Of a stretch of DNA of 64,000 nt, positions 1 to 64,000 are shown one piece after another. The DNA is from Caryophanales bacterium. GTDB lineage: Bacteria > Bacillota_I > Bacilli_A > RF39 > UBA660. The position numbers and the translations under genes were made by a program. Every line of letters begins with the position of its first letter. The first letter of the stretch is position 1. The notes below the pieces were generated by a model. It saw only the letters and a program-made list of their open reading frames with translations, had not been told where the DNA came from and made no database searches. Location of the stretch: NCBI GenBank assembly GCA_016290885.1, contig JAEEVN010000004.1, forward strand, positions 1 to 64,000, given 5' to 3'.

Positions 1-1102
1 AATTCAAGTTAGCTTTTAAAAGTGCTTCTTCTGCGTTTCTTGATTGAGCATTAGTACGATAGAATATTGCTATATCACTCTTGCTATATCCTTCATTTAA
101 AAGTTTGTTAATTTCTTCTAATACTAATGTTAGTTCATGCTTTTCATCATAAGCTCTTAAATACTTTAATTTTACCCCTTCTCCATTTTCACTAAATAAA
201 TTGACTTCCTTTCGTTCTTTGTTGTTTTGGATAACAGAGTTAGCAGCATTTAAAATCATGTTAGTACTGCGATAATTTTGATTTAAAGTAATAACTTCAC
301 ATCCAGGATAGTCTTTCTCGAAATTCAAAATATTTTTAAAATTAGCTTGTCTAAAAGCATATATTGATTGATTAGGATCTCCTACAATAAATATATTTTT
401 ATATTTATTTGCTAATAACTTAGATAACTGATATTGAACTTCATTTGTATCTTGATACTCATCAACTAAAATATACTGATACTTATCTTGATATTTATCC
501 AAAATATCTTCATTATTTAAAAATAATTCAACTGGTAATTTTAATAAATCATCAAAATCAACAACATTATTCTTTTTTAATGTTTTTTCATATTCAAAAT
601 ATACTTTTTTAGCAATTATTTCCATATCACTTAAAAAGTATTTATCTATTTCTTTATCACTTAACATTTCATTTTTAATAAAAGAAATTCTATTTCTAAT
701 ATATTGTGGTGATACTATCTTAGGATCATATCCTAAATTTTTTAATGTTTTTTTAATTACACTTAATACATCATCAGTATCTAAAATAGTAAAGTTTTTA
801 GATAATCCTAATTTTTGATAATTTTCTTTTATTATTCTTAAACCAAATGCATGAAATGTACCAATAAAAGCATAGTTATCACAAACTATTTTACTTATTC
901 TTTCTTTCATTTCTTTGCTTGCTTTATTAGTAAATGTAATAGCAAGAATATTACTACTTTTTATTCCATTAGAAATCAAGTATGCTACTCTTGTAGTTAA
1001 TACTTTTGTCTTACCAGAACCTGCTCCTGCTAGGACTAACATTGGTCCATCTAAGGTTTTAATTGCATCAAGTTGTCTATTATTTAGTCCTTCTAAATTC
1101 AT
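1..1102 (-). CDS. pcrA: ATP-dependent DNA helicase PcrA/UvrD (5' part, runs off the left edge)
   Basis: Superfamily 1 3'-5' DNA helicase used in repair and in clearing replication conflicts. The 367 codons in the window open with MNLEGLNNRQLDAI and show the Walker A GAGSGKT, motif Ia region (ITFTNKAS), Walker B VDEYQDTN, motif III GDPNQSIYAFR and the LNQNYRS motif, in the family order. The frame stays open to the left edge, so the C-terminal half is outside. The ATG has GGTGA 6 nt upstream, and an extended -10 (TGG-TACAAT, 1119-1124) lies close by, suggesting its own promoter. In the family ligA often follows pcrA, but that cannot be checked here. Confidence 0.95.
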   Translation of the reverse strand, partial: MNLEGLNNRQLDAIKTLDGPMLVLAGAGSGKTKVLTTRVAYLISNGIKSSNILAITFTNKASKEMKERISKIVCDNYAFIGTFHAFGLRIIKENYQKLGLSKNFTILDTDDVLSVIKKTLKNLGYDPKIVSPQYIRNRISFIKNEMLSDKEIDKYFLSDMEIIAKKVYFEYEKTLKKNNVVDFDDLLKLPVELFLNNEDILDKYQDKYQYILVDEYQDTNEVQYQLSKLLANKYKNIFIVGDPNQSIYAFRQANFKNILNFEKDYPGCEVITLNQNYRSTNMILNAANSVIQNNKERKEVNLFSENGEGVKLKYLRAYDEKHELTLVLEEINKLLNEGYSKSDIAIFYRTNAQSRNAEEALLKANLN

Positions 1103-1157
1103 TATTATCACCAATTATATTGTACCATATTTATGGTTAATTTTAGTTAAAAATATG

Positions 1158-1178
1158 GCATAAAAATATATTTTATGC
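1158..1178 (-). terminator. A/T-rich hairpin between the toxin-like gene and pcrA
   Basis: An 8-bp perfect stem (GCATAAAA / TTTTATGC) with a 5-nt loop. On the minus strand it is followed by a short T run, so it could be a weak terminator for the toxin-like mRNA. It overlaps the opposing promoter. The role is uncertain because the stem is AT-rich. Confidence 0.3.
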
Positions 1179-1184
1179 TATTAT
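1176..1184 (+). promoter_or_regulatory. Extended -10 promoter for the antisense RNA
   Basis: TGC-TATTAT is an extended -10 element (TGn plus a near-consensus hexamer). A weak -35-like TGGCAT sits 17 bp upstream. It points rightwards towards a strong hairpin plus T run 50 bp downstream, with no convincing open reading frame in between, so it would make a short non-coding RNA starting near 1191. Confidence 0.45.
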
Positions 1185-1190
1185 ATAAAT

Positions 1191-1266
1191 GAAGGAGTAT
1201 TTAGGTTTACCTAAATGCCTACCTTTTTGGGTGGACGCTTAAGCTAGCTTAAGTGTCATTTTTTTA
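1191..1266 (+). ncRNA. Candidate antitoxin-like antisense RNA, about 75 nt
   Basis: Predicted from an extended -10 at 1179-1184 and an intrinsic terminator: a 10-bp stem GACGCTTAAG / CTTAAGTGTC (1234-1257, one G-U pair) followed by seven T residues. The RNA would be complementary to the 3' end of the small hydrophobic ORF on the other strand (stop at 1256-1258) and the sequence just after it. A convergent, 3'-overlapping arrangement is the layout of Fst/par-type type I toxin-antitoxin loci. The 5' part holds a second palindrome (TTTAGG..CCTAAA, near 1200-1215). A short frame from ATG 1215 (10 codons) lacks a properly spaced ribosome binding site. Confidence 0.5.
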
Positions 1267-1348
1267 TTTCTACTATTATTAGTAATAGGAGTAATAATAG
1301 GATACATGAAAAGAGAAGAACTCTTAAGACGTAAATACGCTTTTTCAT
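1256..1348 (-). CDS. 30-aa membrane peptide, candidate type I toxin
   Basis: A small ORF with a strong Shine-Dalgarno (AAAGGAGGTGG, 5 nt before ATG). The peptide is a basic N-terminus (MKKRIYVLR), about 17 hydrophobic residues including seven consecutive Leu, then EIKK. Size, single membrane span and charged tail match type I toxins such as Fst, TxpA or Ldr in general form; I see no specific homology. The Shine-Dalgarno can pair with an upstream CUACCUUC segment, and an antisense RNA is predicted across the 3' end; both are typical of such toxins. It lies between an orphan gene and pcrA on the same strand, so a leader peptide for pcrA is the main alternative. Confidence 0.6.
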   Translation of the reverse strand: MKKRIYVLRVLLFSCILLLLLLLIIVEIKK

Positions 1349-1352
1349 GATA

Positions 1353-1379
1353 CCACCTCCTTTCTAGAATGGAAGGTAG
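1353..1379 (-). promoter_or_regulatory. Shine-Dalgarno-sequestering hairpin in the toxin-like mRNA leader
   Basis: In the RNA, CUACCUUC (1379-1372) can pair over 8 positions (two G-U) with GGAGGUGG (1360-1353), the ribosome binding site of the 30-aa peptide, around an 11-nt loop. Sequestered ribosome binding sites are common in type I toxin mRNAs and would keep basal translation low. Confidence 0.5.
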
Positions 1380-1404
1380 ACACTTAGCAATAAATACTCC
1401 ATAT

Positions 1405-1410
1405 ATTATA
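1405..1410 (-). promoter_or_regulatory. -10 element of the toxin-like gene
   Basis: A perfect TATAAT on the minus strand, about 57 bp upstream of the 30-aa ORF. No clear -35 is visible. Transcription would begin near 1398 and give a leader of about 50 nt that holds the sequestering hairpin. Confidence 0.4.
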
Positions 1411-1443
1411 TTCGCGAAAAAAAGAAAAATTCCCCCAGTTCAC

Positions 1444-1475
1444 ATAAAAAAAGAAGCCTATTTCATAGACTTCTT
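1444..1475 (-). terminator. Intrinsic terminator overlapping the end of the 164-aa gene
   Basis: AAGAAGTCTAT / ATAGGCTTCTT stem with a 3-nt loop, followed by seven T on the minus strand. It includes the last codons of the 164-aa gene and separates that gene from the toxin-like locus. Confidence 0.75.
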
Positions 1476-1952
1476 TTTACTGTTTTCATGGCTAAATGAA
1501 TCTAATCCAAATTTTTGGGCTATTTCTTCATCACTAGTACCTTTTTTTATTTCATCTATAATTTGCTTATAGCTTTCACAAACGGTTTCCATTTTCTTTT
1601 CTAATTCATTATTATTTGTGCTTTCTCCTGTGGATCCTTTAATAAAATAAGTATCACTCATGCTTCCGGCAAAATCAATTTCGTCAATATTATAAGCTCT
1701 TAATGTTCCTGTTTTATGTGCATTATAACCCCACATCATTTCATCTGGAAAAGCATCTTGTGGATTATCATATATACTAAAAAATACAACTCCATCTCCA
1801 ACTACTCTTCCTTTATATTTTTTGAATATTCCTTCAACTAAATTGAAATTTCCAACATCATCAATATTAAGCGTTTCATTTACTGGTAGACCATATTCTT
1901 TTAATAATGCTACCCTTTCATTATATTGATCAATTCTTTCTTGATTAGTCAT
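1458..1952 (-). CDS. Hypothetical protein, 164 aa
   Basis: Not recognised. Soluble, acidic, with no signal peptide or membrane segment. It begins MTNQERIDQYNERVALLKEYG; the middle part (about residues 45-105) has a beta-rich look with several aromatic residues (VVFFSIYDNPQDAFPDEMMWGY). The C-terminal third is helical and ends in a segment (GTSDEEIAQKFGLDSF) that resembles a small HTH or dimerisation helix pair. A GGAGG-type ribosome binding site precedes the ATG. It has its own terminator downstream and about 110 bp upstream to the next gene, so it looks monocistronic. No function is proposed. Confidence 0.7.
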   Translation of the reverse strand: MTNQERIDQYNERVALLKEYGLPVNETLNIDDVGNFNLVEGIFKKYKGRVVGDGVVFFSIYDNPQDAFPDEMMWGYNAHKTGTLRAYNIDEIDFAGSMSDTYFIKGSTGESTNNNELEKKMETVCESYKQIIDEIKKGTSDEEIAQKFGLDSFSHENSKKKSMK

Positions 1953-2037
1953 ATCAAAAATCCTCCTAATAATAGTATATCATAAAAAAAATTGTTGGAA
2001 TATTCTAAAAAAACCGAATGTAGATTAATTGTAAACA

Positions 2038-2062
2038 AAAAAGACTCATTTGAGTCTTTTTT
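2038..2062 (-). terminator. Intrinsic terminator after the SGNH-like gene
   Basis: AAAAGACTCA / TGAGTCTTTT perfect stem with T runs on both strands. The minus-strand gene stops inside its right arm. Confidence 0.75.
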
Positions 2063-3161
2063 ATTTGTTTACTACTTTTTGTAATATTGATTCTTCTCTA
2101 TGAGCTTCTTCAATTTGTAACGCAAGTACTCTTGAATTATGCCTTCTAGCATTAACATTTGTTAATGCTCTTCTATAGTCTTCCATATCTTTTAACATAC
2201 CCCATGCACCGAGAGAAGCATATATTGTTTGCTTATATGTACCTTCTCTAGTATCATTAATTGTACCTGCTAAGGATTCAAGCACTTTATTAGATATTAT
2301 TTTCGCCATAGGTTTAAAATATGTATGAACTGCATTTTGATATCTTGTATCTTCGATAAATCTTAAATCTACATAGTTTATACCATATTTTTTACATAAT
2401 TCTTCTAAATTAGAATTATATTCTAATACAAACTCATGGAATGGTATATCATATTCCCTTGTTTTAGAATATAAATATGCTCCTAGAGCTGCTACTCTAC
2501 TTTGGTCATTTAAACCTAGGATTTTATCAAAGTTTCTTTTATGACTATCCATTAATCTAGTCATACTTTCTACTCTTTGTTCACCCTTTGTTCTATCTGC
2601 AGAGTAATCATAGATTTCTCTTTCATTGTAATAAAGGTTCTTAGCATTAAATGGATTTATCCAAAATTCAGACATAATATCATTTATTCCAGAAGAATAT
2701 AGTATTATAGGTTCATTACTATTACGTATTGAACTAGATAATCTAAATTTATCTTTATCTTCTCTATCTTCATATGTTCTTAAAAGTAATTTACTTGCAA
2801 GGTTTCCAATATGTTCACTGAATAGTGATTCTTCTGCATCTTTTCCTAAGAAAGATTCTCCAATTGCATGTTTAACCTCAGTAATTGTTCCATATTGTTG
2901 TATTTGTTCAAGTTCTTTTTGAGATAAATTATTATCTATATAGTAATCTATATGTCTCATTTTATTAAAAAACATTGAAAATGCATTAAATACATCAATT
3001 CTATATTCTTCACTTTGTAATGCTTCTTTCATAAAAGTTAAACAACTCTTTTGAAGATTATAGCATCTGTCATCATTTAACCCCACGATTAACAAATGTC
3101 CATCTGCATTTTCTTCATAGTGTTGACGTATAATTTTTGAACTTTCTTCGTTTTTACTCAT
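2061..3161 (-). CDS. Divergent SGNH/GDSL-hydrolase-like protein, 366 aa
   Basis: A cytosolic protein without signal peptide. Two stretches recall SGNH hydrolases: a block III-like YSSGINDIMSEF (near residue 155) and a C-terminal region with YGINYVDLRFIEDTRYQNAVHTYFKPMAKIISNKVLESL (written here only in outline: a D-x6-H spacing before a long helix), like block V. The N-terminal strand LLIVGLNDDRC sits where the GDS nucleophile would be but has no Ser, so catalysis is doubtful. The last 80 residues are helical and Arg-rich. It is monocistronic between two terminators. Alternative: an unrelated helical protein; I give the fold only moderate weight. Confidence 0.5.
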   Translation of the reverse strand: MSKNEESSKIIRQHYEENADGHLLIVGLNDDRCYNLQKSCLTFMKEALQSEEYRIDVFNAFSMFFNKMRHIDYYIDNNLSQKELEQIQQYGTITEVKHAIGESFLGKDAEESLFSEHIGNLASKLLLRTYEDREDKDKFRLSSSIRNSNEPIILYSSGINDIMSEFWINPFNAKNLYYNEREIYDYSADRTKGEQRVESMTRLMDSHKRNFDKILGLNDQSRVAALGAYLYSKTREYDIPFHEFVLEYNSNLEELCKKYGINYVDLRFIEDTRYQNAVHTYFKPMAKIISNKVLESLAGTINDTREGTYKQTIYASLGAWGMLKDMEDYRRALTNVNARRHNSRVLALQIEEAHREESILQKVVNK

Positions 3162-3217
3162 AATAACTCCCTTTGATGAATCTGTATTCTACTATTTTAT
3201 CATAAAATTGTCAAAAA

Positions 3218-3242
3218 AAAAGACTGGTTAAGTCTTTTTTAT
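3218..3242 (-). terminator. Intrinsic terminator of the nrd operon
   Basis: AAGACT / AGTCTT stem with a short loop and a T run on the minus strand, overlapping the last codons of the thioredoxin-reductase-like gene. It ends the nrdG-nrdD-trxB-like operon. Confidence 0.65.
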
Positions 3243-4141
3243 TTATTTAAATAATTAATTGCATCTAGAGCAGCTATTGTACCATCTGCTACTGCAATAG
3301 TAATTTGAGCATATTTCTTAGTTCTTGAATCACCTGCTACAAATATACCTGGTACTTTAGTAGTTCCATCTTCAGATACTAAGTATCCTCTTTGATCTAC
3401 ATCTAATTTACCATTAACAAACCCATTTTGAGGAATTAATCCTATATTTAAGAATAATCCATCTAATTTAAGAGTTTGCATCTTTCCATCTGCTTCTAGT
3501 TTTACTCCTGTTAATGTATCATCTTCATATAAATATTCTTTAATACCTGAATTATAGATAATGTCTACATTATTACATTTTTCTAATTTATTAGCTAAAT
3601 CTTGTTCACATGTTAAATGATCTAAGTTTTGTAATATAGTTACATGCTTAGCTATATTAGACATAGAATAAGCATTTATGCAAGCAGAATTACCTCCACC
3701 TACTATAGCTACATCTTTATCTTTATAGAAAGGTCCATCACATGCTACACAGAAATGTATTCCATGACCTATTAATTCTTTTTCATGAGGAAGATTTAGT
3801 GTTCTATAAGAAGAACCACTTGCGATAATTATTGTTTTGGCTTTATATGTATTATCTTCTGTGATTACTTCTTTTATATCACCATCTACTTTGATGTCAG
3901 TTACTTCTTCTATTTCGAAATCTACTCCTAGTTCATCTACTTGATCAAACATAGCACTTGTTAAGTCTGATCCAGAGATAGCTTTAAAACCAGGATAATT
4001 TTCTATTAGGGGTGTAGAAGAAGCAGTTCCACCAACTGTTTCTTTCTCTATAATTAATACTTTTCTTCCATCTCTTAGAAGATAAAGGGCACTAGCAAGT
4101 CCTGCTGGCCCTCCTCCAATTATAATAGTATCGTATATCAT
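3239..4141 (-). CDS. Thioredoxin-reductase-like flavoprotein linked to NrdD
   Basis: 300-aa low-molecular-weight thioredoxin reductase family. It has an N-terminal FAD motif IIIGGGPAGLASALY, the redox-active C131-V-A-C134-D, a second dinucleotide motif AIVGGGNSA (about 145-153) and a C-terminal FAD contact VAGDSR. The NADPH 2'-phosphate motif HRRxxxR is replaced by a QNLDHL region, so the electron donor may not be NADPH. It lies 1 bp after the NrdD-glutaredoxin fusion gene and is the last gene of that operon, so a natural role is reducing the fused CPNC domain. A separate trxB-trxA pair at 18.4-19.6 kb makes a dedicated role here more likely. Confidence 0.85.
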   Translation of the reverse strand: MIYDTIIIGGGPAGLASALYLLRDGRKVLIIEKETVGGTASSTPLIENYPGFKAISGSDLTSAMFDQVDELGVDFEIEEVTDIKVDGDIKEVITEDNTYKAKTIIIASGSSYRTLNLPHEKELIGHGIHFCVACDGPFYKDKDVAIVGGGNSACINAYSMSNIAKHVTILQNLDHLTCEQDLANKLEKCNNVDIIYNSGIKEYLYEDDTLTGVKLEADGKMQTLKLDGLFLNIGLIPQNGFVNGKLDVDQRGYLVSEDGTTKVPGIFVAGDSRTKKYAQITIAVADGTIAALDAINYLNK

Positions 4142-4142
4142 A

Positions 4143-6509
4143 TTATTTCTCTTCTATAAATTTCTTAATATTAGATACATTTTCGATTAATTTAGATTCA
4201 CCATTAGCATTAACTACTAATGTTGGAGCTTTTTTAACACCATATTGTTTTGTCATATCTGGCATTTCTTCTGCATCAACAAATTCATATGGCATAGATG
4301 CTTTTTCTAATAATTTTTTAGCCATTTTACAATTTGGACAAGTCTTTGTACCAAATAGTAATAAACCATCTTTAGCATCACTCTTTAGAATTTTTTTAGC
4401 AGATGCCTTTGGAACGTTTTTCTTTTTAGGTTCACAATTGCATCCATCAACTTTATATTCTTTTCTCATTTCATATTCTTTAGTCTTACCATCATTCCAG
4501 TTCTTTACTGGTCTATAGTAACCAGTTATTCTAGAATATACTTCTGTTTCTTCATTACAGATAGGACATTTCCATACTTCACCAGTTATATATCCATGGT
4601 TCTTACATACAGAATATGTTGGAGAAATTGTATAATATGGTAATTTATAGTTTTCTGCAATCTTTCTAACTAAGCTTGCACAAGTCTTCCAATCAGACAT
4701 TCTTTCTCCAAGGAATGTATGGAATACAGTTCCTGAAGTATATAATGTTTGTAATTCATCTTGAATATCAAGAGCTTTGAATATATCATCAGTATAACCT
4801 ACTGGTAAGTGTGATGAGTTTGTATAGTATGGAGTATCATCATCAGATGCAGTTATTATATCTGGATATAAACTCTTATCTTTCTTAGCTAATCTATAAG
4901 ATGTAGATTCAGCAGGTGTAGCTTCTAAGTTATATAAATCTCCATATTGTTCTTGGTAATCAGATAATTTTTCTCTCATGAAGTTAAGAACTTTCTTAGT
5001 CCATTTTTGAGCTTTTTCATGAGTTAAATCTTCCCCAACCCATTTAGCATTTAGAGAAGCTTCGTTCATACCTACTAAACCAATTGTTGAGAAGTGGTTA
5101 CTGAATGTTCCTAAATATCTCTTAGTATAAGGATATAATCCTTCTTCAAGTAACTTAGTAACAACATCTCTTTTAATTTTTAATGATTTAGCAGCTAAAT
5201 CCATTAAATGAGTTAATCTTTCAAAGAATTCATCTTCATTCTTTGATAAATATGCAATACGTGGCATATTAATTGTTACAACACCGATAGATCCAGTTGA
5301 TTCACCTGAACCAAAGTATCCACCTGATTTCTTTCTAAGTTCTCTTAAGTCTAGTCTTAATCTACAACACATAGATCTAACATCGCTTGGTTCCATATCA
5401 CTATTAATATAGTTTGAGAAATATGGAGTACCATACTTAGCAGTCATTTCAAATAATAATTTATTATTTTCTGTTTCTTTCCAGTTAAAATCTCTAGTTA
5501 TTGAATATGTTGGGATTGGATATTGGAATCCTCTACCATTAGCATCTCCTTCAATCATGATTTCGATAAATGCTTTATTTACCATATCCATTTCTTTTTG
5601 ACAATCTTTATATTTGAAGTCCATTTCTTGTCCACCGATAATAGCATTTAATTCTGCTAAGTCGTTTGGAACTGTCCAGTCTAATGTAATATTAGTGAAT
5701 GGAGCTTGTGTACCCCAACGAGAAGGTGTATTAACACCATATACAAATGATTGAATACATTGTTTAACTTGTTTATATGTTAAGTTATCTACTTTTACAA
5801 ATGGTGCAAGATATGTATCGAATGATGAGAATGCTTGAGCACCAGCCCATTCATTTTGCATTATTCCAAGGAAGTTAACCATTTGGTTTGTTAATGTTGA
5901 TAAGTGCTTAGCAGGAGATGAAGTTATTTTTCCAGGTACTCCTCCTAAACCTTCTTGAATTAATTGTTTTAATGACCATCCTGCACAGTAACCTGTAAGC
6001 ATTGATAAGTCATGAATGTGATAATCACAGTTTTTATGAGCATTAGCAATATCTTCTGGATAAACTTCATTTAACCAATAGTTAGCTGTAATAGCTCCAG
6101 AGTTAGAAAGAATTAATCCTCCTACTGAATAAGTAACTGTAGAATTTTCTTTAACTCTCCAGTCAGAAACATTTAAGTAACTATCTACTACATTTTTGTA
6201 GTCTAACATAGTGCTATTCATATTTCTTTGTTTTTCATGTAACTTTCTATATAAAATATATGCTTTAGCTACATCAGCATAATCAGATTTAATTAATACT
6301 GATTCTACTGAATCTTGGATATCTTCTACATCAATAATATCGTTTTTGATTTTATCACTAAAATCAGCTGTAACTTTTAATGCTAAGAAGTCTATAACAT
6401 TCTTATCATAATCTTTTTCTAAGCCTTCAAATGCTTTAATAATAGCATCGCTTATTTTGCTAATTTCAAAATTAACAATTTTTCCGTCTCTTTTTCTAAC
6501 CTTATACAT
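4143..6509 (-). CDS. nrdD: Anaerobic (class III) ribonucleotide reductase fused to a glutaredoxin-like domain
   Basis: 788 aa, reducing ribonucleotides to deoxyribonucleotides with a glycyl radical. Domains: ATP-cone (about 1-95), catalytic barrel with Cys175 (GYCAGW) and the Cys381-Cys382 pair (SMCCRL) at the expected active-site places, a zinc-type cysteine region (C635, C648, C651) and the glycyl radical motif RITGY with Gly663. A linker rich in Lys and Cys leads to a glutaredoxin/thioredoxin-like domain (about 713-788) with C724-P-N-C727. The CC pair and fused redoxin resemble NrdD subtypes that take electrons from a redoxin rather than from formate. Operon: nrdG upstream (9-bp gap), reductase-like gene downstream. 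Confidence 0.95.
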   Translation of the reverse strand: MYKVRKRDGKIVNFEISKISDAIIKAFEGLEKDYDKNVIDFLALKVTADFSDKIKNDIIDVEDIQDSVESVLIKSDYADVAKAYILYRKLHEKQRNMNSTMLDYKNVVDSYLNVSDWRVKENSTVTYSVGGLILSNSGAITANYWLNEVYPEDIANAHKNCDYHIHDLSMLTGYCAGWSLKQLIQEGLGGVPGKITSSPAKHLSTLTNQMVNFLGIMQNEWAGAQAFSSFDTYLAPFVKVDNLTYKQVKQCIQSFVYGVNTPSRWGTQAPFTNITLDWTVPNDLAELNAIIGGQEMDFKYKDCQKEMDMVNKAFIEIMIEGDANGRGFQYPIPTYSITRDFNWKETENNKLLFEMTAKYGTPYFSNYINSDMEPSDVRSMCCRLRLDLRELRKKSGGYFGSGESTGSIGVVTINMPRIAYLSKNEDEFFERLTHLMDLAAKSLKIKRDVVTKLLEEGLYPYTKRYLGTFSNHFSTIGLVGMNEASLNAKWVGEDLTHEKAQKWTKKVLNFMREKLSDYQEQYGDLYNLEATPAESTSYRLAKKDKSLYPDIITASDDDTPYYTNSSHLPVGYTDDIFKALDIQDELQTLYTSGTVFHTFLGERMSDWKTCASLVRKIAENYKLPYYTISPTYSVCKNHGYITGEVWKCPICNEETEVYSRITGYYRPVKNWNDGKTKEYEMRKEYKVDGCNCEPKKKNVPKASAKKILKSDAKDGLLLFGTKTCPNCKMAKKLLEKASMPYEFVDAEEMPDMTKQYGVKKAPTLVVNANGESKLIENVSNIKKFIEEK

Positions 6510-6518
6510 AATTTCCTC

Positions 6519-7196
6519 CTATACATATCTCACAGTAACGTTAGATTTTCCCTTAAAATATTCTTTTATATTCTTTAATTCTTCTTCAGTGAATCCTTCC
6601 ATCTTCTTAGCCTTTACTGTATCTTCCATTCTGAAGTTTTGTAAGTAGTAAGGATCACCGTCAACTAAATCAATCATTTTCTCTAAATCTTCTATAGTAT
6701 GCATTCCTTTAATTATAGTAGTTCTAAATTCGTGATCAATATTAGATTTTTTAATTAGTTCAATACTCTCTAATAATTTATCAGTATCAATATCTTTCTT
6801 GATGACTTTAAAATATTCATTAAATATTGCTTTTATATCCATTGCGATATAATCAACTAATTTATTATCAATAATCTCCTTTAATACTTCTGGTCTATAA
6901 CCATTAGTATCTAATTTGACTTTGAATCCATATTCTCTTATCTTTTTGATAAATGGTATTAAATCATCCCATATAGTAGGTTCTCCACCAGAGATAACTA
7001 CACCATCTAGCATATTTTTTCTTTCTTCTAAATAAGAAAATATTTCTTCTTCTTTTATCTCAGGAGCATGACATTCAACTAGATCTCTATTGTAACAATA
7101 GTCACAGTCAAAATTGCAACCTGATGTAAATATAATACATGCAAGATTTCCTGGAAAATCTTGAGTTGTTAATTTATTAAATCCGCCTATTCTCAA
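6519..7196 (-). CDS. nrdG: Anaerobic ribonucleotide reductase activase (radical SAM)
   Basis: 225-aa radical SAM enzyme that installs the glycyl radical on NrdD. The [4Fe-4S] motif is C27-x3-C31-x2-C34 (GCNFDCDYCYN), followed by the SAM-binding VISGGEPT. It begins with TTG (LRIGGFNKLT.. read as Met); no in-frame ATG with a ribosome binding site exists nearer, and the N-terminus matches the family. It is the first gene of the operon and is longer than the roughly 155-aa E. coli NrdG, as in activases paired with redoxin-dependent NrdD. The 220 bp upstream hold two promoter candidates and a palindromic operator. Confidence 0.93.
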   Translation of the reverse strand: MRIGGFNKLTTQDFPGNLACIIFTSGCNFDCDYCYNRDLVECHAPEIKEEEIFSYLEERKNMLDGVVISGGEPTIWDDLIPFIKKIREYGFKVKLDTNGYRPEVLKEIIDNKLVDYIAMDIKAIFNEYFKVIKKDIDTDKLLESIELIKKSNIDHEFRTTIIKGMHTIEDLEKMIDLVDGDPYYLQNFRMEDTVKAKKMEGFTEEELKNIKEYFKGKSNVTVRYV

Positions 7197-7234
7197 ATAT
7201 ACATCACGCTCTTCTCTCGCTCCCTAGCATCTTC

Positions 7235-7240
7235 ATTTTA
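7235..7240 (-). promoter_or_regulatory. -10 element of the proximal nrdG promoter
   Basis: TAAAAT on the minus strand with no good -35. Its predicted start (about 7228) lies about 42 bp from the centre of the palindrome at 7261-7280, the spacing expected for a Crp/Fnr-activated class II promoter that lacks its own -35. Confidence 0.45.
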
Positions 7241-7260
7241 TTACATAAATTAAAATTATC

Positions 7261-7280
7261 AATGTTGCAGATGCAACATT
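7261..7280. promoter_or_regulatory. Palindromic operator upstream of nrdG, candidate Crp/Fnr site
   Basis: AATGTTGCAGATGCAACATT is a perfect inverted repeat with 9-bp arms and a 2-bp centre. The same core, GTTGCA-N2-TGCAAC, occurs between the second nrdD-like gene and the Crp/Fnr gene at 13742-13755. A half-site AATGTTACA lies 17 bp away, near 7298. Length and symmetry suit a Crp/Fnr dimer. Confidence 0.6.
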
Positions 7281-7350
7281 AGTGATTTTTTTCAAAAATG
7301 TTACAAAGGAGTGTAAATCGAACAAAAATTGTTCTCAATTCTGCAATATA

Positions 7351-7379
7351 AATATATCATACATGTGTTTGGAGTGCAA
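7351..7379 (-). promoter_or_regulatory. Distal nrdG promoter
   Basis: TTGCAC (7379-7374), 17 bp, then TATATT (7356-7351) with an upstream TG. A good sigma-A promoter that would give a leader of about 150 nt containing the operator palindrome and an inverted repeat GAACAA-N3-TTGTTC at 7320-7334. Confidence 0.5.
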
Positions 7380-7403
7380 TATATTTTTTAAAAAAAATTA
7401 AAT

Positions 7404-7432
7404 AAAAAAGGAATCTTACGATTCCTTATAAT
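7404..7432 (-). terminator. Intrinsic terminator of the tsa operon
   Basis: AAGGAATC / GATTCCTT stem with a short loop followed by six T on the minus strand, overlapping the end of tsaD. Confidence 0.75.
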
Positions 7433-8432
7433 CTAAGCATAAAGAAGGATTTATTCCAAGTGAATAATCACTAAAATCTTTCTTTAAAAACATATAGTAT
7501 CCACATGCTGCAATCATGGCTGCATTATCTGTACAATAAGCAAGTTTTGGTACTACCAATTTTATATTTTCTTTTTCACATAATTCTTTAAATTTTTCTC
7601 TAATTCCACTATTTGCAGATACTCCACCAGCAAGTAATAATTCCTTAACATTATATTCTTTAACCGCTCTCATAGTCTTAGAAGTTAAAGTCTCAATAAC
7701 TATATTTTCAAAAGAAGTACATAAATCTTCTTTATTAATTTCATTACCTCTTTGTTTTTCGTTATGAACTAAATTTATAACTGCGCTCTTTACTCCACTA
7801 AAGCTAAAGTTATAACTATCATTATCCATAGGAACTGGTAAATTATAACTAGGTTTACCTGTTTTACTTAGTTTATCTATTACAGGACCTCCTGGATAAG
7901 GTACATCTATTACTCTAGCTACTTTATCAAATGCTTCCCCTACTGAGTCATCTAAAGTACCACCAATCTTTTTAAAAGATAAATCTTCATTCATATATAT
8001 TATTTCAGTATGTCCACCACTAATAACTAGGCATATAAGTGGAAATTCCATCTTATCTACTAAACTATTAGCATATATATGTCCTGCCATATGATTAACG
8101 CCTATTAAAGGTTTATTATGGCATAATGAAAGAGTCTTAGCTGCTTCTAAACCTACAAGTAGTGATCCAGCAAGACCAGGTCCTTTAGTAACTGCAATAG
8201 CATCTATATCATCCCAAGAAAGTTTAGATTCAGTAATTGCTTCATCTATTACTATAGTAATACATTCAGCATGAGATCTACTTGCTATTTCAGGTACTAC
8301 TCCACCAAATTTTTTATGTATATCTATTTGTGATAATGTTTTAGTAACTATTTCTTCATTACCATTTTTAACTATTGAAACAGATGTCTCATCACAACTA
8401 GATTCTATACCTAATATATATACATCTTTCAT
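7416..8432 (-). CDS. tsaD: tRNA N6-threonylcarbamoyladenosine transferase TsaD
   Basis: 338 aa, the catalytic ASKHA-fold subunit that transfers threonylcarbamoyl from TC-AMP to A37 of ANN-decoding tRNAs. It starts with the family signature ILGIESSCDETSVSIV, has the metal-binding HMAGH (GVNHMAGHIY) and ISGGHTE motifs and a Kae1-type C-terminus (GGVSANSGIR, DNAAMIA). Length is typical. It overlaps rimI by 4 bp and is the last gene of tsaE-tsaB-rimI-tsaD, the usual grouping in Firmicutes. RBS GGTGAAAGA precedes the ATG. Confidence 0.97.
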   Translation of the reverse strand: MKDVYILGIESSCDETSVSIVKNGNEEIVTKTLSQIDIHKKFGGVVPEIASRSHAECITIVIDEAITESKLSWDDIDAIAVTKGPGLAGSLLVGLEAAKTLSLCHNKPLIGVNHMAGHIYANSLVDKMEFPLICLVISGGHTEIIYMNEDLSFKKIGGTLDDSVGEAFDKVARVIDVPYPGGPVIDKLSKTGKPSYNLPVPMDNDSYNFSFSGVKSAVINLVHNEKQRGNEINKEDLCTSFENIVIETLTSKTMRAVKEYNVKELLLAGGVSANSGIREKFKELCEKENIKLVVPKLAYCTDNAAMIAACGYYMFLKKDFSDYSLGINPSLCLDYKES

Positions 8433-8821
8433 TCTTTCACCTTTAACATTAAAAACGCATCTTCTCCGTTATAATATCCTTTTCTAAGAGTGGTTTCTTT
8501 AAAACCTAGACTATTATACATCAAAATTGCATTTTTGTTATTAATATTTACTTCTAAAGTAATATTTTTAACATCTTTATTATCTATAATAGTATTCATT
8601 AGTTTTTTAGCTATACCTTTTCTTCTATATTCAGGTGTAACATAAATATCTATTATTTCTGCATTTTCATATAGAATTTGTCCCACAATAAAAGATACAT
8701 ATTTATTATCAATTTTATATGCATAAACCTTAGTATAATCATTAATTATAGGATCATAATTATCTTTATACTCATTAAATAAATCTTTTAATAAACTTAT
8801 GTCTTTTATTTCTTCTATCAT
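8429..8821 (-). CDS. rimI: Ribosomal-protein-alanine N-acetyltransferase-like GNAT protein
   Basis: 130-aa GNAT acetyltransferase. The acetyl-CoA motif A is VTPEYRRKGIAKKLM (R-x-x-G-I-A), with the family C-terminus LEVNINNKNAILMYNSLGFKETTLRKGYY, which is the RimI pattern (N-x-x-A-x-x-x-Y-x-x-x-G-F). It sits between tsaB and tsaD with 4-bp overlaps on both sides, the standard place for rimI. The true substrate (a ribosomal protein N-terminus or something else) cannot be told from sequence. Slightly shorter than E. coli RimI. Confidence 0.88.
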   Translation of the reverse strand: MIEEIKDISLLKDLFNEYKDNYDPIINDYTKVYAYKIDNKYVSFIVGQILYENAEIIDIYVTPEYRRKGIAKKLMNTIIDNKDVKNITLEVNINNKNAILMYNSLGFKETTLRKGYYNGEDAFLMLKVKE

Positions 8822-9426
8822 AATTTTTCTTCTACTTCTATTTTCTTTAAATAATTAGGTTTTAAATAATGTGGATTAATTTCAAAATCTTTATAATATT
8901 CCATTAATTTAATAACATCTAATTTAGGTTTAATAGTATTTTCTCCTTCTTCTGAGATAATTGCTATTTTTCCTTTTAATTTAGATATATCTTCTTCAAA
9001 TACTTCTAAATAATTATATTTATCAGTAACTATATCATTATAATCTTTATCATAAATACCATAATATAATCTATTTCCTTTATCTTTAATAATAGATACA
9101 TAATAATCATAATTATCTAAACTAAATATATATTGTTTTAAAGATGATACTGGTATTACATTAATATTATTTGAATAACAGAATGTTTTACCTACAGTAA
9201 CTGCAATTCTAGTACCAGTAAATGATCCTGGTCCAGTTACTACATAACACTTATTAACATCACTTGGTTTTAAATTATTTAGTTTTAATCCTTCATCAAT
9301 AGAAGGAACTAAATATTTAGAATGATCATTATTAGTAGTTATATTTTTTTCATAAATTATTTCATTATCTTTAACTATATAAACAGATAATGTTTTTGAA
9401 CTTGTATCTAAAAAAAGTGAGATCAT
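8818..9426 (-). CDS. tsaB: TsaB, dimerisation partner of TsaD in t6A synthesis
   Basis: 202-aa ASKHA-fold protein required with TsaD and TsaE for t6A37 formation. It has the family start FLDTSSKTLSVYIV and the signature VTGPGSFTGTRIAVTVGKTF. It lacks the TsaD metal site, as expected for TsaB. ATGA overlaps join it to tsaE upstream and rimI downstream, so translation is probably coupled. Confidence 0.93.
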   Translation of the reverse strand: MISLFLDTSSKTLSVYIVKDNEIIYEKNITTNNDHSKYLVPSIDEGLKLNNLKPSDVNKCYVVTGPGSFTGTRIAVTVGKTFCYSNNINVIPVSSLKQYIFSLDNYDYYVSIIKDKGNRLYYGIYDKDYNDIVTDKYNYLEVFEEDISKLKGKIAIISEEGENTIKPKLDVIKLMEYYKDFEINPHYLKPNYLKKIEVEEKL

Positions 9427-9878
9427 AAAACGTCCTCACAAATTTCTTCATACTTTTCTCCATATGGAACAAGTTTTATTATTCTTTTATCTTCTTCAGT
9501 TACTTTGAAATAGATATCTAATCTTTCTTCTGGAAGATAATCTTTTATAAGATCAGCCCATTCGATTATGACTACTCCATCTTTATCAAAGTAATCAAGT
9601 AGTCCTGTAGATTCAATATCTTTTTCTAATCTATATACATCCATATGATAAAGAGGCATTTCTCCATCTTGATATTCTTTAATAATATTAAATGTAGGAG
9701 AAGTTATTGTTTCTTCAATACCTAGTGATGATGCAAATCCTTTAGTAAATACTGTTTTACCTGATCCTAGTTCACCATTTAAACATATAACCATTCCTGG
9801 AAATTTTTCTGATTCAATATTTTCTGCAATAGCTATTGTATCAGCTTCTGATTTTGAAATATATTTATATTCATCCAT
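9423..9878 (-). CDS. tsaE: TsaE, P-loop ATPase of the t6A complex
   Basis: 151-aa ATPase that binds TsaB-TsaD. Walker A LNGELGSGKTVF (about residue 32), switch-like SPTFNIIKEY and the conserved HMDVYRLE and IIEWAD segments. The ATG at 9878 follows GGTGATAT; reading from the GTG three codons earlier would place the start inside the ribosome binding site. First gene of the operon. A terminator for the next unit lies just upstream at 9908-9940. Confidence 0.95.
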   Translation of the reverse strand: MDEYKYISKSEADTIAIAENIESEKFPGMVICLNGELGSGKTVFTKGFASSLGIEETITSPTFNIIKEYQDGEMPLYHMDVYRLEKDIESTGLLDYFDKDGVVIIEWADLIKDYLPEERLDIYFKVTEEDKRIIKLVPYGEKYEEICEDVL

Positions 9879-9907
9879 ATATATCACCTAACTTAATTAT
9901 ATCAAAA

Positions 9908-9940
9908 AAAAAGAGTTATACAACAATATACACTCTTTTT
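9908..9940 (-). terminator. Intrinsic terminator after the NlpC/P60 gene
   Basis: AAAAAGAGT / ACTCTTTTT stem around a roughly 15-nt loop, with a T run on the minus strand. It separates the wall hydrolase gene from the tsa operon. Confidence 0.6.
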
Positions 9941-9954
9941 TTATATTCTTTACA

Positions 9955-11304
9955 TTATCGCCATATATTAGGATAATTACCATCACCACTATATTGATTA
10001 GACATATCTATAATATATTCATATCTATAATAAAATCTACTATATGGTGAAGATATATCATATTGATCCAATACAACTCCTGGAAGTAATGATTCAGTCA
10101 CATATATATCAGTATCTGTTATCCATGCTATAACTGCTATATGTCCATCCCAACCTATTAAATCTCCTGGTTTAACACTACCTGAATGTAATAAGTCATA
10201 ATTAATATATTTTAATTCTCCCAGATCAGTCATATCATCTATACCAGTTACTCCAGCTCCTCTATCTCCTGGATCTAATCCCCCATTTTTAAGTATCCAT
10301 GCTACATATCCAGAACAATCAAATCCGTTTGGATAATATTCTCCTGGGCTACGTGTTCCATCAGAGAACCAGTTCATTAAAGAACATCCCCAAGAACTTG
10401 GCCCACTTAATACATTCTTAACTTCATTTTGTTTATCTACCCCTAAATATAATCCTTTATGATACCATCTTCCTTCTCCATCTACAGTTCTTTCTGTATC
10501 AGAAAGTCTACCATTTTCATAGAAATAAGGTATCTTATATGGAAATTCCATTGGTAAAAATGTAGCAGCAGCTACTACTCCTGCTCTTGTTCCAGGTCCT
10601 GCTTTTTCTACCTCAGAATTTAATATATCATCTAACATATCAACTTGTTCTTTAGTATATACATTACAACCTACTATTTCTTTATCATTATTTAATAATC
10701 TTGGTCTTATTAAACTCGTAGAAGTTAATTCAAATTTATCTTCTAAATTATTACTTGTTTTAGCACTAATAGTTACTTTTCCATCACTATTTGCATATAT
10801 ATCTCCTGTTTCATTTATTGATATAATATCAGGATTAGAAGATATATACGTAATACTAGTATCAACATCTCCTACATAATCAATAGCAGCATTAATATTA
10901 AAAGATCCCCCTACTGCTACATATTTCCTCTTTTCATTAATTTTAATAGATATAACTTTATCTATATTAAATTTCTTTTTATATTCTATAACTTTATCTT
11001 TGTTATATTTTATTTTAATTATATAATCTCCTGTTTTAATATTATAGGTACATTTTTTGTGATTAGTTTTAATCCAATCACTTTCTTCTTTTCCTATAAT
11101 AAATTTACAATATATGGGATTATTATTATAATTCTTTAAATCAATAGTTACATCTAATGTTTTATCATCATTATAATGATTTGCATAATTATAATTCTTA
11201 ATTACTGGTTCCTTATTATATATAAGTAAACCAAAAAGTAATACAAGTAGTATTGAAAATAGAATAATTAATATAATAACAAATTTATGTTTTTTCATAC
11301 TCAT
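9955..11304 (-). CDS. Membrane-anchored NlpC/P60 peptidoglycan hydrolase with an Ig-like domain
   Basis: 449 aa. A single N-terminal membrane segment (about 7-28) anchors it outside the cell. A bacterial Ig-like (BIG2) domain follows at about 125-200 (ITYISSNPDIISINETGDIYANSDGKVTI in outline). The C-terminal NlpC/P60 fold has the catalytic Cys in GFDCSGYVAWIL (about 335) and the His in DGHIAVIAW (about 395). Such enzymes cut D-Glu to diamino acid bonds in stem peptides. Monocistronic between terminators. Start: MSMKK with GGAG 4 nt before the first ATG; the second ATG two codons later is equally possible. Confidence 0.88.
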   Translation of the reverse strand: MSMKKHKFVIILIILFSILLVLLFGLLIYNKEPVIKNYNYANHYNDDKTLDVTIDLKNYNNNPIYCKFIIGKEESDWIKTNHKKCTYNIKTGDYIIKIKYNKDKVIEYKKKFNIDKVISIKINEKRKYVAVGGSFNINAAIDYVGDVDTSITYISSNPDIISINETGDIYANSDGKVTISAKTSNNLEDKFELTSTSLIRPRLLNNDKEIVGCNVYTKEQVDMLDDILNSEVEKAGPGTRAGVVAAATFLPMEFPYKIPYFYENGRLSDTERTVDGEGRWYHKGLYLGVDKQNEVKNVLSGPSSWGCSLMNWFSDGTRSPGEYYPNGFDCSGYVAWILKNGGLDPGDRGAGVTGIDDMTDLGELKYINYDLLHSGSVKPGDLIGWDGHIAVIAWITDTDIYVTESLLPGVVLDQYDISSPYSRFYYRYEYIIDMSNQYSGDGNYPNIWR

Positions 11305-11344
11305 ATTACTCCTATTATCTAAATTATATCAAAGTTTTAATAAA

Positions 11345-11367
11345 AAAAGAAGAATTATTCTTCTTCC
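11345..11367 (-). terminator. Intrinsic terminator after the DUF1292 gene
   Basis: AAGAAGAAT / ATTCTTCTT stem with an A run on the left, giving a T run on the minus strand. It overlaps the end of the DUF1292 gene. Confidence 0.6.
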
Positions 11368-11627
11368 TTTATTTCTCCATTTGCTAGTTTATCTACTATA
11401 TCGCATAATCTATTGAATTCTTCTTCAGATTCAATACTTACTAACATATCTCCTTCAGGTGATGAAACTAATTCTAATATATATGAATCTGTTTCATTGC
11501 CTAAGTCATTTGCTATTACATAAGTTTTTCCATTATCATGAAAATGAGAAACTACTTCTACTTTTACTTTTGTTCCTTCATTATCAACCATTTCTACTAC
11601 TAGTGGGTTTTTATTTTCTTTTTCCAT
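11355..11627 (-). CDS. DUF1292 family protein (YrzB-like)
   Basis: 90 aa, acidic, with the DUF1292 pattern: a strand-turn-strand start (VVEMVDNEGTKVKVEVVSHF), then the aromatic-hydrophobic core (NGKTYVIANDLG..DSYILELV) and an acidic tail. The family is widespread in Firmicutes and its function is unknown. The ATG at 11627 with CGGAGGAATTT upstream is chosen over an in-frame start ten codons earlier, which has no ribosome binding site. It lies between terminators, so it is monocistronic. Confidence 0.85.
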   Translation of the reverse strand: MEKENKNPLVVEMVDNEGTKVKVEVVSHFHDNGKTYVIANDLGNETDSYILELVSSPEGDMLVSIESEEEFNRLCDIVDKLANGEIKEEE

Positions 11628-11656
11628 AAATTCCTCCGTTAAGAAATAGTATAACA

Positions 11657-11690
11657 AAAAAGATAAATTCCCACAAGAATTTATCTTTTA
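11657..11690 (-). terminator. Intrinsic terminator after the NrdD-like gene
   Basis: AAAAGATAAATTC / GAATTTATCTTTT, a 13-bp perfect stem with a 7-nt loop and T run, immediately after the stop codon of the NrdD-like gene. It leaves no room for a missing glycyl radical domain. Confidence 0.85.
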
Positions 11691-11692
11691 TT

Positions 11693-13690
11693 TTAAAAAT
11701 CACTTAACGCTTTGTTTTCTTCTTTAATTTTAACTTTAGTATATAAAACATTATCAAATAAATATTTTATTTTTTCATCATCAAATTCTTCATCTTTTTG
11801 AAGTTCTAAGTAACATGCAGATCCACCTAAAGATAATTTAGATATTTCATTTTCTATTTTTAATCTTTCCATAGAATCTATATCCTCAAATGATGGTAAT
11901 AAATATGAATTAGTTATATATTCTCTATCAGTTATACCTTTTATTTTTCCAAATCTATCTCTTAAACATTTAGCAAATTTATAAGTAGTAGATTCAAGAG
12001 GTGTTGCATATAATAGATAATCTGAATCTTCATTATTTGTCCATGTATTACACATTTCATTCATATGATTCATTATATCTACTGCGAATTTCATACTTCT
12101 TTCACTATCACTAAATGAACGCCCTGTCATATATTTAACGCATTCATAAAGTCCTGCATATCCAAGAGAAATAGTAGAATATCCATGGTGTAATAATTCA
12201 TGAATACTTTCTCCTTTTTCAAGTCTTGAAAGTGCTCCAAATTGCCATAGAGTTGGGGCAACATCAGAAGTTACTTTTGATAATCTCTTATGTCTTATTT
12301 GTAATGCTTTATGGCATAATTCTAATCTTTCATCGAATATCTTCCAAAATAAGTCTTCGTCTTTTCCACAAGATAATGCAACATCTGGTAAATTGATTGA
12401 TACTGCTCCTTGATTAAATCTTCCATAATATTTACCTTTATTAGGTTTATAATTCTTAGCTTTAGCAATATTTCCAAGTTCAATAGTTCTATCTGGAGAT
12501 AGTAATGATATAAACCCAATAGTAGGATAACAATCACCTTCTCCATTAGAATTAATCATAGTTTGTTTCATTACTTTTTCTGATATATAATCAGGTGTAC
12601 TTCTTAATAAAGTACATTCTGATGCTAATTTAGTTAAATAATAATATTTACTATTTATATTAACATTATCATCCTCTAAAACATATATATATTTAGGATA
12701 TTCTGGATTAACTATTTCACCATTTTCATTTTTCATTCCTTCAATTCTTTGTTTAAAGAACTCTTCAATCATCATAGCAAGTTCTTCTTTATATTCTTTT
12801 GTTTCTCCTAAATACATAAATACTGATAAATATGGTGGTTCTCCACTAGAAGCCATAGTATTTATTTGATAAAGGAATGTTTGTACTCCATCATTTACTT
12901 CTTTCTTAAGATCCTCTTTAGCAAATGTAATAGCATCTTCTTCATTTAGTTTTCTTTTCTTATATTTATTCAAATAATATTCATAACTTGATTTAACAAA
13001 TGGTGCTAAATGTGTTAAAGATATTGTACATCCACCAAATTCTGATGTACTAACCACATTTATTAATTGAGTAGCAATTGTCATTGCAGTCAAAAATCTA
13101 TGTGGTTTTATTATATTTATTCCATTAACATTAGTACCATTTTGAAGCATATCTTCTAAGTTTATTAAAGATGAATTATGTAATGCGTTTTGTGCAAAAT
13201 AATCTGTATCATGAAAATGAATTATACCTTCATCATGAGCTTTTACTATATCTTCCGGTAGAAGGAATCTTCTAGTTATATCATTACTTGTGATACCTGC
13301 TAAATAATCTCTTTGAGTAGTTACTAATTTAGCATTTCTACTAGAATACTCAGTATTCCAAAATTCGTTTTCTCCATTAATTAGTTCTTTTATACTTAAA
13401 TCTGTAGTATTACTTCTTCTTACTAATTCTCTTGTATAACGATATGTAATATATGCTTTAGCAAGTTTATATTTACCTAAGGCCATTAATCTTATTTCTA
13501 TGATATCTTGTATATCTTCTACAAGCATTCTTTTCTTATTTAAACTTTCAATATATTTAATTATATTTTTTATTTGAATATCAGTTACTCTGTCTTCTTC
13601 AGGAACCTCTACATTAGCTTTATTAATAGCTATTTCAATTTTTTCTGGTATATAATCTACTATATGTCCATCTCTTTTAATAATTTTCAT
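11693..13690 (-). CDS. NrdD-like protein lacking catalytic cysteines and the glycyl radical domain
   Basis: 665 aa, clearly homologous to class III ribonucleotide reductases of the clostridial type: ATP-cone (about 1-90), NLEDMLQNGT, ISLTHLAPF, YGRFNQGAVSINLPDVALS, STISLGYAGLYECVKYMTG, TPLESTTYKFAKCL. Three catalytic features are missing. The active-site Cys of the HNC motif is Ser173 (HNSSL). The thiyl-radical Cys of MGCRSFL is Phe393 (IGFISLL). The protein ends after FDNVLYTKVKIK, before the zinc cysteines and the RxxGY glycyl radical loop. Reading frame, ribosome binding site and promoter are intact, so it looks like a maintained pseudoenzyme, perhaps a nucleotide-sensing one. No activase gene is adjacent. 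Confidence 0.9.
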   Translation of the reverse strand: MKIIKRDGHIVDYIPEKIEIAINKANVEVPEEDRVTDIQIKNIIKYIESLNKKRMLVEDIQDIIEIRLMALGKYKLAKAYITYRYTRELVRRSNTTDLSIKELINGENEFWNTEYSSRNAKLVTTQRDYLAGITSNDITRRFLLPEDIVKAHDEGIIHFHDTDYFAQNALHNSSLINLEDMLQNGTNVNGINIIKPHRFLTAMTIATQLINVVSTSEFGGCTISLTHLAPFVKSSYEYYLNKYKKRKLNEEDAITFAKEDLKKEVNDGVQTFLYQINTMASSGEPPYLSVFMYLGETKEYKEELAMMIEEFFKQRIEGMKNENGEIVNPEYPKYIYVLEDDNVNINSKYYYLTKLASECTLLRSTPDYISEKVMKQTMINSNGEGDCYPTIGFISLLSPDRTIELGNIAKAKNYKPNKGKYYGRFNQGAVSINLPDVALSCGKDEDLFWKIFDERLELCHKALQIRHKRLSKVTSDVAPTLWQFGALSRLEKGESIHELLHHGYSTISLGYAGLYECVKYMTGRSFSDSERSMKFAVDIMNHMNEMCNTWTNNEDSDYLLYATPLESTTYKFAKCLRDRFGKIKGITDREYITNSYLLPSFEDIDSMERLKIENEISKLSLGGSACYLELQKDEEFDDEKIKYLFDNVLYTKVKIKEENKALSDF

Positions 13691-13713
13691 ATTTTCACCT
13701 TTAATATAAAATC

Positions 13714-13719
13714 ATTATA
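13714..13719 (-). promoter_or_regulatory. -10 element of the NrdD-like gene
   Basis: TATAAT preceded by TGA (extended -10) on the minus strand. The predicted start near 13707 is about 41.5 bp from the centre of the 13742-13755 palindrome, and no -35 hexamer is visible, so activation by a bound regulator is plausible. Confidence 0.6.
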
Positions 13720-13741
13720 TCATACTTTAATTAATATTTCC

Positions 13742-13755
13742 GTTGCACTTGCAAC
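13742..13755. promoter_or_regulatory. Palindromic operator between the NrdD-like and Crp/Fnr genes
   Basis: GTTGCA-CT-TGCAAC, the same core as the site upstream of nrdG. It is centred near -41.5 of the NrdD-like promoter and lies about 42 bp before the start codon of the Crp/Fnr gene, so it could both activate the former and autoregulate the latter. Confidence 0.6.
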
Positions 13756-13789
13756 ATTTTTTTGATAATATTTTATTAGAGGTATTTAT

Positions 13790-14422
13790 ATGGGAAATAT
13801 ATTTGAAGGAATATCTAATAAAAATAAAAGAAAACTATTAAAAACTCTTGGAGCAGATACTCTTCATTATAAAAAAGATACTTCTGTTATAAGATTATTT
13901 AAAGATGATAATATTATTAACTTTATTGTTAAAGGGAATGTTAAGGTTGTACTTAATACAATAAATGGTAACCAAATAATAACAGAAGATTTATCTGATG
14001 GAGATGTATTCTCTTCTACTATCAATTATATTGATGAAAATGAAACAGATGCTATAGTTACAGAGGATACAGAAATAATCAGTATGAATCAAAAAGATAT
14101 AATTGATTTTAAAGATAATTCAAAAAGTTATTATAATATTTTTATAAAGAATCTATTCATTATAATGACTAAAAAGATTAGTGAAAGAAATGAAAGAATT
14201 CAGATATTAACTAAAAAAACTATTAGATATAGATTACTAGAATATTTTGAAATAATGAGAAAAAAGAATAACTCTTTAAACATATATTTACCATATAATT
14301 ATATAGATTTAGCTGCTTATATAGCAGTAGATAGATCTGCAATGAGTAGAGAATTATCTAATCTAAAAGATGAAGGTTTTATTAATATAAAAGGAAAAAA
14401 AATCACTATATTATATAAGTGA
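13790..14422 (+). CDS. Crp/Fnr-family transcriptional regulator without cysteines
   Basis: 210 aa. N-terminal cyclic-nucleotide-binding-type beta roll (about 10-115: DDNIINFIVKGNVKVVL, LSDGDVF), a long dimer helix and a C-terminal winged helix with the recognition stretch VDRSAMSRELSNLKDEGFI (about 178-196). It contains no Cys, so it cannot hold an Fnr-type iron-sulfur cluster; the effector is unknown. It is divergent from the NrdD-like gene with a palindrome between them, and the same palindrome precedes nrdG, so I infer a regulator of anaerobic ribonucleotide reduction. RBS AGAGG is 9 nt before ATG. Its end overlaps the convergent sufD by 12 bp. Confidence 0.88.
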   Translation: MGNIFEGISNKNKRKLLKTLGADTLHYKKDTSVIRLFKDDNIINFIVKGNVKVVLNTINGNQIITEDLSDGDVFSSTINYIDENETDAIVTEDTEIISMNQKDIIDFKDNSKSYYNIFIKNLFIIMTKKISERNERIQILTKKTIRYRLLEYFEIMRKKNNSLNIYLPYNYIDLAAYIAVDRSAMSRELSNLKDEGFINIKGKKITILYK

Positions 14423-14428
14423 TTTTTT
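14397..14428. terminator. Bidirectional terminator between the Crp/Fnr gene and sufD
   Basis: AAAAAATCACTATA / TATAAGTGATTTTTT stem with T runs on both strands, located in the overlapping 3' ends of the two convergent genes. Confidence 0.75.
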
Positions 14429-15394
14429 TATTATTTCAATTATTTCTTCTTTATTATTAACTTTATTTAGAGCTTTATTAAAATCTCCAAGCATAATTAA
14501 TTCTTTAGCAGTGCTATCATCTATTCCTCTACTCTTTAAATAGAATAATTTATCTTCATCTACTTTACCTGTGGAAACGGAATGTGTACCACTAACATCT
14601 TCTTCATGACATAAAAGCATTGGTAATGATTTAGATATTGCTTTATCACTAAATAAAATACAATTTTCATTTTCATAACCAACAGCATTTTTAGAACCTT
14701 CGATAAAGTCAATTATTCCTTTAAAGTTTTTATTTGATTCATCAAATAAAGCACCTGCTATTTCAATAGAACTATTAGTTTTTTCTCCTTTATTAACCAT
14801 ATAATAATTCATATCTAATATATCTTTTTCTTTTCCTACATATATATTATTAAAAGTATTAGTAGTTCTATTTTCTAAAACAGAATAATAATTACTTACT
14901 TTTATTTTTCCACCTAAATCTATGAAATTAACATCTATATTTGATCCCTCATCAATAGAGTTTTCAAATGATATAAAAGATATACTATCTTTGGATAATA
15001 GATTTAATACTGTAATATTTGCTGTAGAATTTTTATTAGCATTAATGCATAGTTTTAAATTGTGGAATCCTTCTCCACCATACTTAATTACTATACTAGA
15101 ATTAGTATTCTCTCTAAGGTTAATATTAATTTGATCTATTAAATAATTAGTTTCTAAATCACTAGTTATTTCAATATCACTATCCTTAGATACATCTAAA
15201 TCTAAACATCTGTACTTAGTATGATGAAGATTAATTCTACTATTAAAATTATCTTTAATAGATTCACTATATTCTAGTCCTTTAACATTTAATTTAGATA
15301 ATTCTTTTTCTTTTATATCTAAATCTAGAGTTAAATCATTTATTTTAAAGTTATTAGAAGTTCTAACTGGTGTTTCATTTAAAATATATTTCAT
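14411..15394 (-). CDS. sufD: SufD-like Fe-S cluster assembly scaffold protein
   Basis: 327-aa SufB/SufD-family protein with the beta-helical core and family C-terminus (HEEDVSGTHSVSTGKVDEDKLFYLKSRGIDDSTAKELI in outline). SufD partners SufB and the ATPase SufC in the SufBC2D scaffold. It is on the short side (about 430 aa in E. coli SufD), with the N-terminal helical region reduced. It follows sufB by 1 bp and closes the rrf2-sufC-sufB-sufD operon. No sufS or sufU is present here, so a cysteine desulfurase must lie elsewhere. Confidence 0.9.
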   Translation of the reverse strand: MKYILNETPVRTSNNFKINDLTLDLDIKEKELSKLNVKGLEYSESIKDNFNSRINLHHTKYRCLDLDVSKDSDIEITSDLETNYLIDQININLRENTNSSIVIKYGGEGFHNLKLCINANKNSTANITVLNLLSKDSISFISFENSIDEGSNIDVNFIDLGGKIKVSNYYSVLENRTTNTFNNIYVGKEKDILDMNYYMVNKGEKTNSSIEIAGALFDESNKNFKGIIDFIEGSKNAVGYENENCILFSDKAISKSLPMLLCHEEDVSGTHSVSTGKVDEDKLFYLKSRGIDDSTAKELIMLGDFNKALNKVNNKEEIIEIIKKSLI

Positions 15395-15395
15395 A

Positions 15396-16787
15396 TTATC
15401 CTATACTCCCTTCTAATTCTAGATTAATTAATCTATTCATTTCCACAGCATATTCTAGTGGGAATTCTTTTGCTACTGGATCAGCAAATCCTCTTACTAA
15501 CATTCCAACAGCTTCTTCTTCTGAAAGACCTCTACTCATTAAATAGAAAATAGAATCTTCACTAATCTTACCTATTTTTGCTTCATGAGAGAATGTTACA
15601 TCCTTATTCTCAATATTACTTACTGGAATAGTATCACTTCTAGAATCACTATCAAGCATTAATGACTCACATGATAATGCTAATTTAGAATTATCAGCTT
15701 GTTTTTTAACCCATATATTACTTCTAAAAGTACATATTCCACCATCTTTAGATATTGATTTAGAATTAACTCTAGTACTTGTATTTTTAGCATTATGAAT
15801 TACTTTAATACCAGTATCTAAATTTTGTCCTTTACCTGCGAATGATACTTGTGTCATTTCACATTTAGAATTATCTCCATTAAGTATTGTCATTGGATAT
15901 AACATAGATATTTTAGATCCAAATGATCCCATTATCCATTCCATTTTAGAGTTAGTTCCTACTAATGCTTTTTTAGTATTTAAATTCATTAAATTCTTAG
16001 ACCAGTTTTCTATTGTAGAGAACTTTAAGTATGCATTATCCATTACAAATAATTCAACACATCCACAGTGTAAGTTTAATTCATTATAACCTGGTGCAGA
16101 ACATCCCTCGATAAATTCTAAAGAAGAATTATCTTCCACGATTATTAATGTATGTTCAAATTGACCCGCTCCTGGTGCATTAAGTCTAAAGTATGATTGA
16201 AGTGGATTATCTAGTTTAACACCTTTTGGTATATATACAAATGATCCACCTGAAAATAATGCATAATGAAGTGCTATAAATTTATGATCATTTATTGGTA
16301 CTATATGAGTAAAATATTTCTTTACTAAATCAGGATACTTTTTAACTGCAGTATCAAAGTTTTCATATATAACACCTTTAGACTCTAATTCTTTAGCAAT
16401 ATTATGATATACCATTTCAGAGTCATATTGTGCTCCTACTCCTGCTAAATCTTTCTTTTCTGCCTCTGGAATACCTAGTTTATCAAAGACATTTTTAATA
16501 TCTTCAGGTACTTCATCCCAACTATCAACCATACCATTAGTAGTTTTAACATAACTAGCTATATTACTTAAATCTAGTTCACTTAAATCTGGTCCCCAAG
16601 TTGGCATAGGTAAACTCTTATAAAATTCATAAGCTTTTAATCTGATATCTAAAATCCAATCAGGTTCACCTTTTTCCTTAGATATTTCTCTTATGACTTC
16701 TTCACTAAGTCCATATTTCTTTTTACCAGAGTCAGATGTTTTCATATTATAAATATTTTGGTTAATGTCATCTACTCTAGTTTTCAT
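15396..16787 (-). CDS. sufB: SufB, Fe-S cluster scaffold protein
   Basis: 463 aa, full length for the family. It has the SufB N-terminus (KKYGLSEEVIREIS), the LPMPTWGPDLSELD segment, SGGSFVYIPKGVKL, the Cys-containing FIEGCSAPGY and LHCGCVEL stretches and the C-terminal VSHEAKIGKISEDSIFYLMSRGLSEEEA-type region. It builds clusters on the SufBC2D complex. Its start overlaps the end of sufC by 11 bp, suggesting coupled translation. Confidence 0.96.
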   Translation of the reverse strand: MKTRVDDINQNIYNMKTSDSGKKKYGLSEEVIREISKEKGEPDWILDIRLKAYEFYKSLPMPTWGPDLSELDLSNIASYVKTTNGMVDSWDEVPEDIKNVFDKLGIPEAEKKDLAGVGAQYDSEMVYHNIAKELESKGVIYENFDTAVKKYPDLVKKYFTHIVPINDHKFIALHYALFSGGSFVYIPKGVKLDNPLQSYFRLNAPGAGQFEHTLIIVEDNSSLEFIEGCSAPGYNELNLHCGCVELFVMDNAYLKFSTIENWSKNLMNLNTKKALVGTNSKMEWIMGSFGSKISMLYPMTILNGDNSKCEMTQVSFAGKGQNLDTGIKVIHNAKNTSTRVNSKSISKDGGICTFRSNIWVKKQADNSKLALSCESLMLDSDSRSDTIPVSNIENKDVTFSHEAKIGKISEDSIFYLMSRGLSEEEAVGMLVRGFADPVAKEFPLEYAVEMNRLINLELEGSIG

Positions 16788-17511
16788 ATTCTATAAAACC
16801 CTTTTCATCTATTTCATTAGCAAGTTCTTTAGTACCTGTTTTAACTATTTTTCCATCTACTAATATATGTACATAATTAACATCTAGATCCTTAATTAAC
16901 TTTGTAGAATGTGTAATTATTAATACTGCATTTTTATCATTTTTAAATAGTTTTATACCCTTAGAAACAGTTTTAATAGCATCAACATCTAATCCAGAAT
17001 CAGTTTCATCAAGTATAGCTAATTTAGGATTTAAAGTTAATAATTGAAGTATTTCATTTTTCTTCTTTTCTCCACCAGAGAATCCTACATTAACTTCTCT
17101 ATTAATATATTTTTTATCTATATTTAATTTATCCATATTATCGTCTAGAGTATTTGCAAATTCAAATAAATTTACTTTTTCTCCAGTAATACTTGTTTTA
17201 GCAGATTTTAAAAATTCTGCATTAGTTATACCTGGTATTACTTCAGGTATTTGGAAAGACATAAATAAACCTTTTTTAGCTATTTTATCAGTATCTAAAT
17301 CAGTTATATTTTCTCCTTCAAATATTATTTCTCCACTTGTTATTTCATATTTAGGATTATTAAAAATAACATTTGATAAAGTACTTTTACCTGCACCATT
17401 TGGTCCCATGATAACATGTATTTCATTTTCGTTTATTTCTAAATTTAATCCCTTTATTATTTCTTTATTAGTTCCTGCAACTTTTGCATATAAATCTTTT
17501 ATTACTAACAT
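16777..17511 (-). CDS. sufC: SufC, ABC-type ATPase of the SUF complex
   Basis: 244 aa. Walker A GPNGAGKSTLSNVI (about 35-48), ABC signature VGFSGGEKKKNEIL, Walker B LAILDETDSGLDVDAI and the H-loop ITHSTK. The signature FSGGEKKKNE is characteristic of SufC. The chosen ATG (17511) has GAGGTG just upstream; a start four codons earlier would overlap the ribosome binding site and the rrf2 stop. Soluble, with no membrane partner, as expected. Confidence 0.96.
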   Translation of the reverse strand: MLVIKDLYAKVAGTNKEIIKGLNLEINENEIHVIMGPNGAGKSTLSNVIFNNPKYEITSGEIIFEGENITDLDTDKIAKKGLFMSFQIPEVIPGITNAEFLKSAKTSITGEKVNLFEFANTLDDNMDKLNIDKKYINREVNVGFSGGEKKKNEILQLLTLNPKLAILDETDSGLDVDAIKTVSKGIKLFKNDKNAVLIITHSTKLIKDLDVNYVHILVDGKIVKTGTKELANEIDEKGFIEYEN

Positions 17512-17519
17512 ATTACACC

Positions 17520-17909
17520 TCATAAATAAGTATCTAATGTCTTATTATCCATAACTTTAATTAATTCATTATTTAATTCTTTATATATAGGATAAGTAGA
17601 ACATTCATCTTTCTTTTCACATTTCTTTTCATCACATTCAGTTAATCCAAATCCTTCAAGTTTTCTAAGAATATCTCCTATTTTATAGTTCTTTGGATCA
17701 CTTTTTAATTTATAACCACCATTATTACCCTTTTTAACATCTAAGTAATTATCTTTATTAAGACTAATCATTAGTTTTTCTAAATATTTAAAAGATATAT
17801 CTTCATTTTCAGATATTTCTTTTAATGATATATATCTATCTTCTCTATAATGTTTTGCAAGATATGTCATTATAGTTATTCCATATCTACCCTTCGAGGA
17901 AATCTTCAT
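17520..17909 (-). CDS. Rrf2/IscR-family regulator of the suf operon
   Basis: 129 aa. N-terminal winged helix (KISSKGRYGITIMTYLA, with the Rrf2 pattern SLKEISENEDISFKYLEKLM) and a wing with GGYKL. Three Cys in the C-terminal half (CDEKKCEKKDEC, spacing 4 and 5) could ligate an Fe-S cluster, as in IscR. It is the first gene of the suf operon, and an inverted repeat lies directly against its -10, so Fe-S-dependent autorepression is the likely logic. The ATG after GGGTGATGAAT is preferred to the GTG inside the ribosome binding site. Confidence 0.9.
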   Translation of the reverse strand: MKISSKGRYGITIMTYLAKHYREDRYISLKEISENEDISFKYLEKLMISLNKDNYLDVKKGNNGGYKLKSDPKNYKIGDILRKLEGFGLTECDEKKCEKKDECSTYPIYKELNNELIKVMDNKTLDTYL

Positions 17910-17926
17910 ATTCATCACCCAAAAGT

Positions 17927-17947
17927 ATTATACTACCGTTTTGGTAG
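17927..17947 (-). promoter_or_regulatory. suf promoter -10 with an adjoining inverted-repeat operator
   Basis: TATAAT (17932-17927) directly follows a perfect inverted repeat CTACC-N5-GGTAG (17947-17933). An operator in the -10/-35 spacer would block RNA polymerase, which is the usual layout for Rrf2-family autorepressors. Confidence 0.6.
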
Positions 17948-17961
17948 GATTACAAGATAAA

Positions 17962-17989
17962 AAAAAGATAGTTATTTACTATCTTTATA
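17962..17989 (-). terminator. Intrinsic terminator after the Nudix gene
   Basis: AAAGATAGT / ACTATCTTT stem with a 5-nt loop and an A run on its left, giving a T run on the minus strand. Confidence 0.65.
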
Positions 17990-18370
17990 TATTTTATATG
18001 CTTTTTCCAGATATTCTCTATCAATATCATATGTTAAAGTTTCCATTGCATCCTCAATAGTGAAGAAATCACATAATGATACTTCTTCTAATTGTGGATG
18101 AAGATTTCCACCTGTTTTTACTCCTACAAAGAATAATACATCTTTTGTATGATTCTTTTTTGGAGAATAAGTATTAATAAATGGTATTTCATATATTATT
18201 CTTGCTTCTATACCTGTTTCTTCAAGTGTTTCTCTTATAGCTGTTTCTTCTTCTGTTTCACCCTTTTCTACATGGCCTTTAGGAAATGATATATGTCCAC
18301 CATTATGTTTAATTAATAATACTCTGTCATCATCAAAAACTATTATTCCACAAGATTTTTCTTTTTTCAT
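17972..18370 (-). CDS. Nudix hydrolase, Ap4A-hydrolase-like
   Basis: 132 aa with a complete Nudix box (GHVEKGETEEETAIRETLEETG, about 36-57: Gx5Ex7REUxEExGU). The N-terminus KKEKSCGIIVFDDDRVLLIKHNGGHISFPKGH is the pattern of bacterial bis(5'-nucleosyl)-tetraphosphatases, so a housecleaning role on dinucleoside polyphosphates is likely but unproven. It lies 9 bp after trxA, probably in the same transcript as trxB-trxA. Confidence 0.88.
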   Translation of the reverse strand: MKKEKSCGIIVFDDDRVLLIKHNGGHISFPKGHVEKGETEEETAIRETLEETGIEARIIYEIPFINTYSPKKNHTKDVLFFVGVKTGGNLHPQLEEVSLCDFFTIEDAMETLTYDIDREYLEKAYKIYKDSK

Positions 18371-18379
18371 AATAGCCTC

Positions 18380-18679
18380 CTACTTAAATTGTTCTACTAG
18401 ATATTCTTTTCCTTTTAAACCTACTATAGTATTTACTAAATTACCATTTTCAAAAACTAATACTGTAGGTATAGACATAACATTATATTCTCTAGCAACA
18501 TCCTCATTATCATCTACATCAATTTTAAAGAATTTAGTTGTAGTTATTTCTTCAGATATTTCATCTAGCACTGGTGATAACATTTTACAAGGTCCACACC
18601 AAGTAGCAAATAAATCAACAACTACTTTTCCTTCTTTAATTACTTCTTTAAATTCATCCGAATTAATTTGTTTAACCAT
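18380..18679 (-). CDS. trxA: Thioredoxin
   Basis: 99 aa, standard cytosolic thioredoxin: VVVDLFATWCGPCKMLSPVL with the WCGPC active site (about C28/C31) and the cis-Pro in SIPTVLVFENG. The stop of trxB and the start of trxA share one base, so both are made from one transcript. Confidence 0.95.
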   Translation of the reverse strand: MVKQINSDEFKEVIKEGKVVVDLFATWCGPCKMLSPVLDEISEEITTTKFFKIDVDDNEDVAREYNVMSIPTVLVFENGNLVNTIVGLKGKEYLVEQFK

Positions 18680-19557
18680 TATTCCATCTCCTTTATAGCA
18701 TATGTAGCAGCAAGAGCTCCATCTGAAGTAGCAGTTGTTAATTGTCTAAGAATTTTTACTCTAGCATCTCCTGCAACATATATTCCTTTTGTTTTTGTTT
18801 TAACTTCGTCAGTAGTTATTATATACCCTTTTTCATCAATATCAACAACATTTTTAAACATCATATTATTTGGTTCTTGGCCAATGGCTACAAAAAGACC
18901 TGAAACTTCTAATTCCGTTTCATCATTCATTTTAATCTTTTCCAAAGTTTCATTTCCAATTAATTCAGTAACTACTGAATTAAAATATAAAGTCACATTA
19001 CTCTTCGATTTAATTTCTTCTAGTTCTTGAAGTTCACCTTTATATGAATCTCCTCTGACAATACCATAAACATGATTTGCTATATCTGATAAATAAAGTA
19101 TATCATCAAGAGCAGTATTTCCACTTCCAATTACAGCAACATCTTTATTTCTATAGAAATTACCATCACAAGTAGCACAATAACTAATTCCTCTCCCAGT
19201 GAATTTATCTTCATTTGCAATTTTTAGTTTTCTGTTTTTTGATCCTACTGCTATGATTATTGATTTAGCTTCATAAGTATTATTTGTAGTATATACTTTC
19301 TTGTTTTCATCAACTTTCAAGACTGTTTCATATTTTATTTCTGCGCCTAACTCTAATACCTGTTTTCTCATATTTTCACTTAGATCAAAACCAGATATAT
19401 GTGCATATCCTGGATAATTTTCTACATCTTGTGCATTAACGATTTGACCGCCACATACATTAGCTTCAAGTACTAATACTTTTTTATTAGCTCTTCTTAA
19501 ATATATAGCACTAGTTAATCCTGCTGGTCCACCACCAATTATAATAGTATCGTACAT
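18679..19557 (-). CDS. trxB: Thioredoxin reductase
   Basis: 292-aa flavoprotein. FAD motif IIIGGGPAGLTSAIY, redox C127-A-T-C130-D, second dinucleotide motif VIGSGNTALDD, C-terminal YVAGDARVK. The NADPH-specific HRRxxxR is not intact (IVRGDSYKG is found instead), as in the other reductase homologue at 3.2 kb, so the electron donor is uncertain. Partner is the overlapping trxA. In an anaerobe it would supply electrons to reductases and peroxidases. Confidence 0.94.
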   Translation of the reverse strand: MYDTIIIGGGPAGLTSAIYLRRANKKVLVLEANVCGGQIVNAQDVENYPGYAHISGFDLSENMRKQVLELGAEIKYETVLKVDENKKVYTTNNTYEAKSIIIAVGSKNRKLKIANEDKFTGRGISYCATCDGNFYRNKDVAVIGSGNTALDDILYLSDIANHVYGIVRGDSYKGELQELEEIKSKSNVTLYFNSVVTELIGNETLEKIKMNDETELEVSGLFVAIGQEPNNMMFKNVVDIDEKGYIITTDEVKTKTKGIYVAGDARVKILRQLTTATSDGALAATYAIKEME

Positions 19558-19649
19558 ATTATCACCTGCCCTGTTCTTTAATTATACCATTTAAAGAATT
19601 AATTATATAGGTTCTAATTAGATTTTGACTTAATAAATGTCAATTTATA

Positions 19650-19677
19650 TTGACAATATTCTAAAATCTAGTATAAT
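19650..19677 (+). promoter_or_regulatory. Strong sigma-A promoter of tRNA-Gly
   Basis: Consensus TTGACA (19650-19655), 16-bp spacer, consensus TATAAT (19672-19677), 21 bp before the tRNA. The -35 forms an inverted repeat with an upstream TGTCAA (TGTCAA-N6-TTGACA), possibly fortuitous. Confidence 0.85.
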
Positions 19678-19697
19678 TAAAGAGTACTTTGATTTTT

Positions 19698-19771
19698 GCA
19701 GGTGTAGTTCAATGGTAGAACATTAGCCTTCCAAGCTAAATACGGGAGTCCGATTCTCCTCACCTGCTCCA
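19698..19771 (+). tRNA. tRNA-Gly (anticodon TCC)
   Basis: Full cloverleaf: acceptor GCAGGTG / CACCTGC, anticodon loop CTTCCAA, T-loop GTCCGATTC, discriminator T and encoded CCA. It stands alone, with its own promoter and terminator. Confidence 0.97.
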
Positions 19772-19780
19772 TAAAAAAAT

Positions 19781-19809
19781 AATCGAACTATTACTAGTTC
19801 GATTTTTTT
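19781..19809. terminator. Bidirectional terminator after tRNA-Gly
   Basis: AATCGAACTA / TAGTTCGATT perfect stem with a 4-nt loop; T run to the right and A run to the left. It also serves the convergent minus-strand gene, whose stop lies inside it. Confidence 0.85.
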
Positions 19810-20381
19810 GTTTCATTATTTGTTAACGATAACACTTGCTTCTTTGCCATTACTTTTTTAACAATATTATCTAGTTCCGGATAAAGTTTTGGATCATCTA
19901 ATTTAGAACCTATATTAACAATTAATGGTGCTTCTTTTTTAAAATTAACTATTACTGAAGTTGTTATAAAATCTTTACCAGAATGTGAATATCTAGGGTC
20001 ATCTCTTACAACACAAACTATGTTATCATACTTATTTGCAATATCCTTATTAACATATTGTAAATAACTGTACGCCACCATAAGTGTCCCATTTGCTTGA
20101 TTTATTTCACATGAATAATTTTCAATATTATTATCTCTTAAATCTAATACCGGTACACCTTTTTCTGTTAACATAGCTTCTATATATGTTGATCCCTTTA
20201 TTCTACCTTTTTCCATTAATGCTTGGACAATTTGAATTCCTATGGATGCAGTTTCTTCAAAATCATCCCAATATTGGCCAAAGTATGTCATACATTCATT
20301 TCCATTGACTTTTTCGCTTTCTCCGCATAATAATCCATGCCCTGTATCCTCTACAAATACTGTTCTATTAATTTCTTCCAT
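19794..20381 (-). CDS. Hypothetical protein, 195 aa, divergent to a LysR gene
   Basis: Not recognised. Soluble alpha/beta protein with no membrane segment; notable stretches are TVFVEDTGHGLLCGE, MTYFGQYWDDFEETASIGIQIVQ, VCVVRDDPRYSHSGKDF and the basic C-terminus. Start: the ATG at 20381 follows AAGGAGGTATAT, better than an upstream in-frame ATG 16 codons earlier. It is divergently placed from a LysR-type regulator with about 100 bp between, a layout that usually means the regulator controls its neighbour. No function is proposed. Confidence 0.7.
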   Translation of the reverse strand: MEEINRTVFVEDTGHGLLCGESEKVNGNECMTYFGQYWDDFEETASIGIQIVQALMEKGRIKGSTYIEAMLTEKGVPVLDLRDNNIENYSCEINQANGTLMVAYSYLQYVNKDIANKYDNIVCVVRDDPRYSHSGKDFITTSVIVNFKKEAPLIVNIGSKLDDPKLYPELDNIVKKVMAKKQVLSLTNNETKKSN

Positions 20382-20467
20382 ATATACCTCCTTGAAAGAT
20401 TTCCTCTTTCTGATTTGATTATATTTCATTTTTTGATATAATAAAAATACATATTTGTTATAAGAAC

Positions 20468-20482
20468 CATAACTGGAGGTTA
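20468..20482 (+). promoter_or_regulatory. Inverted repeat over the ribosome binding site of the LysR gene
   Basis: ATAAC-TGGAG-GTTAT places the GGAGG Shine-Dalgarno in the loop and arm of a small hairpin. It is preceded by TTAT-N7-ATAA, which fits the LysR T-N11-A rule. Either could be used for autoregulation; both are AT-rich and short. Confidence 0.3.
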
Positions 20483-20484
20483 TT

Positions 20485-21387
20485 ATGAATATTAATTATG
20501 AATTATATAGAATCTTTTATGAAGTTGCCAATAGTGGAAATATAACACATGCAAGTCAAAAGTTAAATATTTCACAACCTGCGATTAGTAAATCAATTAA
20601 AAACTTAGAATCACAATTAGGTGGAGAATTATTTGTAAGAACACAAAAGGGTGTTGTTCTTACTGAAGAAGGAAAAATATTTTATAATCATATTAAAAAT
20701 GCTATTAATAATATAACTAATGCAGAAAATGAATTTTCAAATTTAATCAATTTAAATACTGGGTCAATAAGAATTGGAGTTAGTACTACAATAACCGAAA
20801 AATATCTTTTACCCTATTTAAAAAAATTCCATGAATTATATCCTAATATTACAATTCATATGTATACAGATATAAGTAATGAGTTACTTGATAAGTTAAA
20901 AAATGGGAGTATTGATTTAGCAATTGTTCACGTTATAGATAAGGATTATGGAAATGATATTGATATAAACAAAATCAAAAAAATACATAGTTGTTTCGTA
21001 GTTAATGAGTCTTATAAGAAATTGATTGAAAATCCAATATCTATTAAAGAATTAAAAAATTATCCTATAATTCTTCAAACAAAGGGTTCTAATAGTAGAG
21101 ATTATATAGAAAAAATAGAGGAAGATAATGGAATTATTTTTAACAATAACATTGAATCATCAAGTTATACATTGATATCTGAATTTGCTAAAATAGGTTT
21201 AGGTGTCGGAATATGTACGAAAGAATATATAGAGAATGATTTAAAAAATAAAGCTTTATTTGAGATTAAATTAAAAGAAAAATTACCTGATAGATTTATT
21301 TGTATTGCAACTTTAAAAAGTAAAAAACCTAATTTTAGTACTACAAAATTTATTGAAATATTAAATAATAAAAACGACTATAAATAG
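20485..21387 (+). CDS. LysR-family transcriptional regulator
   Basis: 300 aa. N-terminal winged HTH (YRIFYEVANSGNITHASQKLNISQPAISKSIKNLE, in outline; recognition helix around 30-45) followed by GGELFVRTQKGVVLTEEG, the LysR signature. The C-terminal periplasmic-binding-like effector domain starts with RIGVSTTITEKYLLPYL. The ligand is unknown. Divergent to the 195-aa orphan gene, its most likely target. Confidence 0.92.
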   Translation: MNINYELYRIFYEVANSGNITHASQKLNISQPAISKSIKNLESQLGGELFVRTQKGVVLTEEGKIFYNHIKNAINNITNAENEFSNLINLNTGSIRIGVSTTITEKYLLPYLKKFHELYPNITIHMYTDISNELLDKLKNGSIDLAIVHVIDKDYGNDIDINKIKKIHSCFVVNESYKKLIENPISIKELKNYPIILQTKGSNSRDYIEKIEEDNGIIFNNNIESSSYTLISEFAKIGLGVGICTKEYIENDLKNKALFEIKLKEKLPDRFICIATLKSKKPNFSTTKFIEILNNKNDYK

Positions 21388-21398
21388 TCGCTTTTTTA
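21371..21398. terminator. Bidirectional terminator between the LysR and Nudix genes
   Basis: CGACTA / TAGTCG stem with a 4-nt loop and flanking A and T runs, in the 8-bp gap and 3' ends of two convergent genes. Confidence 0.7.
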
Positions 21399-21830
21399 TT
21401 CATAAAATTTCTTTATATTTTCTAAATCTAGAATTTCTTTAACAAATTGATTTAGATTTGATAAACCTGCTATTGCTTTATCATTTGCATCCATAACAAA
21501 ATCAATGTTTTTCCATTCATAATGTCCTTCTTCATTATCATCAACCGAAGTCTCATTAACAGAATCATATATAACATTTAACCTTGTATTACTGTTCATA
21601 GGATTATCCTCTGGATAAACATATGTAACTAATAATTTAGGATTGTTCATAGAAATATTAGTTTCTTCCATGCATTCTCGTCTAGCAGCAGCAATAGGAG
21701 TTTCTCCTTCTTCTATTTTTCCACCAATTCCGTTCCAACAATCTTTATATGGTTTTTTATTTCTTTTTACAAGAAGAATTTTATCATACTCCTTATTAAA
21801 AAGCATTATTACTACATAATTCTTATTCAT
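21396..21830 (-). CDS. Nudix hydrolase, MutT/8-oxo-dGTPase-like
   Basis: 144 aa with a Nudix box (GGKIEEGETPIAAARRECMEETN, about 37-59), though the last residues read EETNI instead of EExGU. The N-terminus (YVVIMLFNKEYDKILLVKRNKKPYKDCWNGIGG) is of the MutT/YtkD type that sanitises oxidised nucleotides. Monocistronic. The ATG has a GGAGA-type ribosome binding site. Confidence 0.85.
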   Translation of the reverse strand: MNKNYVVIMLFNKEYDKILLVKRNKKPYKDCWNGIGGKIEEGETPIAAARRECMEETNISMNNPKLLVTYVYPEDNPMNSNTRLNVIYDSVNETSVDDNEEGHYEWKNIDFVMDANDKAIAGLSNLNQFVKEILDLENIKKFYE

Positions 21831-21900
21831 ATTTTCTCTCCAAGATATTCTCCATCTAAATTATACAATAAATTTGAGTATGTCTCAATGTAATTACTTA

Positions 21901-22803
21901 CTAATTTTTAAATGCATCATTTATAACACCATTAATTAAATTTAAATCTGATGGAATAATCCACTTAACATTTGCCATTCTAAATAATACTAAAGGAATA
22001 ATAGCGCCACTTCTAGCACCATCCATCCATTTTGGATTATTTGGCATTAAGTTATGTAATTCATCGATTGAGATGTCATAGAATACTTTCTTAGTACCTT
22101 CAACATAACCATCTAGATTAATCATATATTTATGAATATTGTCATTAAATAAAGTATTTTCTACTAGATTAAATCCTGTTAGCAACTCAAATCTTTCTTC
22201 TCCACCAGTAAATATAGCACAGTCATAATCTTTATCTAGTTTTAAATCTCCCAATTTATCTACAACAAATTGTTCCATTTCTTCAACTGTATTACCACTA
22301 TATTCATCATTAACTTTATCAAAATTATTTAATAATTCTGCAACACCTACATTTATATTTTTTGTACCAGTTATATCTTTACCAACAAATGTAACTAATT
22401 CAGTAGTTTTACCACCCATATTGATAATTAATACTTTCTTATCATTATAGTCATTTTGCATTGCTTTACCTAAATAATAGTTTTCTATACCATGACTGAT
22501 AATATTAAAATGTAGATCAAATTTTTCATTAAATAATTTAACCATATCTTGTTTTCTTTCTGAAACAAGATTTCTAAAAATACCTGTTACAAATATTTCA
22601 GTATTATAGTATTTTAAATCATATTTAGATTTAATATTTTCAAAGTAATCACATAATTCTTCTAAATTATAATCACTTATACCCTTTTCTGGATCAAAAT
22701 CATTTTTAAAATAAATAGAGTTTTCCTCTAATAACTTTAATTCATCTTCATAACAATATACTTTTATAGTAGATGAACCTAAATCAATATAATATTTCTT
22801 CAT
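21901..22803 (-). CDS. Ppx/GppA-like phosphatase (ASKHA fold)
   Basis: 300 aa. ASKHA signature motifs can be followed: phosphate 1 loop IDLGSSTIKVY (5-15), ATGIFRNL-like TGIFRN, SHGIENYYLGKAM, phosphate 2 loop LIINMGGKTTELV (about 140) and adenosine-type FTGGEERFELL. This is the order of exopolyphosphatase/guanosine pentaphosphatases, but the protein is shorter and divergent (GGKTTE in place of GGGSTE). A role in polyphosphate or (p)ppGpp turnover is possible and unproven. Monocistronic. Confidence 0.65.
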   Translation of the reverse strand: MKKYYIDLGSSTIKVYCYEDELKLLEENSIYFKNDFDPEKGISDYNLEELCDYFENIKSKYDLKYYNTEIFVTGIFRNLVSERKQDMVKLFNEKFDLHFNIISHGIENYYLGKAMQNDYNDKKVLIINMGGKTTELVTFVGKDITGTKNINVGVAELLNNFDKVNDEYSGNTVEEMEQFVVDKLGDLKLDKDYDCAIFTGGEERFELLTGFNLVENTLFNDNIHKYMINLDGYVEGTKKVFYDISIDELHNLMPNNPKWMDGARSGAIIPLVLFRMANVKWIIPSDLNLINGVINDAFKN

Positions 22804-22861
22804 ATATATGTATACTCCTTAATAATATTATATCAAAAATATATTTACTTGTCTTAATTTT

Positions 22862-22890
22862 TTGACTAAGTTATATATAAATGCTATAAT
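22862..22890 (+). promoter_or_regulatory. Promoter of the GDPD-like gene
   Basis: TTGACT, 17-bp spacer ending in TGC, and TATAAT: near-consensus sigma-A promoter with an extended -10, 24 bp before the start codon. Confidence 0.8.
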
Positions 22891-22914
22891 AACGCCATAA
22901 AAAGAGGGATTATT

Positions 22915-23601
22915 ATGGAGAAGAAGATAATATATCATACAGCTGGTATGCCAAAAAATCTTGTATCTCTAGATAGATTAGTTAATAGTGGATTCTCCAC
23001 AGTAGAACTTGATTTTACAAGTACTATTGATGGTAAATTTGTTTGGGAACATGATATTTTACCTACAAGTATTTTAAGTTCTAAAACTAAATCTATTAGA
23101 GAAAGATTATCATTGGAGGATGTTTTAGATATAAATAGACATCGTAGTAAGTTAATGCTTGATATAAAATATGTTCCAAGACATATTTTATATTCTAAAG
23201 ATTTTGAAAAACTATTAGAACATTTAAATAGTTATGATGAAATGCAAATACAAAGTTTAGATTTAGGATTTCTAAGCAAACTTGCTGATAAAAAATATAA
23301 AAATATAGAACCTGGTTTAATATTAAATGTTATAACAAGAGGTTGTATAAATGAATTAGGAATACCAAGAATACCTGATATAGGATTTATGGCAATTTCT
23401 AATGAATTATGGGAAGAAAAAGATGGAATATATATTGTAAAATGTAATGAAAAATATCCTGATGTAAAAAAATATGCTTGGACATGGGATAGAAGAATCG
23501 AAGATGAAGAAAGAATCCAAAACTTCCTTGATAAAGGTGCTGATGGTATTATTACAAGTAGTCCTAAATTAGTTAAATCTGTATTATTAAAAAAAGACTA
23601 G
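22915..23601 (+). CDS. Glycerophosphodiester phosphodiesterase-like protein
   Basis: 228-aa TIM-barrel of the GDPD/PI-PLC type. The metal-binding E-x-D and HD pairs are visible (VELDFTSTIDGKFVWEHD, about 32-49), then MLDIKY for the barrel and the C-terminal YAWTWDRR and DGIITSSP motifs of GDPDs. The usual first His is in IIYHTAGM (residue 8). It would hydrolyse glycerophosphodiesters from lipid turnover; it has no signal peptide and so acts in the cytosol. Monocistronic, with a strong promoter and terminator. Confidence 0.82.
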   Translation: MEKKIIYHTAGMPKNLVSLDRLVNSGFSTVELDFTSTIDGKFVWEHDILPTSILSSKTKSIRERLSLEDVLDINRHRSKLMLDIKYVPRHILYSKDFEKLLEHLNSYDEMQIQSLDLGFLSKLADKKYKNIEPGLILNVITRGCINELGIPRIPDIGFMAISNELWEEKDGIYIVKCNEKYPDVKKYAWTWDRRIEDEERIQNFLDKGADGIITSSPKLVKSVLLKKD

Positions 23602-23619
23602 AATTATCTAGTCTTTTTT
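23591..23619. terminator. Bidirectional terminator after the GDPD-like gene
   Basis: AGACTAGA / TCTAGTCT stem, 4-nt loop, A and T runs on either side, shared with the convergent thioredoxin-like gene. Confidence 0.8.
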
Positions 23620-23620
23620 A

Positions 23621-24328
23621 TTAGCATGATGAAGGTCCAGTGCAAACATTTGCTTCATTTATACATTTAAATATACATTTTAATTGTTTTATAGAAGCTT
23701 TTTTCATTTCTTCAGTTATTTCTCCATATGGATCTTCTAATTTTTCAGAAACACCTTCGACCATTTCTTTAGCTTCTCCATTAACTACTGCAACTACATT
23801 AGGAGCATATATTCTTTTTTCTCCTGTATTAATCTTTTCATCACCATTTTTAACATTATAATCGCTTAATACATCACCATATAGTTCGATTAGTTTCATA
23901 TAGTCTTTATCGCCCTCTTTAGTTGTTTTTAATTCACCATCTACATATTCAATTGTATCTCTTATATCAAGTACATCAACATAATATATATCTATTTCAT
24001 TTTCAATTGATAAATCTATTAGATTTTCAATCATGCTTCTACACCAAGGACATTTAGCAAAGCCAAAATATACTACAAAAGTTTCATTTTTTTCAGTTTT
24101 TTCTACTATTTCTTTTGCTGTGGAATATTTAATTCTATTTTTCTTATCTATATTTAATTCTCTATATTTCTTTCCATTTCCATTATCTTCATTATTTAAA
24201 CTTTCATATTCTTGTTTAAATTTATAAGCATCAGTCTTTTTATAATCAGATTGCATTTTATGGATAAAAACAAATCCAACTCCAGCAATTATAATTGCTA
24301 TTATTAAAAATATTATTTTCTTCTTCAT
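23621..24328 (-). CDS. Extracytoplasmic thioredoxin-like protein with a Cys-rich tail
   Basis: 235 aa. N-terminal membrane segment or uncleaved signal (about 4-22), a charged linker, then a thioredoxin-like domain with FVVYFGFAKCPWCRSMIENLIDL (CPWC near residues 97-100). The C-terminus is unusual: QLKCIFKCINEANVCTGPSSC carries four Cys within 19 residues. This resembles bacteriocin-accessory or thiol-disulfide proteins of Firmicutes only in its CxxC core. It probably handles disulfides outside the membrane; the Cys tail may be a second redox centre or a metal site. Monocistronic. Confidence 0.75.
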   Translation of the reverse strand: MKKKIIFLIIAIIIAGVGFVFIHKMQSDYKKTDAYKFKQEYESLNNEDNGNGKKYRELNIDKKNRIKYSTAKEIVEKTEKNETFVVYFGFAKCPWCRSMIENLIDLSIENEIDIYYVDVLDIRDTIEYVDGELKTTKEGDKDYMKLIELYGDVLSDYNVKNGDEKINTGEKRIYAPNVVAVVNGEAKEMVEGVSEKLEDPYGEITEEMKKASIKQLKCIFKCINEANVCTGPSSC

Positions 24329-24360
24329 ATCTATACCTCTTAAATAAATTATACAATAAA

Positions 24361-24382
24361 AAAAAGGATATTTCTATCCTTA
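24361..24382 (-). terminator. Intrinsic terminator after the DUF1846 gene
   Basis: AAGGATA / TATCCTT stem with a 4-nt loop and T run on the minus strand, overlapping the gene end. Confidence 0.65.
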
Positions 24383-25852
24383 TTCTATTATTTCTATATC
24401 TGATAGAAATTCATTTTCACAAGTTAAATTAATTTTTAACTCTTTAAATACTTTTCTATCACCATTTTCTACTATATATGTAGAATGTGCATCTGCATCT
24501 TTTAATTTACTTAAACAAGATAATGCTTTTTCAATCATAGGATTTGTTACTGAACAAATTTCAAGTGCAGTTAATACTTCAGGTAAAGTTAGTAATTTAT
24601 CTCCTTCTCCTAAGTTTTCATTTAAACTTCTAATAGGTTTTAATACTTTTGGAGATAATAAATCTATATCATCAGGTATTTTACTTAAATATTTAATTGC
24701 ATTTAATATAGCACTACTAGCTGGTGTTAATATTTCTGTTTGTCTACCAGTAATAATCTTTTTACCAACTTTAATAGCTATTACATGGCACTTCTTTTCT
24801 TCTTTTTTAGCAAGTGCTGGTTTAATTACATCTAAGTAATCTACATCTATACCTAATTCGTTCATTAATAGTTTAATCTTTTCACAAGTATTTTCATCAC
24901 TCTTACCTAATTTATAGTTATTAAGTTCATTATAGTATCTTCTTACAATTTCTTTTTTAGAAGCTTCTTCTACTATCTTATCATTAGTAATACAGAAACC
25001 TACCATATTAACTCCCATATCTGTAGGTGAATAATATAATGTTTTATCACTTACTTTAGATAGTATTTGTTTTAATACAGGGAACATTTCAATATCTCTA
25101 TTATAGTTAACTGCAGTTTTTCCATATTTTTCAAGATGAAATGGATCTATCATATTAACGTCTTCTAAATCTGCGGTAGCAGCTTCATAAGCCATATTTA
25201 CTGGATGCTTTAAAGGTAAATTCCATACTGGGAATGTTTCAAATTTAGCATATCCAGCATTTACTCCTCTTAGATTTTCATGATAAATTTGAGACAAACA
25301 TGTTGCTAATTTACCACTTCCTGGTCCTGGAGCATTTACAATTACTAATGGTTTAGTAGTTTCTATATATGGATTAGCACCATAACCTTCTTCACTAACA
25401 ATTGTATCTACATCAGTAGGATATCCTTTAGTAAATGTATGTACATAAGTTTTAATACCATTTCTATTTAATTTTTTAATAAATTTATCAACACTTGGTT
25501 GATTCTTATATAATGTTATAACAACTGAATTAACAGTAAATCCCATAGATTTAGACTTACTTACTAAAGTTAATAATTCATTGTCATAAGTTCTAGCATA
25601 TTCACTTCTAGTCTTATTTTTTTCTATGTCATTAGCATTAATGCAAAAGATTATTTCTAAATCATCTTTCAATTCTTTAAACATAGATATCTTCACATCA
25701 TTTTTAAATCCAGGTAATATTCTTGCTGCATGTGAATCATCAAATAACTTTCCGCCAACCTCTAGATAAAGTTTATCAAACATTTTTATTCTTTCTCTTA
25801 TTTTTTTGCTTTGAATCTTAATATACTTATTATTATCAAAACCGTTTCTCAT
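24380..25852 (-). CDS. DUF1846 (UPF0371) family protein
   Basis: 490 aa, full length for the family. It matches the conserved start GFDNNKYIKIQSKKIRERI, the GGKLFDDSHAARILPGF segment, the glycine-rich VIVNAPGPGSGKLATCLSQIYHE (which looks like a nucleotide-binding loop) and YYSPTDMGVNMVGFCITND. The family is common in Firmicutes; structures show a two-domain nucleotide-handling fold but the reaction is not settled, so I assign none. Monocistronic, with its ribosome binding site (GGAGG) before the ATG. Confidence 0.93.
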   Translation of the reverse strand: MRNGFDNNKYIKIQSKKIRERIKMFDKLYLEVGGKLFDDSHAARILPGFKNDVKISMFKELKDDLEIIFCINANDIEKNKTRSEYARTYDNELLTLVSKSKSMGFTVNSVVITLYKNQPSVDKFIKKLNRNGIKTYVHTFTKGYPTDVDTIVSEEGYGANPYIETTKPLVIVNAPGPGSGKLATCLSQIYHENLRGVNAGYAKFETFPVWNLPLKHPVNMAYEAATADLEDVNMIDPFHLEKYGKTAVNYNRDIEMFPVLKQILSKVSDKTLYYSPTDMGVNMVGFCITNDKIVEEASKKEIVRRYYNELNNYKLGKSDENTCEKIKLLMNELGIDVDYLDVIKPALAKKEEKKCHVIAIKVGKKIITGRQTEILTPASSAILNAIKYLSKIPDDIDLLSPKVLKPIRSLNENLGEGDKLLTLPEVLTALEICSVTNPMIEKALSCLSKLKDADAHSTYIVENGDRKVFKELKINLTCENEFLSDIEIIE

Positions 25853-25968
25853 TCTGCACCTCCCTATGATTTATCATCTATTATAATTATATCACTTGAA
25901 GGAAAATGAAAAAATGTTTTTTTAAAAAAAATGCAAAAAAAAACATAACTATACAGTTATATTAAAAA

Positions 25969-26045
25969 TGGTCGGGAAGACAGGATTTGAACCTGCAACC
26001 TCATGGTCCCAAACCACGCGCACTGCCAAGTTGTGCTACTTCCCG
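25969..26045 (-). tRNA. tRNA-Pro (anticodon TGG)
   Basis: Acceptor CGGGAAG / CTTCCCG, anticodon loop with TGG, T-loop GGTTCAAATCC, discriminator A, encoded CCA. Last gene of the first tRNA cluster. Confidence 0.97.
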
Positions 26046-26062
26046 ATATAATAAATAAAAAA

Positions 26063-26139
26063 TGGTGCACTCGGAGGGAATCGAACCCCCAACCTTTTGG
26101 TTCGTAGCCAAACACTCTATCCAATTGAGCTACGAGTGC
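26063..26139 (-). tRNA. tRNA-Arg (anticodon ACG)
   Basis: Acceptor GCACTCG / CGAGTGC, anticodon loop CTACGAA (A34 would be edited to inosine by TadA), encoded CCA. Confidence 0.97.
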
Positions 26140-26163
26140 ATAACTACTTTTTTATTAAAAAAG

Positions 26164-26239
26164 TGGTGGCTCCGGACAGGATCGAACTGTCGACACCAGG
26201 ATTTTCAGTCCTGTGCTCTACCGACTGAGCTACAGAGCC
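26164..26239 (-). tRNA. tRNA-Phe (anticodon GAA)
   Basis: Acceptor GGCTCTG / CGGAGCC (one G-U pair), anticodon loop CTGAAAA, encoded CCA. Confidence 0.97.
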
Positions 26240-26252
26240 ATAAAATAAAAAA

Positions 26253-26328
26253 TGGCGGTTCCGAAGGGACTTGAACCCTCGATCTTCTGCGTGACAGGCA
26301 GACGTGTTAACCACTACACCACGGAACC
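26253..26328 (-). tRNA. tRNA-Asp (anticodon GTC)
   Basis: Acceptor GGTTCCG / CGGAACC, anticodon loop CTGTCAC, discriminator G, encoded CCA. Confidence 0.97.
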
Positions 26329-26389
26329 AAAACCAAAATGCATATTAAGTATACTAAATTTTGCTCTCTCTTGTCAATACTTTTTAAAT

Positions 26390-26411
26390 AAAAAAACTAG
26401 CAACTGCTAGT
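26390..26411 (-). terminator. Hairpin plus T run between tRNA-fMet and tRNA-Asp
   Basis: ACTAGCA / TGCTAGT arms followed by seven T on the minus strand, in the 92-bp gap downstream of tRNA-fMet. It may end a Leu-Ser-fMet transcript or only attenuate it; no obvious new promoter for tRNA-Asp was found beyond AT-rich sequence. Confidence 0.5.
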
Positions 26412-26420
26412 AAATTTCAT

Positions 26421-26497
<77 letters not shown>

Positions 26498-26512
26498 ATA
26501 TAAATTTAAAAG

Positions 26513-26605
26513 TGGCGGAGAAGAAGGGATTCGAACCCCTGCGCCGCTTACACGACCTCCCGGTTTTCAAGACCGGTCCCTTCAGCCAGACTTGGGTACT
26601 TCTCC
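26513..26605 (-). tRNA. tRNA-Ser (anticodon TGA)
   Basis: Class II tRNA with a long variable arm; acceptor GGAGAAG / CTTCTCC, anticodon loop CTTGAAA, discriminator G, encoded CCA. Confidence 0.97.
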
Positions 26606-26613
26606 AATAAAAA

Positions 26614-26702
26614 TGGTGCCTCAGGCCGGACTTGAACCGGCACGGGATTTGACTCCCGCAGGATTTTAAGTCCTGTGCGTCTACCAATTCCGCCACTAAG
26701 GC
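26614..26702 (-). tRNA. tRNA-Leu (anticodon TAA)
   Basis: Class II tRNA with a long variable arm; acceptor GCCTTAG / CTGAGGC (one G-U pair), anticodon loop CTTAAAA, encoded CCA. First gene behind the promoter at 26742-26770. Confidence 0.97.
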
Positions 26703-26741
26703 ATTTTGAGCACCATTTCGTCCATTTCATTGGACTTTTTA

Positions 26742-26770
26742 AGTATATAATATTTTTAAAAAAATATCAA
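26742..26770 (-). promoter_or_regulatory. Promoter of the Leu-Ser-fMet-Asp-Phe-Arg-Pro tRNA cluster
   Basis: TTGATA (26770-26765), 17-bp spacer, TATACT (26747-26742) on the minus strand. A small hairpin (GTCCA-N7-TGGAC) follows in the leader before tRNA-Leu. Confidence 0.65.
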
Positions 26771-26805
26771 CACTTTTTCTATATTTTATAACAAAAAATA
26801 TATTT

Positions 26806-26882
26806 TGGTGACTCGTATGGGATTTGAACCCATGAATGCCACCTTGAGAGGGTGGTGTGTTAAACCACTTCACCAACGAGTC
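26806..26882 (-). tRNA. tRNA-Glu (anticodon CTC)
   Basis: Acceptor GACTCGT / ACGAGTC, anticodon stem CCACC / GGTGG enclosing CTCTCAA, so the anticodon is CTC (reads GAG only); encoded CCA. A CTC isoacceptor is unusual in such an AT-rich genome; the common TTC species must be encoded elsewhere. Confidence 0.93.
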
Positions 26883-26883
26883 A

Positions 26884-26905
26884 TAAAAAATAGACTAATG
26901 TCTAT
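26884..26905 (-). terminator. Intrinsic terminator after the membrane thioredoxin gene
   Basis: ATAGAC / GTCTAT stem with a 4-nt loop and six T on the minus strand. A possible tRNA-Glu promoter (TTTACA-17-TAAAAT) overlaps the end of the same upstream gene, so the tRNA may start inside or just before this hairpin. Confidence 0.6.
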
Positions 26906-26914
26906 TTTATATTA

Positions 26915-27442
26915 TTATTTTTCTTTTGTAAAGAATACTAATGCTAAAACTACAACTACTGATATTGCTGAAACGATAATGATTGGTAGAATAGATGTTG
27001 AACCTTTTTTATCTACTGATTCACCTTTTTTTACTGCAGCAACTACATCTTTATAGTCCTTATTGTCATATTGTGCTTTAATAGCAGCTTTTATTTTTTC
27101 TGGTGTTTGAGTAGCAGAGAATCCACTAAAATATTGATCACCAACTACTATAAAAGGAACACCTGAAGCTTCAGTACCAAGTTCAGTAGCTACTTCTTGC
27201 ATTAAATTACTATTGTTTTCATCATACCATACTTCATATTTAACTAATTCATAAAGATCTTTGTATTCTTCATCTTTAGATAATGAATCATTAAACCATT
27301 CAATAGCTTCTTCACAGTGAGGGCATCCTTCTCCTCTAAATAAATATACATTTACTTTTTTACTATCAGCATTAGCTACTGACATACCTACAAATGGTAA
27401 TATTAATAATAAACCAATAATAAATAATTTAATTTTTTTCAT
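26915..27442 (-). CDS. Membrane-anchored extracytoplasmic thioredoxin/glutaredoxin-like protein
   Basis: 175 aa. Cleavable-looking signal peptide (residues 1-25, ending VANADS), a thioredoxin-like domain with VNVYLFRGEGCPHCEEAIEWF (CPHC near 40-43) and cis-Pro loop SGVPFIVVGDQYFSG, then a C-terminal membrane helix (about 151-171) with a KEK tail. It should sit on the outer face of the membrane and handle disulfides there. Promoter: extended -10 TGA-TATAAT at 27469-27464. A TGTTACA-N2-TGTAACA palindrome lies about 50 bp upstream of the predicted start. Confidence 0.85.
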   Translation of the reverse strand: MKKIKLFIIGLLLILPFVGMSVANADSKKVNVYLFRGEGCPHCEEAIEWFNDSLSKDEEYKDLYELVKYEVWYDENNSNLMQEVATELGTEASGVPFIVVGDQYFSGFSATQTPEKIKAAIKAQYDNKDYKDVVAAVKKGESVDKKGSTSILPIIIVSAISVVVVLALVFFTKEK

Positions 27443-27478
27443 GTTATAATCACTCCCAATAAAATTATATCATACTTT

Positions 27479-28309
27479 TTAATCAATTTTAATCATTCCT
27501 GTTACATTTGTAACATTAATTTCATTTACTTTAATTTTATCTGCACATATAGTATCAGATATCTTTGTTTTTCCACTTTCATTTGTGGAAACAATCTTAC
27601 AAACTGAATTTTCTACTATTTTTAAAATTATATCTCCCGAAACATTTTCAAATTTAGAATCTCCTAATGGACTAAAATTCATTATTTCTATGTCCCCTGT
27701 AATACTTTCAACATTAATATTACCTATCATGTTATTTATTTTTATATTACCTGTAGAACTTTCTACTTCTAGAATACCTTCTATATTTTCAAGAGAGATT
27801 TCTCCAGATACATCCTTTAGTTTTATATTGCCTGAATTCTTAAGAGTAAGACTACCTGCATTATTATTAATATATAGATCATTAACAATGTCTTCTCCTT
27901 GTACTTCACCAAATCCATTTATAATAGTTATTTTTCCAATATAGTTTTTAGGAATATAAACAGTATATTTTTTCTTTTGAGGATTTATTATAAAACTATC
28001 TTCTTCTAAATAAATATTACTTCCCTTTTCCTTATAATTAAGATGGAATTTTTCTTCTTTAGAATTTTGAATTATAACTAATTCTTCTTCATCAGTTATT
28101 ATAAAATTCGAATTAGCTTTCTTAAAATCAAATATTATATTTTCTACTTCTTCTAAAGTATAATTCTTAGTAATTATCTTCTTCTCTACAATATTTTCTT
28201 TCTTAGGCATAAGCATCTTTATTAGCGAAAAAACTACTACTAAAAGTAATAAGGTTAATAGGATACTACCAATAACTAAAATTTTCATTATAATACTTTT
28301 ATTTTTCAT
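27479..28309 (-). CDS. DUF4097-type beta-helical membrane protein
   Basis: 276 aa. An N-terminal membrane helix (about 8-30) is followed by a long run of short beta repeats of the form G-x-I-x-I/L-x-N-x-x-G (about 120-260), typical of DUF4097/adhesin-like beta-helices found in Firmicutes. The ATG at 28309 has AGAGG upstream and is preferred over an upstream in-frame start that lacks a ribosome binding site. The neighbouring thioredoxin-like gene is 36 bp downstream, so the two may be cotranscribed. Function unknown. Confidence 0.75.
   Translation of the reverse strand: MKNKSIIMKILVIGSILLTLLLLVVVFSLIKMLMPKKENIVEKKIITKNYTLEEVENIIFDFKKANSNFIITDEEELVIIQNSKEEKFHLNYKEKGSNIYLEEDSFIINPQKKKYTVYIPKNYIGKITIINGFGEVQGEDIVNDLYINNNAGSLTLKNSGNIKLKDVSGEISLENIEGILEVESSTGNIKINNMIGNINVESITGDIEIMNFSPLGDSKFENVSGDIILKIVENSVCKIVSTNESGKTKISDTICADKIKVNEINVTNVTGMIKID
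27500..27515. promoter_or_regulatory. TGTTACA-N2-TGTAACA palindrome upstream of the membrane thioredoxin gene
   Basis: A perfect 7-bp inverted repeat with a 2-bp centre, one base per arm different from the nrd operators. It lies within the last codons of the DUF4097 gene (encoding NVTNVT), about 58 bp upstream of the next start codon. Could be a weaker site for the same regulator or a coding coincidence. Confidence 0.3.
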
Positions 28310-28439
28310 TATAGCCTCTAGAAAATATGGTAGCACCCAATTTAATTTAAGTCAATAATATTAATTTTCATATTTTTTAAAAAAGTATTTTATTTTTTTT
28401 ATTTTATGATATAATGATTGTAGATAGGAGGAGTTTTTA

Positions 28440-28940
28440 ATGAATTACGGTTTAGATGCTTATAACACTACATCTTACAACACTGCTGGAGCTGAAGCTT
28501 TCGGAAGTGTATTAGCTGGATTTGGTATTGCTATGATATTTGTATGGATTATAGCAATCGCTGCTGCTGTTCTTGAAATAGTTGCTTTATACAAAATGTT
28601 CAAGAAAGCTGGTAAAAAAGGTTATGAAGCTTTAATACCAGGACATGATACATTTGTATTATTCGAATTAGCTGGAATCAATACAATTTGGATTCTTGGT
28701 ATAGTATTCGGTAGCGTAGTTTGCATTATACCAATTTTAGGTGCTATTGCTTACTGTGCATTCATAATCTTTATCGAAATCTGGCTAAATATAAGATTAG
28801 CTAAGGCTTTCGGAAAAGAAACTGGTTTCGGTGTACTTATGGCATTCTTCCCATTTGTTATGTATCCAATCTTAGCATTTGGAGATGCAAAATATACTGC
28901 ACCAGCTAAAGTAGTTAACAAACCAGGAGAAGATAAATAA
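28440..28940 (+). CDS. DUF5684 family membrane protein
   Basis: 166-aa integral membrane protein with four hydrophobic segments (about 25-50, 76-100, 100-120, 133-150) and the DUF5684 pattern KMFKKAGKKGYEALIPGHDTFVLFELAG, which is W/Y-x-x-x-I-P-x-x-N-x-like and also seen before signal peptidase domains. Function unknown. It has a strong AGGAGG ribosome binding site, a TATAAT box about 30 bp upstream and rather higher codon bias (TTC, GGT, GCT) than its neighbours, suggesting high expression. Confidence 0.85.
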   Translation: MNYGLDAYNTTSYNTAGAEAFGSVLAGFGIAMIFVWIIAIAAAVLEIVALYKMFKKAGKKGYEALIPGHDTFVLFELAGINTIWILGIVFGSVVCIIPILGAIAYCAFIIFIEIWLNIRLAKAFGKETGFGVLMAFFPFVMYPILAFGDAKYTAPAKVVNKPGEDK

Positions 28941-28960
28941 TTCTAGAATTATTTATAAGA

Positions 28961-28988
28961 AAAAGGATTTTTAAAAATCCTTTTTTTG
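28961..28988 (+). terminator. Intrinsic terminator after the DUF5684 gene
   Basis: AAAGGATTTT / AAAATCCTTT arms followed by eight T on the plus strand. Confidence 0.8.
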
Positions 28989-29027
28989 TGCACAAAAAAA
29001 CTGACATAGTCAGTAATTATTATAAAA

Positions 29028-29103
29028 TGGTGTCTCGTATGCGATTCGAACGCATGACCCCTTGATTAAAAGTCAAGTGCTCTACCGGCTGAGCTAACGA
29101 GAC
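29028..29103 (-). tRNA. tRNA-Lys (anticodon TTT)
   Basis: Acceptor GTCTCGT / ACGAGAC, anticodon loop CTTTTAA, encoded CCA. Last gene of the second tRNA cluster. Confidence 0.97.
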
Positions 29104-29113
29104 ATATTAATAA

Positions 29114-29188
29114 TGGCTGCCTTGGCTAGATTCGAACTAGCGCATGTCAGAGTCAAAGTCTGATGCCTTACCACTTGGCTACAAGGCA
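29114..29188 (-). tRNA. tRNA-Gln (anticodon TTG)
   Basis: Acceptor TGCCTTG / CAAGGCA, anticodon loop CTTTGAC, discriminator G, encoded CCA. Confidence 0.97.
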
Positions 29189-29194
29189 ACACAC

Positions 29195-29278
29195 TGGTGG
29201 GAAGAGATGGATTCGAACCATCGAACCGTAAGGAACAGATTTACAGTCTGCCGCGTTTAGCCACTTCGCTACCTTCCC
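29195..29278 (-). tRNA. tRNA-Tyr (anticodon GTA)
   Basis: Class II tRNA with a long variable arm; acceptor GGGAAGG / CTCTTCCC side, anticodon loop CTGTAAA, encoded CCA. Confidence 0.97.
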
Positions 29279-29285
29279 AAATAAG

Positions 29286-29361
<76 letters not shown>

Positions 29362-29369
29362 ATAAAAAA

Positions 29370-29446
29370 TGGTGGACTCTGTGGGACTCGAACCTACGAC
29401 CTCCTGCTTGTAAGGCAGATGCTCTAACCAACTGAGCTAAGAATCC
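29370..29446 (-). tRNA. tRNA-Val (anticodon TAC)
   Basis: Acceptor GGATTCT / AGAGTCC (one U-G pair), anticodon loop CTTACAA, encoded CCA. First gene of the second cluster. Confidence 0.97.
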
Positions 29447-29468
29447 ATGTCATTCATTGACAATATAA

Positions 29469-29497
29469 ATAATAACAATTTTACCATTCTTTGTCAA
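29469..29497 (-). promoter_or_regulatory. Promoter of the Val-Thr-Tyr-Gln-Lys tRNA cluster
   Basis: Consensus TTGACA (29497-29492), 17-bp spacer, TATTAT (29474-29469) on the minus strand, 22 bp before tRNA-Val. Confidence 0.85.
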
Positions 29498-29527
29498 TGA
29501 AAAATACTCTTTTTTTAACTTTTTTTA

Positions 29528-29881
29528 CTATTTATTTGTGTTTTCTATCTCTTTTTTAGTTTTATCTATCCATTCTGGTAATTTATCCTTTAGATTTTCA
29601 AAACCTTTTTCATCTTCTTCTAGTTCATTTTGAATATCTAAAGCAGGCATTATACCCTTTGTACTCAGACTTAATTGTTTCTTTTCTTCATCTATACCTA
29701 TTACTACAACTTCTACAATATTTCCTATTTTAAAGTATTTTGATATATCTTTTATATATTTACCTGTTATTTCAGAAATATGAATTAGTCCTGTATAACC
29801 ACCATCTGCATTTACAAATGCACCATATGGTGTAACAGAAGCTATAGTAACATAAATTACATCATTTACATTATATTTCAT
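29528..29881 (-). CDS. S1 RNA-binding domain protein (YugI/GSP13-like)
   Basis: 117 aa: one S1 domain (about 5-78) with the pattern VNDVIYVTIASVTPYGAFVNADGGYTGLIHISEI and IDEEKKQLSLSTKG, then an acidic C-terminal helix. Single-S1 proteins of this size in Firmicutes (for example general stress protein 13) associate with ribosomes or RNA. The ATG at 29881 follows AGGTGAAAGAA; the GTG three codons earlier lies inside that ribosome binding site. Monocistronic. Confidence 0.85.
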   Translation of the reverse strand: MKYNVNDVIYVTIASVTPYGAFVNADGGYTGLIHISEITGKYIKDISKYFKIGNIVEVVVIGIDEEKKQLSLSTKGIMPALDIQNELEEDEKGFENLKDKLPEWIDKTKKEIENTNK

Positions 29882-29970
29882 TTCTTTCACCTAGAAATAT
29901 TATACACCATAAATATATTTTTTTTGAAAATATTTAAAACTTAATGTATAATTGATTTGGGAGTGATTTG

Positions 29971-30204
29971 ATGGATATAATTGATCACATAAAATTTGTT
30001 ATAGATAAAATAAGACCATTCTTAGTAAGTGATGGTGGAGATGTCGAGTTTATTAAATATGAAAATGGAATAGTATATGTAAAATTAATTGGATCATGTG
30101 CTAATTGTGCATATGGTGATTCAGAGATTAAAGATACTATCGAAAGTATATTAACTTCTGAAATACCAGAGGTATTAGAAGTAAGAAATATAGCTAGTGA
30201 ATAG
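29971..30204 (+). CDS. Nfu-type Fe-S cluster carrier (NifU C-terminal domain)
   Basis: 77-aa stand-alone NifU C-terminal domain: HIKFVIDKIRPFLVSDGGDVEFIKYENG and the cluster motif GSCANCAYGD (C-x2-C), then TIESILTSEIPEVLEV. It carries a [4Fe-4S] cluster from the SUF scaffold to client enzymes; clients in this window include NrdG and the ferredoxin. The ATG at 29971 follows GGGAGTGATTTG. Divergent to the S1 gene. Confidence 0.93.
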   Translation: MDIIDHIKFVIDKIRPFLVSDGGDVEFIKYENGIVYVKLIGSCANCAYGDSEIKDTIESILTSEIPEVLEVRNIASE

Positions 30205-30221
30205 CTATATTTTTTTATACA

Positions 30222-30247
30222 AAAAAAGAAGCATTATTTTGCTTCTT
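30222..30247 (-). terminator. Intrinsic terminator after rny
   Basis: AAGAAGCA / TGCTTCTT stem with T run on the minus strand, overlapping the end of rny. Confidence 0.75.
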
Positions 30248-31778
30248 CTATTACTCTTGTTTCTCTAATTAAGACAACTTTAATTGTTCCTGGATATTGA
30301 AGATTATCTTCAATCTTATTCTTGATATCTCTAGCAAGTTTAACTGATGATAATTCATCAATTTCTTCAGGTTTAACAATTACTCTTAATTCCCTACCTG
30401 CTTGAACAGCATATGATTTTTCAATACCATCAAATCCATTAGCTACTTCTTCTAGATCTTGTAATCTCTTAATATAGTTTTCTAATGAATCATTTCTAGC
30501 ACCTGGTCTAGATGCACTTATTGAATCTGCTATTGCAACTAGTTCTGAAATAATACTAGTTGGTGCAGTATCTCCATGGTGAGACATAATAGCATTTAAT
30601 ACAACTTTATCTTCATTATATTTCTTAGCTATATTAGCACCTAAATCAACATGGCTTCCTTCAACTTCAAAGTCAATTGCCTTACCAATATCATGAAGTA
30701 ATCCTGCTCTCTTAGCAAGAGTTATATTTTCACCAATTTCTCCAGCCATAATACCACATAAATTAGCAACTTCAATTGAATGTTGTAATACATTTTGTCC
30801 ATAACTTGTTCTGAAATATAATTTACCAATTAATTCAATTAATTCAGGATCAACTTTACCTAAACCAAGTTTAAATACAGCTTCCTCACCTTTTTCTCTA
30901 ATTGTTTGTTTAAATTCTTCACAAGTTTTATCATATAATTCTTCAATTCTTCCTGGATGAATTCTTCCATCTTTAATTAAAGATTCAATAGTTACTTTTG
31001 CTATTTCTCTTCTTAATGGATCAAAGCTTGAAATAACAATTGCTTCTGGAGTATCATCAATTATTAAATCAACTCCTGTAACTGCTTCAATAGTTCTAAT
31101 ATTTCTACCTTCTCTACCAATTAATCTACCCTTCATATCATCATTAGGTAATGTAATAACTGATACTGTTACTTCATTAGTAACATCTGAAGAATATTTT
31201 TGCATAGAACTAACTAACATTTCTTTTGCTTTCTTATCAACGTCTAATTTTGCTTCTGCTTCTTTATCTTTAATATAAGCAGCAATTTCTTTAGTCATTG
31301 TTTCTTCAACAATAGACATTATTTCTTTCCTTGCTTGTTCTTTTGTTAAGCCTGAGATTTTTTCAAGTTTTTCGACTTCTTGCTTGATTAACTCATTCTT
31401 TTTATCTTCCAAATTTTGTAGTTCTTTCTGTCTTTGGATAATACTATTTTCTTTATCTGATAATAATTTTTCTCTATTTTGAAGCATTTCATCTCTTTTA
31501 TCAATTCCGTTTTCTCTTGCTTGCATTCTTTCTTCAAGTTCACGTGCTTCTTCTTTTTTCTCTTTCATTTCTTTTTCAAAGTCTTGTTTAACTCTTAGTT
31601 GTTCTTCTTTTAATTCTAATATAGAATCTCTTTTATATTTTTCAGCCTCTTTTTTAGCTTTTTCAATTATATTATCAGATTTTTTTTCTTTAGATTTTAG
31701 TAAAATAAATGTAATTATAACTGTTACAATTACTCCAAAAAGTAACCCAAATATGGAAAACAATAGTTTTTCTTCCAT
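30234..31778 (-). CDS. rny: Ribonuclease Y
   Basis: 514-aa endoribonuclease that starts mRNA decay at the membrane. N-terminal membrane helix (about 5-25), long coiled coil (about 30-170), KH domain ([37 protein letters not shown] in outline) and HD domain with [22 protein letters not shown], then SHHGD. The ATG at 31778 with GGAGGAAAAT upstream is chosen over in-frame ATGs 3 and 11 codons earlier, which lack a ribosome binding site. It lies downstream of recA, as in Bacillus and relatives. Confidence 0.97.
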
Positions 31779-31853
31779 ATTTTCCTCCATTAATTTGTAT
31801 ATATAAATATACACTTCTAGTATAAAATTTATTTATCGTAAAGTCAATAGAAC

Positions 31854-31881
31854 AAAAAAAGAAGATTTAATCTTCTTTATT
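31854..31881 (-). terminator. Intrinsic terminator after recA
   Basis: AAAGAAGATT / AATCTTCTTT perfect stem, T run on the minus strand, overlapping the end of recA. Confidence 0.75.
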
Positions 31882-32893
31882 TTAATAATGGTAATCCGTG
31901 TTTTTCTCTTATTTTATTTTCTAATTCAGTAGCTAATTTTTTATTTTCTTTTAATAGTGCTTTAACTGTTTCTCTACCTTGGCCAATCTTTTCACCATTA
32001 TATGAATACCAAGAACCACTCTTTTCTAAAATTCCATCTTCAGCAGCTAAATCAATAATTTCTCCTTCTTTACTAACACCAGTTCCATATAATATTTCGA
32101 TATTAGCAGCTTTAAATGGAGGAGCTACTTTATTTTTAACTATTTTAACTTTTGTATAACTACCTACTACATTTTCACCAATTTTAATTTGTTCAGTTCT
32201 TCTAACATCTAATCTTATTGAAGAATAGAATTTTAATGCTCTTCCACCAGTAGTAGTTTCTGGATTTCCAAATAATACTCCTACTTTTTCTCTTAATTGG
32301 TTAATAAATATTGCTATTGTATTAGTCTTAGCAATAGTTCCAGATAATTTTCTTAATGCTTGAGACATAAGTCTTGCTTGAAGACCCACATGATTATCTC
32401 CCATTTCTCCTTCAATTTCAGCTTGTGGTACTAAAGCTGCAACAGAGTCTATTACTACGATATTAATTGCACCACTTTTTACTAAAGCATCACAAATTTC
32501 TAATGCTTGTTCTCCTGTATCTGGTTGAGATAATAAAAGTTCATCAATATTAACACCTAAGTTTTTAGCATATACTGGATCTAAAGCATGTTCTGCATCT
32601 ATAAATGCTGCCCTTCCACCTTGTTTTTGTACTTCTGCAATTGCATGTAATGCAAAAGTTGTTTTACCACTTGATTCAGGTCCAAATATTTCTATAATTC
32701 TTCCTTTAGGATATCCTCCTATACCAAGTGCAATATCAAGTGATAATGATCCACTTGGAACTGCATCAATCTCTAAATGGGAATCACTTCCAAGTTTCAT
32801 TACTGCACCTTTACCAAATTGTTTTTCTATATCAGATAATACTTGAGATAATATCTTATCTCTATCGTTAGTTTCTGTATTAGTCTTTGCCAT
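31877..32893 (-). CDS. recA: RecA recombinase
   Basis: 338 aa. Walker [14 protein letters not shown] (about 68-80), Walker [11 protein letters not shown]1/L2 loops ([39 protein letters not shown]). Full length, with a shortened acidic tail. Own promoter: TTGATT-17-TATATT with extended TGA, and an inverted repeat CAAACA-N2-TGTTTG just upstream of the -35 that resembles a degenerate LexA box. AGGAGG precedes the ATG. Confidence 0.98.
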
Positions 32894-32960
32894 TTTTTAT
32901 CCTCCTAACTGAATACAATAATAATATATCATATTAAAAATAATAAATCAAGTCCTTTTT

Positions 32961-32974
32961 CAAACATTTGTTTG
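32961..32974. promoter_or_regulatory. Inverted repeat upstream of recA, possible SOS-type operator
   Basis: CAAACA-TT-TGTTTG, which can be read as C-AAAC-N4-GTTT-G, close in form to the Firmicutes LexA box GAAC-N4-GTTC but with A/T changes. It lies 10 bp upstream of the recA -35 rather than over the promoter core. No lexA is in the window. Confidence 0.3.
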
Positions 32975-33039
32975 TTATTTGTAAAATGGTGCAAAAATCC
33001 TTTAAATTGCAATAAAAAAAGGACTTTTTGCAAAGTCTT

Positions 33040-33648
33040 TTATTTAATTTTAAAATATTTTTTATATAAATTATAATACTCTATTCCAGATATTACTGAT
33101 AATACTGTAGCAGTAATTAAAAAGAAATCATCTAATGCAATATTAAGTAATCCCATTGGGAAGTTACCTATTAATTTTAAAGTTAATCCAATCATTAAAA
33201 ATGCTGTTTTAAACTTTCCAGTTTTAATTGCACCAACTACTTCTCCGTTATTACCTGCAATCATCTTAAATGTATTAGTTATTGTATCTCTTAATATTAT
33301 TATAGTAGGAATAATAGGACTAATATATCCTTGTCCACATAAAATAATTAATAATCCATTAACTAATATTTTATCTGCAATTGCATCCATTACTTTTCCA
33401 TAATCAGTAACTAAATTATACTTTCTAGCTATCTTACCATCAAAGTAATCAGTTATTGAAGCAACTACAAATAATACTGCAACTATTAATAGTTTAACAT
33501 CTAATATAATATTTCCATCAATTAAATATTTAGGTAAATTTATATTTACCATATCAAATGGAAATAACATAATTACAATTATAATAATTGATAATATTAT
33601 TCTTAATTTTGTTAGATTATTAGGTAAATTTTTATTAACAGTTTTCAT
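33040..33648 (-). CDS. pgsA: CDP-diacylglycerol-glycerol-3-phosphate 3-phosphatidyltransferase
   Basis: 202-aa integral membrane enzyme making phosphatidylglycerol phosphate. The CDP-alcohol phosphotransferase motif D-G-x2-A-R-x8-G-x3-D-x3-D is present (DYFDGKIARKYNLVTDYGKVMDAIADK, about 62-88). N-terminus NLPNNLTKLRIILS is typical of PgsA. Several hydrophobic helices. It overlaps rodZ by 14 bp and lies upstream of recA, as in Bacillus. Confidence 0.94.
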   Translation of the reverse strand: MKTVNKNLPNNLTKLRIILSIIIIVIMLFPFDMVNINLPKYLIDGNIILDVKLLIVAVLFVVASITDYFDGKIARKYNLVTDYGKVMDAIADKILVNGLLIILCGQGYISPIIPTIIILRDTITNTFKMIAGNNGEVVGAIKTGKFKTAFLMIGLTLKLIGNFPMGLLNIALDDFFLITATVLSVISGIEYYNLYKKYFKIK

Positions 33649-34123
33649 GTATAACCTCCATCAAATAAGATACATCAAAAGATGAACTTCCAGTGTCTTT
33701 AAAGAATAAGTTATAACATAATATTCCTAGGAATACTATTAGTAATACTACTAAGGAAATAATTATTATTAGTGGAACCTTTTTAGGTTCTTCAGTAGCA
33801 GTATATGGAGATGCTATTTGATCATCTGTATCTTTATTCATATTCTTACTAGCTTTTGCTATTTCATCTATTGGTATTTTTGATGTAGATTCAAATACAA
33901 ATGTATTAAATTCATCTATTATTTCTTCTGGATCAAAACCTAAATATTTAGCATAATCAGAAATAATAGTTTTTAATAAAAATTTATCTTTAAAATCTTT
34001 ATAATTACCATTTTCTATTTCTTCTAATTGAGATACTTTATACTCTAAATCAATTGCAGCTTCTTCTAAGCTAATACCAGTTTTCTCCCTAGCCTCTTTA
34101 AACTTTTCTCCTAATTCTTTCAT
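33635..34123 (-). CDS. rodZ: RodZ-like cell-shape protein
   Basis: 162 aa. N-terminal Xre-type HTH (LGEKFKEAREKTGISLEEAAIDLEYKVSQLEEIENGNY) that in RodZ binds MreB, an acidic linker and a membrane helix at about 122-145 (VPLIIIISLVVLLIVFLGILCYNLFF in outline). The extracellular part is very short compared with E. coli RodZ. Placement directly before pgsA is the usual Firmicutes arrangement. Confidence 0.88.
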   Translation of the reverse strand: MKELGEKFKEAREKTGISLEEAAIDLEYKVSQLEEIENGNYKDFKDKFLLKTIISDYAKYLGFDPEEIIDEFNTFVFESTSKIPIDEIAKASKNMNKDTDDQIASPYTATEEPKKVPLIIIISLVVLLIVFLGILCYNLFFKDTGSSSFDVSYLMEVIHENC

Positions 34124-34148
34124 TTATTTCACTCCTTAATTAATAATA

Positions 34149-34502
34149 ATTTTTAATAAGCCATGTTCTGTACTCTAAAAGAGTGTCAAACATTTATCTA
34201 TGATTACTCATCTTCCTATTTGATTCAATTCTCTCAAGGAAGTTCTCCTACCAAATTTTGGATTTCTCACTTGCGGGGTTTACCAACGTTTCATTCTTTT
34301 CTTTTCAAAAAAGATTCGTCACTGTGGCACTTTATGAAAAATAATCCATAGCTAAGCCTTAGGATTATTCTTCGCCGTTAGCATAAAGCTACTATAGGTT
34401 ATTTATTCCCTATACACAAACACTACTGCCATCGCAGAACAGTGTGAGCATGGACTTTCCTCTACATTACGTTTAAAATGCAGCGTTTGACTAAAAATTA
34501 TT
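34149..34502 (-). ncRNA. rnpB: RNase P RNA, class B
   Basis: Ribozyme that matures tRNA 5' ends. The conserved 5' block GAGGAAAGTCCATGCTCAC, the central ACGGCGAAGAA region, GGTAAACCCC and the 3' GTACAGAACATGGCTTA are all visible, which is the Bacillus-type (class B) signature set. Ends are set by a long P1 pairing AATAATTTTTA / TAAAAATTATT. It lies between gpsB and rodZ, as gpsB-rnpB is arranged in Bacillus; the 5' end overlaps the gpsB stop by a few bases. This fills the roughly 370-bp gap without a protein gene. Confidence 0.93.
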
Positions 34503-34830
34503 CATCTTTTTTACCATAAATTATTTTTTCTAGATCAGATATTCTCTTTAATATATCTAGATTAGTGATTTCTTTATCTCTATTTTTATATAATTCTTCT
34601 CTTTCGTTAGCTGATCTTAGTTGGTGTTTTAAATCAAGAATCTCTTCATTTAATGAAGCAATTCTATCTTCAAGAGCCTTAACTTTTCTATCATAAGCTT
34701 TATAATCACTTATGACTATGTCTAATGCCTTATCAACTTCTTGAGGTCTATATCCTCTAGCATCAATTTTAAAATCCCAGTTTAATAGTGTTTCAGGGGT
34801 TAACACAACTTCGTTTTTCAAATTAATCAC
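34498..34830 (-). CDS. gpsB: GpsB, cell-division/wall-synthesis adaptor
   Basis: 110-aa DivIVA-family coiled-coil protein. The N-terminal membrane/PBP-binding part (LTPETLLNWDFKIDARGYRPQEVDKALDIVISDY in outline) is the GpsB pattern, followed by a coiled coil (about 40-75) and a C-terminal trimerisation-like helix. It shuttles class A PBPs to septum and side wall; a class A PBP is encoded 0.7 kb away. Next to rnpB, as in Bacillus. Confidence 0.93.
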   Translation of the reverse strand: MINLKNEVVLTPETLLNWDFKIDARGYRPQEVDKALDIVISDYKAYDRKVKALEDRIASLNEEILDLKHQLRSANEREELYKNRDKEITNLDILKRISDLEKIIYGKKDE

Positions 34831-34957
34831 CTACAAATAATTATATAAATATTAGTCCTTTTTGTCAATTGACTTTCCTGGTTCAATTAATTATTTTTTT
34901 TATCATTAAACCTACCAATTAATCAAAAAATATAGTATAATTATTTAAGGTGAATAT

Positions 34958-35506
34958 ATGAATTACCCAAATAAAAAAGAACATACAAATAAGACATATA
35001 TAGAATATGGAAATAGAGGAATGACTTTAGAAAGTGATATTAACAGTTCTAATAGTTACTATTTAGATAATAATATCGCGGTAATATATAAAAAACCTAC
35101 TCCAATAAAAGCAGTTAAAGTAGATTATTCAAAAAATAAAATAACTGAAGGTTATTATGAAATACCATCTACTACTGATTATAATGGAATATATAAAGGA
35201 AAATATATTGACTTTGAAGCAAAAGAAACAAAGTCTAAAACTTCATTCCCAATAAGTAATATCCATAAACACCAAATAAAACATTTAGTAAGAGTTATAG
35301 AACATGGAGGTATATCTTTTATCATTATAAGATTTACTATGGTAAATAAAACTTTTTTAATTTTTACTAAAGATTTTATTAGTTATTTTGAAAATAATAT
35401 TAAAAAATCTATTCCTTTATCTTATATAGAGGAAAAAGGTTATTTAATTAAAGATGGGTATAATCCTGTATTGGATTATTTAAAAATTGTAGATAAATTT
35501 ATATAG
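34958..35506 (+). CDS. recU: Holliday junction resolvase RecU
   Basis: 182 aa. RecU motifs: NRGMTLESDINSSNSYYLDNNIAVIYKKPTPI (E and D of the nuclease core), GIYKGKYIDFEAKETKSKTSFP (D-x-E-A-K catalytic set) and HKHQIKHLVRVIEHGGISFIIIRF. It cleaves recombination junctions. The stop overlaps the ribosome binding site of the following PBP gene; the recU-ponA pair is conserved in Firmicutes. Confidence 0.95.
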   Translation: MNYPNKKEHTNKTYIEYGNRGMTLESDINSSNSYYLDNNIAVIYKKPTPIKAVKVDYSKNKITEGYYEIPSTTDYNGIYKGKYIDFEAKETKSKTSFPISNIHKHQIKHLVRVIEHGGISFIIIRFTMVNKTFLIFTKDFISYFENNIKKSIPLSYIEEKGYLIKDGYNPVLDYLKIVDKFI

Positions 35507-35517
35507 GAGTGTATATT

Positions 35518-38500
35518 ATGATTAAAAAGAAAAATAAAAAGGTAGAAAAAATTGAAAAATTAGAATTAGAAGAAGTAGTATCTGAATTAGATACTAAAGA
35601 TAAAAAGATTAAAGAAAAGAAAGTAAAACCTAAAAAAGATAAACCAAAACTAAAAATAGATATTAAAAAAATATTTAGAGCTATTATAAGTTTTGTATGG
35701 TCACACAAAGTATTTACTATTATCAATATCTTATTCTTAGTTCTAACAATACTTGCTTTTATTAGAAAATTATTATTTGGTTTAGTAGTAATTGTTTTAT
35801 GGTTATTATTTATAGTAATTTATAGAGTAATTGGAGGTAAAATCGCAAAAGCTAAAAGTGAAATTGCGAATGAAGAAGATATGAAAAAATATAAAAGAAA
35901 AAAGAGAAGAATAATAAAATGGTTATTTAATTTTATATTATTAATGATTTTACTAGTGTTAATTGTTTCAATAGTATTTGCTATATATATAGTTATAAAT
36001 GCTCCTGATTTTGATCCGGAAAACTTATATAGAGCAGAATCATCTATAATATATGATAGAAATGGTAATCAAATAGCTAAAATAGGTCTAGAAAAGAGAA
36101 AGAAAGTTACTTATGAAGAATTACCAGAAGTATTAGTAGATGCTATTATAGCAACAGAAGACTCTAGATATTATCAACATAATGGATTTGACTTACCAAG
36201 ATTTACAAAAGCTGCTATAGGACAAGTAATTAATAAAATTACTGGACGTGGTAATGCTGGTGGTGGTTCTACTATATCAATGCAAGTTGTTAAGAATAAC
36301 TTTACTGATACAGAACAAACTGTTACAAGAAAATTTACAGATATTTATATTTCTATATTTAAACTAGAAAAGAATTATTCAAAAGAAGAAATTCTTGAAT
36401 ATTATGTTAATACTCCTTTCTTAGGAAATAGTTCTTATGGTGTTGAACAAGCATGCCAAAGTTACTTTGGAAAATCTGTTTCTGATATTAACTTATCAGA
36501 AGCTGCTATTATAGCAGGATTATTCCAAGCACCTTCTGCTTATGATCCATATAGATATCCTGAAGAAACTACAGCAAGAAGAGATACTGTTTTATACTTA
36601 ATGGTAAGACATGGATATATAACTCAAGAAGAAGCTGATTTAGCAAGTTCTATTCCAGTTGAATCATTACTTAGATCTTCTAATCCAGAATCTGGTGCTA
36701 ATCCATATCAATCATTTATAGATATAGTACTTGATGAAGTAGAAGAAAAGACTAATAAGAGTCCATATACAACAGGTATGAAAATATATACTACTCTTGA
36801 TACTGGTAAACAAAATGTTTTAAATGATATCATGAATGGTTATACTTGGGAATGGAAAGATGAATATATTCAAGCAGGTGTTGGTGTTATTAGTACACAA
36901 ACTGGTGAAATATTAGCAATCGGTGGTGGAAGAAACAGAAATGGTGAAAGAATGTTTAACTACGCTACTATGATTAACAAACAAATAGGTTCTACTGCAA
37001 AACCATTATTCGATTATGGTCCTGCAATAGAATATAACAACTTCTGTGAATCTACTCCATTCTATGATGGTCCATATACTTATAGTTCTGGTGCTAGATT
37101 AAAGAACTGGGATAATGGATATCAAGGTGTTATAACACTTAAAAAAGCCTTAGCAGAATCAAGAAATATACCTGCAGTTAAAGCTTTCCAAGCTGTTGAT
37201 AATCAAAAGATTAAGGAATTCGTTCTTAATTTAGGAATGACTCCTGAAATAGATAGTGAGGGCGGATTACACGAAGCACATGCACTTGGAGCATTTAATG
37301 GTACAAATCCAGTTCAACTTGCTGGTGCATATGCTGCATTTGGTAATGGTGGTTATTATACTAAACCATATTCTGTTTCTAAAATAGAATATATTGATTC
37401 TGGTAAAACAGTTAACTTAAAAAATAAAACTTCAAGAGTTATGTCAGACTCTACTGCATATATGATTACTGATACATTATTATATGCTGTTGAAAGTTAT
37501 GGTAACATTGGTGGTACTGTTTGGGGAGTAAGCCTAGCTGCTAAAACTGGTACTTCAAACTTCTCTGATGCTACAATAGAAGAATATGGATTCCCATATA
37601 GTGCGATTAATGACTTATGGACTGCTGGATATACTCCTGAAGTATCTGTAGCATTATGGTATGGATATGATACTCCAGTACGTGGTTATTATAATACTGG
37701 TGGTAATGTAAAGAATAACTTATATAGACAAATAATTAATGGTGTTGTTAATAGAGATGTTAAACAAACATTTGATATTCCTTCTTCAGTAGTTAAAGTA
37801 ACTGTTGAAAAGGAAACATATCCAGTTCAATTACCTGGAGATAATACTCCTGATGAAATGAAAATAACTGAATATTGTAAGGTTGGTACAGAACCAGGAA
37901 CTAAATCTATTAGATATAATAGATTAGATAATGTAACTAATTTAGCTGCTAAAGAAAGTGGTAATAAAGTTACACTTACTTGGAAAGCTGCACCAGAGCC
38001 AAAACAAACATCATTAGATTATTTCAAAGAATATTATAAAGTTTTATATGCTCAACATATAGAAGAAAAATTTGCAGAAATGCAAGCTGCTAACGGTTCA
38101 TTTGGTTATGAAATATTAGCACAAAATAATGGTACAGGTGAAACTGAAGTATTAGACTTCACTACATCAACTACTTATACTGTTAATAAAAGTGAATATG
38201 ATACAACATACTTTGTAAAAACTAAATATCAAAATAATGGTTATACTACAAGTACTGGTGTTTCAGTAGATGTTCAAGGTGACATATCTACTATTAAACC
38301 TGAAAACTATGATATAAGTATTGCAGAAAAAACTACTACATTAACTGTAGAACCTAATAGCACTGTTTCTTATGATATATCTACTGATTTAGATTCAATA
38401 TCAGTAATAGATAAGAATAATAAAGATATAAGTGCTAAATGTAATATTACTACTTCAAAGAGTTGTTCTACTGATGGTTCTTGTACAATAAGTGGTAATA

Positions 38501-38607
38501 CAGTAACTATTAATAAAGTTGGTACTTATAAATTAAATTATACTGTTACTTATAAAGATATAGAACTTGGTATAATTCAAAAGACAATTATAGTAAAAGA
38601 AAAATAA
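35518..38607 (+). CDS. ponA: Class A penicillin-binding protein (PBP1)
   Basis: 1029-aa bifunctional peptidoglycan glycosyltransferase/transpeptidase. A Lys-rich cytosolic region (1-55) precedes three predicted membrane segments (about 63-83, 88-107, 134-160) where one is usual. Glycosyltransferase domain with catalytic ATEDSRYYQHNGFD (near 213) and GGSTISMQVVKN. Transpeptidase motifs: GSTAKP (Ser near 491), SRN, and AAKTGTS (near 675). C-terminal extension with a fibronectin-III-like segment (NKVTLTWKAAPEP) and a further beta domain with a Cys pair. ATG 35518 follows AGGAGTGTATATT; the GTG three codons earlier overlaps that site. Confidence 0.96.
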   Translation: MIKKKNKKVEKIEKLELEEVVSELDTKDKKIKEKKVKPKKDKPKLKIDIKKIFRAIISFVWSHKVFTIINILFLVLTILAFIRKLLFGLVVIVLWLLFIVIYRVIGGKIAKAKSEIANEEDMKKYKRKKRRIIKWLFNFILLMILLVLIVSIVFAIYIVINAPDFDPENLYRAESSIIYDRNGNQIAKIGLEKRKKVTYEELPEVLVDAIIATEDSRYYQHNGFDLPRFTKAAIGQVINKITGRGNAGGGSTISMQVVKNNFTDTEQTVTRKFTDIYISIFKLEKNYSKEEILEYYVNTPFLGNSSYGVEQACQSYFGKSVSDINLSEAAIIAGLFQAPSAYDPYRYPEETTARRDTVLYLMVRHGYITQEEADLASSIPVESLLRSSNPESGANPYQSFIDIVLDEVEEKTNKSPYTTGMKIYTTLDTGKQNVLNDIMNGYTWEWKDEYIQAGVGVISTQTGEILAIGGGRNRNGERMFNYATMINKQIGSTAKPLFDYGPAIEYNNFCESTPFYDGPYTYSSGARLKNWDNGYQGVITLKKALAESRNIPAVKAFQAVDNQKIKEFVLNLGMTPEIDSEGGLHEAHALGAFNGTNPVQLAGAYAAFGNGGYYTKPYSVSKIEYIDSGKTVNLKNKTSRVMSDSTAYMITDTLLYAVESYGNIGGTVWGVSLAAKTGTSNFSDATIEEYGFPYSAINDLWTAGYTPEVSVALWYGYDTPVRGYYNTGGNVKNNLYRQIINGVVNRDVKQTFDIPSSVVKVTVEKETYPVQLPGDNTPDEMKITEYCKVGTEPGTKSIRYNRLDNVTNLAAKESGNKVTLTWKAAPEPKQTSLDYFKEYYKVLYAQHIEEKFAEMQAANGSFGYEILAQNNGTGETEVLDFTTSTTYTVNKSEYDTTYFVKTKYQNNGYTTSTGVSVDVQGDISTIKPENYDISIAEKTTTLTVEPNSTVSYDISTDLDSISVIDKNNKDISAKCNITTSKSCSTDGSCTISGNTVTINKVGTYKLNYTVTYKDIELGIIQKTIIVKEK

Positions 38608-38630
38608 GAGTTTAAACTCTTATTTTTTTA
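38603..38630. terminator. Bidirectional terminator after PBP1
   Basis: AATAAGAGTTT / AAACTCTTATT perfect palindrome with a T run to the right, between PBP1 and the convergent 80-aa gene. Confidence 0.8.
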
Positions 38631-38870
38631 TTTATTAGTATTATGATAATAATTAAATTCTGCGATACTATTAGATACTTCTTCTAGATCTTCATAATCA
38701 TTTTCATTTAATATTTCATCTAAATTAAACATTAATTCTTCAATAGAAGTATTATAATTAATATCATATCTTTCTAGGACTTCTATTTCTTTATTTGTAA
38801 GATATAGATTATCATTAATTCTATTTAATTTAAGATCTTCATGAGTCTTTTTTACTATATCCTCAATCAT
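38628..38870 (-). CDS. Hypothetical acidic protein, 80 aa
   Basis: Not recognised. Small, acidic and mostly helical (MIEDIVKKTHEDLKLNRIND..), with a segment LTNKEIEVLERYDINYN and an acidic C-terminal helix. It overlaps the end of the PLP-lyase gene by 8 bp and is the last gene of the SET-SDR-PLP operon, so it is probably translated with them. No function is proposed. Confidence 0.7.
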   Translation of the reverse strand: MIEDIVKKTHEDLKLNRINDNLYLTNKEIEVLERYDINYNTSIEELMFNLDEILNENDYEDLEEVSNSIAEFNYYHNTNK

Positions 38871-40092
38871 TTTCTATCTCCATTAAAGTACCTATTAAAG
38901 CAAGTTTGCCATATTCATAAGTCATACTACCTTGTTGATAAGCAATATATGGTTCTCTAAGAGGCCCATCACAAGATAATTCTATTGATGACCCTTGTGT
39001 AAATGATCCACTAGCCATAATTACTTCATCAGAATATCCTGGCATTGGACTTGGCATACAAAGTACATGTGAATCTATTGGAGAATTCTTTTGTATACCT
39101 TGTACATATTTAATTAACTTGTTTTTATCTTTAAATATAATATTTTGTACTATATCTACTCTTTCTTCATTATATTTAGGTTCTACTTCATACCCTAAAC
39201 TTTCCATTACTTTACTAGTTAAAACAGCTACTTTTAGGGAAGAAGCAACTACTGAAGGTGCTAAATATAATCCTTGAAGAATAGATCTATTAATACCTAG
39301 AGTTGGTCCTACCTCAGATCCTTCTCCAGGAAGAGTTAATCTTTCACCGCATAAATCTATTAAACTCTTTTTACCGACTATATATGCGCCATTTGGAGAT
39401 ATTCCACCTCCAAGGTTTTTAATTAGTGATCCTACTACTAAGTCTGCTCCTACTTCTGTAGGTTCTTTTTTAGTAACAAATTCACAATAACAATTATCTA
39501 TCATAACAATTATATCTTTATCAATAGATTTAATTAAGTTAATAACTTTTTCTATTTTATCAATAGATATACTTTTTCTTGTGGAATACCCTTTACTTCT
39601 TTGAATTTCTATTACTTTTACTTTATTATTTTTAATATATTCCTCTATTTTAGAATAATCAAAATCATTATCTACTAAATCTATTTGATCATATCTAACT
39701 CCAAAACTCTTTAATGAAGAATTATTATCTTTAATACCTATTACTTCATGAAGAGTATCATATGGAAGACCACTGATACTTAAAAGTAAATCATTTGGTC
39801 TAAGTAGTGCAAATAAAGCCACTGTAAGAGCATGAGAACCAGATATAAACTGAGATCTAACTAAAGCACTTTCACTCTTAAATATGTCTTTAAATACATT
39901 CTCAATAGTCTCTCTACCTTTATCATTATATCCATATCCAGTAGTAGAATTAAAATCAGTTTCAGATACTTTATTATCTTTAAATGCTTTTAATACTTTA
40001 TAACTATTATAAAAACATATATTCTCTATATTAGAATATATATCTTTTAATTCAGATTCTTCTCTATTAACAATTGTTTCTATATCAATCAT
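38863..40092 (-). CDS. PLP-dependent lyase of the YnbB/methionine-gamma-lyase-like family
   Basis: 409-aa fold type I PLP enzyme of the family annotated as aluminium-resistance protein or methionine gamma-lyase. Recognisable parts: NSTTGYGYNDKGRETIENVF, RSQFISGSHALTVALFALLRPND (cofactor phosphate site), MIDNCYCEFV (Asp for the pyridine ring) and GSLIKNLGGGISPNGAY (Schiff-base Lys). The substrate is not established, and the name aluminium resistance should not be taken literally. It overlaps the SDR gene by 4 bp upstream and the 80-aa gene by 8 bp downstream. Confidence 0.9.
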   Translation of the reverse strand: MIDIETIVNREESELKDIYSNIENICFYNSYKVLKAFKDNKVSETDFNSTTGYGYNDKGRETIENVFKDIFKSESALVRSQFISGSHALTVALFALLRPNDLLLSISGLPYDTLHEVIGIKDNNSSLKSFGVRYDQIDLVDNDFDYSKIEEYIKNNKVKVIEIQRSKGYSTRKSISIDKIEKVINLIKSIDKDIIVMIDNCYCEFVTKKEPTEVGADLVVGSLIKNLGGGISPNGAYIVGKKSLIDLCGERLTLPGEGSEVGPTLGINRSILQGLYLAPSVVASSLKVAVLTSKVMESLGYEVEPKYNEERVDIVQNIIFKDKNKLIKYVQGIQKNSPIDSHVLCMPSPMPGYSDEVIMASGSFTQGSSIELSCDGPLREPYIAYQQGSMTYEYGKLALIGTLMEIEND

Positions 40093-40808
40093 GGTCTTTC
40101 ACCACCATCAACTCTTATAATCGAATCATTAATATATGAACAAATAGATATATTATAAATAGCTTCTGCTATTTCTTCTGGTTCAGCAAATCTACCTAGT
40201 TTAATCTTAGGAGTTTCTTCATCGACAAGTTCTTGTCCTAATTCTTTATTCATTTCAGTATTAACCCATCCTGGACAAATAGCATTTACTCTTATATTAG
40301 GAGCATATTGATCTGCTAAATTATGTGTTAGAGATATTACTCCTGCTTTGGATGCATCATAATCAAGTGATTCAGTATATGTAGTATCTATACCATTAGT
40401 ACTAGATATATTCATTATTACACCTTTATCCATTATTTTAGCAGTATATTTAGATACTAAGAATGTTCCTATTAAATTAACATCTAATGTTCTTCTGAAA
40501 TTATCCACAGTCTTATCTTCAAAAGTAGTATCTATAGCAATACCTGCATTATTAACAAGTACATCTACTTTACCAAATACTTCTTTTACTTTATTAACCA
40601 TATCAATAACTTCTTCTTCATTAGATATATCACATTTAATTACTAATGTATTAACTCCTAATTCTTTAGCTAATCTTTCTACTTCTAAAGCTCCTTCTAA
40701 ATCAGAATTATAATTTATAACAACATCATATCCTTCTTTAGCATACTTTAATATAGTAGCTTTACCTATTCCTTTACTAGAACCAGTTACTAAAACAACT
40801 TTATTCAT
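40089..40808 (-). CDS. Short-chain dehydrogenase/reductase, FabG-like
   Basis: 239 aa, Rossmann fold SDR: VLVTGSSKGIGKAT (TGxxxGxG), NNAGIA, catalytic Ser in NISST, Y-x3-K in YDASKAGVIS, and PGWVNTEM. FabG-like in length and motifs, but it sits in a SET/PLP operon rather than a fatty-acid cluster, so its substrate is open. Start: the second ATG (40808), 10 nt after AAAGGA, since the first ATG is too near the ribosome binding site. Overlaps the SET gene by 8 bp. Confidence 0.9.
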   Translation of the reverse strand: MNKVVLVTGSSKGIGKATILKYAKEGYDVVINYNSDLEGALEVERLAKELGVNTLVIKCDISNEEEVIDMVNKVKEVFGKVDVLVNNAGIAIDTTFEDKTVDNFRRTLDVNLIGTFLVSKYTAKIMDKGVIMNISSTNGIDTTYTESLDYDASKAGVISLTHNLADQYAPNIRVNAICPGWVNTEMNKELGQELVDEETPKIKLGRFAEPEEIAEAIYNISICSYINDSIIRVDGGERP

Positions 40809-41313
40809 TATTATCATTCCTTTCTTTATCTATCTTGTCTTTTAAATATTGTGCAAAATAGTCATAGTATTTATCTTGTAGTTCTTTTATCTTCCAATCA
40901 AATCCTGTGATTGTCCCTCTGCAATCAGGAGATCCGCATGTACATTCAAACGAATAATTTTCGTTATCAATAAAAGCATAATCCACTGTTAGTTCTTCAT
41001 CCTTTTTTATATCTCTCATTGCTACAAATGTAATCTCGCCATGTAGTCCAACATTTGGATTACATGAATGATTTTGATAAAGTTTAATACTTTCTTCTTC
41101 CTCTTTATTAGTAGAGCCTAGATAGTATTCATCACTAATGGGGAAATAACTATCACATATTCCTGACGAAAATATTTGATCCTTTGTCAAAATATGACCA
41201 CCTTTAATAAATACTATTTCGCCCTTTGTTATGTCTTCCTTAGCAAAAATCCCTTTTCCATTAATTGATTCATTTCTTACTTCTACTTTTGGTGACAATC
41301 TAGAACTAATCAT
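40801..41313 (-). CDS. SET-domain protein, putative protein-lysine methyltransferase
   Basis: 170 aa. A near-complete SET domain: VRNESINGKGIFAKEDITKGEIVF (N-terminal SET with G-x-G), LYQNHSCNPNVGLHG (NHSC-x-PN, the SAM/pseudoknot motif), FVAMRDIKKDEELTVDYAF (E-E-L-x-x-D-Y) and a post-SET CTCGSPDCRG cysteine motif. SET proteins methylate lysines with SAM; bacterial ones are sporadic and often acquired. First gene of a tightly overlapping operon with an SDR and a PLP lyase, so its target may be metabolic rather than chromatin. Promoter and GGTGTATAT ribosome binding site are upstream. Confidence 0.9.
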   Translation of the reverse strand: MISSRLSPKVEVRNESINGKGIFAKEDITKGEIVFIKGGHILTKDQIFSSGICDSYFPISDEYYLGSTNKEEEESIKLYQNHSCNPNVGLHGEITFVAMRDIKKDEELTVDYAFIDNENYSFECTCGSPDCRGTITGFDWKIKELQDKYYDYFAQYLKDKIDKERNDNNE

Positions 41314-41339
41314 ATATACACCTCAAAAAAATTATACCA

Positions 41340-41370
41340 TAAAAAAAATACTAATATTAGTATTTTTTTA
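41340..41370 (-). terminator. Intrinsic terminator after the phosphoketolase gene
   Basis: AATACTAAT / ATTAGTATT palindrome with T runs on both strands, at the end of the phosphoketolase gene. Confidence 0.7.
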
Positions 41371-43689
41371 TTTATTTACCTTTAAAGTAAAGTTTTCTAT
41401 CTCTGGCATATCTACACCATATTCTTTAATATATTTATCATGTTCACTAAGCATATTATTACAATAATTAATTAAATTATCTTTATTATCATTATCAATA
41501 TACTTTAAAGCTGCCATTGCTATATGATATCTATCTATTTCATTTTTAACTCTTTGATCAAATGAAGTAGTAATAGTACCTTCCTCTTTATACCCATGAA
41601 CATGGAAATTATTGTTATATCTCTTATATATTAATTGATGTATTAAGTTAGGATATCCATGGAAATTAAATATAACTGGTTTATCAGTAGTAAAATAATT
41701 ATTAAAATCAAAATCAGTTAATCCATGAGGAGAATTAGTACTTGATTCTAATTTAAACAAATCTACTACTACTATTGTTCTTATTTTTATATTTGGGCAG
41801 AATTCTTTTATTAAATTATGTGCAGCGAATAATTCAAGTGTTGGTGTTTCTCCAGAAGATGCAAGTACTATATCAGGATCTTCTTCGCTTAACCAAGGAA
41901 CTATTATTAATCCATCTGTACATAGTTTAATAGCTTCTTCCTTATTAAACCATTGGAATCTAGGATGTTTAGAAGCTACAATAGTGTTTATATAATCTTT
42001 TGTTCTTAAACAATGATCTAATGTACTAATAAGAGTATTAGTATCACAAGGTAGATACATTCTCATTATTTCACTCTTTTTAGAAGTAATATGATTTAAG
42101 AATCCAGGATCTTGATGTGTATAACCATTATGATCTTGTTGCCATGCATGTGATGTTAATAATATATTTAAAGATGATATAGATTTTCTAAAATCTAATT
42201 CTTTAGATACTTTAATCCATTTTGAATGTTGAGATACCATTGAGTCAACGATTCTTATAAATGCTTCATAACTTGCAAATAATCCATGTCTACCTGTTAA
42301 AAGATATCCTTCAAGCATACCTTCACAGACATGTTCTGATAAAAATGAGTCAATTATATTTCCATCATGGCTTAAATTTTCATCTGTATCTAGAATTTCA
42401 CCATTAAATCTTCTTTTTTCTGTATCAAATATATTAAACAATCTATTTGACATAGCTTCATCAGGACAAAATAGCTTAAAATTATCATTTTTTGCCATAA
42501 TATCACGTATAAATTTACTAGCTTCTTCAGTATCTTGTTTGATAACCTTTCCAGGAGTATCAAAATCTAACATATATTTATGAAAATCTGGCATATCTAG
42601 CTCTTTTAAAAGCATTCCTCCATTGGCATAAGGACTACTTCCCATCCTTTTTTCACCTTTTGGAATGATTGATTTAATATCTTCAAGTAACTTTCCATCT
42701 TTATCAAAACAATTTTCTATATGATAACTCTTTAACCAACTTTCAAGAGGAATAATATTCTCTGGATGAGATTCATCCACTAGTAATGGAACTTGATGTG
42801 ATCTGAATGAACCCTCAACTTTTTTACCATCGACTACTTCTGGTCCAGTCCATCCTTTTAAAGTCTTTAATATTATCATTGGATAAATAGGTCTACTATC
42901 ATCAGAAGATTCTTTTATATTTTTTATTTTACTTATAACATAGTCCATAGCTAAAGACATATTACTTTGTAATGTATTTATATTATTTCCTTTAACTATA
43001 ATAGGTTCATATCCATATCCTTTAAATAAATTCTTTAATTCTTCATCACTTATTCTAGAAAGTATTGTAGGATTACTTATTTTATAACCATTTAGATGTA
43101 ATATTGGTAATACTACACCATCTTTATGTTTGTTTATTATCTTATTTATATGCCATGAAGTAGATAAAGGACCTGTTTCAGCTTCTCCATCCCCAATTAC
43201 ACATGCAGCGATTAAATTAGGATTATCAAGTACTGCACCATAAGCATGAGCAAGACTATATCCTAGTTCTCCACCTTCATTTATAGATCCAGGAACTTCT
43301 GGAGAACAATGTGAAGATACTCCCCCTGGGAATGAGAATTGTTTAAATAGTTTTTTCATTCCTTCTTTATCTTGAGTAATATTTGGGTATACTTCAGAAT
43401 AAGTTCCTTCTAAATAAGTATTAGCAATCATAGCATTTCCACCATGACCTGGTCCTGATATATAAATCATATCTAAATTATATTTAACTATTACTCTATT
43501 TAAGTGTTCATATATAAAGTTTTGCCCTACTGTAGTACCAAAATGCCCTACTATTTTCTTTTTTATATCACTTAATTCTAAAGGTCTTTCAAGCAAAGGA
43601 TTATCAAGTAAGTATAATTGCCCTACAGTTAAATAATTAGCAGCATCAAAGTATCGATTTAATAAATCTAATTCTTTTTCACTTATCAT
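41368..43689 (-). CDS. xfp: Xylulose-5-phosphate/fructose-6-phosphate phosphoketolase
   Basis: 773 aa, ThDP-dependent enzyme that splits xylulose-5-P (or fructose-6-P) with phosphate to acetyl-P. Family signatures: GHFGTTVGQNFIYEHLNR, the ISGPGHGGNA motif, FSFPGGVSSHCSPEVPGSINEGGELGYSLAHAYGA in outline, and GDGEAETGPL (ThDP motif). With ackA at 45.0-46.2 kb it gives ATP by substrate-level phosphorylation, as in heterofermenters. Full length, monocistronic. Confidence 0.97.
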   Translation of the reverse strand: MISEKELDLLNRYFDAANYLTVGQLYLLDNPLLERPLELSDIKKKIVGHFGTTVGQNFIYEHLNRVIVKYNLDMIYISGPGHGGNAMIANTYLEGTYSEVYPNITQDKEGMKKLFKQFSFPGGVSSHCSPEVPGSINEGGELGYSLAHAYGAVLDNPNLIAACVIGDGEAETGPLSTSWHINKIINKHKDGVVLPILHLNGYKISNPTILSRISDEELKNLFKGYGYEPIIVKGNNINTLQSNMSLAMDYVISKIKNIKESSDDSRPIYPMIILKTLKGWTGPEVVDGKKVEGSFRSHQVPLLVDESHPENIIPLESWLKSYHIENCFDKDGKLLEDIKSIIPKGEKRMGSSPYANGGMLLKELDMPDFHKYMLDFDTPGKVIKQDTEEASKFIRDIMAKNDNFKLFCPDEAMSNRLFNIFDTEKRRFNGEILDTDENLSHDGNIIDSFLSEHVCEGMLEGYLLTGRHGLFASYEAFIRIVDSMVSQHSKWIKVSKELDFRKSISSLNILLTSHAWQQDHNGYTHQDPGFLNHITSKKSEIMRMYLPCDTNTLISTLDHCLRTKDYINTIVASKHPRFQWFNKEEAIKLCTDGLIIVPWLSEEDPDIVLASSGETPTLELFAAHNLIKEFCPNIKIRTIVVVDLFKLESSTNSPHGLTDFDFNNYFTTDKPVIFNFHGYPNLIHQLIYKRYNNNFHVHGYKEEGTITTSFDQRVKNEIDRYHIAMAALKYIDNDNKDNLINYCNNMLSEHDKYIKEYGVDMPEIENFTLKVNK

Positions 43690-43750
43690 AACAATCCTCC
43701 TTATTCTTTAATATTATTATATACTATTTTTAAATAAAAAAAAAGAAGTA

Positions 43751-43999
43751 TTATTTACTTCCGTTTGTTCTTGCTAGACTAAGATTTCTAATCTTACCAC
43801 CTTGTCTTGTTTTAATACCCATCATTACTTTATTAGGGGCACCATCAAGTTTACCACAGTGTTTGCAATTTCTTACATAGTAATCTGTTGCTACTATAGC
43901 ATAAGACATACCTGCGATTGTACCTTCTTTTCGTTTTGTTTCGATTGTTCTCCAACCTGTATACTCGTGGAAACCTTTTACTTCACATGTTTTAACCAA
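43751..43999 (-). CDS. Hypothetical protein with a CxxC pair, 82 aa
   Basis: Not recognised. It contains one C-x2-C (VRNCKHCGKLDG, about 44-50) and a basic Gly/Arg-rich C-terminus (KTRQGGKIRNLSLARTNGSK) that suggests RNA or ribosome contact. No membrane segment. It has a GGAGG-type ribosome binding site and its own terminator. One Cys pair alone cannot form a full zinc site, though Cys5 and His11 could contribute. No function is proposed. Confidence 0.65.
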   Translation of the reverse strand: MVKTCEVKGFHEYTGWRTIETKRKEGTIAGMSYAIVATDYYVRNCKHCGKLDGAPNKVMMGIKTRQGGKIRNLSLARTNGSK

Positions 44000-44055
44000 C
44001 TCAATCCCTCCTTTGATGGCGTATATTATAACATATCAAAACTATTTGTAAATAA

Positions 44056-44082
44056 AAAAAGAATAATTATTTATTCTTTTTA
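44056..44082 (-). terminator. Intrinsic terminator after nrnA
   Basis: AAAGAATAA / TTATTCTTT stem with T run on the minus strand, overlapping the gene end. Confidence 0.65.
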
Positions 44083-45029
44083 TATTCTATACATACTTTA
44101 TCTAATTCCTTAATAATTTTTTCTATATCTTCAGGATTAGTTAATCTAGCTCCAGAGGCATATATATGTCCTCCTCCTCCAAATTTTTCTAAAGATGTAT
44201 TAATAATAGGTCCTCTACTTCTGGCATTAACCTTTATTAAATTATTCTTTTTGTCTTCCGTAAAGAATACCCATACTATTATTTCATTAATATTATTAAA
44301 ATTACCTATTATATTACCAGTAAGGGCTGTATCTCCACCGAATTTTTGGATTGTTTCATCATCAATGACTATATATCCAAGACCATTTTCAGTTACATTT
44401 AAATGTTCTGCTACATAACCATTAAATCTTACATCTACTAGATTTCTTCTATATAAAGTATCATATAATGGTCTAATAACTAGATCTTGTTCTTCAATTA
44501 AATTACCTATTAATTTAAATGTTTTAGGACTAGTATAATCATACATAAATCTATTAGTATCTGTTACTACTCCCATGAATAGTTTTTCAGCAGCTTCTTT
44601 GTTCATCTTTAAATCAGTATTATTTACTAATTCTATTAGCATTTGGCATACTGAAGAAGATGATTCATCTACCCATTTTAAGTCTTCAAAACATTCTATT
44701 TCTGGATGATGATCTATTTTAATAGTATATTTAAATTCGCTTGGATTAGTTATTCCATCGATTCTAATAGCATTTGGAGTATCTAGGATAATTAATAATG
44801 AATCTTTTATTTCTTTTTCATCTAATTTATCCATTTTACCCATATATTTGAATACAGAGGAATATGCTCCTACTACAGATACTTTTTTATTAGGAAAAGT
44901 ATTAATTATTATTTCTTTTAAACCTAATGTACTTCCTAAAGCATCTATATCTGCTCCTATATGTCTTGCTATTACTATCTTGTCATGTTCTTTAATTTTT
45001 TCATATATTTCATTATATATTTTTTTCAT
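44067..45029 (-). CDS. nrnA: Nano-RNase/pAp phosphatase NrnA (DHH family)
   Basis: 320 aa. DHH domain motifs: IARHIGADIDALGSTLG (D-x-D), LLIILDTPN, IDHHPE (the DHH motif), and DHHA1 C-terminal GGGGHIYASGARL. It degrades 2-5-nt oligoribonucleotides and dephosphorylates pAp. It lies 12 bp after ackA on the same strand, so cotranscription is likely. Confidence 0.95.
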   Translation of the reverse strand: MKKIYNEIYEKIKEHDKIVIARHIGADIDALGSTLGLKEIIINTFPNKKVSVVGAYSSVFKYMGKMDKLDEKEIKDSLLIILDTPNAIRIDGITNPSEFKYTIKIDHHPEIECFEDLKWVDESSSSVCQMLIELVNNTDLKMNKEAAEKLFMGVVTDTNRFMYDYTSPKTFKLIGNLIEEQDLVIRPLYDTLYRRNLVDVRFNGYVAEHLNVTENGLGYIVIDDETIQKFGGDTALTGNIIGNFNNINEIIVWVFFTEDKKNNLIKVNARSRGPIINTSLEKFGGGGHIYASGARLTNPEDIEKIIKELDKVCIEYKKNK

Positions 45030-45041
45030 ATTTACTCTTTT

Positions 45042-46235
45042 CTATTTTACTAAATTATATGTATCTCTTACCATCATTAATTCTTCGTTAGTAGGTATAA
45101 CATATATATCTATACTTGATTTATCAGTACTGATTTTTCCCTCATGTATTTCTTTAAAACCAGCGATTTTAGAATTAAATTCTAAATCTATATCTAAACC
45201 TATTGGTTTTAATCTATTAGTGATATCTTCTCTCAATTGATCACTATTTTCACCAGCACCTGCGGTAAATATTATACCATCAACCTTACCACCTAAGTCA
45301 ATATAATAATCTACTATATATTTAGCTATTCTAGCATCATACATTTCTAATGCTAATTTACACATTTCATCACCAGACATAGCACCTTCAAGTACATCTC
45401 TTCTATCACTAAATGTAGATATACCAAGTAATCCTGATTCTTTATTTAATTTATTTGTTATTTCTTCTACAGTCATTCCTGATTCTTTAGATACATATTC
45501 AATTATAGATGGATCGATAGAACCACTTCTAGTACCCATCATAAGCCCATCTAGAGGAGTTATTCCCATAGTAGTGTCATAACACTTTCCATCTTTAACG
45601 CATGAAATACTAGCTCCTGAACCTATATGGCATATTATTAAATTAACATCTTCTTTATTTAACTTATCTTTCATATATTCAGTTATATATTTATGACTAG
45701 TTCCATGGAATCCATATTTTCTAACTCCATAGTTCTTATACCATTCATATGGAACTGGGAATATATATTTATCTTTTGGCATTGTTTGATGAAATGCTGT
45801 ATCAAATATAGCTACTTGTTTAACATTTGGTAATGCTTCTTTAAATGCTTCAATACCTGCTAAATTACCTGGATGATGTAGAGGTCCTAATTTAGTTAAT
45901 TCTTTTATATCATTTATTACTTCATCAGTAATAATAACTGATTCACTATATTTCTCTCCACCATGAAGTACTCTATTTGCTATTCCATCTATTTCATCAA
46001 GTGATTCAACTGCATGATATTTAAGTAATTCTTCTATAAGAACTTTAACAGCTTCTCCATGATCTTTTAAATATCTTTCACCTTTAATTTTTTCACCATT
46101 AACTTTAGTATTCCAAAAACTATCTTTTAAACCTATTTTTTCTATATATCCACTAATTACTACTTCTTCTTCAGGCATATTAACTAATTGGAACTTTAAT
46201 GATGAACTACCTGCATTTACTGCTAAAATTTTCAT
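45042..46235 (-). CDS. ackA: Acetate kinase
   Basis: 397 aa. Both PROSITE-type signatures are present: ILAVNAGSSSLKFQL at the N-terminus and the MGTRSGSIDPSII / GGKVDGIIFTAGAGENS regions; RYGFHGTSHKY-like motif reads KYGFHGTSHKYI. It makes ATP and acetate from acetyl phosphate supplied by the phosphoketolase. Full length. GTAGGTGATTTT precedes the ATG. Confidence 0.98.
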   Translation of the reverse strand: MKILAVNAGSSSLKFQLVNMPEEEVVISGYIEKIGLKDSFWNTKVNGEKIKGERYLKDHGEAVKVLIEELLKYHAVESLDEIDGIANRVLHGGEKYSESVIITDEVINDIKELTKLGPLHHPGNLAGIEAFKEALPNVKQVAIFDTAFHQTMPKDKYIFPVPYEWYKNYGVRKYGFHGTSHKYITEYMKDKLNKEDVNLIICHIGSGASISCVKDGKCYDTTMGITPLDGLMMGTRSGSIDPSIIEYVSKESGMTVEEITNKLNKESGLLGISTFSDRRDVLEGAMSGDEMCKLALEMYDARIAKYIVDYYIDLGGKVDGIIFTAGAGENSDQLREDITNRLKPIGLDIDLEFNSKIAGFKEIHEGKISTDKSSIDIYVIPTNEELMMVRDTYNLVK

Positions 46236-46264
46236 AAAATCACCTACCTCTATAATTATACAAC

Positions 46265-46292
46265 AAAAAAAGCATATTTTAAATATGCTTTA
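46265..46292 (-). terminator. Intrinsic terminator after the 274-aa tail-anchored gene
   Basis: AAAGCATATTT / AAATATGCTTT stem with T run on the minus strand. Confidence 0.75.
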
Positions 46293-47114
46293 TACTAACT
46301 TTAATATTAAGTTTACTATAATAATTGCATATACTACAACTATTATACTAAGAACAAATATATCTGCAAAACCTGCATTTTGACTAGTTATAGGAGCTAT
46401 TTTATCTTCTGCTAAAGGTATTACTTTCTTTGGTTCTTCTTTAGTTGGATTTAATACAACTTTTACTTTATCTATATATTCCTTCATCTTTCTATTAATA
46501 TCTTCTTCAGTAATTTGTACTTGATCAGGATACATACTAGCAGCTTCTAAATATACTTTTAAGTTATTAAAACTACTTGCTATCTTTTCATCATCACTTG
46601 CATTAGAAAAATTAACATTTCCAATATATTTACCTGTTTTATCATAATTTTGTAAGTCTAAATCAAAATCATAATGTTCTTTAATAGATTTAACTACTTC
46701 ATCAATAGTATTTTTTTCTACTATATCGATAGCCTTATTTATATCTATTAAACCAGTAGATTCATTTACTGCAAAATCTTTTAATAAGTTATCTAATCCT
46801 GCTTTACTTTTAATTTCAGTTAATATCTTTATATCATTTAATGTTTCTTTATCTGATTCACTTGATATAACTTTAGGTTCTACCATACTAATTGGTTCTT
46901 CTTTTACTTCTTCTCTTAGGAATGTATTATTATTTAAAAAACTAATTACAGCAGTTTCATCAATAATATTTTCTAATTCATCAATAGAAATATTCTTAGT
47001 AAAACCATTATAAGATAATACTATTTCGCCAGTACTTTGATTTAATCCTTTAATATATTTTTGTATAAAAGGATTACTATTATAATAATTAACTAACCTA
47101 GTTTTTATATCCAT
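46290..47114 (-). CDS. Hypothetical tail-anchored protein, 274 aa
   Basis: Not recognised. A soluble helical body (MDIKTRLVNYYNSNPFIQKYIKGLN..) ends in a C-terminal membrane helix (about 252-272, FVLSIIVVVYAIIIVNLILKLV in outline) with almost nothing after it, so the bulk is probably cytosolic. The middle has acidic helices and a Pro/Lys-rich linker before the helix. Start: ATG 47114 after AAGGTGGTATGTATT; the in-frame GTG four codons earlier is part of that site. Same strand as the next genes but with its own terminator. Confidence 0.72.
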   Translation of the reverse strand: MDIKTRLVNYYNSNPFIQKYIKGLNQSTGEIVLSYNGFTKNISIDELENIIDETAVISFLNNNTFLREEVKEEPISMVEPKVISSESDKETLNDIKILTEIKSKAGLDNLLKDFAVNESTGLIDINKAIDIVEKNTIDEVVKSIKEHYDFDLDLQNYDKTGKYIGNVNFSNASDDEKIASSFNNLKVYLEAASMYPDQVQITEEDINRKMKEYIDKVKVVLNPTKEEPKKVIPLAEDKIAPITSQNAGFADIFVLSIIVVVYAIIIVNLILKLV

Positions 47115-47178
47115 AATACATACCACCTTATTATATATAATTATAACATAATATGTTTAAAAATGATATAAAAATAAT

Positions 47179-47204
47179 AAAAAAAGAAGTCATAGACTTC
47201 TTAT
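47179..47204 (-). terminator. Intrinsic terminator after the 296-aa gene
   Basis: AAGAAGTC / GACTTCTT stem with a 4-nt loop and T run on the minus strand. Confidence 0.75.
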
Positions 47205-48091
47205 TTATCTTGTAATACGCTTAGGATTCCATCCATTTTCTTTTGAACACCAGTTAATTGTTCTTCTAATTCTTCATTTTTCTTTTTGATTTCTTCTTTT
47301 TCATTACTTAAACTTAATGCTTCTTTTTGTTTTTCAAATAAATCAAATTTAGTCTTAGATAATTCTTCTTCTAAATCTTCTATTTGTTTTTGTTGTTTAG
47401 CATATACATCCATTAATACTGGTTCAACTGTTTTCTTAAATTGATCTTCATAATCAACTCTTTGAACTCTAGATTCATATACTGGTTTTTCTACTACTGG
47501 TTTTGGTTCTATTATCTTAGGTTCAATTATTTTTGGTTCTTCTTTAGCAGGTTCTTCTACTTTAGCAGCTGTTTCCATAACAGATTGAATTGTTTTATTT
47601 CTTGCTTGCAATTCTTCAAAAGTAGGAATCTTTATAGTTTTTTCTATTTCAGGTTCTTTAGTTTCTACTACTGGTTTTTCTAAAGTTACAGGAGCTACTT
47701 CAGTTTCTTCACTATACTTAGAGCCAATAACATCAGCGAATTTCTTAGATACTAATAGTTTCTTTGGCTTTCTTACTGCTATTTCTTCTCCTACTAATTT
47801 AGCATCTAATTTTATATTTTCTGGGAATGGTTCATCTTCAGATTTAGCTAATGTTTTTAATACTGATTTAAGATTATTCCATTCTTCATCAGTAGTTATT
47901 TCTCTTGAAGAATAATTACCACCTTCTGATACTAAACCTGTAACATATATTTTAATCATTCCTTCTTCATTTAATTCATTTAATGAGTAAACTATATAAT
48001 CATTTGCATTAGCTAATCTAAATTTTGAAAGAATAGTTGCATCTTGTCTAACACCATCTTCATTTATTATATATATTAATTTATCAGTCAT
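47201..48091 (-). CDS. Hypothetical protein with DUF1292-like start and C-terminal coiled coil, 296 aa
   Basis: Residues 1-60 (LIYIINEDGVRQDATILSKFRLANANDYIVYSL in outline) resemble the DUF1292 beta fold seen at 11.4 kb. A disordered middle rich in Pro, Glu and Lys follows (about 130-215, with a repeated EPKIIEPKIIEPKPVVEKP pattern), then a coiled coil (about 235-290). No membrane segment. This architecture suggests a scaffolding or adaptor role, perhaps with the tail-anchored proteins on each side. Function unknown. Confidence 0.7.
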   Translation of the reverse strand: MTDKLIYIINEDGVRQDATILSKFRLANANDYIVYSLNELNEEGMIKIYVTGLVSEGGNYSSREITTDEEWNNLKSVLKTLAKSEDEPFPENIKLDAKLVGEEIAVRKPKKLLVSKKFADVIGSKYSEETEVAPVTLEKPVVETKEPEIEKTIKIPTFEELQARNKTIQSVMETAAKVEEPAKEEPKIIEPKIIEPKPVVEKPVYESRVQRVDYEDQFKKTVEPVLMDVYAKQQKQIEDLEEELSKTKFDLFEKQKEALSLSNEKEEIKKKNEELEEQLTGVQKKMDGILSVLQDK

Positions 48092-48126
48092 ATTTATATA
48101 CTCCTTTTACTATAAAAATTATAACA

Positions 48127-48408
48127 CTATTTATTCTTTTTCGCAACAAAATATTTGCATCCAAAAGCGCAATTTTCCTCTAAATACTTATCTAAATTGC
48201 TATATTTATTAATTTTATTTGCTTTAGGATTTTTATCATCATAGAAACCTTTTAATCTAAGTTTTCCATAAGCCCAATCTCCTACTACATAATCAAATTC
48301 ATAAAAATAATCCGTAAGTTTATTTTTAAAGTCTTCAAGAACAAATCCATCTCTATTATTCTTTATTATTTCATACTTTATATTATCTATTTCTACTTGT
48401 TTATTCAT
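48127..48408 (-). CDS. YutD family protein
   Basis: 93 aa. It matches YutD-like proteins by GFVLEDFKNKLTDYFYEFDYVVGDWAYGKLRLKGFYDDKNPKA in outline, especially the D-Y-I/V-V-G-D-W-x-Y-G-x-L-R-L-K-G-F core, and a Cys-containing C-terminus (NCAFGCKYF). Conserved in Firmicutes, function unknown. ATG 48408 follows GGTGATATAT; an in-frame GTG four codons before is inside the ribosome binding site. Confidence 0.9.
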   Translation of the reverse strand: MNKQVEIDNIKYEIIKNNRDGFVLEDFKNKLTDYFYEFDYVVGDWAYGKLRLKGFYDDKNPKANKINKYSNLDKYLEENCAFGCKYFVAKKNK

Positions 48409-48436
48409 ATATATCACCAATTTAATTATAACATAA

Positions 48437-48464
48437 AAAAATAGGTTTATAACCTATTTTAATA
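48437..48464 (-). terminator. Intrinsic terminator after the 247-aa coiled-coil gene
   Basis: AAAATAGGTT / AACCTATTTT stem with T run on the minus strand. Confidence 0.7.
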
Positions 48465-49197
48465 TATATGTTTTTATTATATAGTATGCTGCTACTAGAA
48501 CACCTATTATTAATATGACTATTAGTGCTTTAATGAATCCATTAGTTCCTTTTAATGATTCTTCTAATTCACTATCAATAAAGTCTTTTTTATTAAACAT
48601 AAATGTATTTGTACTATATTCTTTAGTTTGTTTTTTATCATCTTCAGGAGTTTCTTCATTTTCTTCTTTAAGCTCTATTTTCTTGCTTTCTGAAGTTAAA
48701 TCTTTATAAGCTTCCTTTATATTAGTACTAGTTTTAGCACTAGTAAGAGTATTCATTATATCAAGCAGTTCTGTTTCTTCTTGAATTAATTTATCATATG
48801 CTTGTCTTGTCTTAGTTAATTCTTCTTCTATTTCCATATGTGGATCATATCTACTATTTTTTCTTTTTTCAGAAGCATCTAGAATTATATCTCTTTTTTC
48901 TTTAGCTTCTTTTAATACTTCATTAATATTATATACTTTTTTATTATCTTCTTCTGTTTGCCTATTGTTTAATTCTTCAAAGTTAATTGAGGGTCTTTGT
49001 TCCTTTTTTTCACTTAGTTTTCTTTCTTTATCTACAATCTCTTTAATCTTAGATATATCTATCTCTTTACTTTGATCTATAACAACAGAATTAGTATAAT
49101 TCATAGTATCATATAATTCTTCATAAAGTTTTTTATTTCTACTGCTTCTACTTTCATTAGAACTAATGGATGAATACTTATCCATTCTAGTACTCAT
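48454..49197 (-). CDS. Hypothetical tail-anchored coiled-coil protein, 247 aa
   Basis: Not recognised. Highly charged, Ser-rich at the N-terminus, with helical and coiled-coil regions (about 60-150) and a C-terminal membrane helix (about 225-243, FIKALIVILIIGVLVAAYYII). The soluble part is expected in the cytosol. It has the same general design as the 274-aa protein 1.4 kb downstream. Start: ATG 49197 after GTAGGTGATATCT. Function unknown; a role in division or envelope organisation is only a guess from the architecture. Confidence 0.7.
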   Translation of the reverse strand: MSTRMDKYSSISSNESRSSRNKKLYEELYDTMNYTNSVVIDQSKEIDISKIKEIVDKERKLSEKKEQRPSINFEELNNRQTEEDNKKVYNINEVLKEAKEKRDIILDASEKRKNSRYDPHMEIEEELTKTRQAYDKLIQEETELLDIMNTLTSAKTSTNIKEAYKDLTSESKKIELKEENEETPEDDKKQTKEYSTNTFMFNKKDFIDSELEESLKGTNGFIKALIVILIIGVLVAAYYIIKTYILK

Positions 49198-49298
49198 AGA
49201 TATCACCTACTTTACTCTTTATATAAAAATAATATCATATTTTTAAATAAATTTCTACTTTTTGTAGTATAATTAATATAATGTGTTAAGGAGGAAAA

Positions 49299-49502
49299 AT
49301 GTTTAAAGTAGATAATGATAAGTGTTTAAGATGTGGAATGTGTACTGGTATATGTCCAGACGTATTCTCATTTGATGATGAAGGAAATATTAAAGTTAAT
49401 AATGAAATTATAAATGAAGAAAATATTGATTCAGTTAATGAAGCTGTAAGTGCTTGTCCAGTAACTGCAATTAGTAAGGAAGAAAAAGAAAACAAGGATT
49501 AA
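49299..49502 (+). CDS. [4Fe-4S] ferredoxin
   Basis: 67 aa. Single-cluster ferredoxin of the Bacillus Fer type: KCLRCGMCTGICPDVFSFDD (C-x2-C-x2-C-x3-C-P) and the closing ACPVTAI Cys. The motif shows five cysteines, four of which ligate one cluster. Small electron carrier, possible donor for reductases in this anaerobe. AAGGAGGAAAA precedes the ATG. Convergent with rluB. Confidence 0.95.
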   Translation: MFKVDNDKCLRCGMCTGICPDVFSFDDEGNIKVNNEIINEENIDSVNEAVSACPVTAISKEEKENKD

Positions 49503-49514
49503 CCTTGTTTTTTT
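49489..49514. terminator. Terminator between the ferredoxin and rluB genes
   Basis: AACAAGG / CCTTGTT stem with a T run to the right, spanning the 3' overlap of the two convergent genes. Confidence 0.7.
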
Positions 49515-50221
49515 ATTTCTGAATATAATACTTTTACTTCATGAATAGATAGTTTTCTATATTTACCCGATGGTAAATCTCCTAAAGTTATAGATCCATA
49601 GGATAATCTAGTTAGTTTTAATACATCTAAATTAAAGTATTCAAATATCTTCTTTATTTCATGATTTTTACCTTCATGAATAGTTATTTCTACCATACTA
49701 ATATTCTTAGCTTTATCTATCTTTTTAACCTTTATTCTGTCTATATTATAAGATATTCCTTTAACTTTAATACCTTTCTTTAAAGTGTTTATTTCTTCTA
49801 AAGAAAGAATACCATTTATTTTAGCCAAATAAACCTTCTTAATATTAGAACTAGGTTTCATCATTAAATTAGCAAATTCTCCATCATTAGTTAGTAATAT
49901 AATACCTGTAGTATCATAATCAAGTCTTCCTATTGGATATATTCTTGTATCTATATCAAAGTAATCAAGAATAGTCTTTCTACCTTTATCATCACTAGTA
50001 GTGGATACTACTTCTCTTGGTTTATTGAATACATAGTATTCTTTTTCTTGTTTAGATAAAGTTACTCCCTCAACTTCAATTATGTCATTTGTATCAACTT
50101 TAGTACCTAGTTCAGTAACAACTGATCCATTAACCTTAACTAATCCTTTAACTATTAGTTCTTCAGCCTTACGTCTTGAACAATATCCTAAAGCACTGAT
50201 TTGTTTTTGTAATCTTTCCAT
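49499..50221 (-). CDS. rluB: 23S rRNA pseudouridine synthase, RsuA/RluB family
   Basis: 240 aa. N-terminal S4 domain (RLQKQISALGYCSRRKAEELIVKGLVKVNG in outline), catalytic GRLDYDTTGIILLTNDGEF with Asp in the R-L-D motif (about 102-104), and family C-terminus EGKNHEIKKIFEYF (family form QVRRMF). Modifies large-subunit rRNA. ATG 50221 after TAGGTGATTTTT. Monocistronic. Confidence 0.93.
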   Translation of the reverse strand: MERLQKQISALGYCSRRKAEELIVKGLVKVNGSVVTELGTKVDTNDIIEVEGVTLSKQEKEYYVFNKPREVVSTTSDDKGRKTILDYFDIDTRIYPIGRLDYDTTGIILLTNDGEFANLMMKPSSNIKKVYLAKINGILSLEEINTLKKGIKVKGISYNIDRIKVKKIDKAKNISMVEITIHEGKNHEIKKIFEYFNLDVLKLTRLSYGSITLGDLPSGKYRKLSIHEVKVLYSEIKKQG

Positions 50222-50316
50222 AAAAATCACCTAGAAGTAGTATAACATTTATTTACAAATGAAACAACAATTATTTTTACTTATACAACTCTTCCGGTGT
50301 TTCATATTATATAATA

Positions 50317-50346
50317 AAAAAAGATATTCAATGAATATCTTTTTAT
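50317..50346 (-). terminator. Intrinsic terminator of the adhesin operon
   Basis: AAAGATATTCA / TGAATATCTTT stem, T run on the minus strand, overlapping the end of the anchored adhesin gene. Confidence 0.75.
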
Positions 50347-52985
50347 TTCTTTTTATTATAAACTATTAAACCTACAATTATAGTTACTACTACTAGAATA
50401 ACTCCAGCATACATAATTCTTTGTTTTCCAGTTTGAATGTTTATAATTAATTCTGCGAATGCGCTATCGTCTTCTTTAACAATCTTTTGGTCTATTAATA
50501 CTAATAATCCTGATGCATTACCATATTCATCTATATAGGCAGTTGCAGTATCTTTAGTAGATGCTTTTGTATATCCTGCTGGAGCAACTGTTTCTATGAT
50601 TCTATATGTAGTAGATGGTTCCATTTCGATAAATGTTGCAACTCCTTTTGTTAGAGTGAATTGAATCTTACCATTCTTTTCATCTGCTTTATATATATCA
50701 GCATTTGGATTATAAGTACCATCATTTTCTACTTCAACTAATTTTAAATCAACATATTTTTTAGTCTTTTTATCATATTTTTGAAGTTTATATTTACCTG
50801 TTGTTAATGCATTACCTGCAGTATCTCTTTTATAGAAGTTAAATGAATTTAATGAGTTAGAAATGAATATAGTATCTAATAAATAGTTACCATCAATTGA
50901 AACTCCCTTTTCATCAAGTCCTATAACTACTTTAGTATATACACCCTCACCTTGTGGTAAAACATATGGTGTTGGAGTATATATTTCTTTAAAGTAATAT
51001 GTACCTTCAGGTAAGTTATTAATAGTTATTTTACCATTAGAATTAGTAACATATACATAATTATCTACTGATGCTTGGTCATCTACATATGTATAAAGAC
51101 CTGGAGCATCAACTGTACATTTTAACTTCTCTGATTTATCTTCATTATAAAGTTCAAATTGAACACCTTCAAGTGGATTACCATAACCAGTTTTTTCTAT
51201 ATTTACTTTAGTTATATAGTTAATAATTCTTACATTTCCATCATTTGCAGGAACATAACTATTATTACTATTTTTAACTAATAAATCTCCGTTTACAACC
51301 TTTATATATGTTGTTCTAGCAGCTTCATCCTTTGGTATTCTGTAAGGAGGAAGAACAGCAGTTTCTACTATCTTATATTCTCCATCTTCTAATAATGAAA
51401 TTGAATATGAATATGTAGTAGGAAGATATAAACTAGTAAGACTTCCATTTTCATTATATTCAAATACATTTCCATTTCCTTTGTTAAATTTCATTACTTT
51501 ATCTTTTGAATTTCTTATTTCAAATGTTGCTCCATTAATTGGATTATTTGATTTATCTACCTTTAATATTCTAAAGTTTTTAGCAACATTTGTAACAGTT
51601 AATTCAATAGCACTATTATTATAAGATACTTTAACTAAACCACTTAAGCATGATGTTATATTACCTGCATTATCTTTTCTTGCTTCATCACAAGCAGTAA
51701 TTTTATGAGTTATAGCATCTATCTTAATATTAAAGTCTCTTATTCCAGAATATCCAGAAGGAGTTTTTGATTCTCTAACTCTGTATTCACCACTATAGTT
51801 TAAACTATATTTAGTTGTAGTATTAGAATCTATTGTTACAGAATAATTAGTATTAGTTATATGTGTTAAATTAAATTTAGCTCCATCAATTGATCTTCCA
51901 TCTGCATCAACTTTCTTTATAGAGAAATCTGTATTTTCAGAACTTACATTAAATGAAGCTTTATATATTCTCCATCCAGTACCATAAACCATATCTTGGT
52001 TATCATTTGGATTTTTCTTAAATCTAAAGTATTTGAATGATTCTGTTGTTTCACTAGAAGAAGGTCCAGATCCTCTCTTATAGCTACATGTTATTTTAGC
52101 ATTTTGTATTGTTTCATTAGAAATTAATGTAACAGTACCTGCTCTTTCATCAACAATAGGTGTTGATATCTTAGAATTATCAGATTCACAAGTTGTATAA
52201 TCTCCTATACCAGATACTACTACTTTATATTTCTTGTTTGCATTATCCCATTGCATTGTATAATGATCTTCATTAAATGCAGGTGCAGGTTTTACTTGGT
52301 CTTCTAATCTAGCTGCATTTATATAGCTTGTATAGTAATAATATAAAGTGTTTGGTGTAGTTGGACTACTTGCACCATTTGGTACAATTACTTGATTATA
52401 GAAACTATATTCACCATTCCAATCAGGTTCAATAGTATCAAATGATGTTCTTCCGCCTTCCATAACTTCCCAAACTAGAATTTGCATTGCTATTAATTTA
52501 GTTTGAGCATATTTATCCTCAGTTATTATTGTATCTAATGTCTTTCTTCTTTCAGGATCTGGATTATATCCCCAAAGAAGTAATTTCTTTAATAAATTTA
52601 TTCTTTTTGTTTTTTCTGCTTGAGATAGACTAGAATCAGAGAATTTAATTGAATCTAGTGTATTATATTGTGTTAAATCTCCGTCCCTTATCCAGTCTTT
52701 ACTCATATTTAAACAGTAAGATATATAACGAGTAGACCCATCTACTACTGTGTAGTAGTTCCAGTTACCATATATATGCTTACATGAGAATGAAGCATTA
52801 TTAGCGCATAAATCATGACCATCAGTTGCTTCATACCAGTTTGTAGTAATTAATGATTGGTTTTTAAAAGTATTTAAGCTATCAGAATGATATACTTGGA
52901 ACTTTGGAGCAGCACTTACACTTGTAATACCTACCAGGAAGAATAATACAACTACTAATAATATTTTTGATATTTTTTTCATCAT
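50343..52985 (-). CDS. Surface adhesin: predicted thioester domain plus four SpaA/Cna-B-type domains
   Basis: 880 aa. Signal peptide (about 1-27, ending VSAAPK). The N-terminal domain has the marks of a thioester domain: SYCLN with Cys91 and AMQILVWEV with Gln168, which in this family form a Cys-Gln bond able to attach covalently to host targets. From about 350 four SpaA-like domains follow, each starting with a Lys strand (SIKKVDADG, RILKVDKSN, NIEKTGYG, FYKRDTAG) and ending in an E-box (YRVRESKTPSGY, YKIVETA, YYFKEIYTPTPY, YRIIETVAPAGY), so isopeptide bonds are likely. The end is NIQTG, a hydrophobic helix and KKK: an LPxTG-like variant. The RBS lies in the upstream gene's last codons. Confidence 0.88.
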   Translation of the reverse strand: MMKKISKILLVVVLFFLVGITSVSAAPKFQVYHSDSLNTFKNQSLITTNWYEATDGHDLCANNASFSCKHIYGNWNYYTVVDGSTRYISYCLNMSKDWIRDGDLTQYNTLDSIKFSDSSLSQAEKTKRINLLKKLLLWGYNPDPERRKTLDTIITEDKYAQTKLIAMQILVWEVMEGGRTSFDTIEPDWNGEYSFYNQVIVPNGASSPTTPNTLYYYYTSYINAARLEDQVKPAPAFNEDHYTMQWDNANKKYKVVVSGIGDYTTCESDNSKISTPIVDERAGTVTLISNETIQNAKITCSYKRGSGPSSSETTESFKYFRFKKNPNDNQDMVYGTGWRIYKASFNVSSENTDFSIKKVDADGRSIDGAKFNLTHITNTNYSVTIDSNTTTKYSLNYSGEYRVRESKTPSGYSGIRDFNIKIDAITHKITACDEARKDNAGNITSCLSGLVKVSYNNSAIELTVTNVAKNFRILKVDKSNNPINGATFEIRNSKDKVMKFNKGNGNVFEYNENGSLTSLYLPTTYSYSISLLEDGEYKIVETAVLPPYRIPKDEAARTTYIKVVNGDLLVKNSNNSYVPANDGNVRIINYITKVNIEKTGYGNPLEGVQFELYNEDKSEKLKCTVDAPGLYTYVDDQASVDNYVYVTNSNGKITINNLPEGTYYFKEIYTPTPYVLPQGEGVYTKVVIGLDEKGVSIDGNYLLDTIFISNSLNSFNFYKRDTAGNALTTGKYKLQKYDKKTKKYVDLKLVEVENDGTYNPNADIYKADEKNGKIQFTLTKGVATFIEMEPSTTYRIIETVAPAGYTKASTKDTATAYIDEYGNASGLLVLIDQKIVKEDDSAFAELIINIQTGKQRIMYAGVILVVVTIIVGLIVYNKKK

Positions 52986-52986
52986 A

Positions 52987-55900
52987 TTACTCACCTCCCT
53001 CAGTATTACCAGTGCCTGTATTTAAAGCGCCAAAATCATATACTGGTAATTCTTCGCCCATTAATGTTATATCTCTTGCACTTACTATATTTCTATAAGT
53101 ACCTGCTTCTTTTAAATCTAAATCAAGTACTAATGTGAAATATTGTTTTTCATTAGGTAATAATAATTTTCCAGATAATCCATTGTAATATAATAAATTA
53201 TCATACATTGCCCAATATTGATTTTCTTTTAAACTTGGATTAAATGTCATTCCTGCTGGAGGATTATCTACAATCATTCCAATATATCCTGGGAAGTATT
53301 TTGTATTTTCCACAGTGAATGTATATTTAACTCTTACTTTAGTATCTTTTGGATTAAGTACTGATATTGATACTTGTGTAGCATTTTTATCAGAATAATC
53401 ATAAGTATCTACTTTACCATTCTTAGCAACTTGAACTTCAGTAATGTATTTATTTAATGAAATTGCCATTTCTTTCTTAATTGCAAGTCCTAAGTTAATA
53501 CCAATTTCATTTGATCTACCACTTGGGTTTTCTGATTCAAAGCTTATAATCTTAGAAATTGCTTTATTAGTATTAGGTAATTGAGATGCTTTAGAATTGT
53601 TATTTTCTGAATCAGGAATACTATCACTAGATTTGTTTATACCAGTAACTATATATTTAGTATTATCAACAGTATAACTAACATAATAGTTTCCACTTGC
53701 TAAACCACCAAAATAGTAATTTCCATTTTCTCCAGTTACTGTAGCTCCAACTAATGTATCATTTTCATTAACAAATGTAGTTGGATCTGTTATATCATAA
53801 CCTTCTGGGATATCACCAATTTTATATAATGAAACAGGTATATCTTTTAATTTAGATTCATTTTCTGTATAAATACCATTATAATCATAGTCTTCAAATA
53901 CAAATCCTGAAATTGTTCTTGCATAAATAGATGTTACTGATGATGATGAAGCATAATTTGCTTTTACATTCATTGATTCATCACAGTAATCTGGGTTTTC
54001 TGCTGGATTTTGGCAATCAGCATTATATCCATCAGGTTTTTGTGCTAGTATATGGAATTTGTTATAGAATACATTACCATCACTAGAACCAACTGTTTCT
54101 ACATTTACAGTTAATCCTTCATTAGAACCAAAGTATGTTCCATAAGTAAATGGTGTATCTTTTACTACTTTTATTGCTATAACATTTGATACTGGTGTAT
54201 TTGGGTCTTCCCATGCTTTCCAGATTGCTGATGGTTCAGCATCTACTCTCATTTCATCCGCAATTATATTTGATGGATTTCCAGTTGTAGCATAGTAGAA
54301 TTTATATGTATTTGTATCTACTGTTCCAACAAAATTTACTTTATATTTTGTTATTCCTATATTTGAACTCATATCAACAGATAAATCTCCATCATATGGT
54401 AAAACATAGTATAGAGTTGCATTTGGATAAGTATATCCTCCTGCTACTGTTGTTTCTGAGTGGTTATAAGCTAACATATTAAATGTATAGCTTCCATTCT
54501 TTTCAATATTCTTTGGTGTAGATGAAGCTTTTGTTATTACTGCTGATGAGTTATATAAAGTTATAGTATTTAATTCATTTGATCTTTCTACTAATGATGA
54601 TATTGGATAGAATATTGTTGAAATAACTCCACCTTCATCATCAGCCATATGTTTAACTGCTTTAAAATCAACTGTTGTAAATATTTCTGGTTGAACCGCA
54701 TTTGGTGTATTAATTAAATCAATATCTGCATATACTACAAAATTAGATAATATACCTTTTTGTAGATTTGATATTTCATCCTCAGTCATACCTTCAGTTT
54801 CTGCAGATAAAGCATAATGATATACTACATAGTTAGCATCAACTGCAGGTGTGCCTTTACCAAGTGCACCATATATACTAGATAAAAGTATAGTATCTGT
54901 AGTATATGGTTTTTCATTTTGGTTACCATAGTTAGATTCTATATACATATATTCAGGCATGTATATATCTACATAAATAGTATCATATCTTAAATCTGTA
55001 TCACTTCTAGAAGCATTTGCATTAATTTTTAATGCTATTGGATAATAATAGAATTGACTTTCTGGTTGAGTTAAATCTATTGATTTATGTGCGCTTATTA
55101 CTGGTTTAGTAGCTTTAATACCAGAAACTATAATTGAAGCTCCTGATGTTGCACATCTATCACTTATACATGCATTATTATTTCTTGTAACTAAATATCT
55201 ATTTGTGAAATCATATACTGATTTAACAAAGTTACTAGAATTAGTTAATAATGTTTCTCCACTATATGCTTCATTACCTAGATATCTATAATCATTACTA
55301 TTCTTACCATATGCAGTAGCACTTGTTGTAATTTGATATACATTATTAGCTAAAGTATATTCATCAACTACTGTACCATATAATTCTATAGTTCCAGAAG
55401 CTCCTGGTTCTATATACTCTGTGTTATAAGAAATATATGTTGATTTAACAACTAATGGTCCTTTTGTTGATTCGATAGGATTTCCATCAATATCATTTTC
55501 AGATACTGGTGAATATGCCCATTTAACTGTATTCTTTTCTACTATACATGGTCCACCATATAAATTCATTAATTGTTCTTTTGTTAATGAACTAACTGAT
55601 GCTGGACAATTTGATGGAGCATTAGCAGCTATTTCAAAATAGTTACTATTCCATTCACCAAATCCAAAATATACTTTTGGATGTGCTGTTCCATCATTAT
55701 CTATTTTAATTGAAGGAGTTGAAGTAATTTCTCCTGCAACAAAGTCATATCCTTTATTTGAATCTTTATCATTTATTAATTTAAATACATCATTATCTAT
55801 TTTTACATAGTTAGTTAAACTTGTTAATCCATCTCCTAAAGATGTAGATCTACTTGAATAATCAAATTTAGTTTTTAATATAAAATCTGATCCATAGTTT

Positions 55901-57189
55901 AGAACTGCTTTACCATATTCTAAAGCATCTCCCATAGTTTCAGAAGTTAAACTACTTTCATAAACATCAATATTAGAAGAATAATTTCCTAATATATAAT
56001 CATATGAATCTAATATTTGAACATTAGTTACTGTATCAGCACTATTATTTTTATTTCCAGTTAATGTAACAACTATATCTGCATAATCATGATCTCCTCT
56101 AGTTGCTAATGTAGATAAGAAATAATTTGTTGAGAAATAATAGAATTGAACTTCAGAGTTTTCTGTATATGCATTTACTAAATAATCTTTTATGTTATTA
56201 ACATTAATAGTTAAAATACCATCATTTAATGAACTAGTTATATCTCCATTATTTATTTCTGGCATTTCTCTACCATTTGTATCTATATTTATTTTATAAT
56301 CATCTGTACTAGAATAAGTTCTATAAACTCTTTCAGAATTTTCATTAAATGTTAATTTTGTATCATCTGAATTAGTTATAGTCATAGTTATAGATTTTGG
56401 AACTATTAAACCTCTAATTCCTTTATCACCATAAGTTTTTAAGCCCATTAATAACCCAACAGGTACTGTTCTATCTTTCTTAGTACCAGAATACATATTA
56501 ACAAAGTATTCTTCTCTACCAGTAATAGTTACATCACAAGCAGAAGAATCAGCTAATTCACAAGATATATCTCCTGGTAAAGTACTAACAGTTTTAATAC
56601 TTGGTGTATCTTGATCTGTTGTTTCTTTTATAAATATTAATGGTTTAATGCTATTATTAGTAGTTATATCATTTGTATTAATACTTTCTAAATAGAAATC
56701 AAATGTTGATGGATCATTTAATGCTTGAATTTGAACTTCAAAGCTTCCATAGTAATATGTATTACCATCGAATGTTAATACATTTTCAGCATCCATTCTT
56801 TCATCCATTCTTACTGTAACATTTTCACCATATTTTAGAGTCGCTTCATAAGAAGTAGGAACTAATACTTCTACTAATACTTTTCTTCCTTCAATATTAT
56901 GAGAAGTTGTTTGACCATCTTTTTCCATTAATCTATATTCAACGGAATACTTTATATTATCAAATGTTCTTACTCTCTTGTTTGAATTACTAGAGTCATT
57001 ACCTGCATCATCATTCAAATCGAATGCTCCTGCACCATCCTCTATACCAACAATTTTTTTGCTAGTAACAGTAAATTTATTATCATCCCCAGCATCTGCC
57101 AATACAAAGAAATATATTGGAACAAATACTATTGCTAGTGAAACAATAATAGTAACTAGTAATATGTGTTTTCTATAACTTTTATCCAT
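52987..57189 (-). CDS. Giant secreted surface protein with an SdrD-B-type domain, 1400 aa
   Basis: An N-terminal membrane segment or signal (about 8-32) leads to a long series of beta-sandwich, DUF11-like domains rich in Asn, Thr, Ser and Tyr. At about 1090-1185 there is an SdrD-B-type domain (SGFVFEDYDYNGIYTENESKLKDIPVSLY in outline, with D-x-N-G and GNYYFGGLASGNYYV). The C-terminal domain (about 1220-1390) is again DUF11-like. No C-terminal sorting signal: it ends GNTEGGE. It is the first gene of a two-gene operon; its stop is 1 bp before the ATG of the thioester adhesin, so translation is coupled and the two may act together at the surface. Confidence 0.85.
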   Translation of the reverse strand: MDKSYRKHILLVTIIVSLAIVFVPIYFFVLADAGDDNKFTVTSKKIVGIEDGAGAFDLNDDAGNDSSNSNKRVRTFDNIKYSVEYRLMEKDGQTTSHNIEGRKVLVEVLVPTSYEATLKYGENVTVRMDERMDAENVLTFDGNTYYYGSFEVQIQALNDPSTFDFYLESINTNDITTNNSIKPLIFIKETTDQDTPSIKTVSTLPGDISCELADSSACDVTITGREEYFVNMYSGTKKDRTVPVGLLMGLKTYGDKGIRGLIVPKSITMTITNSDDTKLTFNENSERVYRTYSSTDDYKINIDTNGREMPEINNGDITSSLNDGILTINVNNIKDYLVNAYTENSEVQFYYFSTNYFLSTLATRGDHDYADIVVTLTGNKNNSADTVTNVQILDSYDYILGNYSSNIDVYESSLTSETMGDALEYGKAVLNYGSDFILKTKFDYSSRSTSLGDGLTSLTNYVKIDNDVFKLINDKDSNKGYDFVAGEITSTPSIKIDNDGTAHPKVYFGFGEWNSNYFEIAANAPSNCPASVSSLTKEQLMNLYGGPCIVEKNTVKWAYSPVSENDIDGNPIESTKGPLVVKSTYISYNTEYIEPGASGTIELYGTVVDEYTLANNVYQITTSATAYGKNSNDYRYLGNEAYSGETLLTNSSNFVKSVYDFTNRYLVTRNNNACISDRCATSGASIIVSGIKATKPVISAHKSIDLTQPESQFYYYPIALKINANASRSDTDLRYDTIYVDIYMPEYMYIESNYGNQNEKPYTTDTILLSSIYGALGKGTPAVDANYVVYHYALSAETEGMTEDEISNLQKGILSNFVVYADIDLINTPNAVQPEIFTTVDFKAVKHMADDEGGVISTIFYPISSLVERSNELNTITLYNSSAVITKASSTPKNIEKNGSYTFNMLAYNHSETTVAGGYTYPNATLYYVLPYDGDLSVDMSSNIGITKYKVNFVGTVDTNTYKFYYATTGNPSNIIADEMRVDAEPSAIWKAWEDPNTPVSNVIAIKVVKDTPFTYGTYFGSNEGLTVNVETVGSSDGNVFYNKFHILAQKPDGYNADCQNPAENPDYCDESMNVKANYASSSSVTSIYARTISGFVFEDYDYNGIYTENESKLKDIPVSLYKIGDIPEGYDITDPTTFVNENDTLVGATVTGENGNYYFGGLASGNYYVSYTVDNTKYIVTGINKSSDSIPDSENNNSKASQLPNTNKAISKIISFESENPSGRSNEIGINLGLAIKKEMAISLNKYITEVQVAKNGKVDTYDYSDKNATQVSISVLNPKDTKVRVKYTFTVENTKYFPGYIGMIVDNPPAGMTFNPSLKENQYWAMYDNLLYYNGLSGKLLLPNEKQYFTLVLDLDLKEAGTYRNIVSARDITLMGEELPVYDFGALNTGTGNTEGGE

Positions 57190-57323
57190 AGTAACCTCCT
57201 ATGATTATTATTCTATTCTATATATAATTAAAACATTTTTTTTGTAAAAAAGCAATAAAAATGGCGTAAATCACGCTTTATTATTTTGATAAAATATTAT
57301 ATAATATTCTAGGAGATGATAAA

Positions 57324-58121
57324 ATGTTAGCAATACAATATTTAGTATTAGGTTTAATACAAGGATTAACTGAAACAATACCTGTTTCATCAAGTGGTCA
57401 TTTAATGATTTTTAAAAGATTAATGGATGCAAACATTGATTATAATACTATAGCAATTATGACTAATTTTGGTTCTTTAGTAGCTATAATCATTTTATTT
57501 AGAAAGGATATATTTAGATTAATAAAGAATTTCTTTAAATATATTAAAACTAAAGATAGTTCTATCAAAAGTGATTTCAATTATTGCTGGATGATAGTAC
57601 TTGGATGTATACCAGCAGGATTAATGGGATTAGTTGTTAGTAAATTAGATTTATTTGAAAAAATAGAAAACAATATTAAAGTTGTTGGAATATCTTTAAT
57701 AGTTACAGCTATTCTATTATTTATTGTTAGAAACTTTAATGGTAAAAAAGATGATTCTAAACTAGGTATTAAAGAAGCTTTAGTAGTTGGATGTTTCCAA
57801 ATACTAGGATTATTCCCTGGTATAAGTAGAAGTGGATCTACTATAGTAGGTGGTATGACTGCCGGTTTAAAAAGAGATACAGCATTTAAATATTCATTTA
57901 TGTTGTATATTCCTTTATCACTTGCAGCAATGGTTTTAGAATTAACTGATATTAGTATTTCAAAAGAATTAATTTTATTCTATATAGCAGCTACTATAGT
58001 AGCTGGAATTGCTACATTCTTAGTAACTAAATGGTTTAGAAGAATCGTAGTAAAAGGAAAACTAATATACTTTTCAATATATTGTTTATTAGTAGGATTA
58101 CTTGTTTTATTATTCCTATAA
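57324..58121 (+). CDS. uppP: Undecaprenyl-diphosphatase UppP (BacA)
   Basis: 265-aa membrane enzyme recycling the C55 lipid carrier for wall synthesis. Motifs: GLTETIPVSSSGHLMIFK (E-x3-P-x-S-S-S-G-H) and FPGISRSGSTIVGGM (P-G-x-S-R-S-G-x-T). Seven or eight hydrophobic helices. Divergent from the 1400-aa surface protein gene; TATAAT and AGGAG precede the ATG. Confidence 0.96.
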   Translation: MLAIQYLVLGLIQGLTETIPVSSSGHLMIFKRLMDANIDYNTIAIMTNFGSLVAIIILFRKDIFRLIKNFFKYIKTKDSSIKSDFNYCWMIVLGCIPAGLMGLVVSKLDLFEKIENNIKVVGISLIVTAILLFIVRNFNGKKDDSKLGIKEALVVGCFQILGLFPGISRSGSTIVGGMTAGLKRDTAFKYSFMLYIPLSLAAMVLELTDISISKELILFYIAATIVAGIATFLVTKWFRRIVVKGKLIYFSIYCLLVGLLVLLFL

Positions 58122-58147
58122 AAAAACTACCAAATGGTAGTTTTTTT
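58121..58147. terminator. Bidirectional terminator between uppP and rmuC
   Basis: AACTACCA / TGGTAGTT stem with A and T runs on both sides; the convergent genes end on either flank. Confidence 0.85.
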
Positions 58148-59222
58148 ATTCCTCTTCTTTCATTTCTATTTCTTTTATATCTACTTTATTAATACTATCA
58201 AATCTCTTTGATATTTTTTCTGTAGTAGTATGAATATCAAGTACATCTTTATTAACTGATTCAATAGATCTAGATAATTTATCCCATCTATCTCTATATC
58301 TTCCAAACTCGATAGATAATTTTTGTAATTCTTCTTGAATTATCTTAGCGTATTTATCTCTTTCTTGATTTTTAATTATTACTTCGATAGTAGTTAAAGT
58401 ACTCATTAATGTAGTTGGAGATGTAATCCATACTCTTTTTTTATAAGCATATTCAATTATATCATCATGATATGCATTTAATTCTGCAAATATAGCTTCT
58501 GCCGGTAAAAACATAATTGCTTGATCAGATGTAACACCTGGAATTATGTATTTAGAAGCAATTGCATCTATATGTTTTTTAACATCATTTTTAAATAATT
58601 TAGAAGCAGCTTCTCTAGATAATTTATCTTGATTCTTATCAACCATTATTCTATAGTTTTCAAGCGGGAATTTAGAGTCTATTGCAATAGTACCTAATGG
58701 TTCTGGTGCAAATAAAACTGCATCTGCTATTGATCCATTTTCAAATGTATATTGTAATTGATATACTTTATCATTCGAATCTCCAAATACCGAAGATAAT
58801 ATATGAGTTAAATTAACTTCTCCAAATATACCTCTACTCTTTTTATCTGTTAATATACCTTGTAGAGATACTATATCTGTAGATAGACTATCTATTTTCT
58901 TTTGAGCTTCATCGATTTTAGCTAATTTTTCTAATACATTATTAAATGTTTTATTAGTCTTCTCAAAGTTCTCATCTAATCTTTCATTAACCCTATCATT
59001 AATAAGATTAAGTCTATTATCCATTCTTTCACTTTGTTTATTAAAATCATCATTTAAATTTCTTGTAATATCAGTCTTAAAATCACCTAGTTCTCTAGTA
59101 ACATTATTTTCTAGATTACCTAGTCTTTCTGTTATTTTACCCTCATTAATATTTTTAAATAAAGATATTATTACTAGTACTAAAATAACTGCTAATACAC
59201 CTATAATAATATAATCTAACAT
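58146..59222 (-). CDS. rmuC: RmuC family protein
   Basis: 358 aa. N-terminal membrane helix (about 3-22), coiled coil (about 30-130) and the RmuC nuclease-like domain: SRGIFGEVNLTHILSSVFG, IAIDSKFPLENYRIM, FLPAEAIFAELNAY and SPTTLMSTLTTIE. The family limits DNA inversions or rearrangements, biochemistry unclear. Coded 8 bp after the Nudix gene, probably one transcript with it and the DedA gene. Confidence 0.94.
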   Translation of the reverse strand: MLDYIIIGVLAVILVLVIISLFKNINEGKITERLGNLENNVTRELGDFKTDITRNLNDDFNKQSERMDNRLNLINDRVNERLDENFEKTNKTFNNVLEKLAKIDEAQKKIDSLSTDIVSLQGILTDKKSRGIFGEVNLTHILSSVFGDSNDKVYQLQYTFENGSIADAVLFAPEPLGTIAIDSKFPLENYRIMVDKNQDKLSREAASKLFKNDVKKHIDAIASKYIIPGVTSDQAIMFLPAEAIFAELNAYHDDIIEYAYKKRVWITSPTTLMSTLTTIEVIIKNQERDKYAKIIQEELQKLSIEFGRYRDRWDKLSRSIESVNKDVLDIHTTTEKISKRFDSINKVDIKEIEMKEEE

Positions 59223-59230
59223 ACAACCTC

Positions 59231-59743
59231 CTATTTAATTATTTCATCAAACATTTTTACTACTAAATTTCTATATTCAAGATCATGTGGAGCAAATTCA
59301 TCAGAGAATAATAGCTCTTTAAATTCATCATAAGTAAACCATTTAACTTCTGATACTTCTGATTCTTGTAATTTAAAATCATTAGTATTTAATCTTAATA
59401 AATAAACTTGTGCTAATTCATAACCCGGTTCATATATGTATTCAAACATAAATTTATAATCAGATTCTTTTGTTTTAACACCTAATTCCTCATATGTTTC
59501 TCTTATTGCACCTTCAAGTGATGTTTCACCAGCACGAACATGTCCTGCACTAGGCATATCCCATGTATACGGATATTTCTTCTTTCCGGATTTTCTTTGA
59601 ACTAATATTTCATTATTATCGTTTATGATCCATATCCAAACAGGTTTATGATAAAAACCTGGATTTTCGCTATGACAAACAGATTTTTCTTTAGTACCTA
59701 AATATTTACCTTCTCTTGTGTATATATCAAATATTTCTTCCAT
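59231..59743 (-). CDS. Nudix hydrolase, isopentenyl-diphosphate-isomerase-like subgroup
   Basis: 170 aa with Nudix box GHVRAGETSLEGAIRETYEELG (about 63-84). The N-terminus EEIFDIYTREGKYLGTKEKS and WIWIINDNNEILVQRKSGKKKYPYTWDMPSAGH follow the IDI/YfcD-like Nudix subgroup. Many such proteins are not isomerases, so a true IDI role is unproven. ATG 59743 after AAAGGTGAAATA is preferred over an in-frame start overlapping the DedA stop. Confidence 0.85.
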   Translation of the reverse strand: MEEIFDIYTREGKYLGTKEKSVCHSENPGFYHKPVWIWIINDNNEILVQRKSGKKKYPYTWDMPSAGHVRAGETSLEGAIRETYEELGVKTKESDYKFMFEYIYEPGYELAQVYLLRLNTNDFKLQESEVSEVKWFTYDEFKELLFSDEFAPHDLEYRNLVVKMFDEIIK

Positions 59744-59753
59744 TATTTCACCT

Positions 59754-60314
59754 TTAGTCATTATTTATAAATTTATTAACTACCATACTAACTAAGTAAG
59801 TAATAATAAGCATTATTGCTATTTTAACAAGTATAGTCCAATCTGTTAAACTCTCTTTTAAACTTGCTCCTATAAAGGACCAGAAATATATCATAGGTAA
59901 TTTACCTATTAATACTGCTATCATAAATTTTTTAAAATCATATCCTGTTAAACCTGCTGCTATATTAATAGCAAAAGCTGGAGTAAAAGGAATTGCTAAA
60001 ATAACCACTAATACTGGTAGTTTTGTCTTTCTTAATTTCTTTTTTAAATCTCTAACTTTTTGATTACCTTTATATTTTTTTTCAAAATAATTATTAAATT
60101 TACTGCATAGATAATACGCACACATACATCCTACTACTGTCCCAAAATATGAAACAATGAATCCTGCTATATTTCCATAAGTAAATATATTTACTGCAAC
60201 AAATACAGATAATGGTAATACTGGAATCATAGATTCTAGAAAAACTAATAAGAATCCTGAAATATATCCAAATTGACCAACAAAATTTGTTAAAGTATTT
60301 ATTAGTTCACCCAT
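59754..60314 (-). CDS. DedA/VTT-domain membrane protein
   Basis: 186 aa, four or five membrane segments. VTT-type core: FLESMIPVLPLSVFVAVNIFTYG, FGTVVGCMCAYYLCSKFNNYFEKK, and the re-entrant loop LAIPFTPAFAINIAAGLTGY. DedA/VTT proteins move lipids such as undecaprenyl phosphate across the membrane; the C55 phosphatase gene uppP is 2 kb away. First gene of a DedA-Nudix-rmuC unit. Confidence 0.88.
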   Translation of the reverse strand: MGELINTLTNFVGQFGYISGFLLVFLESMIPVLPLSVFVAVNIFTYGNIAGFIVSYFGTVVGCMCAYYLCSKFNNYFEKKYKGNQKVRDLKKKLRKTKLPVLVVILAIPFTPAFAINIAAGLTGYDFKKFMIAVLIGKLPMIYFWSFIGASLKESLTDWTILVKIAIMLIITYLVSMVVNKFINND

Positions 60315-60343
60315 TTCTATTCCTCCATATATATTATAGCATA

Positions 60344-60374
60344 AAAAAATAAGTTATTTTAAATAACTTATTCA
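60344..60374 (-). terminator. Intrinsic terminator after dnaD
   Basis: AATAAGTTATTT / AAATAACTTATT palindrome, T run on the minus strand, overlapping the end of dnaD. Confidence 0.7.
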
Positions 60375-60991
60375 TTTAACCAATCATAGTCATATACTTC
60401 TATTATTTCATCATCTACATCTTGTTTTCTTTTAACATCTTCTGGCTTTTTATAGCCTTTTTTAGTCCAATTAAACAAAATAGTATCAATGTATCTAATA
60501 TTATGAACACCCGATAAAATAGCTTCTTTTAATGCTTCTTTTATAAGATCTTCACTAATACCATTTTCTATCCAATTGTTAATAGAAGCAAATTCAGTTG
60601 GACTAAGTGTTCTACCAAATTCTTTTTCAAATACTGAATATAAATCAGTTTCTTTATCATTAGAAACATTATCCATTAGCATTGAAGACATCTTATTATA
60701 AAATAAATCTGTAGAAATATATTCTTCTATAACACCATTATTTTTTTTCATTTCAATAGAGATATAATTTTTTTCATTTAAAGAGTTAATTATTTCTAAT
60801 ACTTTAGAGGAATCTAAATTTAAATCTAATGCTATTTTATTAACATCAAAAGGGACATTATTCTTTTGATTAATAAAATATATAAGCATTATAAAATCTA
60901 GGCCTTCTAGTCCTATTTTTTCATAATTCTTAATAACATAATTAGGTATTATAAAGTTATCATTTACTTTAATTAGATCATTTATATTCAT
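60368..60991 (-). CDS. dnaD: DnaD-like replication initiation protein
   Basis: 207 aa. An N-terminal winged-helix (DDBH1-type, about 1-90) and the C-terminal DnaD (DDBH2) domain FEKEFGRTLSPTEFASINNWIENGISEDLIKEALKEAI in outline, closing with NIRYIDTILFNWTKKGYKKPEDV. DnaD helps DnaA, DnaB and helicase load at origins and stalled forks. 2 bp after cca, so cotranscribed. Confidence 0.92.
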   Translation of the reverse strand: MNINDLIKVNDNFIIPNYVIKNYEKIGLEGLDFIMLIYFINQKNNVPFDVNKIALDLNLDSSKVLEIINSLNEKNYISIEMKKNNGVIEEYISTDLFYNKMSSMLMDNVSNDKETDLYSVFEKEFGRTLSPTEFASINNWIENGISEDLIKEALKEAILSGVHNIRYIDTILFNWTKKGYKKPEDVKRKQDVDDEIIEVYDYDWLNE

Positions 60992-60993
60992 AA

Positions 60994-62088
60994 TTAACCT
61001 CCATAATTCTTTATTATATACTCTTTTAATTCTTTTTCATTATTTTTTAACTTATTAGATAATATTTTATATTCAATATCTTTTAATATTTCTTTTGTTT
61101 CATATGATGGTTCTCTTCCAAGGATACCTGCAACATCAAGATTATCAAATACCATATCTTCTTCTGAATGAATTGCTAGTTTTTCATAATCTTTTAATAT
61201 TTGTTTTTTATCTATTCCTAATATTTCTCCAACAGTTAATGATATTAATATACCATATTTATATAAAGAATAGTTATCTATTTTGTTATAAACTAACATT
61301 TCTCTTATTTTTTCTATAGTTTCTCTTTCTAATCTAGAGAATGGATATTCATCACTATAACTAATTTGAGCCCACATACCTAGTACATCAGATGTTTGTT
61401 TTAACTTCTTTAATTTTGATATTTCTAAGAATTTATCTAGTTTATATTTAGTTATTAAAGATATACCATATTCATAATTATTAGATCTAAATATATAGTT
61501 TAATTCTTCTTTTTTTCTGTGGAAAGATAATGTTTTTAAACTAGGTAAATTCTTTTTAATAGCACGTTCTAATTCTTTATCTATTTTAAAATTTAATACT
61601 GTTGCAAATCTAATTGCTCTAAGAATTCTTAGACTATCTTCTTCTAGTTTCTCATTTGCATTTCCTACGCATTTAATTACTTTGTTATTAATATCCTTTT
61701 TAGCATTAAATACATCAATAATATTACCATCTTTATCCATACACATAGTATTTATAGTAAAATCTCTTCTATTTAAATCTTCTCCTATAGTATCTACATA
61801 TTCTATTTCAGATGGTTTTCTATTATCTTTATATTTTATATCTCTTCTAAAAGTAGTTATATCAAAACAAGCATTTTTATAATTTAATTTAGTAGACCCA
61901 TACTTTTCATCAATTATTATATTCTTTTTGAAAATTTTTATTAAATCTTTAGGAGTAGCAGATGTTGCAATATCTATATCTGAGGCGTTTAAAGACAAAT
62001 ATATGTCTCTAACGTAACCACCAACTATATATGCCTTAAAACCCTTTTTTTCAATTAATTTTAATACTTCAATAGCCTTTTCAAACAT
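60994..62088 (-). CDS. cca: CCA tRNA nucleotidyltransferase
   Basis: 364 aa. Class II nucleotidyltransferase: AYIVGGYVRDIYLSLNASDIDIATSA (GG...D-x-D), DLNRRDFTINTMCMD and EDSLRILRAIRFA (template region E-D-x2-R). Adds or repairs CCA; all 14 tRNA genes in this window already encode CCA, so the likely role here is repair. GTAACTATG start with AGGAGGTAACT. Divergent to the kinase-fold gene. Confidence 0.94.
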   Translation of the reverse strand: MFEKAIEVLKLIEKKGFKAYIVGGYVRDIYLSLNASDIDIATSATPKDLIKIFKKNIIIDEKYGSTKLNYKNACFDITTFRRDIKYKDNRKPSEIEYVDTIGEDLNRRDFTINTMCMDKDGNIIDVFNAKKDINNKVIKCVGNANEKLEEDSLRILRAIRFATVLNFKIDKELERAIKKNLPSLKTLSFHRKKEELNYIFRSNNYEYGISLITKYKLDKFLEISKLKKLKQTSDVLGMWAQISYSDEYPFSRLERETIEKIREMLVYNKIDNYSLYKYGILISLTVGEILGIDKKQILKDYEKLAIHSEEDMVFDNLDVAGILGREPSYETKEILKDIEYKILSNKLKNNEKELKEYIIKNYGG

Positions 62089-62157
62089 AGTTACCTCCTT
62101 AAATAATTATAACATATTTGTTAATATATGTTATAATATATAGCCAATGAGGTTTAC

Positions 62158-63075
62158 ATGAGAAAGATAAGAAAAAAGAGATTATTTCAACTTGAACCCA
62201 TAAAAAATGAACATAAGGAATATATTCCAGAGCCTTATGATTTTTGCTGTTACAGTGAATTACCAAAAGTTCTTGTAAAAAACGATGATTTAAAATATAT
62301 AGTCAGACATTTCGATGAATTATGTAAACGTAATTATGATGATCTTTGTATTATTCTAAATTATTTAAGACAAAATACATATAGAATAAAAGATAAAGCT
62401 TTCTTAGATAAATTAAAGAATTCTTTAATTTATAATCATATGATATATGAGAGGCTTTGCGTGGATGAGGATGATGTCGATAGATTAAGATTTATAATTG
62501 AAGAAGCAGCACAAAAAGAAGGTGTAGATTTCTTTGAATTAAGAGAATTTAGCCGTGGCTCATATTCCACAGTATATAGACTAGGAAATAAAGTTGTTAA
62601 ATTTGGAAAAAGACGTGTAACTGGTATTGTTGATAATAGTAGAATATTGATACCAGATCAAATGATAAGAATTGGTGGAAATGTAATAGAAATTAATGAT
62701 TATGTTAAAGATGTAAGAAGCGCCACTATTGAAGAAGTATACAAAGTATATAAAGAATTAAGAGAACAAGGAATTGTATGGATGGATCCTTGGTTTTCAA
62801 ACCTTGGTAGATTAGATAGTAGAGTCATAGAATCCCAAAAAGAAAAGGCTAAAAATAGAGGGAATTTGCCTTTTATCATTGGAAATAGAAAATTTAAATA
62901 TAGAGAATTGAAATATAATGACTATGTAATTGTTGATTTAGACCATTTTGTCGATGAAGATGATAAAAAAACAATAAAATGGCTTGAGAGTGAAGTTCTA
63001 GATGAATTTAGAATAGAAGCAAGAAAAGATTTTGAGCATAGATATAGATTAGAAAAGAAAAAAGCCATTGAATAA
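62158..63075 (+). CDS. Kinase-fold protein of unknown function, 305 aa
   Basis: Helical N-terminal region (1-120), then an apparent protein-kinase-like fold: a Gly loop REFSRGSYSTVYRLGNKVVKFGK (about 133-156, with Lys for ATP), the catalytic loop GIVWMDPWFSNLGRL (D-P-W-x-S-N, about 203-217) in place of HxDxxxxN, and VIVDLDHF (about 258) in place of DFG. The spacing fits small RIO/APH-type kinases. I know no name for it, and substrate and activity are unknown. The start has GAGG 6 nt upstream. Standalone, between cca (divergent) and HU (convergent). Confidence 0.72.
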   Translation: MRKIRKKRLFQLEPIKNEHKEYIPEPYDFCCYSELPKVLVKNDDLKYIVRHFDELCKRNYDDLCIILNYLRQNTYRIKDKAFLDKLKNSLIYNHMIYERLCVDEDDVDRLRFIIEEAAQKEGVDFFELREFSRGSYSTVYRLGNKVVKFGKRRVTGIVDNSRILIPDQMIRIGGNVIEINDYVKDVRSATIEEVYKVYKELREQGIVWMDPWFSNLGRLDSRVIESQKEKAKNRGNLPFIIGNRKFKYRELKYNDYVIVDLDHFVDEDDKKTIKWLESEVLDEFRIEARKDFEHRYRLEKKKAIE

Positions 63076-63087
63076 TGGCTTTTTTAT
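63058..63087. terminator. Bidirectional terminator between the kinase-fold and HU genes
   Basis: AAAGCCATT / AATGGCTTT stem with a 4-nt loop and A/T runs on both sides. Confidence 0.85.
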
Positions 63088-63093
63088 TTTATA

Positions 63094-63369
63094 CTACTTA
63101 TTTACTGCAGCTTTTAATTTAGAACCAGTTTTGAATTTAACTGATGATGAAGCAGCGATTTTAACAACTTCACCTGTTCTTGGATTTCTTCCGCTTCTAG
63201 CAGCTCTTTTTGATACGCTGAATACTCCGAATCCAGTTAAAGTAACTTTGTCACCTTTCTTTAAAGTATTAGTAACAGTTTCAATGAAAGCTTCAACTGC
63301 TCTTGATGAATCAGCTTTAGTTAAACCAGATTTAGCTGCGATTGCATCGATAAATTGTTGTTTTGTCAT
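63094..63369 (-). CDS. hup: HU-type DNA-binding protein
   Basis: 91 aa, standard bacterial HU: TKQQFIDAIAAKSGLTKADSSRAVEAF, GFGVFSVSKRAARSGRNPRTGEVVKI (the DNA-binding arm with the R-N-P-R-T-G-E motif) and AASSSVKFKTGSKLKAAVN. Nucleoid architectural protein. The ATG at 63369 follows GGAGGTAATTAAT; an ATG five codons upstream overlaps that ribosome binding site. Promoter: TTGATT-17-TATTTT with TGG. The leader holds a palindrome AAGCATA-C-TATGCTT (63398-63412). Codon use (GCT, GGT) suggests high expression. Confidence 0.96.
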   Translation of the reverse strand: MTKQQFIDAIAAKSGLTKADSSRAVEAFIETVTNTLKKGDKVTLTGFGVFSVSKRAARSGRNPRTGEVVKIAASSSVKFKTGSKLKAAVNK

Positions 63370-63526
63370 ATTAATTACCTCCATGTGACATATTTTTAAT
63401 AAGCATACTATGCTTACATATTAAAAATACCATTTTTTCCTTTTAAAATCAATACATTTTAAGAAAAAAGTGTTAAAAAACGCAATAAAATCAACATTTT
63501 TTTACAATTAATAAAAAAGAAGAAAA

Positions 63527-63796
63527 CTATTTCAAATTTTCTTCTATGTTAATCAATGATATTAATTCCTGCTCAACATTATATATGTCTTCATATAAGA
63601 ATGTTAATATTTCTGCTTCAGATAAGTCTTTATCCTTTTCAATATCATAGTTCTTAATACTTGTTATTGGAATAATGCCATATTTAGTTTCTATCTGTTT
63701 AATTAGTTCATGAATAGTAATTAACTCATTACTTATTTGATTTCTCTTCTCATTAATATTTAATATATCAAAACTATTTAGTAATTCAGTACTCAT
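63527..63796 (-). CDS. Hypothetical protein, 89 aa
   Basis: Not recognised. Small acidic helical protein (MSTELLNSFDILNINEKRNQI..) that is probably an antiparallel coiled coil. It starts where the upstream gene stops (they share one base), so the two are cotranslated. A hairpin with a T run after the stop (about 63509-63540) ends the unit. No function is proposed. Confidence 0.65.
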   Translation of the reverse strand: MSTELLNSFDILNINEKRNQISNELITIHELIKQIETKYGIIPITSIKNYDIEKDKDLSEAEILTFLYEDIYNVEQELISLINIEENLK

Positions 63797-63999
63797 TATA
63801 AAGGCATACCTCCCATATTATTACCATTTTTTATTTGTTCTCCCCTTAATTCCATCATTCTGTTCCAGTCAGCCTTTCTTGTTGCAAAGAAGTGTTCTAA
63901 TCTTTCTTTTATTTTTTGTTCTTTTGGAATATTTTGTGATACTTTTTTTGATGTGGATTCAACCCATTCTGGGCTTATAGAAGATAAATTTTGATGCAT
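63796..63999 (-). CDS. Hypothetical protein, at least 67 aa (right edge)
   Basis: Not recognised. The visible part is basic and helical (KERLEHFFATRKADWNRMMELRGEQIKNG) and ends in GNNMGGMPL. A Met lies at the very edge (63999), but no upstream sequence is visible, so this may be an internal Met and the gene may extend beyond the window. Confidence 0.55.
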   Translation of the reverse strand: MHQNLSSISPEWVESTSKKVSQNIPKEQKIKERLEHFFATRKADWNRMMELRGEQIKNGNNMGGMPL

Positions 64000-64000
64000 T

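Follow-up and report, generated by a model that had tools for sequence, protein, structure and literature searches.

Closest to the locus described here among known systems are surface adhesins with a thioester domain (TED), such as Cpa, SfbI and the Class II TIE proteins. In the solved TEDs, the bond is formed by a Gln of a later beta-strand that lies in a PhiQ-zeta-PhiPhi motif and not by the Gln of the TQxxPhiW motif (PMC4450167, PMC6194298). The latter, helical Gln just hydrogen-bonds the Cys backbone in Cpa, SfbI and Class II TEDs, and its mutants still form the bond (PMC4450167, PMC6194298). Class II TEDs additionally carry a beta-sandwich of about 75 residues inserted between alpha3 and the strand of the bond-forming Gln (PMC6194298).

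The window, i.e., the whole stretch of 64,000 nucleotides that was analysed, carries two adjacent genes on the minus strand. Their best explanation, which we hold to be likely though well short of certain, is that they form an operon of two genes that encodes a device for adhesion at the cell surface. B would be a wall-anchored, TIE-type adhesin with an isopeptide stalk and a Cys91-Gln330 thioester, and A would be its non-covalent partner. This reading draws on computed domain content, conserved residues, fold similarity, the sortases of the genome and the linkage of A and B.

52987..57189, minus strand: gene A, open frame for a 1400-aa secreted rod-like protein without C-terminal anchor
50343..52985, minus strand: gene B, starting with the ATG at 52985 and encoding a predicted TIE-type (thioester/isopeptide) adhesin of the cell surface, 880 aa
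50318..50344, minus strand: possible weak terminator, an A+T-rich hairpin followed by a T run that folds at -9.5 kcal/mol

Both frames lie where the initial annotation had placed them, and the Cys91 and Gln168 named there are present, with residues of B numbered in both cases from the ATG at 52985. The 3' end of A reads GGTGAGTAA and is followed by one T and then by the ATG of B, which has GGAGG 8 bases upstream; the sequence GAGGGAGGTGAGTAATATGATG at the end of A provides a good ribosome-binding site, with 1 base between the stop of A and the start of B. An alternative upstream GTG at 52994 would give a B of 883 aa and turn Cys91 and Gln168 into residues 94 and 171, but judged from the sequence the ATG is the better supported start and, since it lies 1 base after the stop of A, leaves the two frames without overlap. 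The hairpin 3' of B is too A+T-rich for a consensus scan and therefore only suggestive of a terminator, and a scan for promoter-like sites gave none above chance. Of the first five relatives from the genus, four keep the flanks of the pair, with a pseudouridine-synthase-like gene on the side of B and a UppP-like or RmuC-like gene on the side of A.

Relatives of B were collected within the genus and beyond, and ten of them were aligned at full length while 14 domains were aligned for the TED, with the following features.

51939..52847, minus strand: TED of B with apparent Class II layout, residues about 47-349, motifs YCLN / QILVW / NQDMV
52713..52715, minus strand: Cys91, predicted thioester Cys, invariant in 14/14 domains, at the end of a beta-strand in the model
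52482..52484, minus strand: Gln168, invariant, in the helical TQxxPhiW motif (model helix 132-149), not the predicted bond former
51996..51998, minus strand: Gln330, predicted thioester Gln, invariant in 14/14 domains, after the beta-sandwich and just before the long final strand

A thioester-type domain in B, as initially proposed, is borne out by these comparisons, whereas the proposed bond between Cys91 and Gln168 is not. On B itself, the Pfam TED family PF08341 stays below threshold, and nothing exceeds threshold at the N-terminus; the same family matches seven of the ten family members when E values up to 10 are admitted (best 4.4e-8), and two direct homologues exceed its cut-off in genome scans (G005:C7 with 24.2 bits and G138:C5 with 33.2 bits). 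Searched against 177,635 PDB sequences, a profile of ten family sequences has two TEDs as its top matches, 4c0z (Cpa; E 0.007) and 5a0l (SfbI; E 0.05); with seven sequences, the domain profile had retrieved no PDB TED. When the family is aligned with ten classical TEDs from the lineage, the Cys and the helix Gln fall in register (E 1.4e-5).

Across the 14 aligned domains, which come from several genera, six columns are invariant, namely Cys91, Gln168, Trp172, one Tyr, Gln330 and one Val; the apparent TED residue pattern is more than chance, with Cys91, Gln168, Trp172 and Gln330 making up four of these six. The [YFL]C-Phi-zeta motif reads YCLN in B and YCLN, YCLH, YCLQ, YCID, YCLD, YCFH or YCVE in homologues, and the helical TQxxPhiW motif is present as QILVW around Gln168, with M, K, T or A in place of the leading T across homologues. 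Gln330 stands in PhiQ-zeta-PhiPhi-like contexts (NQDMV in B; WQDIV, FQNLV, WQRIV, RQELI, TQSVL and SQNLI in homologues) in which the residue before the Gln is not always hydrophobic, and this motif is described as weak. With Gln168 in the helical motif and Gln330 where the bond-forming Gln belongs, we reassign the bond partner, and the predicted thioester is Cys91-Gln330, at a spacing of 239 residues, rather than Cys91-Gln168. The invariance of Gln168 and the position of its equivalent next to the thioester in solved TEDs could be taken to favour a pairing with Cys91, which we nevertheless regard as highly improbable because the helical Gln is dispensable for the bond in characterised TEDs (PMC4450167, PMC6194298) and a separate invariant residue, Gln330, occupies the position of the bond-forming Gln. 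Given that Gln168 would not be the bond former and that Gln330 is predicted in its place, a wide separation of Cys91 and Gln168 is no valid ground for rejecting the thioester domain, as had been proposed.

An AlphaFold2 model of the domain built from 14 sequences is of medium confidence (pLDDT 76.7, pTM 0.73), and its top three Foldseek matches in the PDB are all chains of 4c0z, the TED of Cpa (best E 1.3e-3, probability 1.00, TM 0.51 by target). An earlier AlphaFold model from seven sequences had no fold match, and it was the set of 14 sequences reaching other genera that gave the Cpa TED. The model starts with the strands of a barrel, in which Cys91 closes strand 59-65 (model numbering), and continues with three helix regions, the second of which contains Gln168, a beta-sandwich, Gln330 and a long last strand. 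In the same numbering, a helix at 188-204 precedes the strands at 215-296, Gln304 (corresponding to Gln330) and the strand at 306-322. As modelled, the beta-sandwich preceding Gln330 appears to be laid out as in Class II TEDs, and the order of elements is compatible with a slipknot topology; no Class II structure is among the matches listed. We also considered whether the part that follows the helices is an Ig-like domain of its own and dropped this idea because the published structures and the invariant Gln330 put this part inside one Class II domain.

The rarity of TEDs in this lineage that the initial annotation implied proved to be overstated. Of 145 family genomes, 103 have a PF08341 match above the cut-off, the genome of the window encodes four TED proteins besides B that Pfam recognises, and a class-wide sample gave matches with E 0.001 or better in 28 of 38 family members versus 20 of 258 other genomes. 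A TED in B is thus no surprise, since TEDs are routine in this small-genome family. Named relatives come from sheep rumen, sheep duodenum and water-buffalo reticulum, and our literature search found no report linking thioester-domain adhesins with the rumen. The locus would extend covalent, thioester-based adhesion to an uncultured gut lineage of the class Bacilli that has small genomes and commonly encodes TED proteins.

The remainder of B comprises a signal peptide, a stalk and a sorting tail.

52905..52985, minus strand: predicted signal peptide of B, residues 1-27, with basic start, hydrophobic core and VSA-A
51570..51926, minus strand: SpaA domain 1 with Lys358, Glu405 and Asn466; Lys and Glu in 10/10, Asn/Asp in 10/10
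51204..51569, minus strand: SpaA domain 2 with Lys475, Glu541 and Asn589; shortened in G122 (L129), the most distant member
50844..51203, minus strand: SpaA domain 3 with Lys598, Glu667 and Asn710; best Pfam stretch
50472..50843, minus strand: SpaA domain 4 with Lys719, Glu798 and Asp832; Asn at the last position in most homologues
50346..50453, minus strand: cell-wall sorting signal of NIQTG (50427-50441), membrane helix and KKK; conserved tail

The four SpaA-like domains with E-boxes that had been noted in B are indeed recognised by Pfam PF17802 in four stretches (E 1.4e-31), and the triad of Lys, E-box Glu and Asn or Asp is complete in each of them and conserved in the alignment of ten full-length proteins. 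B has the layout of a sortase substrate, i.e., a signal peptide, a pentapeptide, a membrane helix and a basic tail, with I-x-T-G and not LPxTG as its motif. The same alignment corroborates the NIQTG-helix-KKK end, with an invariant I-x-T-G followed by helix and basic tail in all ten homologues (consensus AEL(I/V)(I/V)-x-I-x-T-G) and a variable preceding residue (N, E or T). Three other proteins of the same genome end in this module of IQTG, helix and basic end.

No sortase is encoded in the A-B cluster, as had been remarked, but this holds for the neighbourhood and not for the genome as a whole, which encodes five sortases besides three further IQTG-anchored proteins, a list that was compiled through similarity and pattern searches and may be incomplete. 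An absence of both sortases and other xQTG proteins from the genome had been named as evidence against the proposal, and both were found. The sortases on contigs C9 and C31 adjoin TED/SpaA genes on contigs with conjugative-element-like genes, the one on C37 adjoins a TED gene, and those on C45 and C14 stand alone. The C14 sortase belongs to class B (155.7 versus a curated cut-off of 153.75), and its PDB matches are class B structures. Long sortases, as judged by length and score, occur in ten of the eleven genus genomes with IQTG proteins, with G009 as the eleventh, and G011 has neither a long sortase nor IQTG proteins. G009, with IQTG proteins and no class B sortase, was considered as a counter-example and set aside as uninformative because the phosphoglucomutase-like gene that flanks the C14 sortase in the genome of the window is likewise missing from its assembly. 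G178, a genome of another lineage, encodes an NIQTG protein but no long or class B sortase in an assembly that may be incomplete, and every genome has a sortase of some 205 residues, which is close in length to the one on C45.

Because the long sortase co-occurs with IQTG proteins across the genus, a pattern that is suggestive, the class B sortase would be the leading candidate for the anchoring of B, without the matter being settled. We considered NIQTG as a class B signal of the Staphylococcus aureus type and held this back since the first residue varies and since SrtB of Clostridioides difficile left NVQTG, a similar pentapeptide, uncleaved in vitro (PMC4155245). By sequence, the genome has recognisable genes for wall synthesis (Ddl-like, MurF-like and PBP-like), and a survey of related Bacilli orders described two novel small-genome orders without srtA/B, among which RF39 is not listed (PMC10868615).

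Several further surface proteins of this genome were seen along the way. The largest sortase-type protein among those seen is a 4819-aa open frame with an SIQTG tail (C45:137982-138098, L039), and a TED protein with 344 aa in the fetched frame ends in NPKTG and a membrane helix (C16:14077-14343, L126), making it a possible substrate of the class B sortase. On C37, the gene of a 472-aa TED protein overlaps a small, 165-aa sortase gene (L042:6820-8704), and sortases of similar size recur across the genus. Contigs C9 (L041:8199-11547) and C31 (L040:1337-4658) encode two near-identical proteins of 910-918 aa that combine a TED with SpaA domains and have VPITDA tails; each has its own sortase and sits among conjugative-element-like genes, and in type they are similar to the conjugation adhesin of pLS20 (PMC8092201).

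Gene A encodes a secreted rod with the following features.

57097..57189, minus strand: predicted signal peptide of A, with predicted cleavage after Val-Leu-Ala at residue 31
53587..53913, minus strand: SdrD_B domain, residues 1093-1201 (PF17210, E 1.7e-10, over cut-off)
53050..53472, minus strand: conserved C-terminal beta-domain, residues about 1240-1380, with the densest invariant columns in nine A proteins

The description of A as a 1400-aa protein with an SdrD-B domain and no anchor was upheld, in that the SdrD_B domain is also present in homologues and no C-terminal anchor or sorting signal was found in the sequence of A or in the nine A proteins compared. Residues Val29 and Ala31 at positions -3 and -1 are invariant in these nine proteins although the adjoining sequence varies, which argues, without proof, for cleavage of the signal peptide. 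The A homologue of G138 (L128:8740-14415) is longer, with 1891 aa including an additional Cys-rich extension at the C-terminus, and in this genome A and B are separated by a gene of 136 aa.

Among 386 family genomes, strong matches to A (E 1e-183 or lower) and matches to B occur in the same seven, side by side in all seven of them with one small gene in between in G138, and A lies beside B in five further genomes too, with a B-A-B duplication in G005. In total, 12 genomes from three or more genera encode a homologous A protein, always beside B, in support of the initial view that the two belong together. A conserved V-x-A cleavage site and the lack of an anchor in nine A proteins would also suit a rod that is released to the medium and acts apart from the cell, with B as an ordinary wall-anchored TIE adhesin and the linkage reflecting co-regulation. 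We consider this unlikely because the strict adjacency in several genera and the B-A-B arrangement suggest physical partnership over co-regulation.

More distant A proteins of 1490-1600 aa are encoded elsewhere. On C45 of the window's own genome, at about 21.8-40.2 kb (L037, L188), a 1518-aa A paralogue heads a cluster with two giant SpaA proteins of about 1800 and 2370 aa that have NIQTG ends, with small membrane-anchored proteins (185 and 216 aa) in between, and comparable sets occur in G001 and G006. A search of the N-terminal 400 residues of the giant IQTG proteins gave no TED motif. A paralogues thus head clusters of giant IQTG proteins, and the pairing of unanchored A rods with SpaA partners anchored through I-x-T-G is, by sequence comparison, a repeated theme of which the window holds the version with a predicted thioester tip.

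A has no anchor but always travels with B, so that something must hold it if it stays on the cell. Conceivably, the thioester of B reacts with A, be it from the same or from a neighbouring cell, and ties the unanchored rod to the wall with no host target involved. This seems rather improbable to us because A paralogues adjoin giants without a TED motif in their first 400 residues, so A needs no TED to be kept, and because TEDs with known targets bind outside molecules, as SfbI does with fibrinogen (PMC4450167). A pilus of the Cpa/FctA type, in which a pilin sortase would polymerise A into the shaft and B would be the tip, would be in line with TED proteins that can be pilus tips (Cpa; PMC7900414) and with the sets of TED, SpaA and sortase found elsewhere in the genome. 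The A-B cluster contains no sortase gene, and A has no sorting signal, which makes a pilus very hard to credit. To our knowledge, every sortase-polymerised shaft subunit needs such a signal. A more general proposal, which we put forward only tentatively, is a previously undescribed, two-part surface fibre in which a rod of the A family is obligatorily paired with an I-x-T-G-anchored SpaA protein, either with a thioester tip as in the window or with giant TED-less partners as on C45, and in which the two parts may be joined by a thioester or another cross-link.

Under our preferred reading of B as a wall-anchored TIE-type adhesin with A as non-covalent partner, the tail of secreted B would be cut at I-x-T-G by a chromosomal sortase and joined to peptidoglycan, a Lys-Asn/Asp isopeptide bond would lock each of the four SpaA domains, which together would form a stiff stalk, and the Class II domain at the far end would hold the internal Cys91-Gln330 thioester. 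A nucleophile on the target surface, probably a Lys amine, could then attack the thioester to give an intermolecular covalent link through Gln330. A would be produced in step with B and secreted as a rod without an anchor; its likeliest role is that of a non-covalent partner dedicated to extending or shielding the fibre. Bond formation, the acting sortase, the target and the physical contact of A and B are what we infer here. Overall, the initial observation is confirmed and its chemistry corrected, with less surprise in the TED and somewhat more in the fixed secreted-rod partner. The adhesin belongs to a known kind as a divergent representative, and the partner is the unusual and less familiar part. 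This conserved partner is absent from the known TIE adhesins compared and raises the question of what holds the rod and whether the thioester is involved.

Among described proteins, CbpA of C. difficile ends in an NVQTG tail near-identical to the NIQTG pentapeptide of B, but it is described as collagen-binding, and its NVQTG peptide is not cut by the SrtB of its own species in vitro (PMC4155245). The pilus-tip adhesin Cpa of Streptococcus pyogenes (4c0z) is both the best structural match of the B model and the best PDB profile match, yet its TED is of Class I and its pilus is built by a sortase, whereas the A-B cluster has neither a pilus sortase nor a shaft pilin with a sorting signal. The TIE protein of conjugative plasmid pLS20 shares with B a Class II TED and an Ig-like stalk in a member of the Bacilli, but it lacks a sortase signal and serves conjugation, while the A-B operon is chromosomal (PMC8092201); its closer counterparts in the genome of the window are the two TED proteins on the element-like contigs C9 and C31. 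Like B, the Class II TIE proteins BaTIE of Bacillus anthracis, SaTIE and EfmTIE86 combine a signal peptide, an N-terminal TED in which a beta-sandwich precedes the Gln of the bond, a CnaB/SpaA stalk and a sortase tail (PMC6194298). The distance from Cys to Gln is 239 residues in B versus 171 in SaTIE and 204 in EfmTIE86 (PMC6194298), and B further differs from these proteins by its low similarity (below the Pfam TED threshold), by an I-x-T-G motif in place of LPxTG, and by the fixed gene of a secreted partner at its side.
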